Of a stretch of DNA of 64,000 nucleotides, positions 1 through 64,000 are shown piece after piece; the stretch's first letter is position 1; every line of letters starts with the position of its first letter. The stretch covers positions 558,001-622,000 of the forward strand of contig NZ_JAATJA010000002.1 of NCBI RefSeq assembly GCF_011927665.1, written 5' to 3'. Origin of the DNA: Desulfobaculum xiamenense (GTDB lineage Bacteria > Desulfobacterota > Desulfovibrionia > Desulfovibrionales > Desulfovibrionaceae). The notes under the pieces were generated by a model, which was not told where the DNA came from, did no database searches, and was given only the letters and a program-made list of their open reading frames with translations. Both the position numbers and the translations under genes were made by a program.

Positions 1-82
1 TGTCTTCGAGGTAGTCGCCGATGCTCTGGCGAATCATATCCTCGTCGTCGATGCACAAAACTGTGGGGGTCTCGTCGTTCAT
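1..82 (-). CDS. response regulator receiver domain, N-terminal fragment
   Basis: Only the first 27 codons are inside the window; the gene runs off the left edge. The start codon is the ATG read from 82 down to 80. The visible peptide begins MNDETPTVLCIDDEDMIR, which is the beta1 strand followed by the acidic pair (IDDED) that binds Mg2+ in CheY-type receiver domains. The output domain is not visible, so the kind of regulator cannot be stated. It is divergent from the small zinc-ribbon gene at 305-502, with about 220 bases between them. Family assignment is good for such a short stretch, but nothing more can be said. Confidence 0.7.
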   Translation of the reverse strand, partial: MNDETPTVLCIDDEDMIRQSIGDYLED

Positions 83-304
83 GTTCGGCTCGGATGTTCG
101 CGTTCGGGACGTGGGTGTGCCGTGCGCCTTGGCGGACGTAATGCGCGTCGCGGTTCTGGATTCATACAACATATGTATCCGCTTTGCCGTGCCGGGGCAA
201 CTGTGGGGGGGCGCTTTCGGGCACGGACATCGCAATGGAAGGTGAAAATCGCACAAATGCGGGACGTTCGGACTTTACCCAGGCAGGTGGAGGGCGTATA
301 TCCC

Positions 305-502
305 TTGGCCGTCATGAGTATTCTCGTCAAGCGCCACTGCCCGAACTGTGGCGAACATACCTACCAGCGTTTTCATTCCTGCCTGAAGGAGCGTTTCGTC
401 AGCCGGTCGCACTGGGTGTGCGAGAAGTGCCGGGCCAGAGTCTTCGAGGACGGAACCTGTGAGCCGCCCCGGACCGAGGCCGTGTCGCCCTATTCCTGGT
501 AG
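305..502 (+). CDS. small zinc-ribbon-like hypothetical protein
   Basis: A 62-65 residue protein with two Cys-x2-Cys knuckles (CPNC near the N-terminus and CEKC about 28 residues later), plus another Cys and several His between them, as in small zinc ribbons. The likely role is metal-stabilised nucleic-acid or protein binding, but I do not recognise the family. Two starts are possible. TTG at 305 sits 11 bases after an AGGTGGAGGG Shine-Dalgarno at 284-293. ATG at 314, three codons on, has poorer spacing (about 20 bases). I list the TTG start because of the ribosome site. No partner gene is evident: a response regulator diverges upstream and a phosphate transporter follows after 87 bases. Confidence 0.55.
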   Translation: MAVMSILVKRHCPNCGEHTYQRFHSCLKERFVSRSHWVCEKCRARVFEDGTCEPPRTEAVSPYSW

Positions 503-589
503 CGGCGCATTCGCGTTTTTCTTTTCCCCCGCCTGACGTATACTTTCGGCACGTCCCCCCTCATACCCATCGAGCATAAGGGAGAACGC

Positions 590-2242
590 ATGCAGAGTTC
601 TAGTGTCGTCCAACTGGCCGGAGGCCTCGGTCTGCTTCTGCTCGGCATGAAGCTCATGACCGATGGCTTGCGCCTCGCGGCGGGTGGCATGCTGCGCCGC
701 ATCCTTTCCGCTTCCACCAAAACCCCGCTGCGAGGGCTTGTGTCCGGCTTCGGCATGACCACTGCCGTGCAGTCGTCATCCGCCGTCACCGTGATGGCCA
801 TAGGCTTCGTCAACGCGGGCATCATGAGCCTCGCGCATACGGTGTGGGTGGTCTACGGCAGCAATGTCGGCTCCACCACCACGGCGTGGATCGTGGCGTG
901 GCTCGGCTTCAAGGTGGACATCCAGTCCTTCGCGCTGCCCATGATCGCCGCCGGGTCCGCGCTGTGGATCGCCGGGCGCGCCTCGCGCCGCGCGGCCATG
1001 GGCGAGGCGCTGGCCGGATTCGGTCTCTTTTTCCTCGGCATCGAATTCCTGCAGGGTGCCTTCGGCGACATCGGCGGTGCCATTCGCCTCACCGACATCG
1101 CGCCGTCGGGAATTGGCGGCGACATTGTCTTCGTTGCGCTGGGCTTCGCGCTGACCTGCGTCATGCAGTCCTCCGGGGCGACCATGACCCTTGTGCTCAC
1201 GGCCGTGTCCGGCGGCATGATTCCCCTCGATCAGGCGGCCGCTGCGGTGGTGGGGGCCAATGTCGGCACCACCAGCACTGCGGTGCTCGCGTCCATCGGC
1301 GCGACGCCCGCCGCGCGGCGGGTGGCCGCGCTACACGTCGCCTTCAATCTCATCACCGGCGCGGTGGCCGTGGCGCTGTTGCCCATTCTGGTGGCCACGC
1401 TGGTCGGCATGCGCGACTCGCTGGGGCACGGGGGCAGTCCGACCATGGTGCTGGCCATGTTCCACACCGTGTTCAACGTCCTCGGCATTCTTGTGATGTG
1501 GCCCGTGACGGGGATGCTGGTGCGCTTTCTGGAGCGCCGATTCCGCACGCCCATGGAGGACGAGAGCGTGCCGCGCTACCTTGACCGCAACGTGCTGGCC
1601 ACGCCCGCCGTGGCTGTTGGCGCGCTGACCCGCGAGACCTGCCGTGTGGGCAGCATTGCGCGGCGGCTGGTGCATGTGGCGCTCACGTGCAGCGGTGGGG
1701 CCTGCCGCGAGGTGCACAGCGTGAAGGCGGTGCTTTCCAAGTTGCATTCCGTGGTGGCGGAGTACGCCACGCGGGTGTCCAAGGTCGGCCTGTCGCAGAA
1801 CGCGGCGGAGATCGTGCCGGACATCCTGCGTGTGGCCCGCTACTATTCGCGGGCTGGCGAGCATGCGCAGGATGCCATGGATGTGCTGGCAGAGCTGGAG
1901 CCTTTGCCCGCCGGTGTGGTGAGCGAACTGCGCGACGCCGTCCTTAAGCGCGCGGCCTCTGCGACGCTGGCCGCCGATCCGTCCGACGACCGCTATGAGG
2001 CGGCGCGGCTGGGGCAGTTGGCCGAGGAATTCGAGACCGCCTATCAGGATTTCAAGCAGGCGCTGCTGGATGCCGGAGCGGGTGGAGAACTGCCCATTCC
2101 CGACATGGTGGCGCATCTGGATTTCATGACCCACGTGCACCGGATGATGGATCAGATCGAGAAGGCTGCGCACATGCTCGACGATGTGCTTGGGACCGTC
2201 GGCATCGCGCCCTCGGGTGGTGTGGCTGGCGCTTCGGCCTGA
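590..2242 (+). CDS. Na/Pi cotransporter family protein
   Basis: A 550-residue inner-membrane protein of the bacterial Na+/phosphate cotransporter family (NptA/YjbB type, PF02690). The family hallmark is two inverted repeats each carrying a QSS motif; here QSSS is at residues 61-64 and QSSG at 193-196, both inside hydrophobic Gly/Ala-rich helices. About eight membrane segments fill residues 1-320. The remaining 230 residues are soluble and helical, resembling the PhoU-like tail seen in this family. It probably moves phosphate across the inner membrane with Na+; direction cannot be read from sequence. The ATG at 590 follows AGGGAG (580-585). It is monocistronic and ends in a strong terminator at 2263. 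Confidence 0.9.
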   Translation: MQSSSVVQLAGGLGLLLLGMKLMTDGLRLAAGGMLRRILSASTKTPLRGLVSGFGMTTAVQSSSAVTVMAIGFVNAGIMSLAHTVWVVYGSNVGSTTTAWIVAWLGFKVDIQSFALPMIAAGSALWIAGRASRRAAMGEALAGFGLFFLGIEFLQGAFGDIGGAIRLTDIAPSGIGGDIVFVALGFALTCVMQSSGATMTLVLTAVSGGMIPLDQAAAAVVGANVGTTSTAVLASIGATPAARRVAALHVAFNLITGAVAVALLPILVATLVGMRDSLGHGGSPTMVLAMFHTVFNVLGILVMWPVTGMLVRFLERRFRTPMEDESVPRYLDRNVLATPAVAVGALTRETCRVGSIARRLVHVALTCSGGACREVHSVKAVLSKLHSVVAEYATRVSKVGLSQNAAEIVPDILRVARYYSRAGEHAQDAMDVLAELEPLPAGVVSELRDAVLKRAASATLAADPSDDRYEAARLGQLAEEFETAYQDFKQALLDAGAGGELPIPDMVAHLDFMTHVHRMMDQIEKAAHMLDDVLGTVGIAPSGGVAGASA

Positions 2243-2262
2243 TGACGGTGGCGCAGGCATGA

Positions 2263-2291
2263 AAAAGCCCCCGCAACGTGCGGGGGCTTTT
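2263..2291 (+). terminator. rho-independent terminator after Na/Pi cotransporter
   Basis: A perfect 12-bp stem (AAAAGCCCCCGC at 2263-2274 pairing with 2280-2291), five-base loop and terminal T run. The stem has A4 on the left and T4 on the right, so it could work in both directions, also stopping the minus-strand gene that ends at 2373. Confidence 0.9.
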
Positions 2292-2372
2292 GTGTCGGGG
2301 GTCGGGCGGACCGGGAAGTCGTCGCATCACTCGTTCCCGGTGTGGTCGCTCGGCCGTCTCCGGTTATCGCGA

Positions 2373-3350
2373 TCAGCTTGGAATTCGCAGTTCCCGTCCG
2401 CGCATGCGCTTTCGCGCCGAGAGGCGGCCCGCGCCGGGCAGCGAGGGAGCGAATGGGTTGCGGTCCTTGTGGGCGGGGTTTTCGTCGAGGAACGTCATAT
2501 GCCACCAGACGTCGTCCATGCTGATGTGCCTGCGCAGGTACTCCTCGGGCCCGTGGTGGCTGAAGTGGTGGACGATGGCGTCGGTGACCACCGCCGCCTG
2601 AAGATGGTTTGCGCGAAGCGCGGCGTTGATGTGGAATTCGTCCACGCGGGAGACGCCCTCCACCGGGCGCAGGGGCATGGGCAGGATCAGCTCGGAGAGG
2701 CGATGGTCGAAGATGATGCATTCCGTGCTCACGTAGGGCACGTAGGAGTACTTGGTCATCTCCAGTTCGAGGAACTTGCCTTCGAGATCGTCAAAAAGCA
2801 CGCGTTCCCACATGAAGCGGTGGTAGACCGCGTTGGACTCCACGGGCGTGGCGGGCATGCGCGAGCGCTCGCGACGGTAGTGGGCGCGTAGCACGCGGTC
2901 CATGACCTGCCGCCCAGTGCGGCTGACAGGCGCGAGGGCCGAGGCGAGCGCCACTGTCGGGTGCCTGCGGTGCGTCTTGTAGGCGGAGATGAGCCGCTCC
3001 AGCCAGCGCGGGGTGACGAACACGTCCTCGTGCAGCTTGACGATGACGTCGTCGAAGTGGCGGGCCATGATGAAGTTTTCCATGGCGACCATGGCCGGAA
3101 CGATGCTTCGCGGCGAGGTGTGCACGTCGATGACGCCGGGGTGGCGCTTCTGGAAGGCCTTGATGAGCAGGGCGTGCTCGTCGCTGACGGCGTTGGCGAG
3201 GATGTAGATTTTCTTGAAGCGCGTCAGGTCCGTGTACAGCTCAAGGCACTTCAGGCACAGGACGAAGCAGTCCATCCTGTGCGAGGTGATGAGCATCAGC
3301 ACGGGTGTGATGTCTCGCGAATGCGGCGTGATGTCGATGATCTTGGCCAT
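2373..3350 (-). CDS. GT-A-like glycosyltransferase-family hypothetical protein
   Basis: A 325-residue soluble protein. The N-terminal 110 residues read like a GT-A nucleotide-sugar fold: a strand (PVLMLITSHR), a second strand (KKIYILANAV), then DDVIVKLHEDVFV, where HED at 107-109 would be the metal-binding DxD equivalent, followed by PRWLERLI as in family-2 glycosyltransferases that place the acidic triad before a hydrophobic W. The C-terminal third is unfamiliar. Donor and acceptor are unknown. The start at 3350 is chosen because AGGAG lies about 9 bases upstream; a frame-open extension to 3389 has no ribosome site. It is divergent from the MFS gene at 3594. Confidence 0.55.
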   Translation of the reverse strand: MAKIIDITPHSRDITPVLMLITSHRMDCFVLCLKCLELYTDLTRFKKIYILANAVSDEHALLIKAFQKRHPGVIDVHTSPRSIVPAMVAMENFIMARHFDDVIVKLHEDVFVTPRWLERLISAYKTHRRHPTVALASALAPVSRTGRQVMDRVLRAHYRRERSRMPATPVESNAVYHRFMWERVLFDDLEGKFLELEMTKYSYVPYVSTECIIFDHRLSELILPMPLRPVEGVSRVDEFHINAALRANHLQAAVVTDAIVHHFSHHGPEEYLRRHISMDDVWWHMTFLDENPAHKDRNPFAPSLPGAGRLSARKRMRGRELRIPS

Positions 3351-3593
3351 TTTCCCGCTCTCCTGCGGCGTCCGGTCCAGATGGAACACGCGATGGGTAC
3401 ACTACGCCTTTTTGCCGATTGTATGATCGGCTTTTATGCCTTTTCCCTTTAGGGGTATTTTGAAAGAAAAATTCAATTCATGACGTTTTTATGTGCAATG
3501 CGCGGGAAACGTTGGGAATATGCATCGGAAAAAAAGCGGCATGCCGTCGCGTCGTGCGGTTTCGCATGGTGGGGCATGCCGGGAGGGTGAGCA

Positions 3594-4733
3594 GTGCAGA
3601 CGAATGATTCGACGCGGCGGATGTACATATTCCTCATGGTGCTGACCGTTGCTGCGGCGGTGGGCCTGCAGGGCTGGCGGACGCTGGTCAACAACTTCGC
3701 CGTGGAGGTGGCCGGGGTGGATGGCCTCGGCATGGGGCTTATCCAGTCCGTGCGTGAGGTTCCGGGTTTTCTCGCCGTGCTTGTGGTCTATCTGCTGCTG
3801 GTGGTGAGCGAGCATCGCCTCGCGGCGCTCTCCGTGGCCGTGGTGGGCATCGGCGTGTCGATTACGGGCCTGTTTCCGTCCACGTGGGGGCTGGCGCTGA
3901 CTACGTTGATCATGTCCTTCGGCTTCCACTACTACGAGACGCTCAACCAGTCCCTGACGCTCCAGCATTTCGATCTCTCCACCGCGCCGCTGGTGGTGGG
4001 TAGACTGCGCGGGCTGACCTCGCTGGCCAACCTCGCCGTGGGCGGCACCCTGTTTTTGCTGGCCGGAGTGCTCGATTACGAGTGGCTGTTCGCGCTGCTT
4101 GGCGCGGTGGTCGCCGTTGCGGGCCTGTGCTGCCTGCGTTTTCGCCCCGATACGCAGGACGCCGTGCCCCAGCGCAAGGGCATGGTGCTGCGCTCGCGCT
4201 ACTGGCTGTTCTATCTGCTGACCTTCTTCGCCGGGGCGAGGCGGCAGGTCTTCGTGGCCTTTTCCGTGTTCCTGCTCGTGCAGAAGTTCGACTACTCCGT
4301 GCGCGAGATCACGGCGCTGTTCGTGGTCAACAACCTCATCAACTGGTTCGCCTCGCCGCGCATCGGCCGGGCCATCAACCGCTTCGGCGAGCGCCGGGTG
4401 CTGACCCTCGAATACGCGAGCCTCGTGCTCATCTTCACGGCCTACGCCTTCGTGGAGAGCCGGGCGCTGGTGGCCGTGCTCTACATCCTCGACCACCTCT
4501 TCTTCAACTTCGCCATAGCCATACGCACCTACTTTCAGAAGATCGCGGACCCTCGCGACATCGCGCCGAGCATGGCCGCCGGGTTCACCATCAACCATAT
4601 TGCGGCGGTGGTCATTCCCTTCTGCGGCGGCATGCTGTGGATGGTCCATCCGTCATGGGTGTTCCTCGGCGGTGCTGGGCTGGCCTGCGTGTCCCTTGTG
4701 CTTGTGCAATTCATCCGCACCGAGCGCGTCTAG
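3594..4733 (+). CDS. MFS transporter
   Basis: A 379-residue polytopic membrane protein, about 11-12 hydrophobic segments, with the symmetric two-bundle layout of major facilitator carriers. Loop signatures are weak; the cytoplasmic stretch APLVVGRLRG (around residues 130-140) may be the loop after helix 4. Substrate unknown. Translation begins at GTG 3594 after GGGAGGG (3580-3586). The last 30 bases of the gene contain TTGTGCAA (4702-4709), an inverted copy of the repeat motif that fills the intergenic region just downstream. There is no terminator between this gene and the zraP-like promoter. Confidence 0.8.
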   Translation: MQTNDSTRRMYIFLMVLTVAAAVGLQGWRTLVNNFAVEVAGVDGLGMGLIQSVREVPGFLAVLVVYLLLVVSEHRLAALSVAVVGIGVSITGLFPSTWGLALTTLIMSFGFHYYETLNQSLTLQHFDLSTAPLVVGRLRGLTSLANLAVGGTLFLLAGVLDYEWLFALLGAVVAVAGLCCLRFRPDTQDAVPQRKGMVLRSRYWLFYLLTFFAGARRQVFVAFSVFLLVQKFDYSVREITALFVVNNLINWFASPRIGRAINRFGERRVLTLEYASLVLIFTAYAFVESRALVAVLYILDHLFFNFAIAIRTYFQKIADPRDIAPSMAAGFTINHIAAVVIPFCGGMLWMVHPSWVFLGGAGLACVSLVLVQFIRTERV

Positions 4734-4744
4734 GGTGATGGGAG

Positions 4745-4849
4745 TTGCACAAGGCGGGGCCAGATTTGCACATGTGAATCATGTTGCACAAAATGGGGCT
4801 TCGTGGTGTGATGCCATTTGCACAAGTCGGGCGGTCGGAAAATGCACAA
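4745..4849 (+). promoter_or_regulatory. cluster of five TTGCACA direct repeats (candidate enhancer sites)
   Basis: Five near-identical copies in the same orientation: TTGCACAA at 4745, TTGCACA at 4766, TTGCACAA at 4784, TTGCACAA at 4818 and ATGCACAA at 4842. Start-to-start distances are 21, 18, 34 and 24 bases. A sixth copy in opposite orientation is at 4702-4709 in the end of the MFS gene. They lie 40-145 bases upstream of the -24 element of a sigma-54 promoter, the usual place for upstream activator sites. The NtrC-type regulator encoded at 7371-8816 is the obvious candidate to bind them; that is inference. Confidence 0.65.
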
Positions 4850-4885
4850 ATCCGACAATACGGCGTGATTCAATGTTTTTCGAGT

Positions 4886-4903
4886 TTGGCACGCCTCCTG
4901 CTT
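4886..4903 (+). promoter_or_regulatory. sigma-54 (RpoN) promoter of the zraP-like gene
   Basis: TTGGCACG-N4-CTGCTT matches the sigma-54 consensus, with the invariant GG (4888-4889) and GC (4900-4901) separated by exactly 10 bases. Transcription would begin about 11-12 bases downstream, leaving a leader of about 40 bases before the start codon at 4953. Confidence 0.85.
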
Positions 4904-4952
4904 AACCGAGGGTGAAAGCGAACAAAGCCCCCTCATCCCAAGGAGCAAAGTC

Positions 4953-5441
4953 ATGACCAGGAAAAACACCACCATCGCCGTCTTCGTAGCCGTCGCGGTT
5001 CTTGCCCTCTCCGCAATGGCCTACGCCGGACCGCATCGCGGTCAGGGCATGGGACGCGGATACTGCGGGCAGGGCTACCACGCCCTGACGCAGGAGCAGC
5101 AGGAGAAGGCCGATGCCCTCTCCCAGAAGTTCTTCGCGGATACCCAGCCCCTGCGGCAGCAGATGTACGCCAAGAATGCCGAGCTGGAAGCCCTGCTCGC
5201 CAACGGCGAAAAGGATCAGAAGCGCATCGACACCGTCATCGCCGAACTCAATGCCCTGCATTCGGACTTCTTCAAGAAGCGCGTGGAATTTCGCCAGAAG
5301 ATAGCCGATGAGACCGGCATCCGCTACCCCATGGGCCGCGGAATGGGCATGATGGGCGGCGCAGGCTGCCCCGGTGGCGGACGCGGCGGTGACTGCCCCG
5401 GCTTCGGCGGCGGCAACTGCTACGGCCAAAGCGACAACTAG
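4953..5441 (+). CDS. ZraP-like periplasmic metal-binding protein
   Basis: A 162-residue exported protein of the CpxP/Spy/ZraP group. Residues 1-26 are a signal peptide ending AMAYA. The mature part has a short Gly/Cys/Met stretch, a helical core (EQQEKADALSQKFF then KRIDTVIAELNALHSDFF) and a C-terminal tail rich in Met, Gly and Cys (RGMGMMGG and several spaced Cys). ZraP is a zinc-binding periplasmic chaperone that damps its own two-component system; a similar role is inferred. AAGGAG (4940-4945) sets the start. Expression should depend on sigma-54. A sensor kinase and sigma-54 activator follow, the same order of parts as in Zra systems. Confidence 0.8.
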   Translation: MTRKNTTIAVFVAVAVLALSAMAYAGPHRGQGMGRGYCGQGYHALTQEQQEKADALSQKFFADTQPLRQQMYAKNAELEALLANGEKDQKRIDTVIAELNALHSDFFKKRVEFRQKIADETGIRYPMGRGMGMMGGAGCPGGGRGGDCPGFGGGNCYGQSDN

Positions 5442-5500
5442 ACTCTCGGATTCAAGCGATCCTCATCGCTAAAAGTACGACAAGCCCCTCCTCATAGTGT

Positions 5501-5543
5501 TTCCGGGGGCCGGCTCGGAGCCGGTCCCCCGGAACCGTTTTTT
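5501..5543 (+). terminator. terminator or attenuator between zraP-like gene and its kinase
   Basis: A 15-bp stem with a single bulged T (5525): 5501-5515 pairs with 5519-5534 around a three-base loop, followed by CCGTTTTTT at 5535-5543. It lies only 12 bases before the kinase ATG (5555), so it would stop most transcripts from the zraP-like promoter and let a minority read into the kinase and regulator genes. It may also mask the kinase translation start. Confidence 0.75.
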
Positions 5544-5554
5544 CGGGACAGCCG

Positions 5555-7370
5555 ATGGAATTCGGACTCAGAAGCAGCAAAGACTCGAATCCCCTCCTCA
5601 TTGCCGCCCTCGCCCTCGTGGTGCTGGGCCTCGGCATCAGCTATGTCACGTGGCACAACCTCCGCCAGCAGCGCGAGACCATAAACGAGCACATGTTCCT
5701 GTCCTCGCGGGTTATCCTGCGTGGCATCGAGACGAGCCTCATGCGCGAGATGCGCGGCATGGGCCGTCGCGGTCGGCCTATGGGGCCGATGGGCGGTCCT
5801 GGGCATCCTATCGGACCGGGAACGTCGCGCCAGCAGGTCGTCGAGATGCTCTCCGACCTCGTCGAGCAGAGCGAGGTGGAATTCCTGTCCCTTTATGCCC
5901 AGAACGGCACGCTCATTCTCACCGTGTCCGAGCAGGGCCTCGTGTATCCCGAAATTCCCGAGCAGGGCTGGGACGCCCTGCATGCCACCGGCGAGTGGCA
6001 GGCGCTGTACTCCAGCAACCGCAGCAACATCTTCGTGGCCGCCCTGCAATCGCGGCGCACGCTCGGCATGCTGTGCGAGCAGGATTCCGGTTTCGAGTGC
6101 GCCCCCGGCGGGGCCGGGATTCCCTACCTCGTTGTGGGGCTCGACGCCACCCGCCACCTCAAGCAGTTCGCAAAATTTCGTTCCACGGCCATGTACCAGA
6201 CCCTGTACGTGCTGCTGGTGGCGCTGTTCCTGTGGGGCCTCGCGCTGGCCTACATGCGGCGGCGTGATCAGGGCCGCAGGCTGCACCGGCTGGAGCGCTT
6301 CCATTCCCGCCTGCTCGACACCATGCCCGAAGGTCTCGTCACCCTCGATGCGGACGGCATGATCCTGTCCACCAATCCGGCGGCGGAGATCATCCTTCAA
6401 GACGAGGGACATCCGCGCATCGTGGGCCGCCACTGGGCGGACCTGCCCCTGCGCAGCGCCACGGGGAGCGACATCCCCGCGCGCGACAGGTGCGGCAGCG
6501 CACGGACGTGGATTCAGTACGATTATGCCGGGCGCAGCCTCGAAGTGCTGTGCCTGCCCATCCCCGCCTCGGAGAAGGATGAGGGCGAACCGGGCGACCG
6601 CCTCGTGCTTGTGCGGGACCGCACCGAGATCAAGGCCCTTGAGGACGACCTCGCCGAGGTGCGGCAGCTTGCGGCCATCGGCCGCCTCGCCGCAGGTCTT
6701 GCCCACGAGATTCGCAATCCGCTCTCTGCGCTGCGCGGCTTCGCCCAGTTCTTTGCGGACAAGCTCAAGGGCAAGAGTCCCGAGGAGCAGTACGCCGAGA
6801 CCATGGTCCGCGAGGCCGACCGCCTGAACAAGGTCGTCTCGGACCTGCTGTTCCTGTCGCGTCCGCGCATACCGGAGCGCCGGGAGGTGGACATGCCCAT
6901 CCTCACCGCCGACATCGGCAACTTGCTGGCCCGAGACTTCGAGCTCAAGGGCGCCGTCTTCGGCAGCGACCTCTCCGACGTGGTCGTGCATGCCGATCCG
7001 GACATGCTCAAGCAGGCGCTGCTCAACCTCGTCATCAATAGCCTGAACGCCATCGACCGCTCCGCGGACGGCGAGGAGCCGGGCCGGGTGGAGGTGGCGA
7101 CCTTCGAGGAGCAGGGCGCGGTGTGCGTGGCCGTGCGCGACAACGGGCACGGCATGGGCGAGGAGGAGCGCAGGCACGCGCTGGAACCGTTTTTCACATC
7201 CCGCCGCGAGGGGACGGGCCTTGGCCTTGCCATTGTGCACGGCATCATGCGCGCCCACGGCGGACAGGTTTCCATTGTTTCAAGCACCGAGGGACCGGGC
7301 CACGGCACGGAAGTGCGCCTGAGCTTCCCCGTGTGGGTGCAGGACGACAGCACAGACGGAGTCGACAGTG

Positions 7371-7378
<8 letters not shown>
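5555..7378 (+). CDS. ZraS-like sensor histidine kinase
   Basis: A 607-residue membrane kinase. Transmembrane helix 1 is about residues 13-34 and helix 2 about 212-233, enclosing a periplasmic sensor domain of about 175 residues. That domain starts with a Met/Gly/Arg-rich stretch (residues 63-91, several MxxM and MG pairs) like the tail of the neighbouring ZraP-like protein. A cytoplasmic PAS domain (about 245-355) precedes the dimerisation helix with the phospho-acceptor His384 (GLAHEIRNP), then a HATPase domain with N, G1 (DNGHGMG) and G2 (GTGLGL) boxes. It overlaps the regulator gene by 8 bases. Ligand is unknown; a soft metal such as Cu or Zn is inferred from the Met-rich tract. Confidence 0.85.
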
Positions 7379-8816
<1,438 letters not shown>

Positions 8817-8847
8817 TGCGCCAGCTCATGTGTCATGGGAAGAATTC

Positions 8848-8880
8848 AGGGGCCGGTCTGGTGGATCGGCCCCTTTTCTT
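8848..8880 (+). terminator. terminator after the ZraR-like gene
   Basis: Stem AGGGGCCG (8848-8855) with CGGCCCCT (8867-8874), 11-base loop, then TTTCTTT. It separates the plus-strand two-component system from the converging minus-strand operon ending at 8897. Confidence 0.8.
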
Positions 8881-8896
8881 TGGGCTGTGGAGTGGG

Positions 8897-9247
8897 CTAG
8901 TCCCCGAGGGCGGCAAGGGCCTTTTCCGGGGGGCGGCGCTCGGGAACGGTCTCGCGCTTGGCCTCGGGCGTGGTCATCCACTCGCGGGAGACGTACAGCC
9001 CGCAGTAGCAGGCGCCGAATTCGGCCACGTCCGCCTCGCGGTAGGCGCAGGGGCAGACGATGTCGCGGTCCGCATCGAGGTCCCCGGCGGCGAGGCGGCA
9101 GGGGCAGGCCATGTAGCCGTAGCGGTCGCGGTTGACGAGCAGACTTTCGAGAAGGGCCATGGTCATCTTCTCATCGGGATTGAAGTGGTAGCCCTTGGAT
9201 TCCTGAAGCGGCTTCAGCCGGTCGTGCAGGTCCTTGGCGTTCATCAT
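8897..9247 (-). CDS. ferredoxin:thioredoxin reductase catalytic chain family protein
   Basis: A 115-116 residue protein with the signature of the FTR catalytic beta chain: CPCR, then CPC about 18 residues later, then the CYCGLYV motif that supplies the [4Fe-4S] cluster and active-site disulfide ligands. In plants and cyanobacteria the enzyme passes electrons from ferredoxin to a thioredoxin-type disulfide; many anaerobes carry this chain without the variable subunit, as here. The gene overlaps the glutaredoxin gene by 4 bases (ATGA), strongly suggesting the glutaredoxin is its partner. Two tandem ATGs (9247, 9244) follow GGGAGG; the second has better spacing. It is last in a run of six minus-strand genes. 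Confidence 0.9.
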   Translation of the reverse strand: MMNAKDLHDRLKPLQESKGYHFNPDEKMTMALLESLLVNRDRYGYMACPCRLAAGDLDADRDIVCPCAYREADVAEFGACYCGLYVSREWMTTPEAKRETVPERRPPEKALAALGD

Positions 9248-9501
9248 GCGCCTCCCAGCAGTTCGCGCAGCCTGTCCTTGCGAAAGCCCACGACCACCGT
9301 GTCGCCGTCGATGACCACGGTGGGGAAGGAGACTGCGGGATTGTAGCGGCGGACTTCCTCAATGCAGGCCTTGCGTTCGTCGCCGGTAAGTTCGTCGACG
9401 TGGACGCAGTCGTAGCTCACGCCGCATTGGTCGAGGAATTCCTTGGTGTTGCGGCAGTGGATGCAGGTGGACAGGGCGAACACCTTGACGTGATGGGGCA
9501 T
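9244..9501 (-). CDS. glutaredoxin family protein
   Basis: An 85-residue thioredoxin-fold protein: beta strand KVFALS, redox motif CIHC at about residues 12-15, a cis-Pro strand (SFPTVVIDGD) and a C-terminal helix (RKDRLRELL). The two-cysteine CxxC and the absence of extra domains fit the small NrdH/glutaredoxin-like thiol carriers. Because it overlaps the ferredoxin:thioredoxin reductase chain by 4 bases, the pair probably forms a ferredoxin-driven disulfide reduction couple. The start at 9501 is fixed by GGAGG 7 bases upstream; the frame is open further upstream but without a ribosome site. Confidence 0.88.
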   Translation of the reverse strand: MPHHVKVFALSTCIHCRNTKEFLDQCGVSYDCVHVDELTGDERKACIEEVRRYNPAVSFPTVVIDGDTVVVGFRKDRLRELLGGA

Positions 9502-9603
9502 CGGAACCTCCGTTCTGGTTGGTCCTTCGGCGCGCGGTGACCATGGCGCGACGCCTATGGGCATGATCATGGTGTTACGGACTCGCGGCCGTGGCGTCAA
9601 CGC

Positions 9604-10491
9604 TCAGGACAGCCCCCGCCGAAAGCGCAGTTCCACGCGGCGGGCCGCCAGCGAGCAGGCCACCGTCAGCGCGAGGTACAAGAGCGCTACCGTGATCCAT
9701 ATCTCGAACGTCATGTAGGTCGCGGCCATGAGTTCCATGCCCTGGAAGGTCAGTTCCTGTATGGAGATGACGGAGACGATGGCCGAGTCCTTGATGGTTG
9801 AGATGAACTGCCCCGCCAGCGGCGGAACGATGCGCGGGAGCGCCTGCGGCATGACGACGTGGCGCATGCGCTGCCACGGGCTGAGCCCGAGGGCGTAGGC
9901 AGCCTCGAACTGCCCGCGCTCCACGGATTGGACGCCCGCGCGCACGTGCTCGGTGATGTATGCCCCCTCGTAGACCGCGAGGGTCATGAGGCCGGAGAGA
10001 AATCCGGGGAGCTCGTTCACCGGGGCCATAGTCAGGGCCAGCGCGTGCTGCGCCCAGAGCGGCGCGGCGCGTACCGCCGCGTCCACGTTTAGCGCGTTGA
10101 GCAGTTGGTCCGCGAGAAAGAAGTAGAAGATGAACATGAGGACCAGCGGCGGCGTGTTGCGCACGAGGCCCACGTAGCACTGCCCCGCCAGCCTGCGGAA
10201 CAGGCTGGTGCTGGTGCGGGCGAGGCCCATGACCGTGCCGATGAGCGTGGCGGCGAGCATGGTCCACACGCTCAGGCGCACGGTGGTCAGAAGCCCCTGC
10301 GTCAGCACGCCGGGAACCAGCGCGCCCGACGCGTCGCGCCGCAGCAGGTATTGGCCGATCAGTTCCCAGCGCCAGTCGTAGTCGAGCCGGATTTCCACTC
10401 GCCAGCCCATGTACGCAGCAAGACCCGCCAGCGCGAGGATGACGGCGATGTCCAGCGGGCGGACGGCGGGGCGTTTGCGTGTGCGCATCAT
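9604..10491 (-). CDS. polar amino-acid ABC transporter permease (second)
   Basis: A 295-residue inner-membrane permease of the HisM/GlnP family. After a basic N-terminus and one hydrophobic segment (about residues 15-30) comes the family core with the segment LVRNTPPLVLMFIFYFF, and the EAA loop where the ATPase docks (EAAYALGLSPWQRMRHVVMPQALP). Its sister permease (12212-13015) shares the same layout, so the two make a heterodimer. It follows the binding-protein gene by 45 bases. Tandem ATGs at 10491 and 10488 leave a one-codon ambiguity. Substrate is probably a polar amino acid, not identifiable more closely. Confidence 0.9.
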   Translation of the reverse strand: MMRTRKRPAVRPLDIAVILALAGLAAYMGWRVEIRLDYDWRWELIGQYLLRRDASGALVPGVLTQGLLTTVRLSVWTMLAATLIGTVMGLARTSTSLFRRLAGQCYVGLVRNTPPLVLMFIFYFFLADQLLNALNVDAAVRAAPLWAQHALALTMAPVNELPGFLSGLMTLAVYEGAYITEHVRAGVQSVERGQFEAAYALGLSPWQRMRHVVMPQALPRIVPPLAGQFISTIKDSAIVSVISIQELTFQGMELMAATYMTFEIWITVALLYLALTVACSLAARRVELRFRRGLS

Positions 10492-10536
10492 GGTCGATCG
10501 GGTGGCTACGGGCCGCCGGGTGGGCGGCCCTGTCCG

Positions 10537-11370
10537 CTACTGGATGCGGTCCTGCCAGTCCATGGTTTCGAACCAGTAGTGTTGGCGCTCCTGAATCCAG
10601 CCCTCGGCGCGAACCACGCGAATCCAGCTATCCACGAAGTTGAGGGTGTCGACGTCGCCCTTGCGCAGGGCAATGCCGTTCGGTTCCGTGGTGAAGGTGC
10701 CGCTGAACGGCAGGTAGAGCTTGTCCGCGTGCTTGATGGATTCCTGCGCGGGCAGCGGGGCCATGCTTACGAAGGCGTGGGCGCGTCCGTTGAGCAGCTC
10801 CTGCACGGCCTGCGGCTCCTTGTTGAAGAGCTTGAGCGTGGCGTTTGGCATGTGGCGGGCCGCTGCGCGCGCCGCGGTGGTGCCCTTGCGGGCCACGATG
10901 ACCACGCCGCTGTGGTTGAAGTCTTCGAGCTTCGTGTAGCTGGGGGCGACCTCGCGGTGGGCGACGATGGCCATGCCGGTGTCGTAGTAGGGAATGGAGA
11001 AGTTGACCTTGGCTGCCCGGTCCGCGCGGATGCTCATGCCGCCGATGAGCATATCGAACTTGCCGGAGAGCAACGCGGGGATGATGCCGTCCCACGCCGT
11101 GGGCACGAACTCGACGCCCACCCCGAGATCCTCGGCCAGCCTGCGGGCCACGTCGATCTCGAAGCCGATGAACTCGCCGTTCTTGTCCTTCATGGCCCAC
11201 GGCACGAAGGTGTCCATGCCCACGCGCAGTGATCCGCGCTTGAGAATGCTGGTCAGCGCGCTTTCCTCGGTGAGGGCGCGGGCCATGTCTCCCGCCGTGG
11301 CGGCGGTGGCCGCCATGAGGATGGAGAGGACCGCGAGGGCGGCGAGAATGGTCCGGACGGTCGTACGCAT
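10537..11370 (-). CDS. amino-acid ABC transporter substrate-binding protein
   Basis: A 277-residue periplasmic binding protein of the SBP_bac_3 family. A signal peptide covers residues 1-26 (ending ATAATAG). The mature domain opens with LKRGSLRVGMDT and carries the family pattern GEFIGFEIDVARRLAEDLG followed by GKFDMLIGGMSIRADRA. It would capture an amino acid and hand it to the permeases encoded on either side. The start at 11370 is fixed by AAAGGAG about 8 bases upstream. The gap of 50 bases to the ATPase gene contains no terminator, so it belongs to the same transcript. Confidence 0.92.
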   Translation of the reverse strand: MRTTVRTILAALAVLSILMAATAATAGDMARALTEESALTSILKRGSLRVGMDTFVPWAMKDKNGEFIGFEIDVARRLAEDLGVGVEFVPTAWDGIIPALLSGKFDMLIGGMSIRADRAAKVNFSIPYYDTGMAIVAHREVAPSYTKLEDFNHSGVVIVARKGTTAARAAARHMPNATLKLFNKEPQAVQELLNGRAHAFVSMAPLPAQESIKHADKLYLPFSGTFTTEPNGIALRKGDVDTLNFVDSWIRVVRAEGWIQERQHYWFETMDWQDRIQ

Positions 11371-11420
11371 CTGGGTCTCCTTTGCTGCTGTGTGTTCGTT
11401 TTCGCGTCGTTGGCGGATGA

Positions 11421-12209
11421 CTAGAGTATTTGGCCGAGGAAGAGCCTGGTCCGCTCCTCGCGCGGAGAATCGAAGAAGCGCCGCGTGGGGCCTTCCTCCA
11501 CGATGCGCCCGTGTTCCATGAAGACGATTCTGTCGCCGGCCTCCCTCGCGAAGCCCATTTCGTGGGTGACCACGACCATGGTCATGCCGTCGGCGGCGAG
11601 GCCGCGCATCACCTCCAGCACTTCGCCGATCATTTCTGGGTCGAGGGCGCTGGTGGCCTCGTCGAAGAGCATGACCGTGGGCTGCATGGCCAGCGCGCGG
11701 GCGATGGCCACGCGCTGCTGCTGTCCGCCGGAGAGTTGGCTGGGGTAGCTGTCGGCCCGGTCGGCGAGGCCCACACGGGTGAGAAGCGCCATGCTCGCGG
11801 CGGTGGCCTCGCTGCGGGACTTTCCGCGCACGAGGGTCTGGGCGAGGTTCACGTTGCCGAGCACGGTGAGGTGCGGGAAGAGGTTGAAGGACTGGAAGAC
11901 CATGCCCACCTCCTGCCGGATGGCGTCGCGGTGGCGGCGGGTGTCGTCGAGGGGGATGGAGTCGATGACGACGCGGCCCTCGTCCACGTCCTCCAGCCCG
12001 TTGAGGCAGCGTAGCAGGGTGGACTTGCCGGACCCGGATGGCCCGATGACCACCACGACCTCGCTGCGGGAGACGGACAGGCTGACGCCGTCGAGGGCCT
12101 TCACGCCGTTTTGAAAGGTCTTGGAGATGTTCTCCACGACGATGACTGGCGCGGCGTTCGTCGTGTCCGTGGGGAGGGATTTTGCGGAGGAAGGCGTGTC
12201 GATGAGCAT
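11421..12209 (-). CDS. amino-acid ABC transporter ATP-binding protein
   Basis: A 262-residue GlnQ/HisP-type ATPase. Walker A GPSGSGKS is at residues 56-63, the Q-loop in [15 protein letters not shown], the signature LSGGQQQR near 158, Walker [14 protein letters not shown], and the H-loop VTHEMGF. It has an N-terminal extension of about 20 residues compared with typical family members (240-245). The start at 12209 is two bases from the stop of the upstream permease gene, implying translational coupling. It energises the two permeases of this operon. Confidence 0.93.
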
Positions 12210-12211
12210 GG

Positions 12212-13015
12212 TCAGTCTCCCGTGGCGAGGCGTCGTTCCATGGCCGAGGCCGCCCACGACAGGCTACCCGTGGCCGCCAGATACACGGCGGCAACCGTGA
12301 ACCAGATTTCGAAGGTCAGGAAGGTGTCCGCGATGATGATCTGCCCCTGTTGGGTCAGTTCGTAGACGGCGATGGTGCTGGCCAGCGCGGAGTCCTTGAC
12401 GAGGGACACCGCCACGCCCGTGAGCGGTGGCAGGATGCGTCGCAGGGCCTGCGGCAGGATGACGCGGGCATGGGTGGCGAAGGGCGACAGGCCGAGGCTG
12501 TGGGCCGCCTCCCACTGGCCGCGCGGAACGGATTCAATGCCCGTGCGGATGATCTCCGACGCGTAGGCTCCCTCGAAGAGCGAGAGGGCGATGATGGCCG
12601 AGGTCGTGGCGCTTATGTCCATGACTGGTGCGATGACGAAGTAGATGAAGAAGAGCTGGATCAGAAGCGGCGTGTTGCGGATGAGCTCCACGTACCCCCG
12701 CGCAGCGAGCCGCGCCACGAAGGAGTCCGACAGGCGCAGAAGCGCGGCGCACAGGCCGAAGGTCATGGACAGGACGAGACTTGCCGCCGTGATGCCGAAG
12801 GTGACCACCAGCCCCTCCAGCAGCGGACCGGCCGAGAGCGTTCCGCCGCGCGTGTCCACGAGGTACTGCGGCACGCGGTACCACTGCCACTGGTACCCAA
12901 GCCCCCGCTCGCCGAGGGCCAGCAGCCATAGCGCCAGCGCGCCGAGGGCGACAAGTCGCGCCATGTCGAACACGCGGCGGACATGGCCGGACTGCGGGGA
13001 CGCAACGGTCGTCAT
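12212..13015 (-). CDS. polar amino-acid ABC transporter permease (first)
   Basis: A 267-residue HisM/GlnP-family inner-membrane permease with the segment [16 protein letters not shown] and the EAA docking loop [20 protein letters not shown]. It is the first clear gene of the transporter operon. GGAGG lies 8 bases before the ATG at 13015. The start codon is shared with the stop of an Arg/Pro-rich reading frame upstream (ATGA overlap at 13012-13015). Confidence 0.92.
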
Positions 13016-13278
13016 GCGGTGCCTCCGGTTGCAGTCGTGCCGGTGCGCGGGTGGGCGGATGGGGCGAAGGGGTTTGTGGTCCGGGGCGTGTGGCGGCGGG
13101 GGACCATGCGCCGTGTCGGGCGGGAGCGGACGGGGCGGGATGCGGTGCGGCGGCGGGTGGCACGGGGCCGGGCCTGTTCAGGGCCGTCGCACGGGCGCGC
13201 GATTCCTCCGCCGGGGCCGTAGAAGACCACGGAGGTGAGGCGCAGGTGGTCGGGGTGTCTGGCTGGGCGGGATGCCAT
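13012..13278 (-). CDS. Arg/Pro-rich small reading frame, possible leader of the amino-acid transporter operon
   Basis: An 88-codon frame with a strong Shine-Dalgarno (GAGGAGG, 7-8 bases before ATG 13278), whose stop overlaps the start of the first permease gene as ATGA. The predicted N-terminal 30 residues look non-random (HLRLTSVVFYGPGGGIARP); the rest is Arg, Pro, Thr and Ala rich, the kind of composition a GC-rich non-coding strand also gives. It may be a leader peptide that tunes transporter translation, a small protein, or chance. I do not recognise a family. It occupies the otherwise gene-free stretch from 13016 to 13373. Confidence 0.3.
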   Translation of the reverse strand: MASRPARHPDHLRLTSVVFYGPGGGIARPCDGPEQARPRATRRRTASRPVRSRPTRRMVPRRHTPRTTNPFAPSAHPRTGTTATGGTA

Positions 13279-13373
13279 GCTGTGTCCTCCTCGCACGAAA
13301 GGACAAGCTTAGCAGAAAATGGGCGCTGTGCGCAAATGCGGGCCGCCCGCGCGTCGCGAACGGCCTGTCGGGG

Positions 13374-14153
13374 TCATTTTCGGGGAATGTCGGGGGTCGA
13401 GGTGCCCTCGTCGCACAGTTCCACGAGTTTCATGTACTTGTGGAAGGCGTAGACGAAGGCGTGCACGGCCAGCACCAGTCCGGCGCGGCCATCGCGGAAT
13501 CCCTGCTTCAGCACGTACTGCTTGAGGAACTTGCCGAAGGCGTGGGCGAGGGCGGTGCCGACTCCGGCCCTGCGGCCGCGTGCCTTCATCTCGCGCGCGG
13601 CGAGCGAGGTGTAGCTGTTGATCTTGTCCAGATGCTCGGCGAGGTCGGCGTAGGGATAGTGGATGATGTCCCCGTCGAGGTCGCGCGTGGGACCGGTGGG
13701 GTGGAATTCCTCGTGCGGGAGCATGCCCCGGATTTCCACGCCGTCCAGCCGGAACACGCGCAGCAGCCGGTCCGGATACCACCCGCTGTGGCGGACGAAG
13801 CGGTCGAGGTACCACGAGCGGCGCGGGCACATGAAGCCCGCCGCGTCGCCGGGGGCGGCGAGGGCGGCGGTCACGGACGCGCGAAGCTCCGGCGAGAGAA
13901 ATTCGTCCTGATCGAGGGTGATGATCCACGGGGTGTCCACGTGCTCGAAGGCGAAGCGGAACTGCGGGATGGTGCCCTCCCATGCGCGGTGCAGGACGTC
14001 CGCCCCTGCGGCGCGGGCGATCTCCAGCGTGGCGTCGGTGCTGCCGGAGTCCACCACAAGAATTCTGTCGCAGAAGCCGAGGCTCGCGAGGGTCTTCTCC
14101 AGCCATTTCTGGCCGTTGAAGGTCAGGATGACGGCGGTAACGCGTTCGCTCAT
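13374..14153 (-). CDS. family 2 glycosyltransferase, LPS-core type (WaaE/KdtX-like)
   Basis: A 259-residue GT-A enzyme. It begins with the nucleotide-binding strand [11 protein letters not shown], then [20 protein letters not shown] and the metal-binding DQD at residues 81-83 in [10 protein letters not shown]. The later section [11 protein letters not shown] is typical of the WaaE/KdtX group that adds a hexose to the inner core of lipopolysaccharide. No membrane segment is evident. It overlaps the thymidylate kinase gene by 4 bases (ATGA), so it is translated together with it in the minus-strand cluster running from 18362 to 13374. The exact sugar and acceptor are not predictable. Confidence 0.8.
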
Positions 14154-14800
14154 GCCTGTTCGTCCGTGGCGGCGAGGCGCTCGTCGATGATGGCGAGGAC
14201 GTCGGCGATGACGTTTTCGAGAGGCTGGGCGGCGTCCACGATGCGGTAGCGCTTGCGGTGCAGGGCGGCCAGCGTCAGGTAGCCCTCGCGCACCGTCTCG
14301 TGGAAGCTTAAGCTCTCGGCCTCGAAGCGTCCTTCGGTGTCGCACTTGTGCTCGCGCATGTTGCGGGTCACGGCGCGGCGTAGGCCCACCTCGGCGGGAA
14401 GGTCGAGCAGGATGGTCAGCTCGGGCCACAGTCCGGCCACGGCCACGTCGTTGAAGGCGTGGAGCTGTTTGGGGTCGAGCCCGCGGCCGTAGCCCTGATA
14501 GGCCACGGTGGAATCGGCGTAGCGGTCCGAGAGCACGGTCCGTCCGGCCTCCAGCGCGGGGCGGATGACCGTGGCCACGTGCTGGGCGCGGTCCGCGAGG
14601 TAGAGGAAAAGCTCGCTCTCGCCGGTGAGGTCCGTGCTTTCCATGCCGAGCAGGAGCTTGCGCAGTTCCTGGCCGATGCGGCTGCCGCCGGGTTCCCGCG
14701 TGCGCACGACCTCGCGGCCTTGCGCCTCCAGATGGGCCTGCACGGCGGTGAGCACGCTCGACTTGCCGGAGCCCTCTATCCCTTCAAAGGTAACAAACAT
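14150..14800 (-). CDS. tmk: thymidylate kinase
   Basis: A 216-residue cytosolic kinase converting dTMP to dTDP. The P-loop GIEGSGKSS is at residues 7-15, [10 protein letters not shown] contains the DR/LID-region arginine typical of the family, [18 protein letters not shown] holds the catalytic DR(Y) motif, and a LID segment rich in Arg follows ([12 protein letters not shown]). Length matches the family norm of 205-215. Its start lies inside the upstream OB/HD gene (25-base overlap), and its stop overlaps the glycosyltransferase start. Confidence 0.94.
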
Positions 14801-15807
14801 AGCTGGTTGGATTCCTCTTTTTCGCCCTCGGGGCGCGGTTCGGGCGTGTGGCGGGGGCGGAAGACGAAGCGCGACAGGGAACGCAGATACTGCGTCCAGC
14901 CCGTCTCGCCCTCGGCAATGTCCTGCGTGGCAGTGGCCACGGTGTTCATCTTGGCATCCATGTTGTCGGCGAAGTGCAGCGCGAAGGCCTCGGCGGTCTT
15001 GGGCCGCTTGGGCGAGCCGAATTCCAGTTCGCCGTGGTGGCTCAGGATGAGATGCTTCAGGTGGACCTTCAGCTCGGGGTCGAGGCCGTCGGCCTTGGCG
15101 AGGAACGGTTCCAGAACTTCAAGGCCGAGCATGATGTGCCCGAGCAGGCGGCCTTCGTCCGTATGCTCGCGCGCGGGACCGGCGGTGTATTCCCACGCCT
15201 TGCCGAGGTCGTGGAAGATGGCCGCCGCCAGAAGGATCTGCCGGTCGAGCTGGGGGTACTGGTCGCAGAAGGCCATGCACAGTTCGCAGACGCCGAGCGT
15301 GTGCTCCAGCAGTCCGCCGGCGTAGGCGTGGTGGACGCTTATGGCACCGGGCGCGAGCGCGAGGCGGCCCTTGATGTCTGCGTCGGTGAGCACCCTGCGG
15401 CACAGGGTGCGCCACGGCTTGTGGACGAGGTGGCGTTTGCACAGCCGCTCGATGTCCGCGAGCATGTCCTCGGGATCGCGCTTGCTGGCGGGCACGAAGT
15501 CGCACAGGCGCAGTCCCTCGGCGTCGGGGTCGAGCACGGTCGCGCCGTCGACGATGATCTGCGGTTGGTCGCGGTAGGTTCCCACCTGTCCGCGAATGCG
15601 CACGACCATGCCCGAAGCGAGTTCGGGGCAGGTCTGGCTGTGGGGGGAAAATATCTTGGCGTCGACCTCGCCGGAACTGTCGCCCAGCGTCAGCGCCCAG
15701 AACGGGCCGTTCTTGGCCTGTCCCGCGCGGGCTTCCACCAGAACGAACACGTCGTCAACGTTCTGTCCGGGCGCGAGGTCGCGCACGAAGGTCTGCTTTC
15801 GGGTCAT
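14776..15807 (-). CDS. OB-fold/HD-domain protein, YhaM-like 3'-5' exoribonuclease
   Basis: A 343-residue protein with an N-terminal OB-fold (residues about 10-90, ending [17 protein letters not shown]) and a C-terminal HD phosphohydrolase domain. HD ligands are visible as [30 protein letters not shown] and [15 protein letters not shown]. This domain pair is that of YhaM-type exonucleases that trim RNA or single-stranded DNA. The C-terminal 40 residues are Arg/Glu/Pro-rich and overlap the tmk start. It overlaps the stop of the SGNH gene by 4 bases. Confidence 0.85.
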
Positions 15808-16955
15808 GGCTCCGTCTTGTGCTGTCGGGTTGTCATCGGTGGATGCGGGGGGCGTCGGTCGGCCCTCTCGACGGCCGTCGCGCGGTCGTCCCCACAGGCC
15901 CGAGGCATAGCAGAGTCGCGAACGTGGCGCAATTGCTCATCTCCCGCCGTGCTGGAGTCGATGATGGCCGCGAGGGCCTTGGCGAGAAGCTGCGCCTGCC
16001 GTGGGCCGACATGCCCGAAATACCGCACGGTCAAGGTTTCGTTTGGCGGATACAGCGAGGTCGTGTCCAGCACCGGGGCCGAGGAGTGCGCGGCGATGAA
16101 GGCCCGCGCTGTCGGCACGAAGGCGTCGTTGGCCCCACGGGGATGCAGCACGTGGACGAGGCGTACGCCGTTGGCGCGACACAGCGCATCCATTCGTTCG
16201 AGGAGCGCCGCGCTTTCGGGCGCTGGCTGTCGCGCGTCCGGAAAGGTCTGCGGCGGGCAGGGGCGCTCGTGGCGCATGAGGGCGAGGGTGGCCTCGCGGA
16301 TGGGGGCCGTGATGTTCCACGGACGCCGAAGCTGCCAGTAGACGTGGTGCGCCAGCGGAAAACGCGCGGCCATGCGCTCCTTCCACGTGAGGTTGACGCG
16401 ATCGGTGAGGCGCTTCAAATCCTGCGGTGTGTGGCGCGAGGGGCCGAGGTCCCCCGGCGTGAGCCAGTCCACGAAGACCCGTAGCCGCACGCCGCGCTCG
16501 CTTGCGAAGGCGATCAGCTCTTCGAGGGTGCGCAGGTTGTGCGTGAGGGCCTTGCCGGGGATGCCCGCGTTGAGCACGTCCACGCCGTCGCCGAGGCACT
16601 GCCCGACGAGGGCCGGGATGGTTTGCGCGTCGTCCAGTTCGAGGCCGAAGAGGGTAGAGTCGCCGGAGAGGACGACGAGGTCGTGGCCGGGGTACGGCTG
16701 CGGGCCGCGCAGGCCGAGGGCGTTGACGCTGTAGCGTTCGCTTCGCACGCCGTCGTAGGCGTTGGGGCGGAAGGTGCGCCCCCGGTAGCCGGGGGTGAGG
16801 CGCATGAAGGTGTAGAAGGGCGCGTCCGCCTCGCGGATGCCGTGAGGCAGGGTGTATAGGCGCGAGATCACCGTCCTGTTCAGCGCCACGAGCAGCAGCG
16901 GAACGAGGGCGATGATGGCGGCCATGGCGAGGCATTGGCGTTTGTTCGCGTCCAT
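15804..16955 (-). CDS. membrane-anchored SGNH/GDSL-type hydrolase
   Basis: A 383-residue protein with one N-terminal membrane helix (about residues 10-28) and an extracytoplasmic SGNH-like domain. The nucleophile block reads VVLSGDSTLFG, NAGIPGKALTHN is the Gly/Asn block, and HVGP near the C-terminus may supply the catalytic His. Such proteins act with MBOAT acyltransferases (AlgX/AlgJ, PatB or DltD style) to transfer or remove acyl groups on polysaccharides outside the cell. The gene follows the MBOAT gene by 3 bases, supporting a joint role. The last 45 residues are basic and disordered in appearance. Polymer substrate unknown. Confidence 0.7.
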   Translation of the reverse strand: MDANKRQCLAMAAIIALVPLLLVALNRTVISRLYTLPHGIREADAPFYTFMRLTPGYRGRTFRPNAYDGVRSERYSVNALGLRGPQPYPGHDLVVLSGDSTLFGLELDDAQTIPALVGQCLGDGVDVLNAGIPGKALTHNLRTLEELIAFASERGVRLRVFVDWLTPGDLGPSRHTPQDLKRLTDRVNLTWKERMAARFPLAHHVYWQLRRPWNITAPIREATLALMRHERPCPPQTFPDARQPAPESAALLERMDALCRANGVRLVHVLHPRGANDAFVPTARAFIAAHSSAPVLDTTSLYPPNETLTVRYFGHVGPRQAQLLAKALAAIIDSSTAGDEQLRHVRDSAMPRACGDDRATAVERADRRPPHPPMTTRQHKTEP

Positions 16956-16958
16956 GCG

Positions 16959-18362
16959 TCAGAACCTGAAGTAGATGAACTCCGAGTAGCCGGAGAGGTT
17001 GACGAAGGCCACGGTCCACACCGTGGCGAAGATTGCCAGCGCGGCCGCCGTGGGGCGGTACGTCTCCGGGATGCGCGTGCTCGACGGCAGGAGCAGGCAT
17101 CCGCCGAGCGCCGCCGCGATGGCCAGCCACACGAATTCCGCGCCCGTGTCCGTGCGGCAGACCGACGGCGCAAGCCCCGTCCACGGTCCGGAGAACATGG
17201 CCGTGACGATGCGCCATGCATCGGCGAGGCTGTGCGCGCGGAAGAGCACCCAGCACACGCAGACGAAGATGAAGGTCACGCCCCAGCCGAGCGCACGCGG
17301 CAGGCGCAGTCCGGCGCGCTCCCACATGCGGTGGGCGACGACGCCCAGCCCGTGCAGGCCGCCCCACGCCACGAAGGTCCAGCCCGCCCCGTGCCACAGC
17401 CCGCCGAGGAGGAAGGTGATCATCACGTTTCGCGCGGCGCGAACCTCGCCGCCCCGGCTGCCGCCGAGGGGGAAATAGAGGTACTCGCGCAGGAAGCGCG
17501 ACAGCGTGATGTGCCAGCGCCGCCAGAAGTCGCGGATGTCTAGGGCGCGGTAGGGTGAGTCGAAGTTGGCGGGCAGGCGGATGTTGAGCATGAGCGCCGA
17601 TCCGGTGGCCATGTCCGTGTAGCCGGAAAAGTCGAAATAGAGCTGGAAGGTGTAGGAGAGCGCGGCGGCCCACGCCTCGGCCATGGTCGGGCTTGGGGTG
17701 TGGTCGAAGCCGAGCGTCGCCCACGCGGCGAAGGTGTCCGCCACGGCGGCTTTCTTGAACAGGCCCACGGCGAAGAGCTGCGCTCCGGCGGCGACGTTGC
17801 GCCAGTTGGGCCGCGCGCCCGCCGGGTCCGCGAACTGGGGCATCATCTCGCGGTGGTCCACGATGGGTCCGGCGATGAGCTGGGGAAAGAAGGTCACGAA
17901 CAGGCAGTATTCGGTGAAATCGTCCTCGCGCACGGTGCCGCGCGCGCATTCCGCCACGTAGCGCACCTGCTGGAAGGTGAAGAAGCTGATGGCCAGCGGC
18001 AGGACGATGCCCGGTTCGGGCAGGGTGAGCGAGAGCAGGCGGTTCAGGTTCTCGGTGGCGAAGTCCGCATACTTGAACACGCCGAGCAGCAGCAGGTTGA
18101 AGGCCACGGCGCAGGTTAGCGGCCAGCGGTTGTCGCGCGCGGCCAGCGCCCGGCGCGAAAGGGCGCGACCCGCCGTGTGGTTGACGATGACCGAGACCGC
18201 CAGCAGCGGGACGTAGGCGGGGTTCCACCAGCCGTAAAAGGCCACGGAGGACGCGGCCAGCCACGCCACGCCGAGGCGGTGCCCTACGCGGCACGCGAGG
18301 AAGTATCCGACCACGGCCAGCGGCAGGAAGCAGAAGATGTAGATGTAGGAATTGAACAGCAT
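16959..18362 (-). CDS. MBOAT family O-acyltransferase (AlgI-like)
   Basis: A 467-residue polytopic protein that begins LFNSYIYIFCFLPLAVVGYF, the standard opening of AlgI/DltB-type membrane-bound O-acyltransferases. The family catalytic histidine lies in LLGGLWHGAGWTFVAWGG, and FPQLIAGPIVDHREMMPQF, DFSGYTDMATG and RDFWRRWHITLSRFLREY are all characteristic. These proteins carry acyl groups across the inner membrane for modification of exported glycans. With the SGNH gene 3 bases downstream it forms a two-part O-acylation unit; the nearby LPS-type glycosyltransferase hints at LPS or capsule. It is first in this minus-strand cluster. Confidence 0.92.
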   Translation of the reverse strand: MLFNSYIYIFCFLPLAVVGYFLACRVGHRLGVAWLAASSVAFYGWWNPAYVPLLAVSVIVNHTAGRALSRRALAARDNRWPLTCAVAFNLLLLGVFKYADFATENLNRLLSLTLPEPGIVLPLAISFFTFQQVRYVAECARGTVREDDFTEYCLFVTFFPQLIAGPIVDHREMMPQFADPAGARPNWRNVAAGAQLFAVGLFKKAAVADTFAAWATLGFDHTPSPTMAEAWAAALSYTFQLYFDFSGYTDMATGSALMLNIRLPANFDSPYRALDIRDFWRRWHITLSRFLREYLYFPLGGSRGGEVRAARNVMITFLLGGLWHGAGWTFVAWGGLHGLGVVAHRMWERAGLRLPRALGWGVTFIFVCVCWVLFRAHSLADAWRIVTAMFSGPWTGLAPSVCRTDTGAEFVWLAIAAALGGCLLLPSSTRIPETYRPTAAALAIFATVWTVAFVNLSGYSEFIYFRF

Positions 18363-18639
18363 TCCGAGTGGGCCTCCTGCGTGCTCGCCTTCACGGGGAT
18401 TCCCTGCGCAACTGGTGCGGTGCGCCGTGGCCGGGGAGGGCTCGTTTCGCGGGCGCAGCCTTCCATTGTGCCACAGCTTCCCCTGTGTCGCCAGATATTC
18501 CCGCCATTCGCAAGCGTCCTAGCCCTATGACGATTGCAGCGTTGCGGCCGCGCGAGGCATGGGATATTGTCGCATGATGCGGGAAAGCCGCACCCGCTGC
18601 GCCGCGAGCGCGGCGTCACCTTCAACCTCTCGAATCGAC

Positions 18640-19398
18640 ATGCATATTCTTCTGACCAACGACGACGGCATTCAGGCCCCCGGCCTGCGTGCCATGTACC
18701 GGGCGCTCATCGACGCCGGGCACGACGTTCACGTCGTGGCCCCCGTGTCGGAGCAGTCCGCCGTGGGGCACGCCATCACCATCGCCATGCCCCTCAAGGT
18801 GAAGACCTTCACCGAGAACGGCTTCCATGGCCTCGGCGTGCACGGCACGCCCGTGGACTGCGTGAAGCTCGGCCTGACCACGCTACTTCGTGGCGTGACG
18901 CCGGACCTCGTGGTTTCCGGCATCAACAGCGGCTGCAACGTGGGCGTGGACATCATCTACTCCGGCACTGTCAGCGCCGCCACCGAGGGGGCGCTCATGG
19001 GCATTCCCTCCCTCGCCGTCTCCTACGACGACTGGACGCCCACGGACCTCTCCGGCCAGGCCGCATGGGTGGCGGAATTCATCGCCCGCACCGACTGGAC
19101 CGCGCTGTCTGGCGACACGCTGCTCAACCTGAACTTTCCCAAGGGGCCGGTGGAGCAGGCGCGCGAGCTGCGTCTGTGCCCGCAGACGCGGGCCTCGTAC
19201 AACGACTGGTATCAGGAGCGCCGCGACCCGCGCGGCCACGCGTACTACTGGCTCGAAGGCGAAATCCCGCCGGACCGGGTGTCGCCGGGGACCGACAGGG
19301 CTTTGCTCAGTCAGGGGCACATCACGCTCACGCCGCTCAAGTTCAACTTCACCGACCAAAATGCTCTGGAACTGTTGCGCTCCATGGGCGTTCGTTGA
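18640..19398 (+). CDS. surE: 5'/3'-nucleotidase SurE
   Basis: A 252-residue enzyme that dephosphorylates nucleoside monophosphates with a divalent metal. The N-terminus MHILLTNDDGIQAPGL holds the metal-binding DD pair, VVAPVSEQSAVGHAITI has the conserved Ser/Gly substrate loop, and VVSGINSGCNVGVDIIYSGTVSAA carries the Asn ligand and the dimer-swap segment. Length is normal for the family. The ATG at 18640 is chosen because homologues start directly with this strand; the open frame upstream to 18559 has no family similarity. Its stop codon overlaps the -35 element of the next promoter. Confidence 0.93.
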   Translation: MHILLTNDDGIQAPGLRAMYRALIDAGHDVHVVAPVSEQSAVGHAITIAMPLKVKTFTENGFHGLGVHGTPVDCVKLGLTTLLRGVTPDLVVSGINSGCNVGVDIIYSGTVSAATEGALMGIPSLAVSYDDWTPTDLSGQAAWVAEFIARTDWTALSGDTLLNLNFPKGPVEQARELRLCPQTRASYNDWYQERRDPRGHAYYWLEGEIPPDRVSPGTDRALLSQGHITLTPLKFNFTDQNALELLRSMGVR

Positions 19399-19424
19399 CA
19401 GCAAGCCTCTGTCGGGACTATAAA
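19395..19424 (+). promoter_or_regulatory. sigma-70-type promoter for fba-gap
   Basis: TTGACA at 19395-19400 and TATAAA at 19419-19424, 18 bases apart; the -35 box overlaps the surE stop codon. This gives a leader of about 160 bases before the aldolase ATG at 19590, room for unseen regulation. It is the best sigma-70 match noticed in the window, fitting a highly expressed glycolytic pair. Confidence 0.7.
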
Positions 19425-19553
19425 ATATCGATTTCATGTTCAGTCCGCCCGGACCGGTGCCCCCGGCCCGGGCGGCCGCAGTGCGTCTGGCGGGACGGGG
19501 CTGCCTAACAGAGCTTCCGCGAGCGGGGGCTTTCGCCGGGGCGTCGTCCATGA

Positions 19554-20513
<960 letters not shown>

Positions 20514-20531
20514 ACGAAGAGGGGAAACACC

Positions 20532-21533
20532 ATGGCTGTCAAGGTTGGCATCAATGGCTTCGGCCGCATCGGTCGTTTTCTGACCCGTCTTCTCGCGCAG
20601 GAGAAGGACGTCGAACTGTCCATGATTAACGCCCGCGCGGACAACGCCTCGCTGGCGCACCTGCTCAAGTACGACTCCGTCCATGGCCGCTACAACGGCG
20701 AGATCGTCGCCAATGACGAGGGCTTCGTCATCGACGGCCATCAGGTCAAGGTGTCGCGCGATCCCCTCGGCGAATGGCACTGGGGCAACGGCCCCGCCGA
20801 CATCGTCGTGGAGACCACCGGCAAGGTGAAGGACCGCGAAGGCCTCGCCAAGCACATCGACTGCGGCGCGAAGAAGGTCATCATCGGCGCACCCGGCAAG
20901 GACGTGGACCTGACCATCGTCCCCGGCGTCAACGATCACCTCTACGACCCGGCCAAGCACCACATTCTGTCCAACGCCTCCTGCACGACCAACTGCATGG
21001 CTCCGGCCACCAAGGTGATTAACGATACCTTCGGCATCCGCCACGGTCTCATGACCACCATCCATTCCTACACCATGAGCCAGCGCATCCTCGACGGTTC
21101 CCACAAGGACCTCCGCCGCGCCCGCGCAGCCGCCATGAGCATCATCCCGACCACCACCGGCGCGGCCAAGGCCGTCACCGCGGTCATTCCCGAGCTCAAG
21201 GGCAAGCTGGACGGCATGGCCATGCGCATCCCCACCCCCAACGTCTCCCTCGTGGACCTCGTTGTGGAGCTGGAACGCGACGTGACCGTGGAAGAGGTTA
21301 ACGCCGTGCTCAAGGCCGCAGCCGAAGGCCCCATGAAGGGCAACATGGGCTACTCCGACGAGCCGCTCGTCTCCATCGACTACGTGTCCAGCCCCTACGG
21401 CGGCGTCGTCGATTCCCTGCTGACCAGCGTGATGGACAAGCGCATGCTCAAGCTCATCATCTGGTACGACAACGAAGGCGGCTACACCAACCAGCTCCTT
21501 CGCCTCATCAAGCGCGTCGCCAAGGGCATGTAG
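20532..21533 (+). CDS. gap: type I glyceraldehyde-3-phosphate dehydrogenase
   Basis: A 333-residue NAD(P)-dependent enzyme. The Rossmann motif INGFGRIGRFLTR is at residues 8-20, the catalytic Cys in the invariant SNASCTTNC, the Thr/Ser-His loop follows, and WYDNEGGYTNQL is at the C-terminal end. Position 34 after the second strand is Asn rather than the Asp usual in NAD-specific forms (SMINARADN), which may point to relaxed cofactor choice; this is tentative. It is cotranscribed with the aldolase gene and followed by a strong terminator. Confidence 0.96.
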   Translation: MAVKVGINGFGRIGRFLTRLLAQEKDVELSMINARADNASLAHLLKYDSVHGRYNGEIVANDEGFVIDGHQVKVSRDPLGEWHWGNGPADIVVETTGKVKDREGLAKHIDCGAKKVIIGAPGKDVDLTIVPGVNDHLYDPAKHHILSNASCTTNCMAPATKVINDTFGIRHGLMTTIHSYTMSQRILDGSHKDLRRARAAAMSIIPTTTGAAKAVTAVIPELKGKLDGMAMRIPTPNVSLVDLVVELERDVTVEEVNAVLKAAAEGPMKGNMGYSDEPLVSIDYVSSPYGGVVDSLLTSVMDKRMLKLIIWYDNEGGYTNQLLRLIKRVAKGM

Positions 21534-21560
21534 CCCGCACGCGCCACAAAACGCTTCCAA

Positions 21561-21595
21561 GAAAGGGGGGATTCCATATGGAATCCCCCCTTTTT
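21561..21595 (+). terminator. terminator after gap
   Basis: A near-perfect palindrome: AAAGGGGGGATTCC (from 21561) pairs with GGAATCCCCCCTTT (to 21592) around ATAT, followed by more T residues. It ends the fba-gap transcript. Confidence 0.92.
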
Positions 21596-21664
21596 CGTTG
21601 TGGGGTGTAGTGCTCAGCCGGTTGGTGCGGAGGGCGTGAGGGGATGGGCCGCTGCGTGGGGCTT

Positions 21665-21880
21665 GGCCTCCGGCGGCCGGGGCTTTGCCCCGGACCCCAG
21701 TCAAGGAAATGATTTCCTTGACAATCCTCACTAGGGCTTCGTTGTGCAAAGCCGCACGGCTCGCCAAGGGCAGATGGCCTGTCGCAAATCGGGGTTCCAA
21801 GGGGCCAGCGGCCCCTTGGCCGGCGGAGCCTACGTCTCGCACCCGTCAGTGAACGATACGGCCCGCCCACTGCGCCCCAC
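21665..21880 (+). repeat. hairpin-rich interspersed repeat, copy A
   Basis: About 215 bases, nearly identical to 22594-22810 and, inverted, to 33434-33633. It contains three palindromes: arms CCGGGGC/GCCCCGG (21677-21693, TTT loop), arms TCAAGGAAAT/ATTTCCTTGA (21701-21721, one-base centre) and arms CCAAGGGGCC/GGCCCCTTGG (21797-21819, AGC loop). It ends 20 bases from the stop of the yigZ-family gene and fills most of the gene-free stretch 21534-21900. No transposase or terminal target duplication is visible. Possible roles: REP/MITE-like element or structured terminator. Confidence 0.85.
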
Positions 21881-21900
21881 CGACACGCTCGGCCACAGCG

Positions 21901-22527
21901 CTACGCCTCGTCGCGCAGCGTGGCGATGCGTGCCGTGGCGTCGGTGAGTTCGGTGACGCGTTCGCGCAGGGCGTCGGCGTTGCGCGCGGGGAGCATGAGG
22001 GTGAAGGTCGCGTCCTGCGCGAAGGCTTCGGATTCGATGGTGGCCTCGTACTCGGGCAGCAGGCGCTTGAGGAGGGTGATGTGGCGGTAGTCGATGCCGA
22101 CGCGCAGCCGCGCGGCCTCGAAGGTCCGGCGTGTTGGGAGGCTGTCGAGCCCCAGCTGGACCATGCCGGAGTAGGCGCGCACGAGGCCGCCGGTGCCGAG
22201 CTTCACGCCGCCGAAGTAGCGGGTGACGACCACGGCGATCTCGCCCACGTCGCAGTGCTGCAACACGTTGAGCATGGGGCGTCCGGCAGTGCCGGAGGGT
22301 TCGCCGTCGTCGGAACAACCGATGCGGGCCGTATCGCCCGCCGGTCCGGCGTTGAAGGCCCAGCAGTAGTGGGTGGCGTCGGGGTGCTCGTGGCGGATGG
22401 TGTCGATGAAGGCGCGGGCGGCTTCGATGCTGTCCGCACGGGCAATGGTGGTGATGAATCGGCTGCGCTTGATCGTTTCCTCGACGCAATGCCGGTCCAC
22501 GGCGGGGATGAGATATTCCTGACCCAT
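21901..22527 (-). CDS. YigZ/IMPACT family protein
   Basis: A 208-residue protein with the UPF0029/IMPACT N-terminal fold (KRSRFITTIAR, HYCWAFNAG, CSDDGEPSGTAGRPML, VVVTRYFGGVKLGTGGLVRAY) and the DUF1949 C-terminal ferredoxin-like domain. Family members are linked to translation or nucleic-acid binding, but the biochemical role is not established. The start at 22527 (MGQEYLIP) is chosen from family alignment by eye; ATG 22539 and an open extension to 22578 are alternatives and none has a clear ribosome site. The gene is bracketed by two direct copies of the ~215 bp repeat. Confidence 0.85.
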   Translation of the reverse strand: MGQEYLIPAVDRHCVEETIKRSRFITTIARADSIEAARAFIDTIRHEHPDATHYCWAFNAGPAGDTARIGCSDDGEPSGTAGRPMLNVLQHCDVGEIAVVVTRYFGGVKLGTGGLVRAYSGMVQLGLDSLPTRRTFEAARLRVGIDYRHITLLKRLLPEYEATIESEAFAQDATFTLMLPARNADALRERVTELTDATARIATLRDEA

Positions 22528-22593
22528 GGCCGCAGGCATACCCGCCCCGCGCGCCGAAGGCAACGCCACGGCGGTCAACCGCTGCGCGGGCAG

Positions 22594-22810
22594 GGCCTTC
22601 GGCGACCGGGGCTTTGCCCCGGACCCCAGTCAAGGAAATGATTTCCTTGACAATCCTCACTAGGGCTTCGTCGCTCAAAGCCGCACGGCTTGCCAAGGGC
22701 ACCCACGGTTATCGCATGTCGGGGTTCCAAGGGGCCAGCGGCCCCTTGGCCGGCGGAGCCTACGTCTTGCACCTGTCAGTGAACGATACGCCCCGCCACT
22801 GCGCCCACGA
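22594..22810 (+). repeat. hairpin-rich interspersed repeat, copy B
   Basis: Same orientation as copy A, with the same three palindromes. It differs mainly in the stretch between the second and third palindromes, where it is one base longer and of different sequence (around 22700-22720). Just past its right end a short internal duplication (GCCACTGCGCCCACG, from 22795 and again from 22834) is seen. It lies between the start of the yigZ-family gene and the start of the molybdopterin oxidoreductase gene. Confidence 0.85.
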
Positions 22811-22886
22811 ACGATACGCCCCAGCCACGCCCCGCCACTGCGCCCACGGCGCGGCGATGGCGCGAGGCTTTACGGAGGGCACCGCG

Positions 22887-24815
22887 ATGGGCTATCCCAT
22901 TGCAATGAAGAACGAAAAACGCATCACGGCATGCACTCTCGACTGTCCGGACACCTGTTCCCTTGCGGTTTCCTGCCGCGAGGACGGGAGTCTGTCGTTC
23001 ACGGGCAATCCGGATCATCCCTTCACGCGGGGCTTCATCTGCCCGAAGACGGCCCGCTTCTGCGAGCGCCTAACGCATCCGGACCGCATCACGCAGCCGC
23101 TGGTGCGCGAGGGGGCGAACTACTGGCCGGTAAGCTGGGACGATGCGTTTCGGCTCATCGCCAAGCGCATCGACCGATTGCGTTCGCGTCCGGAATCCAT
23201 CCTGCATGTCCGGGGCTACGGCTACCGGGGCGTGCTGGCCGACGCCTCGAAGTGGTTCTTCGGCAAGCTCGGGGCGTCCACGACGTGCGGTTCGCCGTGC
23301 GACTCGGCGGGCATGGCCGCTTTCGAGGAGGACTTCGGCGCGCTGGCGCAGAACGATATCCACGATCTGGGGAATGCCGCGCGCATCGTGAACTGGGGCC
23401 GCGACCTGTCGCGAAGCTCGGTGCATCTGGCGGCCATCGTGCGCAATGCCCGCAAGGGCGGGGCGAAGGTGCTCAGCATCTCCCCCGGCGGCGACGGCAA
23501 CGCCGATTTTTCGGACCACATGGTGCGCATCCGTCCGGGGACGGACCGCTTTCTCGCCGCGGCGCTGTGCATGGGCCTCGCGGATGCGGGTGTGGCCGAC
23601 GAGGTGGCGGACCGCTGTGCGAATTTCGAGGAATTCCGGGGGCTTCTGGCGGGGCTGGACCTTGGGGAACTGCTCGGCGCGTGCGATGTCGCGCCTGAGG
23701 ACTACGCGCGGCTCCTGCGTTGGTACGCGGCGGACGGTCCCACGGCCACGCTGGTGGGCTGGGGACTCCAGCGCTACCTGAACGGCGGCGAGAACGTGCG
23801 CTTCATCGACGCGGTGGCGACGCTGTCGGGGAACATGGGCATTTCCGGCGGGGGGAGCTACTACGGGCATTCGTCCGGACGCAATTTCATCAAATGGGCC
23901 GCGCGGGACGTCGCCCCGGCTCCGCGCGCGCTGCCCGTGCACGACATTGGCCGGGCCATTATCGAGGCCGATCCGCCGATCGAGATGATCTGGGTGGACG
24001 GTGTGAACCTCATCAACCAGCTTCCTGCGGGCGACGTGACGGCGGAGGCCTTCGGCAGATGCGGATTCGTGGTCGCGGTGGAGGCGTTCTTTACGGACAC
24101 GGCCCTTCGCGCGGACCTCATCCTGCCCTGCGCCCTCATGGCCGAGCGTGAGGACGTGGTGGGGTCGAGCTTGCATGACTGGGTGAACTGGTCCGCAAAG
24201 GTTCTGGACCCCCCGGGCGAGGCGCGCTGCGACTGGGATATCCTCGCGGAACTGGGGAGCAGGCTGGCCGAGCCCATCATCATGCCCGATAGGGAGGAGG
24301 CGCTGCGTACGGCGCTGGATTCGCCTGCCTTGCATGCCACGCCGGAGGAACTGCGCGCGGCGGGATTCCTGAAGGCCTCGTGGCCGCAGGTGGCCTTTGA
24401 GGGTATGTGTTTCGCGCATCCTGACGGGCTGTGCCGCCTGCCGGACGTCCTGTCTCCAGAGCCGGACGCCCACGCCAAGTACCCCTGCCGTCTGCTGACC
24501 CTTGTCAGCCGCAGGGCCATCCACTCGCAGATTCCGGTTGATGAGGACCCGGAAGCTCTGGAGGCGTTTGTTTCGCCAGCCAATCCGTGCGTTGTGGGGC
24601 TGGATACGTCCGTCCCTGTCTATGCGGCCACCCCGCGCGGACGGGTGGCGGTGCGGGTGCGCTTCGACGAAACCATTCACCCCTCGGCGGTTATCGTCCG
24701 TCGCGGCGGGTGGATGCGCCATGGCCGTAGCCTCAATCCGATCATCGCCCCAATGGAAACGGACCGTGGCGGCGGAACGGCCTACTACAGCCAATGCGTG
24801 CGGCTGGAGAATTGA
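22887..24815 (+). CDS. molybdopterin-dependent oxidoreductase (DMSO reductase superfamily)
   Basis: A 642-residue cytoplasmic enzyme without signal peptide. The N-terminal [4Fe-4S] motif is C16-x3-C20-x3-C24-x27-C52, followed by PVSWDDAFRLIAKRI and the molybdopterin-guanine-dinucleotide binding domains; DRGGGTAYY near the end belongs to the cofactor-binding barrel. The segment TCGSPCDSAG (about residues 132-141) lies near where the metal-ligand residue sits in this superfamily, but which residue binds Mo or W is unclear. GGAGGG precedes ATG 22887. There is no Fe-S, cytochrome or chaperone partner nearby, so the electron partner is probably a free ferredoxin. Substrate unknown. Confidence 0.85.
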   Translation: MGYPIAMKNEKRITACTLDCPDTCSLAVSCREDGSLSFTGNPDHPFTRGFICPKTARFCERLTHPDRITQPLVREGANYWPVSWDDAFRLIAKRIDRLRSRPESILHVRGYGYRGVLADASKWFFGKLGASTTCGSPCDSAGMAAFEEDFGALAQNDIHDLGNAARIVNWGRDLSRSSVHLAAIVRNARKGGAKVLSISPGGDGNADFSDHMVRIRPGTDRFLAAALCMGLADAGVADEVADRCANFEEFRGLLAGLDLGELLGACDVAPEDYARLLRWYAADGPTATLVGWGLQRYLNGGENVRFIDAVATLSGNMGISGGGSYYGHSSGRNFIKWAARDVAPAPRALPVHDIGRAIIEADPPIEMIWVDGVNLINQLPAGDVTAEAFGRCGFVVAVEAFFTDTALRADLILPCALMAEREDVVGSSLHDWVNWSAKVLDPPGEARCDWDILAELGSRLAEPIIMPDREEALRTALDSPALHATPEELRAAGFLKASWPQVAFEGMCFAHPDGLCRLPDVLSPEPDAHAKYPCRLLTLVSRRAIHSQIPVDEDPEALEAFVSPANPCVVGLDTSVPVYAATPRGRVAVRVRFDETIHPSAVIVRRGGWMRHGRSLNPIIAPMETDRGGGTAYYSQCVRLEN

Positions 24816-24837
24816 CGGGAATGTTGGCGATGGCGGG

Positions 24838-26856
24838 TTAGACGCGAAGCGACGGGTCGCCCTCGCCGGTCTGCCGTGCGCCAAGTGGGAGGCGGATGAT
24901 GAAGGTGGCACCCTGCCCCGGCTCCGAGCGGACATGGAACTCGCCGCCGTGGTTCTGGGTGATGATGAAGTAGGAGACGGAAAGCCCGAGCCCCGTGCCA
25001 ACGCCGGGAGGCTTGGTGGTGTAGAACGGCTCGAAGATGCGTTTCTGGAGTGCCGCGTCCATGCCGGGACCGTTGTCCTGCACCTCGATGACGGCGTGTC
25101 CGTTCTCAAGGTAGGTCCGCAGGACAAGGTGGGGCTCGGCTTCGCCGGTGCCGTGCATGGCCATGGCCTGCGTGGCGTTGCGCAGGATGTTCAGCAGCAC
25201 CTGTTCGATCTCCGTGCGGATGCAGACTACCGACGGCATGTCCTGCGCCATCTCTCGTTCGATGATGATCTTTCGGAAATCGTACTTCTTCTTGAGATCG
25301 TAATCGTTGGCGGCGAGTTCGAGCGTATCGTCCACGATGGTCGCGAGGTCGTGCGGGCCCATGCGCGACTCGCTCTTGCGGCTGAAGTCGAGCATGTTGG
25401 AGACGATGCGCGCGGCGCGTTTGCCTGCGTCGCGCATGCCGGAAAGCATGCGCAGTATCTTTCGTTTATCGAGGTACTCGCGGACCTTGTCGAGGGAACA
25501 GCCCACCTCCTGCGCGGCGACGACATTGGCCGGGATGTCCGGCAGAAGCCGTCGTTCGATATTCTGCACGCCCTGAAGGATGACGCCGAGGGGGTTGTTG
25601 ATCTCGTGGGCCATGCCTGCGGCCAGTCCGCCGACGGAGAGCATCTTTTCGGTCTGGATCATCATCTCCTCAATGCGCACCCGCTCCGTCACGTCGTCCA
25701 TCCGTATCACCGCGCCGGACACGCCTTCCGCCATGAGCGGATAGACCGTGACGTCCTCGAAGCGGGTTTCACCATCCTTCTGGTGCGACAGGCGCTGCGT
25801 GACGAAGGGCGTTTTCTCGCGGATGGCGCGGGCCACATTGTCCATCTCGCGTCCGAGGCGTGGAAAGACCTCGGTGAGATGTCGGCCCTGCGCGTCGTGC
25901 GAGTTCAATCCCGTGGACGCTTGCGCGCGGAGATTCCATTGGCTGACCGTTCCATCGGGATTCACGCTCACGAGAATCGAGGGCATGGAGTCGAACACGT
26001 CGGCCAGGAGCCGCTGGAGGCGCAGGGCCTCCTCCTCGGCGCGCCGTCGCTCGGTTATCTCGTTTCGCAGGGCGGCGTTGCGCTCGCGCAGTTCACCGTT
26101 CTTGGCGTCGACCTCTCGATAGGTTGCCGAAAGTTCGGCGGACATCTCGTTGAAGGCCTTGCCCAGTTCCCCCACCTCGTCGCTACTTTTCGTCTTGACC
26201 CGCAGGTCGAGGTTGCCGCTGCGCATTTCGTTGAGCACGTCGCGAAGCGCGCGGATGGGGTCGATGATCATCCGTGACAGGCTCGCATTGAGCACGACGA
26301 GCATGGTGAGCAAAATGGCGAGGAACAGCCCGATGAAGACCTGTCGGGTGCGCAATTCCGCAAGTTCCACGGGGCCGAGGGCGTAGCGGATGGAGATGAA
26401 TCCGAGCTGCGTGCCGATGATTCGTATCTCGCGCGCGAAGACGAGGGTGCTCTGTCCGCCCCATGTCTCGTTACTGATGACGGCCTTTCCCTCCAGCCCA
26501 TGCATTTCGTCCGGCGAGAGTGGTGCAATCTGATCGAGGTTGGCTGTGGTGGTGCTGACGAGGGGTGAGCCTTGCGCGTCATGCACCTCGACCTCCAGTA
26601 CGCCGCGCACGTCGAGCATCCGATGGATGCGCAGTTCCAGCGCCCGAATGCGCCCCTCGAAGAGTTCATTGGATAGCGGCTCCAGATCACGCTGGACGAT
26701 GGTTTCAAGGAGCAGACGGATGTCGTCGATGGCCTTGGTCATGCGCGTGCGCTGCAAATCAGACAGCACAACCACGGCCACCGCGGCGATGAGCAGGAAC
26801 GTGGCGATGATGGCCACGTTGAGCTTGTGCTTGAGCGTCCACTGTCCGTTTGCCAT
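24838..26856 (-). CDS. membrane sensor histidine kinase linked to two binding proteins
   Basis: A 672-residue kinase. Helix 1 is about residues 12-32 and helix 2 about 175-195, enclosing a periplasmic region of about 140 residues without a recognisable domain. Then HAMP (RMIIDPIRALRDVLNEM), coiled coil, one PAS domain (about 300-410), dimerisation helix with the H-box GMAHEINNPLG, an unusual insertion around LLPDIPANVV to DKVREYLDK, and a HATPase domain (NILRNATQA, DNGPGMD, GTGLGLS). Its start is one base from the stop of the upstream binding-protein gene. No response regulator is adjacent. The binding protein probably delivers the signal to the periplasmic region. Confidence 0.85.
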   Translation of the reverse strand: MANGQWTLKHKLNVAIIATFLLIAAVAVVVLSDLQRTRMTKAIDDIRLLLETIVQRDLEPLSNELFEGRIRALELRIHRMLDVRGVLEVEVHDAQGSPLVSTTTANLDQIAPLSPDEMHGLEGKAVISNETWGGQSTLVFAREIRIIGTQLGFISIRYALGPVELAELRTRQVFIGLFLAILLTMLVVLNASLSRMIIDPIRALRDVLNEMRSGNLDLRVKTKSSDEVGELGKAFNEMSAELSATYREVDAKNGELRERNAALRNEITERRRAEEEALRLQRLLADVFDSMPSILVSVNPDGTVSQWNLRAQASTGLNSHDAQGRHLTEVFPRLGREMDNVARAIREKTPFVTQRLSHQKDGETRFEDVTVYPLMAEGVSGAVIRMDDVTERVRIEEMMIQTEKMLSVGGLAAGMAHEINNPLGVILQGVQNIERRLLPDIPANVVAAQEVGCSLDKVREYLDKRKILRMLSGMRDAGKRAARIVSNMLDFSRKSESRMGPHDLATIVDDTLELAANDYDLKKKYDFRKIIIEREMAQDMPSVVCIRTEIEQVLLNILRNATQAMAMHGTGEAEPHLVLRTYLENGHAVIEVQDNGPGMDAALQKRIFEPFYTTKPPGVGTGLGLSVSYFIITQNHGGEFHVRSEPGQGATFIIRLPLGARQTGEGDPSLRV

Positions 26857-26857
26857 G

Positions 26858-28009
26858 TTACTCCGTTCCTGCCTCGTAAGGCTGGACGATCCGGACGAAT
26901 TCTGGCCGATTGCCGTTCTGCCGGATAATCACGGCCTGCTTCGATGGATTCCCCTTGTCGTCGAAGGTGATGCGCCCGGTTACGCCGGGGTAGTCTCGCG
27001 TGGCGGCCAGAGCGTCGCGGATGGCCGAAGGCTCGCAACTGTTGGCCCTGCGCACCGCATCAGCAAAGAGTCCCACGGCGTCATAGCTGACCATGCTCGC
27101 CGGTGTGGCGTCTCCTTCCGTGTCCCCACTTTTTGCAGCATATCGTGCCAGAAAGGCGTGGCTTTCCGGTACGGGGCTGTCCCGGTGCCAGTGGGAGACG
27201 AAGTAACCGCGTCCCTTGAAACCCGCTTTGAAGACGGGGTAGTCGTTCAGCGATGACCACCCGTCGCCGCCCACGAAGACCGTATCCAAGCCGAGATTCT
27301 GCGCCTGCATGAGGATGAGGGCCGTATCACGCGAGTATCCCGGGAGAAATGCGATATCGGGGCGCAACTCCCGCATCGACAGGAGAAACCCACTGAAGTC
27401 AGTTGTGTCGAGAAGATATTCGCCACGCTGCACAACGTGCCCGCCTCCGGACTCGAAGCGTTTGATGAACGCAGCGGCGAGCCCGGGGCTGTAGGTGGTG
27501 CTGATATTGGTCAGTACGGATACGGAGCGCGCCTTCAGATCTTCCAGCGCGAAGGCGGCGATGACGCGTCCCTGGAAGGAATCGACGTATCCGGCGCGAA
27601 ATATGTAGTCGCCGGCCTCGGTTACCGCGTCTGCCGTTGAGGCGGCAGCGATCATCGGCACGCGTGCCCGCTGCAACACCTTTCCCATGGCTTGCGCGTG
27701 GGCGCTCCAGAACGGTCCCACCACGCAGCACACGCCATCGGCCACGGCCTGCGCCGCAGCCGCGCTGGAACCAAGGGATGAGCTTGCGTTGTCGTATTCG
27801 AGCAACACAACATTGCGCCCAAGCAATCCGCCACGTTCGTTGATCTCGTTAACGGCGTAACGGACCATTCGATAGTTGTGAATGTTCGCCTTGGCAGCCA
27901 ACCCGGTCTTGGCGAAAACGGCACCGAGGAGAATCGGCTCTGCGCAGAAGGCCGTGCCGGAATGCGCCAGAAGTAGCGCCATGGTGAGGATAAGGAGCGC
28001 GCGGATCAT
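26858..28009 (-). CDS. LivJ-type periplasmic substrate-binding protein (proximal to kinase)
   Basis: A 383-residue protein of the type I periplasmic binding fold (Peripla_BP_6). The signal peptide is residues 1-23 (ends TAFCA). Mature sequence begins EPILLGAVFAKTGLAAKAN, then RNVVLLEYDNASS, CVVGPFWSAHAQAMGKVLQ and SYDAVGLFADAVRRA, all standard for LivJ relatives. It is clearly paralogous to the next upstream gene (28136-29275). No permease or ATPase gene is nearby. ATG 28009 is preferred over 28018 because AGGGG is about 8 bases from it. Its stop is one base from the kinase start, so its likely role is signal delivery rather than transport. Confidence 0.85.
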   Translation of the reverse strand: MIRALLILTMALLLAHSGTAFCAEPILLGAVFAKTGLAAKANIHNYRMVRYAVNEINERGGLLGRNVVLLEYDNASSSLGSSAAAAQAVADGVCCVVGPFWSAHAQAMGKVLQRARVPMIAAASTADAVTEAGDYIFRAGYVDSFQGRVIAAFALEDLKARSVSVLTNISTTYSPGLAAAFIKRFESGGGHVVQRGEYLLDTTDFSGFLLSMRELRPDIAFLPGYSRDTALILMQAQNLGLDTVFVGGDGWSSLNDYPVFKAGFKGRGYFVSHWHRDSPVPESHAFLARYAAKSGDTEGDATPASMVSYDAVGLFADAVRRANSCEPSAIRDALAATRDYPGVTGRITFDDKGNPSKQAVIIRQNGNRPEFVRIVQPYEAGTE

Positions 28010-28135
28010 GTCGTTCATCCCCTTGCCCAATGATTCCCGGTTCACGGACCGCCCTGACGGGCTACGTTGGTGCGTTCCGTTCATCCATCATTCACGATGG
28101 CAACTCGGATGCCGAAAGCACGACGCATTCGAAGG

Positions 28136-29275
28136 TCATTTTCCCTCCGAATGCACCGTCTTCACGAACACCGTATCCTCGCCGACGATTTGCAGGATGA
28201 AGGCATCCTTGCGCGGATTGCGTTGCTCATCGAAACTGAACGTCCCCGTCGCTCCGCGAAAGCCATTCGTTGCGGCCAGCGCGTCGCGAATGCGCCTTGG
28301 CTCCGCACTGCCCGCCGCGCGCACGGCGGCGGCGAAAAGCTGTAAGGCATCATAGGCCAGCACATTCCCAGGAGATAATTCGGCCAGAACATCCGCCCCC
28401 GCCGCGCGCGAGAATTCTTCGACGAATGCGCGGCTCTCTGGGGTGGGTGCGTCCCTGTGCCAGTGCGTGACGTAATAGATGCTCGTCGAATTGCTCCATC
28501 CCAGAGGCATCCTGTTCATTGGCGACCACGAGTCCCCACCGAGGAAGGTCACCGCCAGATTCATGGAGCGGGCCTGCGTGATAGCCTGCCCCGTATCGTG
28601 CGGATACCCGGGAATGAAAACCACCTCCGCCTCGCGACGCACGACGTTTGCGAAAATTTCCTCGAAATTGCGTTCATCCGTCAGATACTCGGCCTGATAG
28701 ACCACGTCCCCACCGAGACCTGTGAAGGCTCGCTCGAATTCGGACGCGAGGCTCACGCTGTAGGCATTGCTGACGTTTACCAGCACTGCGGCGCGCTTGA
28801 AATGCAGATCCCGCCACGCGAATTCCGCCGCGCACACGCCTTGGAAGTCATCCAGGAAGCACGCCCGAAAGATGAAGTCGCCCACCTTGGTCACCTCCGG
28901 AGCCGTGGCGGTGGTGGCCATCATGGGAATGCCCGCTTTCTGCAACACCTGCGCAGCGGCAAGAGCATGTGAACTCCACGACGGTCCGATAACGAACGTC
29001 GCCCCCTGCGCCACGGCCGCCTCGGCAGCGGTTTTGGATGCGACGGTAATGCTCTTGTTGTCGAATTCCAGCAGTTCGACGGGCCTGCCAAGCAGCCCCC
29101 CATCGGCGTTGATTCGCTCCACCCCGAAACGCAGTACGTCGAAGCTCAAGGCGTTGCTGAGCGATGCCTCGCCGGTGGCCGCGAATATGGCCGCCACACG
29201 TATAGGCTCACTCGCATGGGCGACGCCCATGGAGAGGCATAGCAGTACTGCGGCAAGCCGGACCATCATGCGCAT
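28136..29275 (-). CDS. LivJ-type periplasmic substrate-binding protein (distal)
   Basis: A 379-residue exported binding protein, residues 1-22 being the signal peptide (ends GVAHA). Core motifs: EPIRVAAIFAATGEASLSN, RPVELLEFDNKS, FVIGPSWSSHALAAAQVLQ, FIPGYPHDTGQAITQAR and LAYDALQLFAAAVRAAG. It aligns over its whole length with the neighbour at 26858-28009 (roughly 40-45% identity by eye), including the shared HWHRD-x-P-x-PESxAF segment, so the pair arose by duplication. ATG 29275 follows GGGAG by 8 bases; two further in-frame ATGs occur at 29269 and 29266. First gene of the presumed three-gene sensory operon. Confidence 0.85.
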   Translation of the reverse strand: MRMMVRLAAVLLCLSMGVAHASEPIRVAAIFAATGEASLSNALSFDVLRFGVERINADGGLLGRPVELLEFDNKSITVASKTAAEAAVAQGATFVIGPSWSSHALAAAQVLQKAGIPMMATTATAPEVTKVGDFIFRACFLDDFQGVCAAEFAWRDLHFKRAAVLVNVSNAYSVSLASEFERAFTGLGGDVVYQAEYLTDERNFEEIFANVVRREAEVVFIPGYPHDTGQAITQARSMNLAVTFLGGDSWSPMNRMPLGWSNSTSIYYVTHWHRDAPTPESRAFVEEFSRAAGADVLAELSPGNVLAYDALQLFAAAVRAAGSAEPRRIRDALAATNGFRGATGTFSFDEQRNPRKDAFILQIVGEDTVFVKTVHSEGK

Positions 29276-29416
29276 GCGACTTCTCCCTGCATTGCCGGAA
29301 CGTCCGTGGCATGCCCGAAACGACACGCCGGAACCTCGGCAGGAAAAGGACTCTCCGTCTATTCTCACATTGGCAGAGGATGCCCGCCGAGGCAAGCGCG
29401 CGAGATGGCCCTCGAC

Positions 29417-29457
29417 AAAAAGGCCCCCGCCGCCGACCTTGCGGGCCGACGGCGGGG
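29417..29457 (-). terminator. terminator of the AOR operon
   Basis: Read on the minus strand, an 11-bp stem with one mismatch (29457-29447 with 29435-29425) followed by five T residues (29421-29417). It follows the outer-membrane protein gene ending at 29484. Confidence 0.75.
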
Positions 29458-29483
29458 CGGTTGGATGGGATGGACAGAGGTGT

Positions 29484-30368
29484 CTAGAACGGTTTGGTAA
29501 TGGTGAGCACGCCCATGTCGCCCTTGGTGCAGTCCACGGCTTCGAATTCGTGGAGATAGCGCAGGCTCGCCTGCACGCCGAGGGTTTCGAACATGTAGCT
29601 GATTTCCGGGCCGACGGCGTAGGCCCTGTCGTGCACGTCGCGGTCCCACGTGGCACCGCTGCCGGAATCGTCCGTGACCTGCCAGTGGCAGTATCCGGCC
29701 AGCCCGACCTCAAGTGGGCCGAACTGCTTGCCGAGGCCCCATTCGAAGTGGAAGTCGTTGCCGTAGGTCACGTCCGTGGAGGTGTTCTCCGTGTGTACCT
29801 CGTAGCGCGGCAGGATGGAGAAGGACCACGTGCGCGCCTCGTCGAGGTACGCCGTGACGCCAAGCGAGAACATGTGCGTCCAGAAGTTCTTGCCCGGCGA
29901 GGCCGGATGCGAGCTGGACCAGTCGCCCGTGGGCAGGAACAGCTCGTAGCTGAAGGCCACGTCGAAGCGGTCCGTGTGCCACGCCAGCAGAACCGGCGTG
30001 AGGTCGATATCGCCGAGGCCGGAGCGCGTGTCGGCGTCGATGACGCTGTTGTCGAGGTGGGTGTACTTGAACGGAATGACGGCCTGCACGCCGTAGTCCG
30101 CGCCGAGCACCTTGTACCCGGTGATCCAGATGGGGCGCAGCGCCAGCGCGATGACGTCCACGTCAGGGTTGATGTCCACGCGGTTTCCGTCACGGTCGTT
30201 GACGCGGTCGGCGTTGTAGGCTGCCACATAGGTGCGCAGATAGTAGCCCGGCGGCGGCACGCTGGCGCATTTGATGCCTTCGAGTCCGTTGACGTAGTGC
30301 CCGTCGGCGGCAAATGCCGGTCCGACGGCGGCGAGAAGCAGGGCCAGCCCGAGAAGCAGTCGTTTCAT
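29484..30368 (-). CDS. outer-membrane beta-barrel protein, Phenol_MetA_deg/SphA-like
   Basis: A 294-residue protein with a signal peptide (residues 1-20, ends PAFAA) and alternating aromatic beta-strand pattern through to a C-terminal phenylalanine (TITKPF), as in outer-membrane barrels. Segments such as LRPIWITGYKVLGADYGVQAVIP, LGDIDLTPVLLAWH and AFSYELFLPTGDW fit the PF13557 family, often found with aromatic or hydrophobic compound catabolism. It is the third gene of an operon with an aldehyde oxidoreductase, 77 bases downstream, and may let the substrate cross the outer membrane. Function is inferred from family and context. Confidence 0.75.
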   Translation of the reverse strand: MKRLLLGLALLLAAVGPAFAADGHYVNGLEGIKCASVPPPGYYLRTYVAAYNADRVNDRDGNRVDINPDVDVIALALRPIWITGYKVLGADYGVQAVIPFKYTHLDNSVIDADTRSGLGDIDLTPVLLAWHTDRFDVAFSYELFLPTGDWSSSHPASPGKNFWTHMFSLGVTAYLDEARTWSFSILPRYEVHTENTSTDVTYGNDFHFEWGLGKQFGPLEVGLAGYCHWQVTDDSGSGATWDRDVHDRAYAVGPEISYMFETLGVQASLRYLHEFEAVDCTKGDMGVLTITKPF

Positions 30369-30445
30369 GGCATACTCCGGATGCTGCGCGGAAAGTTCCG
30401 CGGAAGAGGGCCGACGCGGGCAGCGCCGCGTCGGCCCGTTGTTCG

Positions 30446-32422
30446 CTAGACGACCTTCAGCGCCGCGCCCATCTTGTCGGCCACGAATCCGAGGCCGAGC
30501 TTCTTCAGATGGCTTTTCTTGGGAATGCCGGTCTCGCGCTCCCAGCCGCGTTCGTCGTAGTAGGCGTCGAGAATTTTATTGAACTTCTCGGCGTCGATGG
30601 GCGGCAGCGGGATGGGGCCGACGGGATGCTGACCCGGGCAGGCCTCGTTCAGGCACTTCCAGTTGGGCTGGTCATCCTCGCGGCGGCAGCCGCGCATGAC
30701 GATGGTTGCCCGCTCGATCTGGTTGGAACGCTCGAAGATGGTGAACAGCTCGTCCACCGTGTACTTGATGCCGGTGGCGTAGTAGATGGCCTTGCACAAC
30801 TGGTCGTACATGTAGTCCAGCGCCTCGCCGCTGTCGTGCCAGAAGGCGAGGTGCCCGAAGTTGAACTTGCAGATGCCGAGGCTGTCCGACAGGAAGAACA
30901 TGTTCTCGTAGTAGCGCACCAGCCGGGCCTTGGCCTGCGGATGGTAGGAGCGCACGTCGCCAGCTTCCGCGTATCCGGCCACCTTGACCGCCACCGGGGG
31001 GATGTTGACCCATTCCGCCGTGGGCAGACCGTTGAGATGGTGCGAACCGCGCGGAGACACCGCGAACTGGAGCATGGAGCCGATGGTGGAGCGCGTTTCC
31101 ACGCCCGTGGCGCACATGCCCTTCTGGTGGTAGCAGGACTTCAGCGCCTCGGGTCCGATGCGCTTGCACACGCGCCACGGCCCGTCCGCCAGCTGATCGC
31201 CCACGCCCTTTCTGAAGACCACCATCGGCATCATCTCGACCATGGCGTCCGCATTGCCGAACTGCATGTCGATGCCGTCGAGGTACTCCTTGTCGATGAT
31301 TCGGCGCTCCATCAGCTCCATCAGCGTGGAGAACAGCGCGCCGCATTCCACGGTGTCCAGACCATAGTCGTTGCACATGGAATTGAGCTTGAGCACGGCC
31401 TTGTCGTCGCCGACGTCGCACTTGTGGCCAAGCGCCGTGGTGGTTTCGTACTCGGGACCACCGCCGCGCGTGGGGTACTTGCCGTCCTTCACGGCGTAGG
31501 CCGCGTGGCAGTGCACGGGACAGGTGAAGCAGGCTTCACGCCGGGTGCCGTGCTCGGTGCTCCACGCGCGCACCAGTCTGTCGAACTTCGGGTCGATGCC
31601 GCAGCGCTGCCAGTTGCGGATGGGCACCATGCCGGTGGTGCCGATGAGGTTGGTGATGCCCGGCGTGCCCCACTTGGACATGATCTGATACGTGGCGCTG
31701 TGGGCCTTGCCGAACTCGGGATTCATGAGGTCGTCGCGAAGCTGCTTGGTGACCTCGTAGAATTCCTTGGGCTTGAACAGCTTGACCGGCTTGGTGCCCT
31801 TGGCCACCACGGCCTTGAGGTTCTTGGAGCCGAACACCGCGCCCAGACCGCAGCGGCCCATGGAGTTGGTGGTCTCTGTGCGCACGTTGGCGAAGCGCAC
31901 GAGGTTTTCGCCGCCCTGACCGATGCACAGGAGCTTGGTCGGCTCGCCATGGCGGGCGATCAGTTCGGCCTGCGTGTCGATGGTGCCCTTGCCCCACAGA
32001 TCATCGGCGGGGAGGATGCTCACGGTGTCGTTCTCGACGTAGAGATACACGGGGCGCTTCGCACGGCCCGAGATGACCACCATGTCGAAGCCGCAGCGCT
32101 TGAGCGCGGGACCGAAATGCCCGCCGCAGTTGGAGTCGCCCCAGCCGGAGTAGTTCATGGGCGACAGGAAGCACGCATGGGTGCGCCCGGAGCTGGGAAA
32201 GGTCGTCCCGCTCAAGGGACCGGTGCCGATGTAGATGCGATTTTCGGGCGACAGCGGCTCCGTGCGGGCCACGTCCACTTCGCTGAACAGCAGGTAGTGC
32301 GCGAGGCACCGCCCGCCAAGCCAATCCTTATAATATTTCCGCGCGTCCTCGTAGGCGACGGATTCGTCCGTCAGGTCGATGCGCAGGATCGTCCCCATGT
32401 TTCCGTACACGTCCTTGTTCAT
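30446..32422 (-). CDS. aldehyde ferredoxin oxidoreductase family protein
   Basis: A 658-residue tungsten- or molybdenum-bis-pterin enzyme of the AOR family, which oxidises aldehydes (or reduces carboxylates). The N-terminal pterin domain reads GTILRIDLTDESV, GTGPLSGT and GRCGLGAVFGSKNLKAV; the [4Fe-4S] ligands are C298, C301 and C305 (CFTCPVHC) plus C518 in SLGICKF. No Tat or Sec signal is visible. The gene upstream encodes a Tat-exported Fe-S protein, so the enzyme could be cytoplasmic or carried out by its partner. The arrangement recalls E. coli YdhV with YdhX/YdhY. Physiological substrate unknown. Confidence 0.9.
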   Translation of the reverse strand: MNKDVYGNMGTILRIDLTDESVAYEDARKYYKDWLGGRCLAHYLLFSEVDVARTEPLSPENRIYIGTGPLSGTTFPSSGRTHACFLSPMNYSGWGDSNCGGHFGPALKRCGFDMVVISGRAKRPVYLYVENDTVSILPADDLWGKGTIDTQAELIARHGEPTKLLCIGQGGENLVRFANVRTETTNSMGRCGLGAVFGSKNLKAVVAKGTKPVKLFKPKEFYEVTKQLRDDLMNPEFGKAHSATYQIMSKWGTPGITNLIGTTGMVPIRNWQRCGIDPKFDRLVRAWSTEHGTRREACFTCPVHCHAAYAVKDGKYPTRGGGPEYETTTALGHKCDVGDDKAVLKLNSMCNDYGLDTVECGALFSTLMELMERRIIDKEYLDGIDMQFGNADAMVEMMPMVVFRKGVGDQLADGPWRVCKRIGPEALKSCYHQKGMCATGVETRSTIGSMLQFAVSPRGSHHLNGLPTAEWVNIPPVAVKVAGYAEAGDVRSYHPQAKARLVRYYENMFFLSDSLGICKFNFGHLAFWHDSGEALDYMYDQLCKAIYYATGIKYTVDELFTIFERSNQIERATIVMRGCRREDDQPNWKCLNEACPGQHPVGPIPLPPIDAEKFNKILDAYYDERGWERETGIPKKSHLKKLGLGFVADKMGAALKVV

Positions 32423-32446
32423 GTCCGAGTCTCCCTGCGTTGGCGG

Positions 32447-33112
32447 TTAGAGCTTGTGGAAGGTGATGGCCTGCGTGGGGCACCAGGCGACACACTGGGG
32501 ATCACCGCCGCACAGGTCGCACTTGATGGCCGTGCCGGTGGCTTCGCTCACGTGGATCATGCCGTACTGGCAGGCCTCGGCGCAGGTTCCGCAGCCCACG
32601 CACTTCTTCTCGTCCACCACGCGCGCGCCGGTCTTCGGGTCCACGAAGATGGCGTTCTCGGGGCAGGCGTCGAGACATTCGGGCGATTCGCACTGCCGAC
32701 AGAATTCGTTTTCGGAAAATTCGGCGAAGGTGGCCCGCGCCAGCGGCTGCGGCCAGCCCGGCGCGTTGGCGGACAGCGCGCTCACGCCGATGAAGTCCAG
32801 CACGGGCTTCATGGTGAAGCTGTTGCGGTGCGAGGTCGGGTCCGCGTGGCCCTCGTGGAACTGCGCGCAGGCGATTTCGCAGTAGGCGCAGCCCGCACAC
32901 TTGGCCGTATCGAACCGCAGTTCGTACATTGGGCCGGGAAGCTGGGCCTCATCGCCACCCGGACGTGCGGCAAAGGCCAGTGAACCGGTACTCTTCAGAT
33001 AGACGAGTCCGGCCGCGAAACCACCGGCCGCCCGGCCGGCGGTCAGCAGGAATCCACGGCGCGACAGGCCTTTTTCGCCAGTTTTCGGTGTCTCGTTGCG
33101 GGAGTTCTTCAT
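32447..33112 (-). CDS. Tat-exported ferredoxin-like protein with four [4Fe-4S] clusters
   Basis: A 221-residue electron-transfer subunit. A twin-arginine signal is clear (LSRRGFLLTAG, residues 16-26, then a hydrophobic stretch to about 48). Sixteen cysteines form four cluster motifs: C72-x2-C-x2-C-x3-C, then CRQCESPECLDACP, CVGCGTCAEAC and CDLCGGDPQCVAWCP, the HybA/DmsB pattern. It should carry electrons for the aldehyde oxidoreductase encoded 25 bases downstream. AAGGAGG lies 6 bases before ATG 33112, ruling out a longer upstream frame. First gene of the operon; a sigma-54-like promoter lies at 33179-33194. Confidence 0.9.
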   Translation of the reverse strand: MKNSRNETPKTGEKGLSRRGFLLTAGRAAGGFAAGLVYLKSTGSLAFAARPGGDEAQLPGPMYELRFDTAKCAGCAYCEIACAQFHEGHADPTSHRNSFTMKPVLDFIGVSALSANAPGWPQPLARATFAEFSENEFCRQCESPECLDACPENAIFVDPKTGARVVDEKKCVGCGTCAEACQYGMIHVSEATGTAIKCDLCGGDPQCVAWCPTQAITFHKL

Positions 33113-33178
33113 CCGTTCCTCCTTGGCGGGTCTCTTGCGTTTTCGGGCAGATACATCTCCGCGCGACACTTTACTTAT

Positions 33179-33194
33179 TGGAAGAACCATGCCA
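33179..33194 (-). promoter_or_regulatory. near-consensus sigma-54 promoter for the AOR operon
   Basis: On the minus strand TGGCATGGTTCTTCCA matches TGGCACG-N4-TTGCA except for C to T in the -24 box and G to C in the -12 box. It lies 67 bases upstream of ATG 33112 and downstream of two palindromes. The -12 mismatch makes it a candidate only. Confidence 0.4.
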
Positions 33195-33274
33195 GCCCCA
33201 CCATGTGCCACTCCACCCCCGTCAGTAGCCAATTTTCTGGAGCCTTCGGCATACGGTCGCCAACGCGCGACTAT

Positions 33275-33355
33275 GCCATTCGGAATGGCCGAACGCCGCG
33301 AGAATCGCAGAACGCTCGGTGTGGCGGGGCGATTGGGGAGTATTCCAAAGGGAAT
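33275..33355 (-). promoter_or_regulatory. two palindromic sites upstream of the AOR operon (candidate activator sites)
   Basis: Site 1: GCCATTC-N-GAATGGC at 33275-33289, a perfect 7-bp inverted repeat. Site 2: ATTCC-N4-GGAAT at 33342-33355, which shares the GCCATTCC half-site when read on the minus strand (to 33358). They sit about 80 and 150 bases upstream of the candidate sigma-54 promoter, the normal position for enhancer sites of an NtrC-type regulator; the regulator gene at 33653 is immediately upstream. Binding is inferred. Confidence 0.5.
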
Positions 33356-33433
33356 GGCATGCCTGCGGTTATGGCTGGGTGGGCGGGGTGCTGTGGAACT
33401 GTGTGCGGGGCGTGTCGCGGTGGTGCGGTGTGC

Positions 33434-33633
33434 GGGGCGTATCGTTCATGGACGCATGCAAGACGTAGGCTCTGCCGGCCAAGGGGCCGCTGGCCCCCTG
33501 GACCCCCGACATGCGACAGGCCGTCTGCCCTTGGCGGGCCGTACGGCTTTTAGCGACGAAGCCCTATTGAGGATTGTCAAGGAAATCATTTCCTTGACTG
33601 GGGTCCGGGGCAAAGCCCCGGCCGCCGGAGGCC
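33434..33633 (-). repeat. hairpin-rich interspersed repeat, copy C (inverted)
   Basis: Reverse-complement copy of the elements at 21665-21880 and 22594-22810, with the same three palindromes in the same order (third palindrome 33475-33500 less perfect). It lies just 20 bases beyond the stop of the NtrC-type regulator gene and fills half of the gene-free stretch 33113-33652, upstream of the AOR operon. Confidence 0.85.
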
Positions 33634-33652
33634 ATATCTCCGCGCCGCAGGC

Positions 33653-35065
<1,413 letters not shown>

Positions 35066-35068
35066 GGG

Positions 35069-37186
35069 CTACTCCTCGGGGGGCATGAGGGGCAGGGTGA
35101 GGGCGGCCACGGTTCCCCTGCCGGGTTCGGAGGTGAATTCCAGCGTTCCGTCGTGTTCCTGCACGATCTTCTGCGAGACGGAGAGGCCGAGCCCCGTGCC
35201 GCCGATGTCGCGCTTGGTGGTGAAGAAGGGGTCCATGATGTGCTGCATGTCCTGCTGCGTTATGCCCGTGCCCTCGTCGCGCACGAGGACGGTGACCCTC
35301 GCTGGATCGGCGAGGGTGATTGCCTCCACAGCCACGGAGTGGGACTTGTCCGGCAGGGCCTCGCAGGCGTTCTGCACGAGGTTGATGATGACCTGCTCGA
35401 TTTTCTGGTAGTTGCCGCGCACGCGGGGTCGCGTCTTTTCGAAGGCGATGGAGAAGTGGTCTGTGGATTTGCGAATCTGGTTACCGAGCAGGTTCAGCGA
35501 GTGCTTGATGACCGAATTGACGTGCACGGTCTGGCTCATGTCCGTTGAGTCGTGGCGGGCGTAGTCCTTGAGGTCCTGCACGATGCGTTTGATGCGTGCG
35601 GAGCCTTCGAGGACGCTGTCGAAGAGTCCGGGGATGCGGGTGCGGGCGTGGGAGTAGCGCAGGCCGCCGATGAGGAAGTCTCCGTGTTCCTCGTGGTAGC
35701 GCTCCAGTACGGGGGCGGCGTCGTGCCACATGCGCGAGAGGAGCTGCGTGTTGAGCATGATGTAGTTGTTGGGATTGTTCACCTCGTGCGCCACGCCGGA
35801 GACGAGGATGCCAAGCGAAACCATCTTGCCCGCGTGGATGAGCTGCTCGTGCTTGAGCCGCGCCTCGCGTTCGGCGAGGGATTTCTCGGTGATGTCGCGG
35901 CAGGTGATGAGTACTGTGCCGTTCTGAATGTTCACGCGCTTCACGTTGACCATGAGCTCGTGCGGGCCGCCCTGCCTGTCGGTGAGGGACAGCTCGATGT
36001 TGCGGATTTCGCCGCGCGCCTCCAGCTCTGCGAGGTCGAAGAAGCCGCGCCCCAGAAGCTCGTGGATGTTGCCGAGCCACCACACCTCCTCCTCGGTGAG
36101 GCAGAACACGCCTTCCACGCTGGGGCTGACGTAGTGAAAGTTGCCGTCGTCGTCGGTGATGAACACGGCGTCGGAGATGCTGGCCAGCGTGATGCGGTGG
36201 AGTTCCTCGGAGTATTGCAGGGCCTGCACCCACTGCCGATAGTCCGTGATGTTCTTGTAGCTTATGACCATGCCCACCTGTGTGCCGCTCGATTCCTTGA
36301 GCTTGGTGGCGGTGACGGCGCAGGCCACGCGTTCGCCGGTGGCGGAGATGCACTCCGTCTCGTAGTCCACGCGGTTGCGGCCCTTGAGGCGGGTGGCGGC
36401 TCGGCAGCGCTTGCGGTCGCAGTTCTCGCAGGGAAATATCTCGAAGCACTTACGCGCGTGGACCTCTTCGGCGCGGTAGCCGGAGAGTTCCAGAAAGGCC
36501 CGGTTGATCTTGAGGATGTTCTTGTGTGAGTCGGTGACGATGAGCCCGTCGGTGGAGGTTTCAAAGACCTGATTGAGTTCGAGGTCCGCCCGTTCGAGGT
36601 CAGCCTCTACCTGCGCCCGGTAGGAGCGCTCGTCCTTGAGCAGGTCGTGGGAGCTGTGCAGTTCGCGGGTGCGCGCTTCGAGGATGTGCTCCATGCGGTC
36701 GAAGAGGATGGTCCGCTCGCGTTCTTTGCGTAGCTCGTCGGTGATGTCGCGCACGGTGGCGACGACGTAGTCCGTGTCGTTGATGGACACGGCCTTGAGG
36801 AAGACCTCGGTGTCGGTGAGGGTGCCGTCGCCGCGCAGGTCCTTCCAGTAGAAGCGCTGGGGCGCACCCTTTAGGGCCGCCTGTATCTTCTCGTGGGCCA
36901 TGCCGACGGATTCGCGGCCGTTTGGCTGAAAGGGCGGGGCGAACTTCTCCGGGGAATAGCCGATGATGTCGCCTTTTTCGCATTTCCAGATGCGGCAGGC
37001 GCTCTGGTTGCATTTCGTGAAGGTTTCCTGCATGAGCAGGATGCCGTCGGCCATGCCTTCAAGCACGGCGCGGTAGATGACGAGTTCGCGCTCAAGGTCT
37101 TCGCCCGTGTCGCGCAGGGCGGCATTTTCCTGTTCGAGCCGGGCAATCCTGTCTGTGAGTGCCCGGATTTCGCCTGCGGGGTCCAT
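35069..37186 (-). CDS. cytoplasmic multi-PAS sensor histidine kinase with Cys-rich PAS
   Basis: A 705-residue soluble kinase with no membrane helix. A short N-terminal coiled coil (EIRALTDRIARLEQENAAL) is followed by three PAS domains (about 33-150, 190-310 and 318-435), a dimerisation helix with His467 (SGVAHEVNNPNN) and a HATPase domain (NLVQNACEAL, DEGTGI, GTGLGLS). PAS2 has a cysteine cluster C247-x5-C253-x2-C256-x4-C261 (CFEIFPCENCDRKRC), which could bind Fe-S or sense redox state. GGAGG 8 bases upstream fixes the start at 37186. It pairs with the NtrC-type regulator 3 bases downstream. Confidence 0.88.
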   Translation of the reverse strand: MDPAGEIRALTDRIARLEQENAALRDTGEDLERELVIYRAVLEGMADGILLMQETFTKCNQSACRIWKCEKGDIIGYSPEKFAPPFQPNGRESVGMAHEKIQAALKGAPQRFYWKDLRGDGTLTDTEVFLKAVSINDTDYVVATVRDITDELRKERERTILFDRMEHILEARTRELHSSHDLLKDERSYRAQVEADLERADLELNQVFETSTDGLIVTDSHKNILKINRAFLELSGYRAEEVHARKCFEIFPCENCDRKRCRAATRLKGRNRVDYETECISATGERVACAVTATKLKESSGTQVGMVISYKNITDYRQWVQALQYSEELHRITLASISDAVFITDDDGNFHYVSPSVEGVFCLTEEEVWWLGNIHELLGRGFFDLAELEARGEIRNIELSLTDRQGGPHELMVNVKRVNIQNGTVLITCRDITEKSLAEREARLKHEQLIHAGKMVSLGILVSGVAHEVNNPNNYIMLNTQLLSRMWHDAAPVLERYHEEHGDFLIGGLRYSHARTRIPGLFDSVLEGSARIKRIVQDLKDYARHDSTDMSQTVHVNSVIKHSLNLLGNQIRKSTDHFSIAFEKTRPRVRGNYQKIEQVIINLVQNACEALPDKSHSVAVEAITLADPARVTVLVRDEGTGITQQDMQHIMDPFFTTKRDIGGTGLGLSVSQKIVQEHDGTLEFTSEPGRGTVAALTLPLMPPEE

Positions 37187-37539
37187 CGCGGTGCCTCCGG
37201 TAGCGGTTGGGAAACATGATTCCCATACATCCTGAATGGATGTAAGCGCAAGCAGGCTGACACTTTTCATGCTTTGACACCGGGGAGACTGTGGTGTGGG
37301 GATGAGGCTGGCGTGCCGCGTGCCGCGCCCCCCGTGCGGTCGGTCCGGGAAATTTTCGAAGGAATGCGGCCGTGTGCGCGTGGGGAATTTCCGCAACACA
37401 CCGGCATGACGGCACTCCCCCCCCGACGGCCCAGCCGGGAACCTCTGGCGCTTGGCGTTTGTTGCCGACGGCGTTTTCTGGTACCCCCTACGCGTACACC
37501 AACCCGAACGACCCCAACCCGTCAGGGATACGCATACCC
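37187..37539. other. divergent intergenic region between PAS kinase and dnaE
   Basis: No gene is supported in these 353 bases. Two palindromes lie 20-60 bases upstream of the kinase start: GGGAA-N6-TTCCC (37209-37224) and ACATCC-N5-GGATGT (37227-37243). They could be operator sites for kinase/regulator expression. The dnaE side shows no clear promoter; AGGGA at 37524-37528 may serve as its ribosome site. Confidence 0.4.
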
Positions 37540-40500
37540 ATGTCCGATTTCGTCCATTTGCATTGCCATACCGAATACAGTCTGCTTGACGGCGCCATCC
37601 GCCTCGGCGACCTGTGCTCCAAGGCCATCGAGTACGGCATGCCTTCCGTCGCGGTCACCGATCACGGCAACATGTTCGCGGCGGCCAAATTCTACCTTGA
37701 AGCCAAGAAGCAGGGCGTGAAGCCTATCATCGGCTCCGAGGTCTATGTCTCGCGTGGCCCGCACACTAACTTCGAGGGCGAGGACGCCAAGAAGCGCTTC
37801 CATCTGGTGCTTCTGGCCCAGAACCTTGTGGGCTACCACAATCTCGCCAAGATCGTGTCCGAAGGCTACCTGCGCGGTTTCTACTACAAGCCGCGCGTCA
37901 GCCGCGAAATCCTCAAGCGCTACAGCGAGGGCATCGTCGCCCTGTCCGCCTGCCTTCAGGGCGAGGTGGTGCAGGACGTGCTGAACGAGGGCATGGACAA
38001 GGCCATTGTCACCGCCCGCGAGTACGAGGCCATTTTCCCCGGACGCTTCTACATCGAATTGCAGGCCAACGGCCTGAAGGAGCAGGATCAGGCCAACGTC
38101 CTGCTGCGCGAGCTTGCCGCACACACCAATCTGCCGCTGGTGGCCACCAACGACTGCCACTACCTCACCGCGGCGGACCACGAGGCCCACGACATCCTCC
38201 TGTGCGTGCAGACCAACGCCTGCGTGGACGACGCCAAGCGTTTCCGCATCGGCACGGATAAGCTGTACTTCCGGCCGCCGTCGGAGATGGAGGCCGCCTT
38301 CGCCGATTGCCCCGAGGCCATCGAGAACACGGCCCGCATCGCCGAGCAGTGCAACGTCGAAATCCGCATGGGCAAGTACTTCTTCCCGGTCTATGACGTG
38401 CCGCCGGGCAAGAGCCTTGACGACCAGATGTGCGACATGGCCCGCGACGGCCTGCGCGAACGCCTGAAGAACATGCCCTACAAGGTGGACGAGAAGGTCT
38501 ACTGGGACCGCCTCGAAATGGAGCTTGGCGTCATCACCGAGATGGGCTTTCCGGGCTATTTTCTCATCGTGCAGGACTTCATCAACTGGGCCAAGCGCAA
38601 CAGGATTCCCGTGGGGCCGGGCCGCGGATCGGCGGCAGGCTCCATCGTGGCCTACTCCCTGCGCATCACCAACCTCGATCCGCTGCCGTACAATCTGCTG
38701 TTCGAACGCTTCCTGAACATCGAACGCGTGTCCATGCCCGATATCGACGTGGACTTCTGCGAACGCAGGCGCACGGAAGTCATCAAGTACGTTGGCGAGA
38801 AGTACGGCGCGAACGCCGTGGCGCAGATCACCACCTTCGGCACCATGAAGGCCAAGGCCGTGGTGCGCGACGTGGGCCGCGCGCTGGGCATCGCCTTCCC
38901 CGAGGTCAACGAGATAGCCAAGCTTATCCCCGAAGACCTCAAGATGACCATCGACAAGGCCTTGGAGATGGAGCCGGAGCTGCGCGAGCGCATGAAGGCC
39001 GATCCGCGTATCGCCAAGCTCATCGACATTTCGCGCCGTCTGGAGGGCCTGCATCGGCATGCGTCCACCCACGCGGCGGGCGTGGTCATCTCCGACGGGC
39101 CCATGTGGGACTACCTGCCCCTGTATACCGGGAAGAAGGGCGAAACAGTCGCCCAGTACGACATGAAGCACGTGGAGAAGGTCGGCCTCGTCAAGTTCGA
39201 CTTCCTCGGCCTGCGGACCATGACCGTGATCCAGGATACGGTGGACATCATCGCCGAGCGCGGCAAGGAACCGCCGAACCTCGACACGCTGGCCCTCGAC
39301 GATCCCGAGACTTTCGACCTCTACTCCCGTGGCGACACGGATGGCATCTTCCAGGTGGAATCCGACGGCATGCGCAAGTACCTGCGCATGCTCAAGCCGA
39401 GCTGCTTCGAGGACATCATCGCCATGCTCGCCCTCTACCGGCCGGGACCGCTCAGCTCTGGCATGGTCGAGGAATTCATTAAGCGCAAGCACGGCGAGGT
39501 GCCCGTGGTGTACCCGCTGCCGCAGCTGGAGCCGGTACTCAAGGATACCTACGGCGTCATCGTGTACCAGGAACAGGTCATGAAGATCGCGCAGGTGGTG
39601 GCGGGCTACTCCCTTGGTAGCGCAGACCTGCTGCGTCGCGCCATGGGCAAGAAGAACGCCGAGGCCATGGCCGAGCAGCGCGCATTCTTCAACGAGGGCG
39701 CGGCCAAACTCGGCGTGGACGCCGCCAAGGCAACGGAAATCTTCGACTTGATGGAGATGTTCGCCGCGTACGGCTTCAACAAGTCGCACTCGGCGGCCTA
39801 CGCGCTCATCTCGTACCATACCGCCTACCTCAAGGTGCACTATCCCACGGAATTCATGGCCGCCATGATCACGTCGGAAGTGAGCAACACCGACAAGGTG
39901 CTCAAGTACATCGCCGCCTGCCGCGATCTCGAGATCGAGGTGCTGCCGCCGGACGTGAACAGTTCGCACCGCCACTTCACCGTGCCTGCCGACGGCCAGA
40001 TTCGCTACGGTCTGGCGGGCGTGAAGAACGTCGGCGACGAGGCCATCCGCGAGATCGTGGACGCCCGCGCCGAGAAGGGGCCGTTCAAGAGCATGCTCGA
40101 CCTGTGCGAGCGCGTGAACCTGCGCAAGGTCACCAAGCGCGTGCTGGAGCATCTCATCAAGGCCGGTGCCATGGACGGTTTCGGCGTGGTCCGCGCCGCG
40201 ATGTTCGACGCGCTGGACCGCGTGGTGGCGCTGGCCCAGAAGAAGGCCAAGGACAAGAATTCCGGCCAGATGTCGCTTATGGCCGCGGCGGGCATGAGCA
40301 TGCCGAGCCTGCCCGGAACCGGCATCGGTACGGACGGCCCGCCCATCGAGGAGTGGCCGGACGACGAGAAGCTGCGCTTCGAGAAGGAGTCCCTCGGCTT
40401 CTACCTGTCGAGCCATCCGCTGTTGTCCTTCCGTCACGAGCTGGCGCGCATGCGCCTGCCGAGCCTCGTGCAGGTGGCGGACTACGCTGCAGGCGCGGAG

Positions 40501-40992
40501 GTACGCACGGCCATTCTCGTCACCGCCCGTAAGGAGATTATCACCCAGAAGGGCGGCAAGATGGCCTTCTGCGAGGTGGAGGACCTCACCGGCTCGGGCG
40601 AGGCGGTCATGTTCCCCGAGGCCTACGCCAAGTATCGCGAGATTCTGGACATGGACCAGCCGCTGTTGTTCATCGGCAAGGTCAGCGATCGCGACGGCGG
40701 CCCGCAGGAAGAGGAGGGCGTGCCCAAGCGGGCCAAGCTCATCACCGAGGAACTCAAGATTCTGGCCGACGCACTGGCGGGCAATCAGGAACCGGTGCTG
40801 CTGGTGATGGAGGCCGATACGCTCGACGAGGGCGGCCGCGCACGGCTCAAGGACGTTCTGGCACGGCATACGGGCAAGATCCCCGTGCAGATGTTGGTGC
40901 GTGTGGACGACTGCGAGTGCAAGCTCCAGCTCGGGCCCCGCTACAGCGTGACGCCGACCCGCGAATTCTGGAAGGACGTGGAATCGCTCTAG
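37540..40992 (+). CDS. dnaE: DNA polymerase III alpha subunit
   Basis: An 1150-residue replicative polymerase of the DnaE1 type. It begins directly with the PHP domain (FVHLHCHTEYSLLDGAIR, VAVTDHGNMFAA), then the palm with the catalytic aspartates in MPDIDVDFCERRR, the GPGRGSAAGSIVAYSL loop, a helix-hairpin-helix region and an OB-fold (about residues 985-1065). Length matches the family. The frame is open upstream to 37372 but the PHP domain starts at ATG 37540. It is followed after 67 bases by the queD gene, which may be cotranscribed. Confidence 0.96.
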   Translation: MSDFVHLHCHTEYSLLDGAIRLGDLCSKAIEYGMPSVAVTDHGNMFAAAKFYLEAKKQGVKPIIGSEVYVSRGPHTNFEGEDAKKRFHLVLLAQNLVGYHNLAKIVSEGYLRGFYYKPRVSREILKRYSEGIVALSACLQGEVVQDVLNEGMDKAIVTAREYEAIFPGRFYIELQANGLKEQDQANVLLRELAAHTNLPLVATNDCHYLTAADHEAHDILLCVQTNACVDDAKRFRIGTDKLYFRPPSEMEAAFADCPEAIENTARIAEQCNVEIRMGKYFFPVYDVPPGKSLDDQMCDMARDGLRERLKNMPYKVDEKVYWDRLEMELGVITEMGFPGYFLIVQDFINWAKRNRIPVGPGRGSAAGSIVAYSLRITNLDPLPYNLLFERFLNIERVSMPDIDVDFCERRRTEVIKYVGEKYGANAVAQITTFGTMKAKAVVRDVGRALGIAFPEVNEIAKLIPEDLKMTIDKALEMEPELRERMKADPRIAKLIDISRRLEGLHRHASTHAAGVVISDGPMWDYLPLYTGKKGETVAQYDMKHVEKVGLVKFDFLGLRTMTVIQDTVDIIAERGKEPPNLDTLALDDPETFDLYSRGDTDGIFQVESDGMRKYLRMLKPSCFEDIIAMLALYRPGPLSSGMVEEFIKRKHGEVPVVYPLPQLEPVLKDTYGVIVYQEQVMKIAQVVAGYSLGSADLLRRAMGKKNAEAMAEQRAFFNEGAAKLGVDAAKATEIFDLMEMFAAYGFNKSHSAAYALISYHTAYLKVHYPTEFMAAMITSEVSNTDKVLKYIAACRDLEIEVLPPDVNSSHRHFTVPADGQIRYGLAGVKNVGDEAIREIVDARAEKGPFKSMLDLCERVNLRKVTKRVLEHLIKAGAMDGFGVVRAAMFDALDRVVALAQKKAKDKNSGQMSLMAAAGMSMPSLPGTGIGTDGPPIEEWPDDEKLRFEKESLGFYLSSHPLLSFRHELARMRLPSLVQVADYAAGAEVRTAILVTARKEIITQKGGKMAFCEVEDLTGSGEAVMFPEAYAKYREILDMDQPLLFIGKVSDRDGGPQEEEGVPKRAKLITEELKILADALAGNQEPVLLVMEADTLDEGGRARLKDVLARHTGKIPVQMLVRVDDCECKLQLGPRYSVTPTREFWKDVESL

Positions 40993-41059
40993 CCGGGCAG
41001 CCTGTGCGGCCGGGGTGGATGGTTTCGCATAACACGATACGTTGAGGTTTTTTCGAGAG

Positions 41060-41455
41060 ATGACGATGCAGAAGAAGGGCAAGTGGCGGCTGACGGTACG
41101 CCGCGATTTCGCCGCGGCGCACCAGCTGCGGCACTACGAGGGCAAATGCGAACGCATGCACGGCCACAATTTCAATGTCGAGGCGCAGGTGGAGGGCGAC
41201 ACCCTCACTCCGGATACGGAACTGCTCATCGACTTCAAGGTGCTCAAGACCATGCTCGGCGAGATTCTCGGCGGTCTGGACCACTGTCACCTGAACGAAC
41301 TGCCCCAGTTCGCCGAGCATAATCCGTCCTCGGAGAATCTGGCCCGCTACATCTATCATGAACTCGCGGCGCGGCTGGCGGACACGGGAGTGTCCGTGCA
41401 CAGCGTGACCGTGAGCGAGAAGCCCGCCCAGTCGGCCACCTACTTCGAGGAGTAG
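41060..41455 (+). CDS. queD: 6-carboxytetrahydropterin synthase QueD family protein
   Basis: A 131-residue enzyme of the 6-pyruvoyl-tetrahydropterin synthase fold, converting dihydroneopterin triphosphate to 6-carboxytetrahydropterin in queuosine/7-deazaguanine synthesis. Zinc-binding His are in FAAAHQL and MHGHNF; the catalytic Cys is in GKCERMHGHN, the arrangement expected of QueD. NPSSENLARYI and the C-terminal Glu motif VSEKP are also present. Two ATGs (41060, 41066) are possible after a weak GAGAG. No other queuosine gene is close. The dtd gene follows after two bases. Confidence 0.88.
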   Translation: MTMQKKGKWRLTVRRDFAAAHQLRHYEGKCERMHGHNFNVEAQVEGDTLTPDTELLIDFKVLKTMLGEILGGLDHCHLNELPQFAEHNPSSENLARYIYHELAARLADTGVSVHSVTVSEKPAQSATYFEE

Positions 41456-41457
41456 CC

Positions 41458-41922
<465 letters not shown>

Positions 41923-41988
41923 GGCAAGGCGGCGCATCGCGGGGCGAACCACGATGCAAGATGCTGGAACTTCACGAGGAAAGGCGGT

Positions 41989-43179
41989 ATGTCAGGGACT
42001 CCGGAAGCGGAGCGATGCGCGCGGACTTCCATCCCGGTCGACCATCGAACAGCGAGAGCGATGCCCATGGCGTACTACCTGCTGCACCACTTCGACCCGA
42101 CGTTCGACTATCTCAATCTGAAGCCGAGGCAGCTGTCGGGCGGCCATGTTGATTTCTACAACCTCGGCTACGTGCAGAACGTGCGCCGGGGGGACGTGCT
42201 GGCGGAGTGGAAGCTGTGGCCGCCCGAGGTCGACGACGGCACCATCAAGTGCGTCTACGACGAAAAGCTCTTTCCGGCTGGCCCGAACACCTGTCTCGAC
42301 CCGGACAATCCGGACAGGCTGCTCGCTGCGGCCGATGGCTACGTCTTCTATCTGGACGGCTTCATCACGGTGAAGCGGACCCTGAATGTCCGCCGCGATG
42401 TGGACTTCCACACCGGAAACATTTTCTTTCGCGGCAACGTGGTGGTGCATGGCAGCGTGCGCTCCGGCTTCGAGGTGCGCGGCGTCAACGTGATGGTCAA
42501 GGACATCGTCGAGGGTGCCGATGTGCGCGCCGAGGATTCCGTGGTTGTCGAGTCCGGCATCAAGGGCGGCGGCAAGGCCGAGGTCCGCGCCGAGCGCAAC
42601 ATCCGTGCGCCTTTCGCGGAGAACGCCCGCCTGCTCGCGGGGCGCAGCCTGCTCATCGACGGGGCCTGCATGCATTGCGATGTCTATTCCGGCCATAAGC
42701 TCGCCGTGAAGGGCATGCTGGTGGGCGGCCGGGCTGTCAGTTCGCGGTTGATCTTCGTTGGCGAGCAGCTCGGCGGCGGGCTGTCCACCGAGACGAATCT
42801 CATCCTCGGCTACGACGCGGTGACGCTCTACAAGGCGCATCTGTTGAGTACCCGCATCCGGGAGCTCACCGCGCAGCTCGACGAGAACCGCTCCCGGCTG
42901 GAGCGGCACCCCGAGTTGCGCAAGGAATTCTTTCCCATCATCTCGCGCGACGAGGAACGCTTGGCCCTGTTCAAGGATCGCCACAACGAGTTGTGGAAGA
43001 GCATCCACAAGGTCAAGGATCTCGAAAACTGCGCGGTGGTCGTGCCGGGACGCGTCCGCCCCGGCGTCGAGGTCACCATCGGCGAGGCCCGCCTCGTGGT
43101 GGATGACTATCTCGAAAATGTCCGCTTCCAGTATCGCGACTACGAAGTCGTCATCGAGTCACCAGCTTTGAGAAAGTAA
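41989..43179 (+). CDS. FapA (DUF342) family protein
   Basis: A 396-residue cytoplasmic protein of the FapA/polymer-forming family. The central part (residues about 110-265) is a right-handed beta-helix of Gly/Val/Asp repeats (GNVVVHGSVRSGFEVRGVNV, VEGADVRAEDSVVVESGI), followed by a coiled coil (RIRELTAQLDENRSRLERH) and a C-terminal beta region. Family members are named flagellar assembly protein A, though the mechanism is unclear. It lies 13 bases upstream of motA, supporting a motility link. ATG 41989 has AGGAAAGG upstream; ATG 42061 or 42067 (MPMAYYLLHHF) is a serious alternative because the domain begins there. Confidence 0.8.
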   Translation: MSGTPEAERCARTSIPVDHRTARAMPMAYYLLHHFDPTFDYLNLKPRQLSGGHVDFYNLGYVQNVRRGDVLAEWKLWPPEVDDGTIKCVYDEKLFPAGPNTCLDPDNPDRLLAAADGYVFYLDGFITVKRTLNVRRDVDFHTGNIFFRGNVVVHGSVRSGFEVRGVNVMVKDIVEGADVRAEDSVVVESGIKGGGKAEVRAERNIRAPFAENARLLAGRSLLIDGACMHCDVYSGHKLAVKGMLVGGRAVSSRLIFVGEQLGGGLSTETNLILGYDAVTLYKAHLLSTRIRELTAQLDENRSRLERHPELRKEFFPIISRDEERLALFKDRHNELWKSIHKVKDLENCAVVVPGRVRPGVEVTIGEARLVVDDYLENVRFQYRDYEVVIESPALRK

Positions 43180-43192
43180 GGATTTCCACTGA

Positions 43193-43948
43193 ATGGATAT
43201 CGGCACTCTGCTTGGACTTCTGTCCGGATTCGGACTCATCGTCGGGTCGATCATGTTCGGCGGCGGCGGCCTTGGCGGCTTCATCGACGTGCCCTCCGTG
43301 CTCATCGTCGTTGGCGGCACCATGGCCACGGCTTTCATCATGTTCCCCATGAAGATTGTCTTCGGCTCCTTCAAGGTGGCCATGAAGGCCTTCTTCGCCC
43401 ACGACACCGACGCCGCGTCCCTGATCAACCAGGTCGTCATGCTGGCCGAGAAGGCCCGCAAGGAATCGCTGGTGGCCCTCGAAAAGGCTCCCGTGGACGA
43501 TCCCTTCATCCGCAAGGGCATCCTGCTCGTGGCCGACGGCACTGAGGAATCCCTCGTGCGCGCGGTCATGGACACCGAAATCTCCTTCATGAAGCAGCGC
43601 CACCGGCAGGGCCAGGGCGTGTTCAAGGGCATGGGCACCATGGCTCCGGCCTTCGGCATGATCGGCACGCTCGTCGGTCTGGTGAAGATGCTCCAGAACC
43701 TGTCGGACCCCGCGGCCATCGGCCCGGCCATGGCCGTCGCGCTCCTGACCACCCTCTACGGCGCGGTGCTGGCCAACGTGGTCTTCCTGCCGCTGGCCAA
43801 GAAGCTGGAGGAGCGCTCGCAGGAGGAGTCCCTGTACATGGAGATTGCCATGGAGGGTGTCATTTCCATCCTGCACGGCGAGCACCCCCAGATCGTTCGC
43901 GAGAAGCTGCTGGCGTTCCTCGCTCCGGCGCTTCGGGGCGACAAGTAG
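43193..43948 (+). CDS. motA: flagellar motor stator protein MotA/PomA
   Basis: A 251-residue inner-membrane protein with four membrane helices, two near the N-terminus and two in the C-terminal half (MGTMAPAFGMIGTLVGLVKML and ALLTTLYGAVLANVVFLPLA). The short cytoplasmic loop and GTMAPAFGMIGTLVGLV resemble the Na+-type PomA subgroup. With MotB it forms the ion channel that drives flagellar rotation. AAGGA is 9 bases before the ATG, and motB starts 12 bases after its stop. Confidence 0.92.
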   Translation: MDIGTLLGLLSGFGLIVGSIMFGGGGLGGFIDVPSVLIVVGGTMATAFIMFPMKIVFGSFKVAMKAFFAHDTDAASLINQVVMLAEKARKESLVALEKAPVDDPFIRKGILLVADGTEESLVRAVMDTEISFMKQRHRQGQGVFKGMGTMAPAFGMIGTLVGLVKMLQNLSDPAAIGPAMAVALLTTLYGAVLANVVFLPLAKKLEERSQEESLYMEIAMEGVISILHGEHPQIVREKLLAFLAPALRGDK

Positions 43949-43960
43949 GCGGAGGGTCGC

Positions 43961-47857
<3,897 letters not shown>

Positions 47858-47933
47858 CGGATTGCGCCTTGCCCCACGGGGCGTTGCCGTTGCAGAATGG
47901 GCGCGTATCCAATGGGCCTCAAGGAGAGAGCGC

Positions 47934-48725
47934 ATGACCGAATCCCCCCGCATTTCGGCGATCATCGTCGATGACGAGCCGCCCGCGCGCGACGAGCTCG
48001 CCTACATGCTGTCTCGTTTTGAGGACGTGCAGATCGTGGCCGAGGCCGCGTCGGCGTCTTCCGCGCTGGTCGCCATTGCCGAGCACGAGCCGGACGTGGT
48101 GTTTCTCGACATCGAGATGCCCGGACGCAATGGTTTTCACGTCGTGGCCGAGACGCTGGACATGGACGATCCGCCACTGTTCGTCTTTGCCACGGCCTTC
48201 GACCAGTATGCCATCCGCGCCTTCGAGGCCAACGCTGTGGACTATCTGCTCAAGCCCGTTTCCGAGGAGCGCTTGCAGGGCTGCGTGGAGCGGCTACGCC
48301 AGCGGCTGGCCGGGCGTGGCGGCCGGGGGGCCGAGGTGCGGCGTGATCTTGAGCGCGTGCTCGAAGGCATGGGTATGTCCGCCCAGCTTACCCGCGTGGC
48401 CGTGGAGCAGGGCGGGCGCGTTGTGCTGCTCGCCCCGGAGGACGTGGTCCTTGTGCGGGCCGAGGGCAAGAAGGTCATGGCCTACACCCATCGCGCCAGC
48501 GCTCCCTGCCATGGGGGCATGACCCTCGATAGGCTGGAGTCGCGCCTTGCGCGGCATCCGTTTTTTCGAGCCAATCGCGGTGCGCTGGTGAACCTGTCCC
48601 ACGTGCGCGAGTTTTCGCCGTGGTTCCACGGCAAGTATAACATTGTGCTCGACGACGCCGAGGGGACCGAAGTCACGGTGAGCCGCTCGCGCGTGGGCGG
48701 ATTCAAGGAGCGCCTCGGCCTGTAG
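47934..48725 (+). CDS. LytTR-family response regulator (BtsR/LytR-like)
   Basis: A 263-residue regulator: receiver domain (residues 9-122, Asp59 in VVFLDIEMPG, KPVSEERL near the end) and a C-terminal LytTR DNA-binding domain (VLLAPEDVVLVRAEGKKVMAYT, RLARHPFFRANRGALVNL, VTVSRSRVGGFKERLGL). AAGGAGAGAG 4-12 bases upstream fixes ATG 47934. The LytS-type kinase gene follows after 125 bases and a CstA-family carrier after that, the gene set of the pyruvate-responsive BtsSR-BtsT system. It probably binds direct repeats upstream of the carrier gene. Confidence 0.9.
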   Translation: MTESPRISAIIVDDEPPARDELAYMLSRFEDVQIVAEAASASSALVAIAEHEPDVVFLDIEMPGRNGFHVVAETLDMDDPPLFVFATAFDQYAIRAFEANAVDYLLKPVSEERLQGCVERLRQRLAGRGGRGAEVRRDLERVLEGMGMSAQLTRVAVEQGGRVVLLAPEDVVLVRAEGKKVMAYTHRASAPCHGGMTLDRLESRLARHPFFRANRGALVNLSHVREFSPWFHGKYNIVLDDAEGTEVTVSRSRVGGFKERLGL

Positions 48726-48850
48726 CCCACGGGAAGTGCCGTGCTGCCGAGGGCTTGGCCGCCCTGTTGCGGTGCGTGCGCAAAGGGTGCTATTGCCTGC
48801 GGTCCGTTCCGCCGTGCGCGGGCGGGCAATCCATCCATTCGGAGAATGCC

Positions 48851-50560
48851 ATGACCATCGGGGTCCTTCTCGTTTCCCTCGTTGAACGCTTCGGGCTGAT
48901 CATTGCGGCAGCCTTTCTGCTTCTGCACTTCAATCCCCTGCGCGACATGGGGCTGAAGCATCCGGGGCGCGCCAGCCGCGTGTTCCAGATTCTGCTCTTC
49001 GGCGCGTTCGGCATCATGGGCACCTACAGCGGCAACATGGTCTTCAACAGCGTGGCCAACCTGCGCGCCATGAGTGTGGTTCCGGCCGGGCTTTTCGGCG
49101 GGCCGCTGGTGGGCATCGCCGCCGGTCTCATGGCTGGCGGGCATCGCATTCTCATCGACATCGGCGGATTTTCGGCCCTGCCCTGCGGATTGGCTACCAT
49201 CCTCGAAGGAACGGTGGCGGGATTCATCTCCACGCGCCTTGGCGAGCGACGCCTCGATTGGCGCTACGCCGCTGGCGTGGCCTTCGTGGGCGAGTGCACG
49301 CACATGCTGCTCGTGCTCGCCATATCCCGTCCGTTCACGGATGCGGTGGAACTGGTGCAGCTCATCGCGTTGCCCATGATCGTGGTCAACTCCATCGGCG
49401 CGGCGCTCTTCGTGCAGACCATCAAGCTGCTCTCTCGTTATCGCGAGAAGAGCCAGTCCAGCACCGCGCACGACATTTTGTCCATCGCCAACCTCACCGT
49501 GGGCTATCTGCGCACCGGGCTTAATCCCGAGGCGGCCAAGGCCACGGCGAGCATCATCTATGACCACGTGGGCGCGGCCGCCGTGGCCATCACCGATACG
49601 GAAAACGTGCTGGCTCACGTGGGCGAGGGCGTGGATCACCACCTGCCCGGCCGCTGTATCCGCACCCAGTCCACCCGGCAGGTGCTGGAGACCGGGGAAC
49701 CGCTCTTCCAGCGCCGCGCGTCGGACATCGGCTGCGACCATCCGGGCTGCCCTTTCCGGGCGGGCATCATCGTGCCGCTGACCAAGGGCGGGCGCATCGT
49801 GGGCACCCTCAAGCTTTACGGCAGCCGCCGCGTGCAGCTCGACGAGGTGCGTTTCGAGCTGGCCAAGGGCCTCGCGCAACTCTTCTCCACCCAGCTTGAG
49901 CTGGAGGACATCCAGATTCAGTCCCAACTGCGGGCCAACGCGGAGATTCGGCACCTGCAGGCGCAGATCAACCCGCATTTCCTGTTCAACTCGCTGAACA
50001 CCATCGCCTCCTTCTGCCGCACCAGCCCGGAGCGGGCGCGCGATCTGCTCAAGGACCTCGCCAGCTTCATGCGCAAGAACCTCGACACGCGCGGTTTCGT
50101 GCGCATGAGCGAGGAACTGGAGCAGGTGCGCTCGTACCTGTCCATCGAGCAGGCCCGCTTTGGCGAGCGGGTGCGCGCCGAGATCGACGTGGCCCCCGAA
50201 TGCGCGGACTGGCTCATGCCGTCGCTGCTCATCCAGCCGCTGGTGGAAAACTCCATCCGTCACGGCATATCGCGCAAGGAGGAGGGCGGTCTGGTGCGTC
50301 TGCGCGCGTGGGTGGCCGATGACGAACTCAACGTGGTGGTCGAGGACGACGGCGTGGGTATGAGCGCCGAAAAGGCGGCCCGCGTGCTGGAGGGCGGCCT
50401 TGGCTCGCGGCGCGATTCCATCGGCCTGTCCAACTGCAACATGCGCCTTGAGCAGGTATTCGGCGCGCGTCACAGGCTCAGCCTGACCAGCGCGCCGGAC
50501 CGTGGCACGTCCGTCTCGTTTCGCATTCCGCGCGTCACGGACGCCGAGGCCGTGGCCTGA
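48851..50560 (+). CDS. LytS/BtsS-type sensor histidine kinase
   Basis: A 569-residue membrane kinase. The N-terminal 170 residues form the 5TM-LYT receptor domain (FGAFGIMGTYSG, VPAGLFGGPLVGIAAGLMAG), followed by a GAF domain (about 225-355) containing the pair GCDHPGCPF at 294-302, then the short His_kinase domain with His376 (INPHFLFNSLNTI) and a HATPase domain (QPLVENSIRHGI, DDGVGM). In BtsS this receptor senses extracellular pyruvate; ligand here is inferred. Partner regulator lies upstream and the CstA-type carrier downstream. Confidence 0.9.
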   Translation: MTIGVLLVSLVERFGLIIAAAFLLLHFNPLRDMGLKHPGRASRVFQILLFGAFGIMGTYSGNMVFNSVANLRAMSVVPAGLFGGPLVGIAAGLMAGGHRILIDIGGFSALPCGLATILEGTVAGFISTRLGERRLDWRYAAGVAFVGECTHMLLVLAISRPFTDAVELVQLIALPMIVVNSIGAALFVQTIKLLSRYREKSQSSTAHDILSIANLTVGYLRTGLNPEAAKATASIIYDHVGAAAVAITDTENVLAHVGEGVDHHLPGRCIRTQSTRQVLETGEPLFQRRASDIGCDHPGCPFRAGIIVPLTKGGRIVGTLKLYGSRRVQLDEVRFELAKGLAQLFSTQLELEDIQIQSQLRANAEIRHLQAQINPHFLFNSLNTIASFCRTSPERARDLLKDLASFMRKNLDTRGFVRMSEELEQVRSYLSIEQARFGERVRAEIDVAPECADWLMPSLLIQPLVENSIRHGISRKEEGGLVRLRAWVADDELNVVVEDDGVGMSAEKAARVLEGGLGSRRDSIGLSNCNMRLEQVFGARHRLSLTSAPDRGTSVSFRIPRVTDAEAVA

Positions 50561-50684
50561 TTTTCCCCACCGGGCGGGCCGCTGTGGCGGATCCGCCCGA
50601 GCGTGAGGGGCGCATCCCCCCGACACGCTTCGCTTCTTTTCTTTCCTCGTATCCTCCTTTGGCGTTTCGCCCTGCATTCCATCC

Positions 50685-50766
50685 TTCCAAACGCGCATTT
50701 CGCCCCTCGCGGTCGTGCGGTTCATCCCGGCGATGCGGCACTTCGTCGTTCCAAAACCGCATCTCG
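50685..50766 (+). promoter_or_regulatory. pair of 18-bp direct repeats upstream of the CstA-family gene
   Basis: TTCCAAACGCGCATTTCG at 50685-50702 and TTCCAAAACCGCATCTCG at 50749-50766 agree at 15 of 18 positions and are 64 bases apart (about six helical turns). They lie about 100-180 bases before the carrier gene in an otherwise empty 307-base gap, and LytTR regulators bind direct repeats, so they are candidate sites for the regulator at 47934-48725. Confidence 0.45.
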
Positions 50767-50826
50767 TCCTGGAGGTGTTGCGCACGCCGCCGTGCGTCAA
50801 TTAAAAGGGGAGCCGAGAAAAAAAGC

Positions 50827-50849
50827 GTCCCCGGCGAACCGGGGGAGAC
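50827..50849 (+). promoter_or_regulatory. leader hairpin just before the cstA-like ribosome site
   Basis: CCCCGG (50829-50834) pairs with CCGGGG (50839-50844) around CGAA; flanking bases can extend it. It is not followed by T residues, so it is not a terminator. It ends about 10 bases before the GGAGGAGG ribosome site (50856-50863) and may stabilise the message or affect initiation. Confidence 0.35.
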
Positions 50850-50867
50850 GTATCGGAGGAGGTTTCT

Positions 50868-52304
50868 ATGGCAGTCTTTTTTGCGTGTCTGTTTGCCCTG
50901 ATCGCGGGCTACTTCACCTACGGCAAGATCGTTGACCGCATCATGGGTCCGGACGAGAACCGGGTGACCCCGGCCTACGAGAAGCAGGACGGCGTGGACT
51001 ACATGCCCCTGCCCAAGTGGAAGCTCATTTTCATTCAGGTGCTCGACATCGCGGGCATCGGCCCCATCTTCGGCCCCATCCTCGGCGCGCTGTACGGCCC
51101 CGTGGCACTGGTGTGGATCGTGGTGGGCTGCATCTTCGCCGGAGCGGTGCACGACTACTTCAGTGGCATGCTCTCCGTGCGCAACGGTGGTGCCAGCGTG
51201 CCCGAGATCGTCGGCGAGTACATGGGCATGCCCGCTCGTCAGGTGATGCGCGTGTTCTCCGTGGTGCTGCTGCTTCTGGTCGGCGTGGTCTTCGTGCTGG
51301 CCCCGGCCAAGCTGCTCCACGGCCTGACCGGCATGAACACCGGCATCTTCGTGGCCTGCATCTTCGGCTACTACTTCCTGGCCACCATCCTGCCCATCGA
51401 CAAGATCATCGGCCGCCTGTACCCGGCCATGGGCCTTCTGCTGCTGGTGATGACCTTCTCCCTGTGCGTGGCCCTGTTCATGGGCGGCTATGACATTCTG
51501 CCCAACCTCGACATCGCCACCAACGTCCACCCCGCTAGCAAGCCCGTGTGGCCGCTCCTGTTTATCACGCTGTCGTGCGGCGCGATCTCCGGTTTCCATT
51601 CCACGCAGTCCCCGCTCATGGCGCGCTGCGTGAAGAATGAGCGCGAGGGACGCTCCGTGTTCTACGGTGCCATGATCATCGAAGGCATCATAGGCCTCAT
51701 CTGGGCCACCATCGGCATGTCCTTCTACAACTCCCCCGAGGCCCTCTCCGCCGTCATCGCGGCTGGTAGCCCCTCGGCGGTGGTCAACGAGGTCTCCAAC
51801 ACCCTGCTTGGCCCCGTGGGCGGCTTCCTTGCCGTCATCGCGGTCATCGTGCTGCCCGTCACCTCCGGCGACACCGCCTTCCGCAGCACGCGTCTCATCC
51901 TCGCCGAGACCTTCAAGATGGATCAGACCGCCGCGTCCAAGCGCCTGCTGATTGCCGTGCCCCTGTTCCTCGTGGGCTACGTGATCTCCACCCAGAACTT
52001 CTCCACCATCTGGCGCTACTTCGGCTTCTCCAACCAGACGCTGGCTATGCTGGTGCTGTGGTCCGCCGCCGTGTACCTCGTGAAGAGCGGCAAGTTCCAC
52101 TGGATCGCCACCGTCCCGGCGACCTTCATGACCGCCGTGTGCGCCACCTTCATCATGCAGGCCGAGATTGGTTTCGGACTGCCCATGGAGACCTCCATCA
52201 TGGGCGGTGTCGCCGCTGCCGTGATTGCGCTGGTCGCCTTCATGCTGAAGTACGGCTTCGGACGCGCAACGCGCATCGCCGAGGCCAACGGCTCCGCGAA
52301 CTAG
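50868..52304 (+). CDS. CstA/BtsT-family carbon starvation (pyruvate) transporter
   Basis: A 478-residue inner-membrane carrier of the CstA family, shorter than E. coli CstA (about 700) like the compact versions in anaerobes. It has about 12-13 membrane helices; family segments include IAGIGPIFGPILGALYGPV, GAVHDYFSGMLSVRNGG, HSTQSPLMARCVKNE and LPVTSGDTAFRSTRLILAE. E. coli CstA and BtsT import pyruvate or peptides; given the LytS/LytR pair upstream, pyruvate uptake is the likely role. GGAGGAGG lies 5 bases before the ATG. The gene ends in a strong terminator. Confidence 0.92.
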   Translation: MAVFFACLFALIAGYFTYGKIVDRIMGPDENRVTPAYEKQDGVDYMPLPKWKLIFIQVLDIAGIGPIFGPILGALYGPVALVWIVVGCIFAGAVHDYFSGMLSVRNGGASVPEIVGEYMGMPARQVMRVFSVVLLLLVGVVFVLAPAKLLHGLTGMNTGIFVACIFGYYFLATILPIDKIIGRLYPAMGLLLLVMTFSLCVALFMGGYDILPNLDIATNVHPASKPVWPLLFITLSCGAISGFHSTQSPLMARCVKNEREGRSVFYGAMIIEGIIGLIWATIGMSFYNSPEALSAVIAAGSPSAVVNEVSNTLLGPVGGFLAVIAVIVLPVTSGDTAFRSTRLILAETFKMDQTAASKRLLIAVPLFLVGYVISTQNFSTIWRYFGFSNQTLAMLVLWSAAVYLVKSGKFHWIATVPATFMTAVCATFIMQAEIGFGLPMETSIMGGVAAAVIALVAFMLKYGFGRATRIAEANGSAN

Positions 52305-52365
52305 CGCACAGCGTCGCATATCGCATGCATGCTCGGGGCGGCTTGCCGCCCCGGCTCCTCTGGAA

Positions 52366-52394
52366 GGCCGTCACCCATCGGGTGGCGGCCTTTT
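52366..52394 (+). terminator. terminator after the CstA-family gene
   Basis: GGCCGTCACCC (52366-52376) pairs with GGGTGGCGGCC (52380-52390), one G-T pair, followed by TTTT. A second hairpin (CGGGGCGG/CCGCCCCG around 52334-52353) lies just before it. Confidence 0.85.
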
Positions 52395-52466
52395 CGCGTG
52401 CGCGCGTCCGGTCGTTGCGGTGGAATGGAAAGATGGCGCTGGGCCGGGAGTGCGGTGCGCGGCGTG

Positions 52467-52483
52467 TTGGCACGCGCCTTGTA
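52467..52483 (+). promoter_or_regulatory. sigma-54 promoter for fliK-flgD-flgE
   Basis: TTGGCACG-N4-TTGTA with GG (52469-52470) 10 bases from the -12 pair, which is GT (52481-52482) rather than GC. All other consensus positions fit. It lies 26 bases before the fliK start codon. Confidence 0.6.
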
Positions 52484-52508
52484 CTTGTCCCCGCGAGGGA
52501 GTCCATAC

Positions 52509-54653
52509 ATGCAAATTTTTCCTACCATAAGCGATCTCGCAGACGACATCTTCGGAACCTCGGTGAAGGCCGCGCAGCCCGCCAAGACGGGCGATGGGCG
52601 TTTCTCGCGGTATTTCGAGACGCAGATGTCCCAGTACGGTCTGCACGCACGCAAGCTCGAACAGGACGACCTCGAACGGGTCGTGGACGACCATGTGCAG
52701 GGTGAGCAGGAACGCGTGTCCAGCCTGAGCGGATTCGCCGGAACTGCCGCCGCGTCCGTCGTGGGCGTCGCGGCCTCCGGGCCGGGCAAGGCGGCGCGTG
52801 GTGCGCTGGCGGCGAGCGCAGGGCAGGGCGGCAACGCTATCGCCGTGTTGCAGGCGCTGGCGGGCGTGAGAAACGCCGGGGATGCGCAGGCCGCGCCCGA
52901 TGCAGGTTCCGCGCTCGGCAAGCTCTCTGGAAAGCTCTCCGGGAAGACGGGAGCCAAGGGCGTTGCCGGGCTGAAGAATCTCAAGCTGACCCGGGAAGAC
53001 TTTGCCGACCTGCGCGAGGACCTGAAGGCCTTCGGGCTGACCCGCAGAGAGATCGACGCGCTTGGCGAGAAGATCACCAGCGAATCCGGCGTGACATGGG
53101 GGCAACTCGTGTCCGCGCTGGCCTCGCGCATGGGGGCTTTGGACAAGGCCGTGGTCGAGCTGACGCAGGACGAATCCCGCCAGTTGCAGAATCTTTTCCA
53201 GAAGATGGGCTTTGCTCCGCAGAAGGCCGAGTCCCTCGTGGGCGACCTGACGCGCGGCAAGTTCAGCTCCGTGTGGCAGGCCGTGGGTGACAAGCTCGCC
53301 TCCCTGCCGCCGGACGCGACCATCGACGTGAGCGCCGGTGAACTCGAATTGCTTGGCCGGACGGTGAAGCTGTCCGATCAGGCCATTGGACGCCTCAAGG
53401 CCCTGCTTGGCGGGCGTGACGGCGCGAGTGTCGGCGTGGCCGGGTTGCAGCAGATGATGACCCAGCTCAAGTCTGAGGTGGCCGCCGATGTCGAGGCCGA
53501 GGGCAACGCCATGCAGAAGTTGCAGGAAACCCTTGGCGCTATCCTCGAAAAGGCGCTGGCCCGTGCGGATGTGGCCGGACTGGCCGACGCGCGCGGCGGC
53601 AACGATGCCCGCAACAAGAAGGTGCTGGCCGAGAACGGACGTCGGGAGCGTGCTGCCGGTGCGCAGGCGCAGGGCGTGGCCGGGGCCGCCGGGGCCGCTG
53701 GTTCCGCCGGTGGCGTGGCCGAACGCATCCTGAGCGCCGATCCCAATGCTGCCCCGGCCCTGCGTCGGGCCGCCGCGGGCAAGGCCACTGCAGAAGCCGC
53801 CACGGGCGGCGACGTGCGCAACGCTGCCGAACTGGCTGCCCGCCATGGCGCGGCCGGACATGGCGCGAAGAATGGCGACCAGCCTGTCACTGTCCAGGGC
53901 GATGCGCCCCATACCCGCGCCGCCGAGAGCGGCGCGGCCGGGCACAAGGCCGCATGGACCGGTACCGGACGCGAGGGCGCTTCCGGCGAGGGGCAGGACG
54001 GCTCGCGCTTCGGCCGCAGCGGGGACGAGGGTACGTGGATGGAGTTCCTCGGCAAGGTGAAGAGCACCGGCAAGGACAAGGGCACGACGCAGACGCTGCT
54101 TGGTCAGGAGGCCGCTCGCGCCGCAGAGATTACCCACGCCGCGCTGCGCATGGCCACCGGGGCCGCGAAGCCCGAGACCCAGATGGACCGCGAGGCCGCC
54201 GCGCGCGTGATGCGTCAGGTGGAGACCGGCATCCTGCGCAACCTCTCGGGCGGGCGCAAGCAGATGGTCCTGAAGCTCGACGGCGCGGACCTCGGCAAGC
54301 TCAACGTGGTGCTCACCGTCCGCGACAAGGAAGTTTCTGCCGTTATCCGCGTGGACTCGCAGGACGCGGGCCGCGTGGTGGGCGATCAGCTCGCCCAGTT
54401 GCGCCAGACGCTGGAGAATCAGGGCCTCAAGGTGCAGCGCCTTGAGGTGCAGACCCAGTTGGCGGGCGATCAGTTTTCGCAGAACTGGCAGGGCGCGGGG
54501 CAGCACAACATGGCCCAGCAGCAGTCCAGCCAGGGCCAGTGGCGCGGCATGTGGCAGCAATTGCGTACCGAGGGCGAAGGCTTGGCCCGGGAAATGCACA
54601 ATGCCCTGGGAAAGGTAAATTCTTCCCAGAGCGGGCTTGATCTCTTCGCATAG
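52509..54653 (+). CDS. fliK: flagellar hook-length control protein FliK
   Basis: A 714-residue exported regulator of hook length. As usual for FliK, most of the protein is low-complexity and Ala/Gly/Lys-rich (two thirds of the length), with a conserved C-terminal Flg_hook domain (about residues 575-655: RNLSGGRKQMVLKLDGADLG, LNVVLTVRDKEVSAVIRVD, LRQTLENQGLKVQRLEV). A Gln-rich tail follows. GAGGGAG lies 8 bases before ATG 52509. It is first in an operon with flgD (17 bases downstream) and flgE, the standard hook gene order. Confidence 0.88.
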   Translation: MQIFPTISDLADDIFGTSVKAAQPAKTGDGRFSRYFETQMSQYGLHARKLEQDDLERVVDDHVQGEQERVSSLSGFAGTAAASVVGVAASGPGKAARGALAASAGQGGNAIAVLQALAGVRNAGDAQAAPDAGSALGKLSGKLSGKTGAKGVAGLKNLKLTREDFADLREDLKAFGLTRREIDALGEKITSESGVTWGQLVSALASRMGALDKAVVELTQDESRQLQNLFQKMGFAPQKAESLVGDLTRGKFSSVWQAVGDKLASLPPDATIDVSAGELELLGRTVKLSDQAIGRLKALLGGRDGASVGVAGLQQMMTQLKSEVAADVEAEGNAMQKLQETLGAILEKALARADVAGLADARGGNDARNKKVLAENGRRERAAGAQAQGVAGAAGAAGSAGGVAERILSADPNAAPALRRAAAGKATAEAATGGDVRNAAELAARHGAAGHGAKNGDQPVTVQGDAPHTRAAESGAAGHKAAWTGTGREGASGEGQDGSRFGRSGDEGTWMEFLGKVKSTGKDKGTTQTLLGQEAARAAEITHAALRMATGAAKPETQMDREAAARVMRQVETGILRNLSGGRKQMVLKLDGADLGKLNVVLTVRDKEVSAVIRVDSQDAGRVVGDQLAQLRQTLENQGLKVQRLEVQTQLAGDQFSQNWQGAGQHNMAQQQSSQGQWRGMWQQLRTEGEGLAREMHNALGKVNSSQSGLDLFA

Positions 54654-54670
54654 CCCGGACGAGGTGCAGC

Positions 54671-55396
54671 ATGCAGACGTACGACGCAGGAAACATCATC
54701 GGCAGAGCCGAAAAGGAACTCTACGATACCAGGAAGTTCACCGGAAAGTCCGAGCTGGACAAGGAGGACTTTCTGACCCTGCTCGTTGCGCAGCTGCAGC
54801 ATCAGGATCCCCTGAATCCCATGGACGACAAGGAATTCACCTCCCAGCTCGCCGAGTTCTCGAATCTGGAGCAGCTGACGGCCATCAACAAGGGTGTGGC
54901 CTCGCTGTCGCAGCAGACCATCCATCAGGAAATGGTCAACGCCTCCAACTTCATCGGCAAGGAAGTCCGCGCGCTCGGCGACAACCTGAGCATCCGCGAA
55001 GACGGTTCGGTGAGCCAGCTCTTCTACGCACTCAAGAGCGAGGCGCAGAAGGTGTACATGAACATTTTCGACAAGGACAGCAACATCATCCGCACCATCC
55101 AGCTCGGTTCGCAGGCCGCCGGGGAGCACGACTTCCAGTGGGACGGCAAGGACTGGAGGGGTAACGCTCTGCCCGAAGGCCTCTACTATGTGGCCCTTGC
55201 GGCGGAAGGCAAGGATGGTGAGGCCATCCTCACCCAGACCGAGGTTTCCGGACTGGTGGAGGGCGTGCAGTACGCCAATGGTCAGAATTACCTGCGTCTG
55301 TCCGACGGACGCGTCGTCGCCTTCAACTTCGTGAAGGAAGTCGTGAAGGCCTCGGCCGGGAACGAAACGGAGCAGGACGCTCCCACTGAGGAATAA
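54671..55396 (+). CDS. flgD: flagellar hook assembly (cap) protein FlgD
   Basis: A 241-residue scaffold protein that caps the growing hook. The N-terminal motif DFLTLLVAQLQHQDPLNPMDDKEF is diagnostic, followed by the FlgD Ig-like/tudor region with FQWDGKDWRGNALPEGLYYV. The C-terminus ends in an acidic tail (ETEQDAPTEE). It lies between fliK and flgE; AGGAGG precedes the flgE start 12 bases after its stop. Confidence 0.94.
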   Translation: MQTYDAGNIIGRAEKELYDTRKFTGKSELDKEDFLTLLVAQLQHQDPLNPMDDKEFTSQLAEFSNLEQLTAINKGVASLSQQTIHQEMVNASNFIGKEVRALGDNLSIREDGSVSQLFYALKSEAQKVYMNIFDKDSNIIRTIQLGSQAAGEHDFQWDGKDWRGNALPEGLYYVALAAEGKDGEAILTQTEVSGLVEGVQYANGQNYLRLSDGRVVAFNFVKEVVKASAGNETEQDAPTEE

Positions 55397-55408
55397 GGAG
55401 GTTCGGTA

Positions 55409-57037
55409 ATGGGTCTGTCAGCTTCCATGTGGACCGGCGTGGCCGGACTCGGAGCCCACGGTGAGCAGATGGGTGTCATTGGCAACAACATTGCCAACGT
55501 CAACACCGTCGGCTTCAAAGGCTCTCGAATGTATTTCGAGGACTTCATCAGCCAGGACGTGAACACCGCCGCGGGTATCGGACAGATCGGCCGAGGCGTC
55601 GGCATCGGTGCCATCTATGCTGACTTCGGCCAGAGCGGGTTCGAGACCACCACCGAGGCCACGGACCTCGGCATCGGCGGCCGCGGATTCTTCCGGGTGA
55701 AGGTCAAGAACGAGGAGACCAACTACTACACGCGAGCGGGCAACTTCCGCTTCGACAAGGACGGCTACCTCGTCGATCCCCACGGCTACGTGCTGCAGGG
55801 CTGGGAAATTCCCAGCAGTAGCGGCTCGTCCATCGCCTCGGGGCAGACCACCGGACAATCCTCCTCCACGTCGAGCATCAAGGGCACCGGCGCGCCCAAG
55901 GACATCCGCGTCGAAGGCTTCACCGCGCAGCCCAAGGCCACCGAGAACGTGACCATGGTCGTCAACCTCGACGGCACTGCCGGGCAGGACAACTCCACCT
56001 GGGCCGCCAATCCCTTCTTCAGCATGTTCAGCAACTGGGACGGACAGGCGGAGACGCCCCTTGGCGATACGCAGTTCGGCTACCAGAGCACCATCAAGGT
56101 CTATGACGAGGGCGGCACCGCCCACGAACTGACCGTGTACTTCGATCAGGTCACGGCGAGCAACTCCGGCGGCAATCAGTACTGGGAGTACATGGTCACC
56201 GTTCCGCCCAGCGAGGACGGTCGCACCATCGGCGGTGTCGCCGTCAATGGAACCTCCGCCGCGGGCATTATGATGGTTGGCTCGCTGACCTTCGACTCCG
56301 CCGGGCAGCTGCGCAACCAGAGCGCCTTCACCCTCGACGAGACGTCCACCGGCACCAACATCAAGGAACTGTCCAACTGGAAGGCCGCGGACTTCAATAC
56401 GGACGGCCAGCCCGTGTTCGTCGCCAACTTCACCTTGCAGTCCAACGCCAGCGTGGTCGGCGCGTCCAACGCCAAGCCCATCGCCGTCAACTTCGGCCTG
56501 ACCAACGGCGACCCCAACAGCGGATGGAGCACCGGAGCCACGGTCTCCAACGCTTCACAGGTCGGCACGGACATCAACAATCTGCCGGGATTCTCGGACC
56601 CCGTGCTGAACTCCAAGGCCACCACCAGCTTCGCCGGGTCCAGCTCCACGCAGTTCCAGTCGCAGGACGGCTACACCTTCGGCTTCCTGCAAAGCGTCTC
56701 GGTGGATCGCGACGGAATTCTCACCGGCCGTTACTCCAACGGTGTGGTTCTCGAACTCTATCAGGTGACGCTCTACGACTTCGTGAACAAGTGGGGCCTT
56801 AGGCGCGACGGATCGAACCTCTTCTCCGAGACGCGCGAATCCGGCGAGGCCACCGCAGGACCGGCCAACGCCAACGGCTACGGCAGCATCAACTCCAACT
56901 CCCTTGAGCAGTCCAACGTGGACCTCGCCAAGGAGTTCGTGAAAATGATCTCCACGGAGCGCGGATTCCAGGCCAACTCCAAGGTCATCACCACCACCGA
57001 CAACATGCTCCAGACCGTCATTTCGATGAAGAGATAG
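55409..57037 (+). CDS. flgE: flagellar hook protein FlgE
   Basis: A 542-residue hook subunit. The N-terminal rod/hook motif MGVIGNNIANVNTVGFKGSR and the C-terminal helix EFVKMISTERGFQANSKVI are characteristic; the central variable domains are Ser/Thr/Asn-rich. Length exceeds the 400-residue enteric FlgE, in line with other deltaproteobacterial hooks. It is the last gene of the fliK operon and ends in a hairpin. A second hook-type gene of similar sequence lies at 63023-64000. Confidence 0.93.
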   Translation: MGLSASMWTGVAGLGAHGEQMGVIGNNIANVNTVGFKGSRMYFEDFISQDVNTAAGIGQIGRGVGIGAIYADFGQSGFETTTEATDLGIGGRGFFRVKVKNEETNYYTRAGNFRFDKDGYLVDPHGYVLQGWEIPSSSGSSIASGQTTGQSSSTSSIKGTGAPKDIRVEGFTAQPKATENVTMVVNLDGTAGQDNSTWAANPFFSMFSNWDGQAETPLGDTQFGYQSTIKVYDEGGTAHELTVYFDQVTASNSGGNQYWEYMVTVPPSEDGRTIGGVAVNGTSAAGIMMVGSLTFDSAGQLRNQSAFTLDETSTGTNIKELSNWKAADFNTDGQPVFVANFTLQSNASVVGASNAKPIAVNFGLTNGDPNSGWSTGATVSNASQVGTDINNLPGFSDPVLNSKATTSFAGSSSTQFQSQDGYTFGFLQSVSVDRDGILTGRYSNGVVLELYQVTLYDFVNKWGLRRDGSNLFSETRESGEATAGPANANGYGSINSNSLEQSNVDLAKEFVKMISTERGFQANSKVITTTDNMLQTVISMKR

Positions 57038-57124
57038 ACCGTGACCGATTGACGCATACCGAATGCCTTTCCAACCGAATCCGCGCCCGGGTCATGCCCG
57101 GCCCGGCGCGGACCCCGAAAGCGA

Positions 57125-57155
57125 ACGCCCCCGCCAGCAACTGGTGGGGGCGTCT
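57125..57155 (+). terminator. hairpin terminator after flgE
   Basis: A 13-bp stem (57125-57137 with 57141-57153, one G-T pair) and CAA loop, followed by only a weak CTT run. It lies between flgE and the converging flaG gene and may act in both directions. Confidence 0.65.
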
Positions 57156-57201
57156 TGCGTTTCGTTTGGCGGGGAGCGTGGCGTCTTGCGCCGCAGGGGA
57201 G

Positions 57202-57573
57202 CTACAGCTCGCGGTCGAAGAAATTATGCGAGAGTTCCTTGATGGACGCCGCAAGGCGCATCACCTCGTCGGCGGGGACCTTGCGGATGACCTTGTGCCC
57301 GCTGGAGTCGCGCACCTCCGCCTGCATTTCGCCGGTATCCGCATTGACGTGGAACTTGAGGTCCACGCCCACGCTTATGGCGAAACGCTCCACCGGTTCG
57401 AGGACCGAGCGCGCCGCATCGACCTTCGCTATGCGTCGCGTCGCGTCGTCCTTGTGCTCGGGAAGCTGCTTCGTCGTGCCCTCGTCGCCGTGCGGACGGT
57501 CCTGCGTCCGCTCGATGCGCAGGTTCTGCTCGTAGGCCTGCGCGGCCTTGGCCAGAATTTCCGTGAGTTGCAT
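57202..57573 (-). CDS. flaG: FlaG family protein
   Basis: A 123-residue cytoplasmic protein. The first half is charged and helical; the second half is the FlaG domain (VDLKFHVNADTGEMQAEVRD then KVIRKVPADEVMRLAASIKE), with the common ending in an Asp/Arg-rich helix (NFFDREL). FlaG proteins affect flagellar filament length in several bacteria. The start at 57573 (MQLTEIL) is chosen over an open extension to 57615 that has no family similarity. Convergent with flgE and divergent from flagellin. Confidence 0.82.
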   Translation of the reverse strand: MQLTEILAKAAQAYEQNLRIERTQDRPHGDEGTTKQLPEHKDDATRRIAKVDAARSVLEPVERFAISVGVDLKFHVNADTGEMQAEVRDSSGHKVIRKVPADEVMRLAASIKELSHNFFDREL

Positions 57574-57863
57574 GGTTCCACCCCCTCGCCGCGTCCCGCC
57601 GACGGGCGGGTACATGAGGCTTCATTCACTTCATCGGCAATTTTGTCCACGGGTTTAGGGGTGGGCAGGGATGCGAAAACCTGTGTGTGGCGGGGACTTC
57701 TCGGCGGATGGTCAAAAGTTGAACAAGGCTGTGGCATTGCCTGCCGGGCCAAGCGTCATCCTGCCGACCCGGAGGGGGAAAAAAAGGCCGAAAACGGCAG
57801 TGTGGTGGGCGAATTTGAGAAGGTGCGTTTTATAACTATGTAGAATGTAACGATAAGTTGCTT

Positions 57864-57881
57864 TTGGCACGCGGTCTGCTT
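57864..57881 (+). promoter_or_regulatory. sigma-54 promoter of flagellin
   Basis: TTGGCACG-N4-CTGCTT with GG (57866-57867) and GC (57878-57879) exactly 10 bases apart. Transcription would start about 25 bases before the ribosome site AAGGAGG (57902-57908). It is the best-defined element in the 342-base gap between flaG and flagellin; I saw nothing else there beyond a possible GATAA-type sigma-28 remnant near 57851, which I do not count. Confidence 0.85.
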
Positions 57882-57915
57882 CTAGAAAGACAAGTCAAAA
57901 CAAGGAGGTTTTGAA

Positions 57916-58830
57916 ATGTCTTTGGTCATTAATCACAACCTGATGGCTATGAACGCGGCCAGAAATCTGAACATGAGTTATGGTCAGCTGGCTACGTCCA
58001 CCCGCCGCCTGTCTTCGGGCCTGCGCGTGGGAACGGCCGCCGACGACGCTGCGGGACTGGCAATCCGAGAGCTCATGCGCTCGGACGTGTCGACCCTGAA
58101 CCAGGGCATCCGTAACGCCAACGACGCCATCTCCATGGTGCAGACCGCCGACGGCGCGCTTCAGGTCATCGACGAGAAGCTCATCCGCATGAAGGAACTT
58201 GCGGAACAGGCAGCCACCGGTACCTACAACTCCGACCAGCGTCTGATCATCGACTCCGAGTATCAGGCCATGGCGTCGGAAATCACGCGAATCGCCACCG
58301 CCACGGACTTCAACCAGGTCCACCTGCTGGACGGCACCCTCACCGGCGCGATCCCCACGGATCATGACGGTTCCGGGCTCCAGCCCTCCGGTCCGATGAA
58401 GATTCACTTCGGCACCGGCAACGATTCGTCGGAAGACTACTATTTCATCTCCATCGGTGGTGCCACGGCCAGCCACTTCGGCATCGGCCTCGCTGCGGAT
58501 TCGGCAACCAGCCAGGGTGGCATGAGCATTTCCACCCAGTCGCTGGCGCAGGCCGCTCTGGCGGCGCTCGACGCGGCCATCATCTCGAAGGACAAGATCC
58601 GCGCCAACCTCGGTGCGTTGCAGAACCGGTTGGAGAACACCATCTCCAACCTTCAGATTCAGGCTGAAAACCTTCAGTCCGCCGAATCGCGTATCTCGGA
58701 CGTGGACGTTGCCACCGAGATGACCGAATTCGTGCGCAACCAGATTCTCACCCAGTCCGCCGTGGCAATGCTTGCCCAGGCCAACAGCCTGCCGCGCATG
58801 GCCATGCAGCTCATCGGCGGCGGCGGTTGA
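57916..58830 (+). CDS. fliC: flagellin
   Basis: A 304-residue filament subunit. The N-terminal D0/D1 region (LVINHNLMAMNAARNLNMSY, LSSGLRVGTAADDAAGLAI) and the C-terminal D1/D0 region (LGALQNRLENTISNLQIQAE, SRISDVDVATEMTEFVRNQI) are both complete, with a short central variable domain of about 90 residues. AAGGAGG lies 7 bases upstream of the ATG and a sigma-54 promoter lies at 57864. It sits next to flaG on the opposite strand. The CgeB-like and GT9 genes at 44716-47857 could modify it. Confidence 0.95.
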   Translation: MSLVINHNLMAMNAARNLNMSYGQLATSTRRLSSGLRVGTAADDAAGLAIRELMRSDVSTLNQGIRNANDAISMVQTADGALQVIDEKLIRMKELAEQAATGTYNSDQRLIIDSEYQAMASEITRIATATDFNQVHLLDGTLTGAIPTDHDGSGLQPSGPMKIHFGTGNDSSEDYYFISIGGATASHFGIGLAADSATSQGGMSISTQSLAQAALAALDAAIISKDKIRANLGALQNRLENTISNLQIQAENLQSAESRISDVDVATEMTEFVRNQILTQSAVAMLAQANSLPRMAMQLIGGGG

Positions 58831-58890
58831 TCCGGCCTCGGGCGTCTGATCGGCATCCTGCTGCGTCTTCTGCCCGACCAAAGACATATG

Positions 58891-58918
58891 CCGGGGAGGC
58901 CAATGGTGGTCTCCCCGG
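58891..58918. terminator. hairpin between flagellin and rnc
   Basis: CCGGGGAG (58891-58898) pairs with CTCCCCGG (58911-58918) with a 12-base loop; flanking CATATG/TATG give partial extension. No T run on either side, so a stabilising 3' stem or weak bidirectional terminator for the converging flagellin and rnc transcripts. Confidence 0.5.
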
Positions 58919-58936
58919 AATATGCCATTCCCGCCT

Positions 58937-59629
58937 CTAGCGTTTCTCCAGAAAATCGATGGCGCTGGCCGCTGCGTTCTGCTCGGCCTTCTTCATGCTC
59001 GCCCCTTCGGCGCGAAGCACGGTGCCGTTCGGCAGCGTGACCTCCACGACGAAGGTCTTGGCGTGCTCCGGACCCGTGCTGTCCGTCAGCACGTACACCG
59101 GGCGCTCCTTGAAGAGCTTCTGCGTCAGTTCCTGCAATCTGCTCTTGGCGTCCTTGACGCGCTTCACGTCGCAACTGGTGGGCCAGCGCTCTTCGAACAC
59201 GCACGCGATCACGGCCTTTGCCGCCGCGTAGCCTCCGTCGAGGAAGACCGCGCCGAATACGGCCTCCAGCGCGTCGGACAACAGCGAGTCGCGCTCGCGT
59301 CCGCCCTGCTGCTCTTCGCCCTTTCCCAACTGGATGAGCTGGTCCAGATGAAGCTCGCGAGCCACGTCGGCCAGCGCAGGCTCACTCACGAGCCGCGCCC
59401 TCAGACGCGTCAGCTGGCCTTCCGGCGCATCCGGAAAGCGCGCGAACAGCATCTCGGAAGTGCACAACTCCAGAACGGCGTCCCCGAGGAATTCGAGACG
59501 TTCGTTGTCGCCCGCATCCTCGCCGTGTTCGTTGGCATAGGAACTGTGAGTCAACGCCGTTTGCAGGAGCTTGACTTGCATAAACCGATGGGAAATAGTT
59601 TCCTGCAGTGTTTCGAGGTCCTGATTCAT
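58937..59629 (-). CDS. rnc: ribonuclease III
   Basis: A 230-residue dsRNA endonuclease. The catalytic signature [14 protein letters not shown] is at about residues 42-55; [17 protein letters not shown] holds the second pair of metal ligands; the dsRNA-binding domain follows ([19 protein letters not shown] to [16 protein letters not shown]). Length is normal. The start at 59629 has GGAG about 9 bases upstream; the open frame extends to 59740 but without similarity. It is divergent from the acyl-CoA synthetase gene with only 24 bases between the two starts. Confidence 0.95.
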
Positions 59630-59653
59630 CTTGTACTCCGCACGTAGGTCATC

Positions 59654-61765
59654 ATGCCCGAACGCAATCTTGAAGCGCTCTTCAATCCCGGAACCGTTGC
59701 AGTCATAGGCGCATCGGCCACTCCGGGCAAGGTCGGTCACAGTATTCTGTCCAACCTCGTCGAGGCCGGATTTCAGGGGAAAATCTTCCCGGTCAACCCC
59801 AAGGGCGGCGAAATGCTTGGCCTGCCGGTGGTGCCGAGCATCGCGGAACTACCGTCGCCGCTCGACCTCGCAGTGGTGAGCATCCCGCCCCGGCACGTCG
59901 TGGACGCCGTGCGTCAACTCGCCGAGCGCAAGGTCCGCGCGGTCATCGTCATCACCGCCGGGTTCAAGGAGACCGGACGCGAAGGGTACTACCTTGAACA
60001 GGAACTCACGTCCATCGCCCGCGAGAACAATATCGCGCTACTCGGTCCCAACTGCCTCGGCCTGAACAACACCGCCTGCGGCCTCAACGCTTCCTTCGCC
60101 GCCGGGCAGCCTCCGCGCGGCAACATCGCCTTTTTCTCGCAGTCCGGCGCGCTGTGCACCGCCATCCTCGACTGGGCACTCGGCGAGAACATCGGCTTCT
60201 CCAAGTTCATAAGCCTCGGCAACAAGGCAGTGCTCGACGAATCCGACATGCTCGAATACCTGCGAGACGATCCGGACACCGACGTCATCATCGGCTACAT
60301 GGAGAGCCTCGACGATGGCGCGCGCTTCATCCGCGTGGCCCGGGAGGTCACCGCCCGCAAGCCGGTCATCGTCATCAAGTCCGGCACCACGGCTGCGGGT
60401 GCCAAGGCCGCCTCCAGCCACACGGGTGCCATGGCCGGGTCCGAGCAGGCCTATGCCGCCGCATTCTCGCAGGCGGGCGTCATGCGCGCGGCCGACGTGG
60501 CCACGCTGTTCAACCTTGCGCAGGCCTTCTCGCGCCAGCCGCTACCCGCCGGTCCCAACCTCGCCATCATAACCAATTCCGGCGGGCCCGGCATCATGGC
60601 CGCCGACGTGTGCGAAAAGAGCGCGCTGCTCATGAGTCCGTTGACCGCGAGCACGGTGGAGCGCATGAAGACCTTCCTGCCGCCCTTCGCCTCGCTCTAC
60701 AACCCCATTGACATCATCGGCGACGCCGACGCCGTGCGCTATCGCCAGACCCTTGAGGCCGTGGCCGCCGACGAGCTGGTCAACGCCATCCTCGTGCTGC
60801 TCACCCCCACGGCATCGGCGCAGATCGTGGAGACGGCGCAGGCCGTGGCCGACGTGGCCGCCACCTGCGACAAACCCATCTTTGCCTGCTTCATGGGGCA
60901 GAAGCGCGTGGCACCTGGGCGGGAGTTGCTGCTGGAGGCTGGCGTGCCGTGCTACGGCTTCCCCGAGCCGGCCATCGCCAGCGTGGAGGCCATGTATCGC
61001 CACTACGTGTGGAAGAACAGCCCGGCCCCGGTGGAGGTGTGCTACCGCAGCGATCGGGGGCGCGCGGAGCGGCTCATCGCCTCGGCCAGACGCTCCGGAT
61101 GCGTCGAGATCGTGGAATTTCAGGCGCAGGAACTGCTGCGCGCATACGAACTGCCCGTGCCGCCCACCACGCTGGCTCGCACGTCCGACGAGGCCGTGGC
61201 CGCAGCGGAACAGATCGGCTATCCCGTGGTGGTCAAGATCGCATCGCCCCAGATCTCGCACAAGAGCGACGTGGGCGGTGTGCGCGTGGGGCTGGCCGAC
61301 GCGCAGGCCGTGCGTGCTGCGTTCATGGATGTCACCTCGCGCGCTCAGCGCCTGCGCAAGGATGCCTTCATCTCCGGCTGCCTTGTGCAGGCCATGGCCC
61401 CTAAGGGTGCCAAGGAAGTCATCGTGGGCTTCAAGCGTGACCCGCAGTTCGGGCCGCTCATCATGTTCGGCCTTGGCGGCATCTACGTGGAAGTGCTCAA
61501 GGACATCGCCTTCCGCCTCGCTCCGCTCACGTTGAACGACGCCCACGTCATGATTCGCGAGATACGCTCCTACCCGCTCCTGCGCGGGGTGCGCGGCGAA
61601 CCGCCAGTGGACTTCAAGGCCATTGAGGACATTTTGCTGACCATGTCGCAGCTCGCCCTCGATTTCCCGGACATCTACGAGGCGGAGTTCAATCCCATTC
61701 TCGTCAGTCATGATGGGGCCACCGTGGCCGACGTGCGGGTGACCCTGTGCACGCACGCGGAGTAG
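59654..61765 (+). CDS. ADP-forming acetate/acyl-CoA ligase family protein
   Basis: A 703-residue fused alpha-beta acyl-CoA synthetase (NDP-forming). The CoA-binding domain opens with [18 protein letters not shown]; the phosphorylated His is expected at His256 in [11 protein letters not shown]; the C-terminal third is an ATP-grasp domain ([39 protein letters not shown]). It makes ATP from acetyl- or acyl-CoA plus ADP, or works in reverse. Downstream is a DRTGG/BioD-like phosphotransacetylase relative, a pairing that suggests acetate metabolism. The start is 24 bases from the divergent rnc start, with no obvious ribosome site. Confidence 0.9.
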
Positions 61766-61846
61766 GGCGGCAGGCGGTACGCAACTCGTTTGCTTTGCAG
61801 AAAAAAAGGTGTAAACAGAGGCCATAGCATAGATGAGGAGGACACA

Positions 61847-62908
61847 ATGCCAGGCATCTACATAGGCTCGACCTCCGGGTTTTCCGGTAAGAACATGGTG
61901 GTCATGGGGTTGGGCCTCAAGCTCCAGAAGGACGGCTACAACGTCGGCTACATGAAGCCCGTGGGCGCCATGCCGACCGAGATGGGCGGCCGCCCCTGGG
62001 ACGAGGACGCCTACTTCGTCCAGAACATTCTGGGGCTGAAGAACGAACCCGAGGACGTCACTCCGGTGCTGGTTACGCAGGACTTCAAGGTCCGCGCGTT
62101 TTCCGGCCAGTGCGGCGACCTCATGTCCGGCATCCGCGACGCCTACGCCAAGATCAGCGCGGGCAACGACATTACCGTGGTCGGCGGCTCCGGCAGCATG
62201 TACTCCGGCAAGTACTGCAACGTGGACGGCATCACCGTGGTCCGCGAGCTCGGCCTTAAGGCGGTGGTCATTGACCGCTACCAGGAGGAGCTGAAGTACG
62301 ACTACCTCATGGTCATGAAGGAGACCCTCGGCGATGCGCTGGCAGGTGTCATCCTCAACGATATTCCGCCGTCCTTTATGGACGAGGTGGAAGGCATGCT
62401 GCGCCCCTGTCTGGAGCGCGCGGGCGTGAAGGTGCTGGGCGTTATCCCCAAGGATCCGCTCATGGGTGCCATCAAGGTGTCCGACCTCGCCGAACGGCTG
62501 GGCGGCAAGGTCATCTCCGCGCACAATAAGGCGGACAAGGTGGTCGAGAACTTCCTCATCGGCACCATGCAGGTGGAGAACTTCATGACCCACTTCCGCA
62601 AGAACAAGAATTCCGCGATCATCGTCGGCGGCGACCGCTCGGACGTGCAGCTTGTGGCGCTGGAGGGCAATTGCCCCTGCCTCGTGCTGACCGGCAACCT
62701 CTATCCCAACGACATCATCCTCACCCGCTCCGAGGTGCTGGAGGTGCCCATCGTCATCGTCCGCGACGACACCTACTCCGTGGCCAAGAAGATGGAGACC
62801 ATCCTCTCCCGCCACAAGCTGCGCGATGTGATCAAGATACGTCAGGGCGCGCAGTTGGTCAGTTCCAGCATCGACTACGACTACCTCAAGTCCAATCTCG
62901 GTCTGTAG
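61847..62908 (+). CDS. BioD-like/DRTGG phosphotransacetylase-family protein
   Basis: A 353-residue protein matching the N-terminal half of long phosphotransacetylases: a BioD-type P-loop-like domain (IYIGSTSGFSGKNMVVMGL, GYMKPVGAMPTEM, VVGGSGSMYSGKYCNVDG) followed by a DRTGG domain (about residues 210-320, SAIIVGGDRSDVQLVALEG, LVLTGNLYPNDIIL). It lacks the catalytic PTA_PTB domain, so it is probably a regulatory or accessory protein. The P-loop reads GSTSGFSGKN, a permitted variant. GAGGAGGA precedes ATG 61847. It follows the acyl-CoA synthetase gene by 81 bases. Confidence 0.82.
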   Translation: MPGIYIGSTSGFSGKNMVVMGLGLKLQKDGYNVGYMKPVGAMPTEMGGRPWDEDAYFVQNILGLKNEPEDVTPVLVTQDFKVRAFSGQCGDLMSGIRDAYAKISAGNDITVVGGSGSMYSGKYCNVDGITVVRELGLKAVVIDRYQEELKYDYLMVMKETLGDALAGVILNDIPPSFMDEVEGMLRPCLERAGVKVLGVIPKDPLMGAIKVSDLAERLGGKVISAHNKADKVVENFLIGTMQVENFMTHFRKNKNSAIIVGGDRSDVQLVALEGNCPCLVLTGNLYPNDIILTRSEVLEVPIVIVRDDTYSVAKKMETILSRHKLRDVIKIRQGAQLVSSSIDYDYLKSNLGL

Positions 62909-62930
62909 GAACTGCCGCAATCGTAAAATG

Positions 62931-62961
62931 AAGGGCGCTCCCCATGGGGAGCGCCCTTTTT
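62931..62961 (+). terminator. terminator after the DRTGG gene
   Basis: AAGGGCGCTCCCC pairs with GGGGAGCGCCCTT around AT, followed by a T run (62956-62961). A near-perfect palindrome that also faces the end of the converging hook gene at 63023. Confidence 0.9.
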
Positions 62962-63022
62962 CGTGCGTGGTGGCGGCAGAGCACGGGCCTGCCTCGAATA
63001 TCGCGTGGGCGGAAAGGTTTGC

Positions 63023-64000
63023 CTAGCGCTTCATGTTGACCAGCGTCTGAAGCAGCATGTCCGCCGTGGTGATGACCTTGGAGTTGGCCTGGAAGCCGCG
63101 CTCTGTGGATATCATCTTCACGAACTGTTCGGCCATGTCCACGTTGGAGGTCTCCAGCGTCTGCGAGGTGATGGCACCCAGATTGTCCGTGTCGGGCGTG
63201 CCTTCCACGGCGGCACCGGACTGGGCCGTCTCCGAGAAGTGGTTCGACCCCTCGCGCCGAAGCCCCCAGTTGCTCTGGAAGGTGTACAGGGTGAGCTGGC
63301 TGAGATCCTTGTGCACGCCGTTGGAGAAGTTGCCGACCATCATGCCCGTGCGGTCGATGTTGATGCTCATCAGGTAGCCTTCGGGGCTACCGTCCTGACT
63401 CTGGACGATGGTCGAACTGGTGCCCTCGTAGGCCGTGGAAGCGAGGTTGCGGACCGTGGGCGTGGACATGGAGGGCAGGCTGCCCGCGTTGCTGCCGACC
63501 TCTGCGGCGGTGGCCGGAGCGCCGGAATCCCATGCCGTAGCCGACAGGCCGAGGTCCAGCGCGATGGTGCTTTCGCCGGAGGTCGTGACTTCGCCGGTGG
63601 TGAGGTCCGTGTTGCGGAAGGTCATGGAGAAGACGGGAAGCCCGTCGGCGGACAGTTCGGCGAGATTCCAGTTGGCCGGGTCCGTGGCGTCGCCTTCGCC
63701 GGAATAGCTGAAGGCGGACATGTCGACGAGCTGGCCGCTGGTGTCGAAGGTGAGCGTGCCGGACATGGCAAGCCCCGCCCCAGCCGCCGAGGACATGCCC
63801 GTGCGGCCGTCCTCGGCCGGGTCGAAGCCCGCCACGAATTCGAAGGTGCGGCGACCGCTGGCGTTGCTGGCCGAGACGGGGTCGAAGTGTACGGTCAGCG
63901 TGTGGGCTTCGCCTGCGTCGTCATAAACCTTGATGGATGTCGAGTAGGACGATGAGCCTTCGGACAGTGGTCCGTCCGTGGCGTTGGCGTTCCAGCTCTT
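63023..64000 (-). CDS. second flagellar hook-type protein (FlgE paralogue), 5' end beyond window
   Basis: The C-terminal 325 residues of a hook protein; the frame stays open to the right edge. The D2-type segment YSTSIKVYDDAGEAHTLTVHF corresponds to YQSTIKVYDEGGTAHELTVYF in FlgE (55409-57037), and the last 30 residues (AEQFVKMISTERGFQANSKV then LVNMKR) are nearly the same. The middle differs by substitutions and small gaps. It is a paralogue, not a duplicate of recent origin. Whether it forms a second hook, a rod part or an alternative hook cannot be decided here. Stop is TAG at 63025-63023. Confidence 0.88.
   Translation of the reverse strand, partial: KSWNANATDGPLSEGSSSYSTSIKVYDDAGEAHTLTVHFDPVSASNASGRRTFEFVAGFDPAEDGRTGMSSAAGAGLAMSGTLTFDTSGQLVDMSAFSYSGEGDATDPANWNLAELSADGLPVFSMTFRNTDLTTGEVTTSGESTIALDLGLSATAWDSGAPATAAEVGSNAGSLPSMSTPTVRNLASTAYEGTSSTIVQSQDGSPEGYLMSINIDRTGMMVGNFSNGVHKDLSQLTLYTFQSNWGLRREGSNHFSETAQSGAAVEGTPDTDNLGAITSQTLETSNVDMAEQFVKMISTERGFQANSKVITTADMLLQTLVNMKR

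Follow-up and report, generated by a model that had tools for sequence, protein, structure and literature searches.

The locus described here raises the question of what two binding proteins of a transport family do next to a sensor kinase and away from any transporter. It lies within a 64,000-nucleotide stretch of the Desulfobaculum xiamenense genome (hereafter the window), and its features are as follows:

28136-29275, minus strand: SBP1, exported LivJ-type (Peripla_BP_6) binding protein of 379 aa, with AGGGAGAAG 5' of its start
26858-28084, minus strand: SBP2, a second exported binding protein of the LivJ type, 408 aa as opened at 28084 or 386 aa from the probable start at 28018
24838-26856, minus strand: sensor histidine kinase of 672 aa, TM-Cache-TM-HAMP-PAS-HisKA-HATPase, without a receiver
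26341-26760, minus strand: kinase residues 33-172, the periplasmic sensor domain, whose model has a single PAS/Cache-like fold
24883-25629, minus strand: HisKA and HATPase region of the kinase (residues 410-658), phosphoacceptor motif MAHEINNPLG
29425-29457, minus strand: intrinsic-terminator-like hairpin of 14 pairs followed by a T-rich tail, with the barrel gene (29484-30368) on one side and SBP1 on the other

Read along the minus strand, the hairpin is followed by SBP1, SBP2 and the histidine kinase, and a single base (26857), already noted in the first-pass annotation, separates the SBP2 stop from the kinase ATG. The 386-aa form of SBP2 is likelier because GGGCAAGGGG precedes the ATG at 28018, while none such is found 5' of 28084. 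The terminator-like hairpin sets the three genes off from the barrel gene, so that they appear to be transcribed on their own, although terminator-like sites are no more frequent here than chance predicts (4 versus 3.9 expected in the 5.9 kb scanned); the hairpin upstream of SBP1 has the longest stem. The sigma-70 pattern had zero matches in the same scan, and the sigma-54 pattern had 35 matches versus 52 expected by chance.

Both binding proteins match Peripla_BP_6 over the whole fold (E of about 1e-49 each; 169.8 and 167.7 bits versus a family cut-off of 31.7), which makes them members of the LivJ-type family. They are 44% identical across 362 columns and both start with a signal-peptide-like stretch, read from the translations by eye, so their earlier description as exported duplicates of each other holds. 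The SBP2 model resembles LivK/LivJ structures (3td9, Z 48.2; 4gnr, Z 47.0) and also AmiC of the Pseudomonas AmiC-AmiR system (1pea, Z 39.4), a cytoplasmic protein that acts on an antiterminator and thus puts the LivJ-type fold to use in regulation. Chains of mGluR occur among the structure-search matches as well. Equivalents of S127, S149/T150 (A/T in SBP1), D168, Y198 and D274, residues of the LivJ amino-acid site and presumably of the ligand site here, are kept in both proteins.

By hydropathy, the kinase has transmembrane segments at residues 14-32 and 173-191 with residues 33-172 in the periplasm, and TM2 is followed by HAMP, PAS, HisKA and HATPase domains and by no receiver. The periplasmic domain was left unassigned in the first-pass annotation, and a comparison with Pfam indeed returned no match besides HAMP; 17 of 37 sensor relatives give an SMP_2 match with E <= 1, the best of them at 6.6e-8. 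The crystal structure closest to its model is the WalK extracellular domain (4ywz_B, Z 15.7, rmsd 2.2, 136 aligned, 10% identity), and the integrative WalK-YycH model 9a5d ranks at the top (Z 16.4); we know of no SBP partner of WalK. LuxQ, TorS and LytS are absent among the structure matches listed for the sensor model and may be present further down. Residues 353-505 of PDB 5ere, an 'extracellular ligand binding receptor' of Desulfohalobium, also align with the model (Z 13.0). This protein might be a natural flytrap-Cache fusion, and the available part of PMC8694187 tabulates its residues 322-562 as dCache, but its N-terminal part is absent among the structure matches listed and it was therefore set aside as evidence. 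A model in which readthrough joins SBP and kinase in one chain was dropped because the link would fall at the cytoplasmic end; no single-frame SBP-sensor fusion was flagged among the 80 loci surveyed below.

The gene order can be followed through relatives, as the first-pass annotation had proposed. Among the loci of the best 80 of 182 SBP relatives, 38 carry an adjoining sensor domain of the window kind, 27 carry LivHMGF-type genes, 15 have neither nearby and none has both. At 37 of the 38 sensor loci the SBP gene immediately precedes the sensor gene in the same orientation, which places these, like the window itself, with the SBP-activated sensor kinases as far as gene adjacency goes, a kinase core being present at 33 of the 38. 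The window SBPs fall in a tree branch of 77 rows (SH-aLRT 100), 68 of them sensor-linked, nine linked to neither and none to transport; SBPs of this branch at three loci (L146, L149 and L167) have no sensor nearby. The 19.9 kb that surround the window genes likewise contain no match to permease or Liv-type ABC genes, in line with the absence of a transporter reported before. The binding proteins are thus not encoded within a LivHMGF set, and the objection raised in advance, that their orthologues might normally be encoded with LivHMGF-type genes, finds no footing in these loci.

Searches that start from the sensor give a similar picture. With the window sensor as query, 99 genomes yielded 12 matches at E <= 1e-8, nine with an SBP directly upstream, one at a contig end and two without an upstream SBP; with a sensor profile and 395 genomes, an SBP was upstream in 9 of 10 strong matches. 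The sensor relatives without a window-branch SBP directly upstream are G026, G371 and G082, and in the last a divergent Liv-type transport set begins about 1.1 kb from the sensor. The only other genome of the genus searched has no match to the window sensor, and the distribution of the module is patchy. The outputs at the 38 sensor loci are a kinase core (33), SpoIIE (two, L147 and L157) and GGDEF (one, L122), with two cut by a contig end (L127 and L143). Since the SBP-sensor order stays constant while the output domain varies, the SBP goes with the sensor rather than with the output.

SBP1 and SBP2 are, judged from sequence, kin of LivJ transport proteins in a branch that is paired with the window-type sensor instead of a permease. 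Together with the kinase they probably form the input module with which a two-component system senses its ligands, the SBPs docking on the sensor. After export, each of the two proteins would trap a small ligand resembling an amino acid in its interlobe cleft, and the loaded SBPs would dock on the single modelled PAS/Cache domain, presumably the docking surface of the kinase, and so set kinase activity. From there the change would reach the PAS-HisKA-HATPase core by way of TM2 and HAMP. Two SBPs would provide two inputs for one kinase, much as LivJ and LivK serve one permease, and the response regulator would be encoded elsewhere, unlinked to the three genes. We infer the docking, the direction of the signal, the difference in ligands and the unlinked regulator. 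A sigma-54-type response regulator (33653-35065) is encoded on the same strand 4.4 kb upstream of the three genes; it was set aside as the partner because it adjoins its own kinase (35069-37399). The phosphoacceptor regions of that kinase and the window kinase share 29% identity. No cognate regulator can be named by paralogy, because 8 of 13 other loci with a similar core in the same genome show no receiver match within 10 kb. Neighbouring genes were considered as a clue to function, and no pathway was inferred from them: at the 38 sensor loci and L167, the window oxidoreductase and barrel genes have no match, the Fe-S gene has one (L135) and the regulator gene has five (L153, L128, L166, L156 and L125).

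LivJ and LivK, which use one common permease, share their SBP family with the window proteins and have a transporter, LivHMGF, as partner. LuxP is a single SBP of the ribose-type family and LuxQ a tandem-domain sensor, whereas the window has two LivJ-type SBPs and one modelled Cache domain; TorT and XylFII are from other SBP families, one SBP each. The parallels with TorT-TorS and LuxP-LuxQ drawn in the first-pass annotation therefore fit in kind, with a sensor that is here modelled as one PAS/Cache domain. According to the available text of PMC6321045 and PMC8694187, LuxP-LuxQ of Vibrio is likewise a periplasmic binding protein on a membrane kinase with a Cache-like periplasmic part. In TorT-TorS and XylFII-LytS, for which complexes are solved (3O1H and 5XSJ), the SBP acts on the periplasmic domain of the kinase, as proposed here, and two binding proteins, AibA and AibB, are reported to serve the one receptor TlpB of Helicobacter, a chemoreceptor, unlike the window kinase (PMC6321045, available text). 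The available parts of PMC11113362 and PMC6321045 treat SBP-activated kinases as a known class, so the earlier label 'undescribed' suits this system, of which the open-licence literature searched holds no description, and not the class. What most sensor kinases respond to is unknown, and activation through SBPs is thought to be widespread and hard to find (PMC11113362, PMC9602780, available parts). Characterised SBP-kinase pairs are genome neighbours in 10 of 11 cases (PMC11113362, available part). Neighbourhood is nevertheless no proof of contact, because three P. aeruginosa SBPs encoded close to kinases did not interact with those sensor domains that were assayed (PMC11113362).

The number of SBPs per sensor bears on whether both proteins dock. 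The 38 loci have one SBP (12), two (23), three (1), four (1) or none (1), with the broken SBP genes of L136 and L147 counted once each; counted in pieces, the figures are 12, 21, 3, 1 and 1, and at L141 and L157, where the contig starts just before the SBP, 'one' means at least one. Two SBPs are the commonest arrangement (23/37) and are of repeated origin. It is possible, if doubtful, that only SBP2 docks and that SBP1 is a ligand sink or an antagonist competing for ligand or docking site. One-SBP modules are frequent (12/37), and at the 14 loci with an old A/B pair it is B that adjoins the sensor in 12, and the distances of B track those of the sensor better (r 0.82) than the distances of A do (r 0.51; partial given B 0.09, p 0.24). 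The B-sensor correlation, which also favours the input module proposed above, is unspecific: with the sensor accounted for, SBP-B still follows the kinase core (0.49, p 0.0006), and once B is accounted for, nothing is gained from SBP-A. It need not transfer to the window pair, which duplicated separately on the A-like side of the tree; moreover, A adjoins the sensor in L144 and L159, and SBP1 as well as SBP2 keeps the predicted ligand residues.

It is unlikely that SBP1 and SBP2 are orphan transport proteins serving a distant Liv-type permease, merely co-expressed with a kinase that senses directly through its Cache domain. The sensor model does have a fold like that of sensors that bind their ligand directly, CitA for example (Z 13.4), some sensor relatives lack an SBP, and the genome holds two Liv-type permease loci. 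However, each of these has its own SBP, as has, among the other PF02653 matches, the pair at C2:1076 kb, whose SBP is of another kind as judged by eye; a further match lies at C1:857033. Among the eight Peripla_BP_6 genes of the genome, two go with permeases, five adjoin signalling proteins and have no Liv permease or ABC matches, and one encodes a protein of 743 residues that matches the family in part. The window SBPs sit in the branch without transport-linked rows and lack transport-typical residues such as E132 (37/43 of the transport group versus 1/68 sensor-linked SBPs) and Y251 (42/43 versus 1/68). Conversely, W126 occurs in 63/68 and W299 in 68/68 sensor-linked SBPs versus 0/43 of the transport group for each. 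The scan pattern for SBPs itself required the W299 motif; among 28 neighbour SBPs outside the scan picks, 25 have W126 and 28 have W299. These markers partly reflect one split of the tree.

Equally improbable are redundant copies for the same ligand kept for dosage: one sensor protein in Desulforhopalus (L122) is preceded by four closely similar SBPs, a recent multiplication, but the window SBPs are 44% identical, and positions 250, 252, 253 and 300 near the ligand site consistently distinguish A from B.

Beyond the input module proposed above, there is a slight chance that the module is a widespread bacterial two-flytrap receptor with interchangeable outputs (kinase, phosphatase or diguanylate cyclase), in which B docks and A modulates, perhaps as an A-B heterodimer, on a Cache-sensor dimer. 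If so, bacteria would have in this module, born by swapping a permease for a sensor, a counterpart of the class C GPCR heterodimers; the flytrap domains of those heterodimers have the same fold as the window SBPs.

The whole LivJ-type branch appears to be sensor-dedicated and set apart from transport proteins by W126 and W299, and the name 'branched-chain amino acid ABC transporter substrate-binding protein' is therefore probably misleading for its members. With two SBPs recurrently paired to one sensor, signal integration within one receptor becomes testable. Because an SBP pair with a kinase and without a transporter recurs in many relatives, the locus suggests that nutrient-uptake proteins were converted into a sense organ in a bacterium of the sulfate-reducer type.

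The genes for two exported-type, LivJ-like binding proteins (SBP1 and SBP2) and a histidine kinase are consecutive on the minus strand of the 3.64-Mb genome, as the first-pass annotation had described them:

29275-28136, minus strand, SBP1, match to Peripla_BP_6
28084-26858, minus strand, SBP2, match to Peripla_BP_6
26856-24838, minus strand, histidine kinase, domain matches
29457-29425, terminator-like hairpin of 14 pairs between SBP1 and the barrel gene upstream

The two SBPs are 44% identical, each matching Peripla_BP_6 with an E-value of about 1e-49; SBP2 likely starts at the ATG at 28018, and one base separates its TAA from the kinase ATG. The predicted structure of SBP2 (pLDDT 92.5) resembles LivK 3td9 (Z 48.2, rmsd 2.0, 348 aligned) and LivJ 4gnr (Z 47.0). 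Transmembrane segments 14-32 and 173-191 of the kinase flank a 140-residue periplasmic part, referred to here as the sensor, which is followed by HAMP, PAS, HisKA and HATPase; a domain search found no receiver domain in this kinase.

The first-pass annotation had proposed a survey of this gene order and a check on whether orthologous SBPs normally sit with LivHMGF genes. GTDB genomes were scanned once with a 10-row alignment, every row of which was sensor-linked, and neighbours were classified with HMMs built for this analysis. The order recurs: among the best 80 of the 182 SBP relatives found, 38 lie beside a protein with this sensor, 27 beside permease or Liv-type ABC genes and 15 beside neither, and at none of these 80 loci do sensor and transport genes occur together. 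A contig end lies within 350 bases of the SBP at seven of the 15 loci with neither neighbour, and one of the 15 (L123) has a hybrid kinase upstream. At 37 of the 38 sensor loci, no more than 355 bases lie between the sensor and an SBP directly upstream of it; in the exception, L133, the SBPs come after the sensor. Thermodesulfobacteriota account for 31 sensor loci, the others being labelled Myxococcota (3), Pseudomonadota (2), Nitrospirota (1) or unlabelled (1); 21 of the 27 transport loci belong to Verrucomicrobiota.

When the window sensor was used as a query against 99 genomes, 12 matches were obtained at E <= 1e-8, its own among them; nine have an SBP directly upstream, one (genome G091) is at a contig end, and two (G026 and G082) are without such an SBP. 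A profile of 37 sensors, which is not an independent starting point because it derives from SBP-linked loci, gave at least 216 bits in 10 of 395 genomes of the phylum and 83 or less in the next best. These ten include the window's genome and G065 (locus L166), which contributed a profile row (L140 corresponds to G033); the SBP is directly upstream in nine, though visible only in part in G349, and is missing from that position in G371.

A kinase core stands behind the sensor at 33 of the 38 loci. It is replaced by a SpoIIE phosphatase at two loci of Desulfobacterales (L147, 8260-10272; L157, 1386-3344). Kinases with this sensor come in a plain form (L087, L090, L092, L093) and in a hybrid form with receiver and Hpt (L086, L088, L094-L097). 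In Desulforhopalus vacuolatus (L122, 4513-10855), a tandem array of four LivJ-type SBP genes that closely resemble one another precedes a sensor-GGDEF protein, in which the same sensor would drive a diguanylate cyclase; at L127 and L143 the output side is lost at the contig end. SBPs accompany the sensor whatever output follows, and we regard this constancy as the strongest indirect evidence for a partnership of SBP and sensor.

In a 136-row SBP tree (quick IQ-TREE, SH-aLRT support), one branch (support 100, length 0.38) separates all 68 sensor-locus SBPs, together with nine rows with neither neighbour, from all 43 transport-linked rows. The label 'kinase' requires nine changes because the rows with neither neighbour sit inside the sensor-linked side, and the root is weak (support 77, dependent on three long rows). 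W126 is found in 63 of 68 sensor-linked versus 0 of 43 transport-linked rows and W299 in 68 of 68 versus 0 of 43, with the reservation that one scan pattern held the W299 motif, so the rows it selected carry this W by choice; among 28 neighbouring SBPs outside the scan's picks, W126 occurs in 25 and W299 in all 28. Sensor-linked SBPs have also lost residues characteristic of the transport group, such as E132 (1 of 68 versus 37 of 43). The marker residues and the group separation amount to a single split of the tree and may reflect descent instead of function.

With broken genes counted once, the sensor is directly preceded by one SBP at 12 loci, by two at 23, and by three and four at one locus each. 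At least 17 loci carry an old paralogue pair, A and B. As read off the tree, A comes first in 15 of them, including L139, a contig-end locus with neither neighbour; the order is reversed in L144 and L159. SBP1 and SBP2 stand apart from this A/B pairing: both fall inside a seven-row set (support 99) that also contains L167, which stands alone, and SBPs from one-SBP loci of Desulfomicrobium (L120, L141), Salidesulfovibrio (L121) and Desulfofustis (L137). Further within-locus duplications are seen in L119, L122, L134, L135 and L161. LivJ and LivK show the tandem habit in the same family, and since the transport group has tandem SBPs too, it may be a property of the whole SBP family. Residues equivalent to what we take to be the LivJ amino-acid site are retained in SBP1, SBP2, A and B, and A and B differ at positions 250, 252, 253 and 300. 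We read this as two SBPs that may bind two amino-acid-like ligands.

The only Pfam match of the window sensor is HAMP; among the 37 sensors, SMP_2 is matched at E <= 1 by 17 (best 6.6e-8) and ArlS_N by six (best 3.5e-5). The sensor model (pLDDT 91.5, pTM 0.76) has two helices, the first one long, and five strands, and is nearest to PAS/Cache domains: WalK 4ywz_B (Z 15.7, 136 aligned), KinD 4jgq_B (Z 14.9) and CitA 8biy_A (Z 13.4). Near-invariant N63-E64, close to the turn between the helices, is a candidate docking site. Residues 353-505 of PDB 5ere, a Desulfohalobium 'extracellular ligand binding receptor', are similar to the window sensor, and that protein could be a flytrap-Cache fusion.

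Two of 16 loci were left out because they lack a core; across the remaining 14, each with A, B, sensor and kinase core, sensor distances correlate with those of B at 0.82 and of A at 0.51. Controlling for the kinase core gives 0.69 for B (p 0.0002) and 0.30 for A (p 0.017), and controlling for the other SBP gives 0.75 (p 0.0002) and 0.09 (p 0.24). B also follows the core when the sensor is controlled for (0.49, p 0.0006), and therefore shared descent is still present in these correlations. The comparison leans towards B as the probable main contact of the sensor.

The genome holds eight Peripla_BP_6 genes, including the window pair with its own kinase. Two (contig positions C1:1146641 and C4:196415) have Liv permease and ABC genes beside them. 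Downstream of the gene at C1:11076 come genes for an sCache_3_2 histidine kinase and for a REC-STAS regulator (region L104:9421-13499); the gene at C3:143671 is followed by that of an sCache-HAMP-PAS-GGDEF-EAL protein, and the one at C1:164634 by that of a hybrid kinase. C5:117305 encodes a partially matching protein of 743 residues. PF02653 has seven matches, four in Liv loci and two beside another kind of SBP. From these neighbourhoods, LivJ-type proteins therefore seem to be placed in several signalling units, into which, we infer, they were recruited in separate events. At L105:6670-10850 the gene of an sCache-HAMP-PAS-GGDEF-EAL protein adjoins a LivJ-type SBP gene, possibly forming an SBP-controlled cyclic-di-GMP switch. 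Among relatives, L099 and L101 contain an SBP-like frame, a kinase and a regulator resembling the C1:11076 unit.

Counting that of the window kinase, the genome has at least 14 kinase cores that resemble one another (20 of 125 candidates scored). At the 13 other loci (L237-L249), no receiver match was found within 10 kb in eight; a receiver lies beside the kinase in L238 and L239 and on the opposite strand in L245 and L249, and that of L244 is the regulator of the C1:11076 unit. These loci represent an expanded kinase set with similar cores, differing N-terminal parts and mostly no adjacent regulator, the phosphoacceptor region being 58-72% identical to that of the window kinase in 12 of 13. 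They could possibly share one unlinked regulator. Elsewhere in the window, 30446-37399 may be a regulated unit for aldehyde oxidation: it encodes, on one strand, an aldehyde ferredoxin oxidoreductase, an Fe-S protein and a sigma-54-type regulator together with the PAS kinase of that regulator. Copies of a dispersed repeat, some 200-235 bases long and 82-88% identical, lie at seven places in the DNA examined (window 21664-21898, 22594-22822 and 33399-33634; also L103 and L105).

No earlier description of this SBP-sensor module was recognised among the open-licence papers searched. According to PMC11113362, characterised SBP-kinase pairs are gene neighbours in 10 of 11 cases, but no interaction was seen for three SBPs encoded near AgtS and AruS. 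PMC9602780 predicts mostly branched-chain amino acids as Peripla_BP_6 ligands and places receptor-stimulating members in 13 of 22 SBP families. XylFII-LytS, TorT-TorS and LuxP-LuxQ are SBP-kinase complexes, and AibA and AibB pair with TlpB, as stated in PMC6321045. The first-pass observation of the three genes is confirmed. The earlier interpretation that the SBPs signal through the kinase is supported in kind, while its contact, ligand and output sides are still matters that we infer; at that strength, the window system belongs among the SBP-activated sensor kinases, as a variant of that kind.
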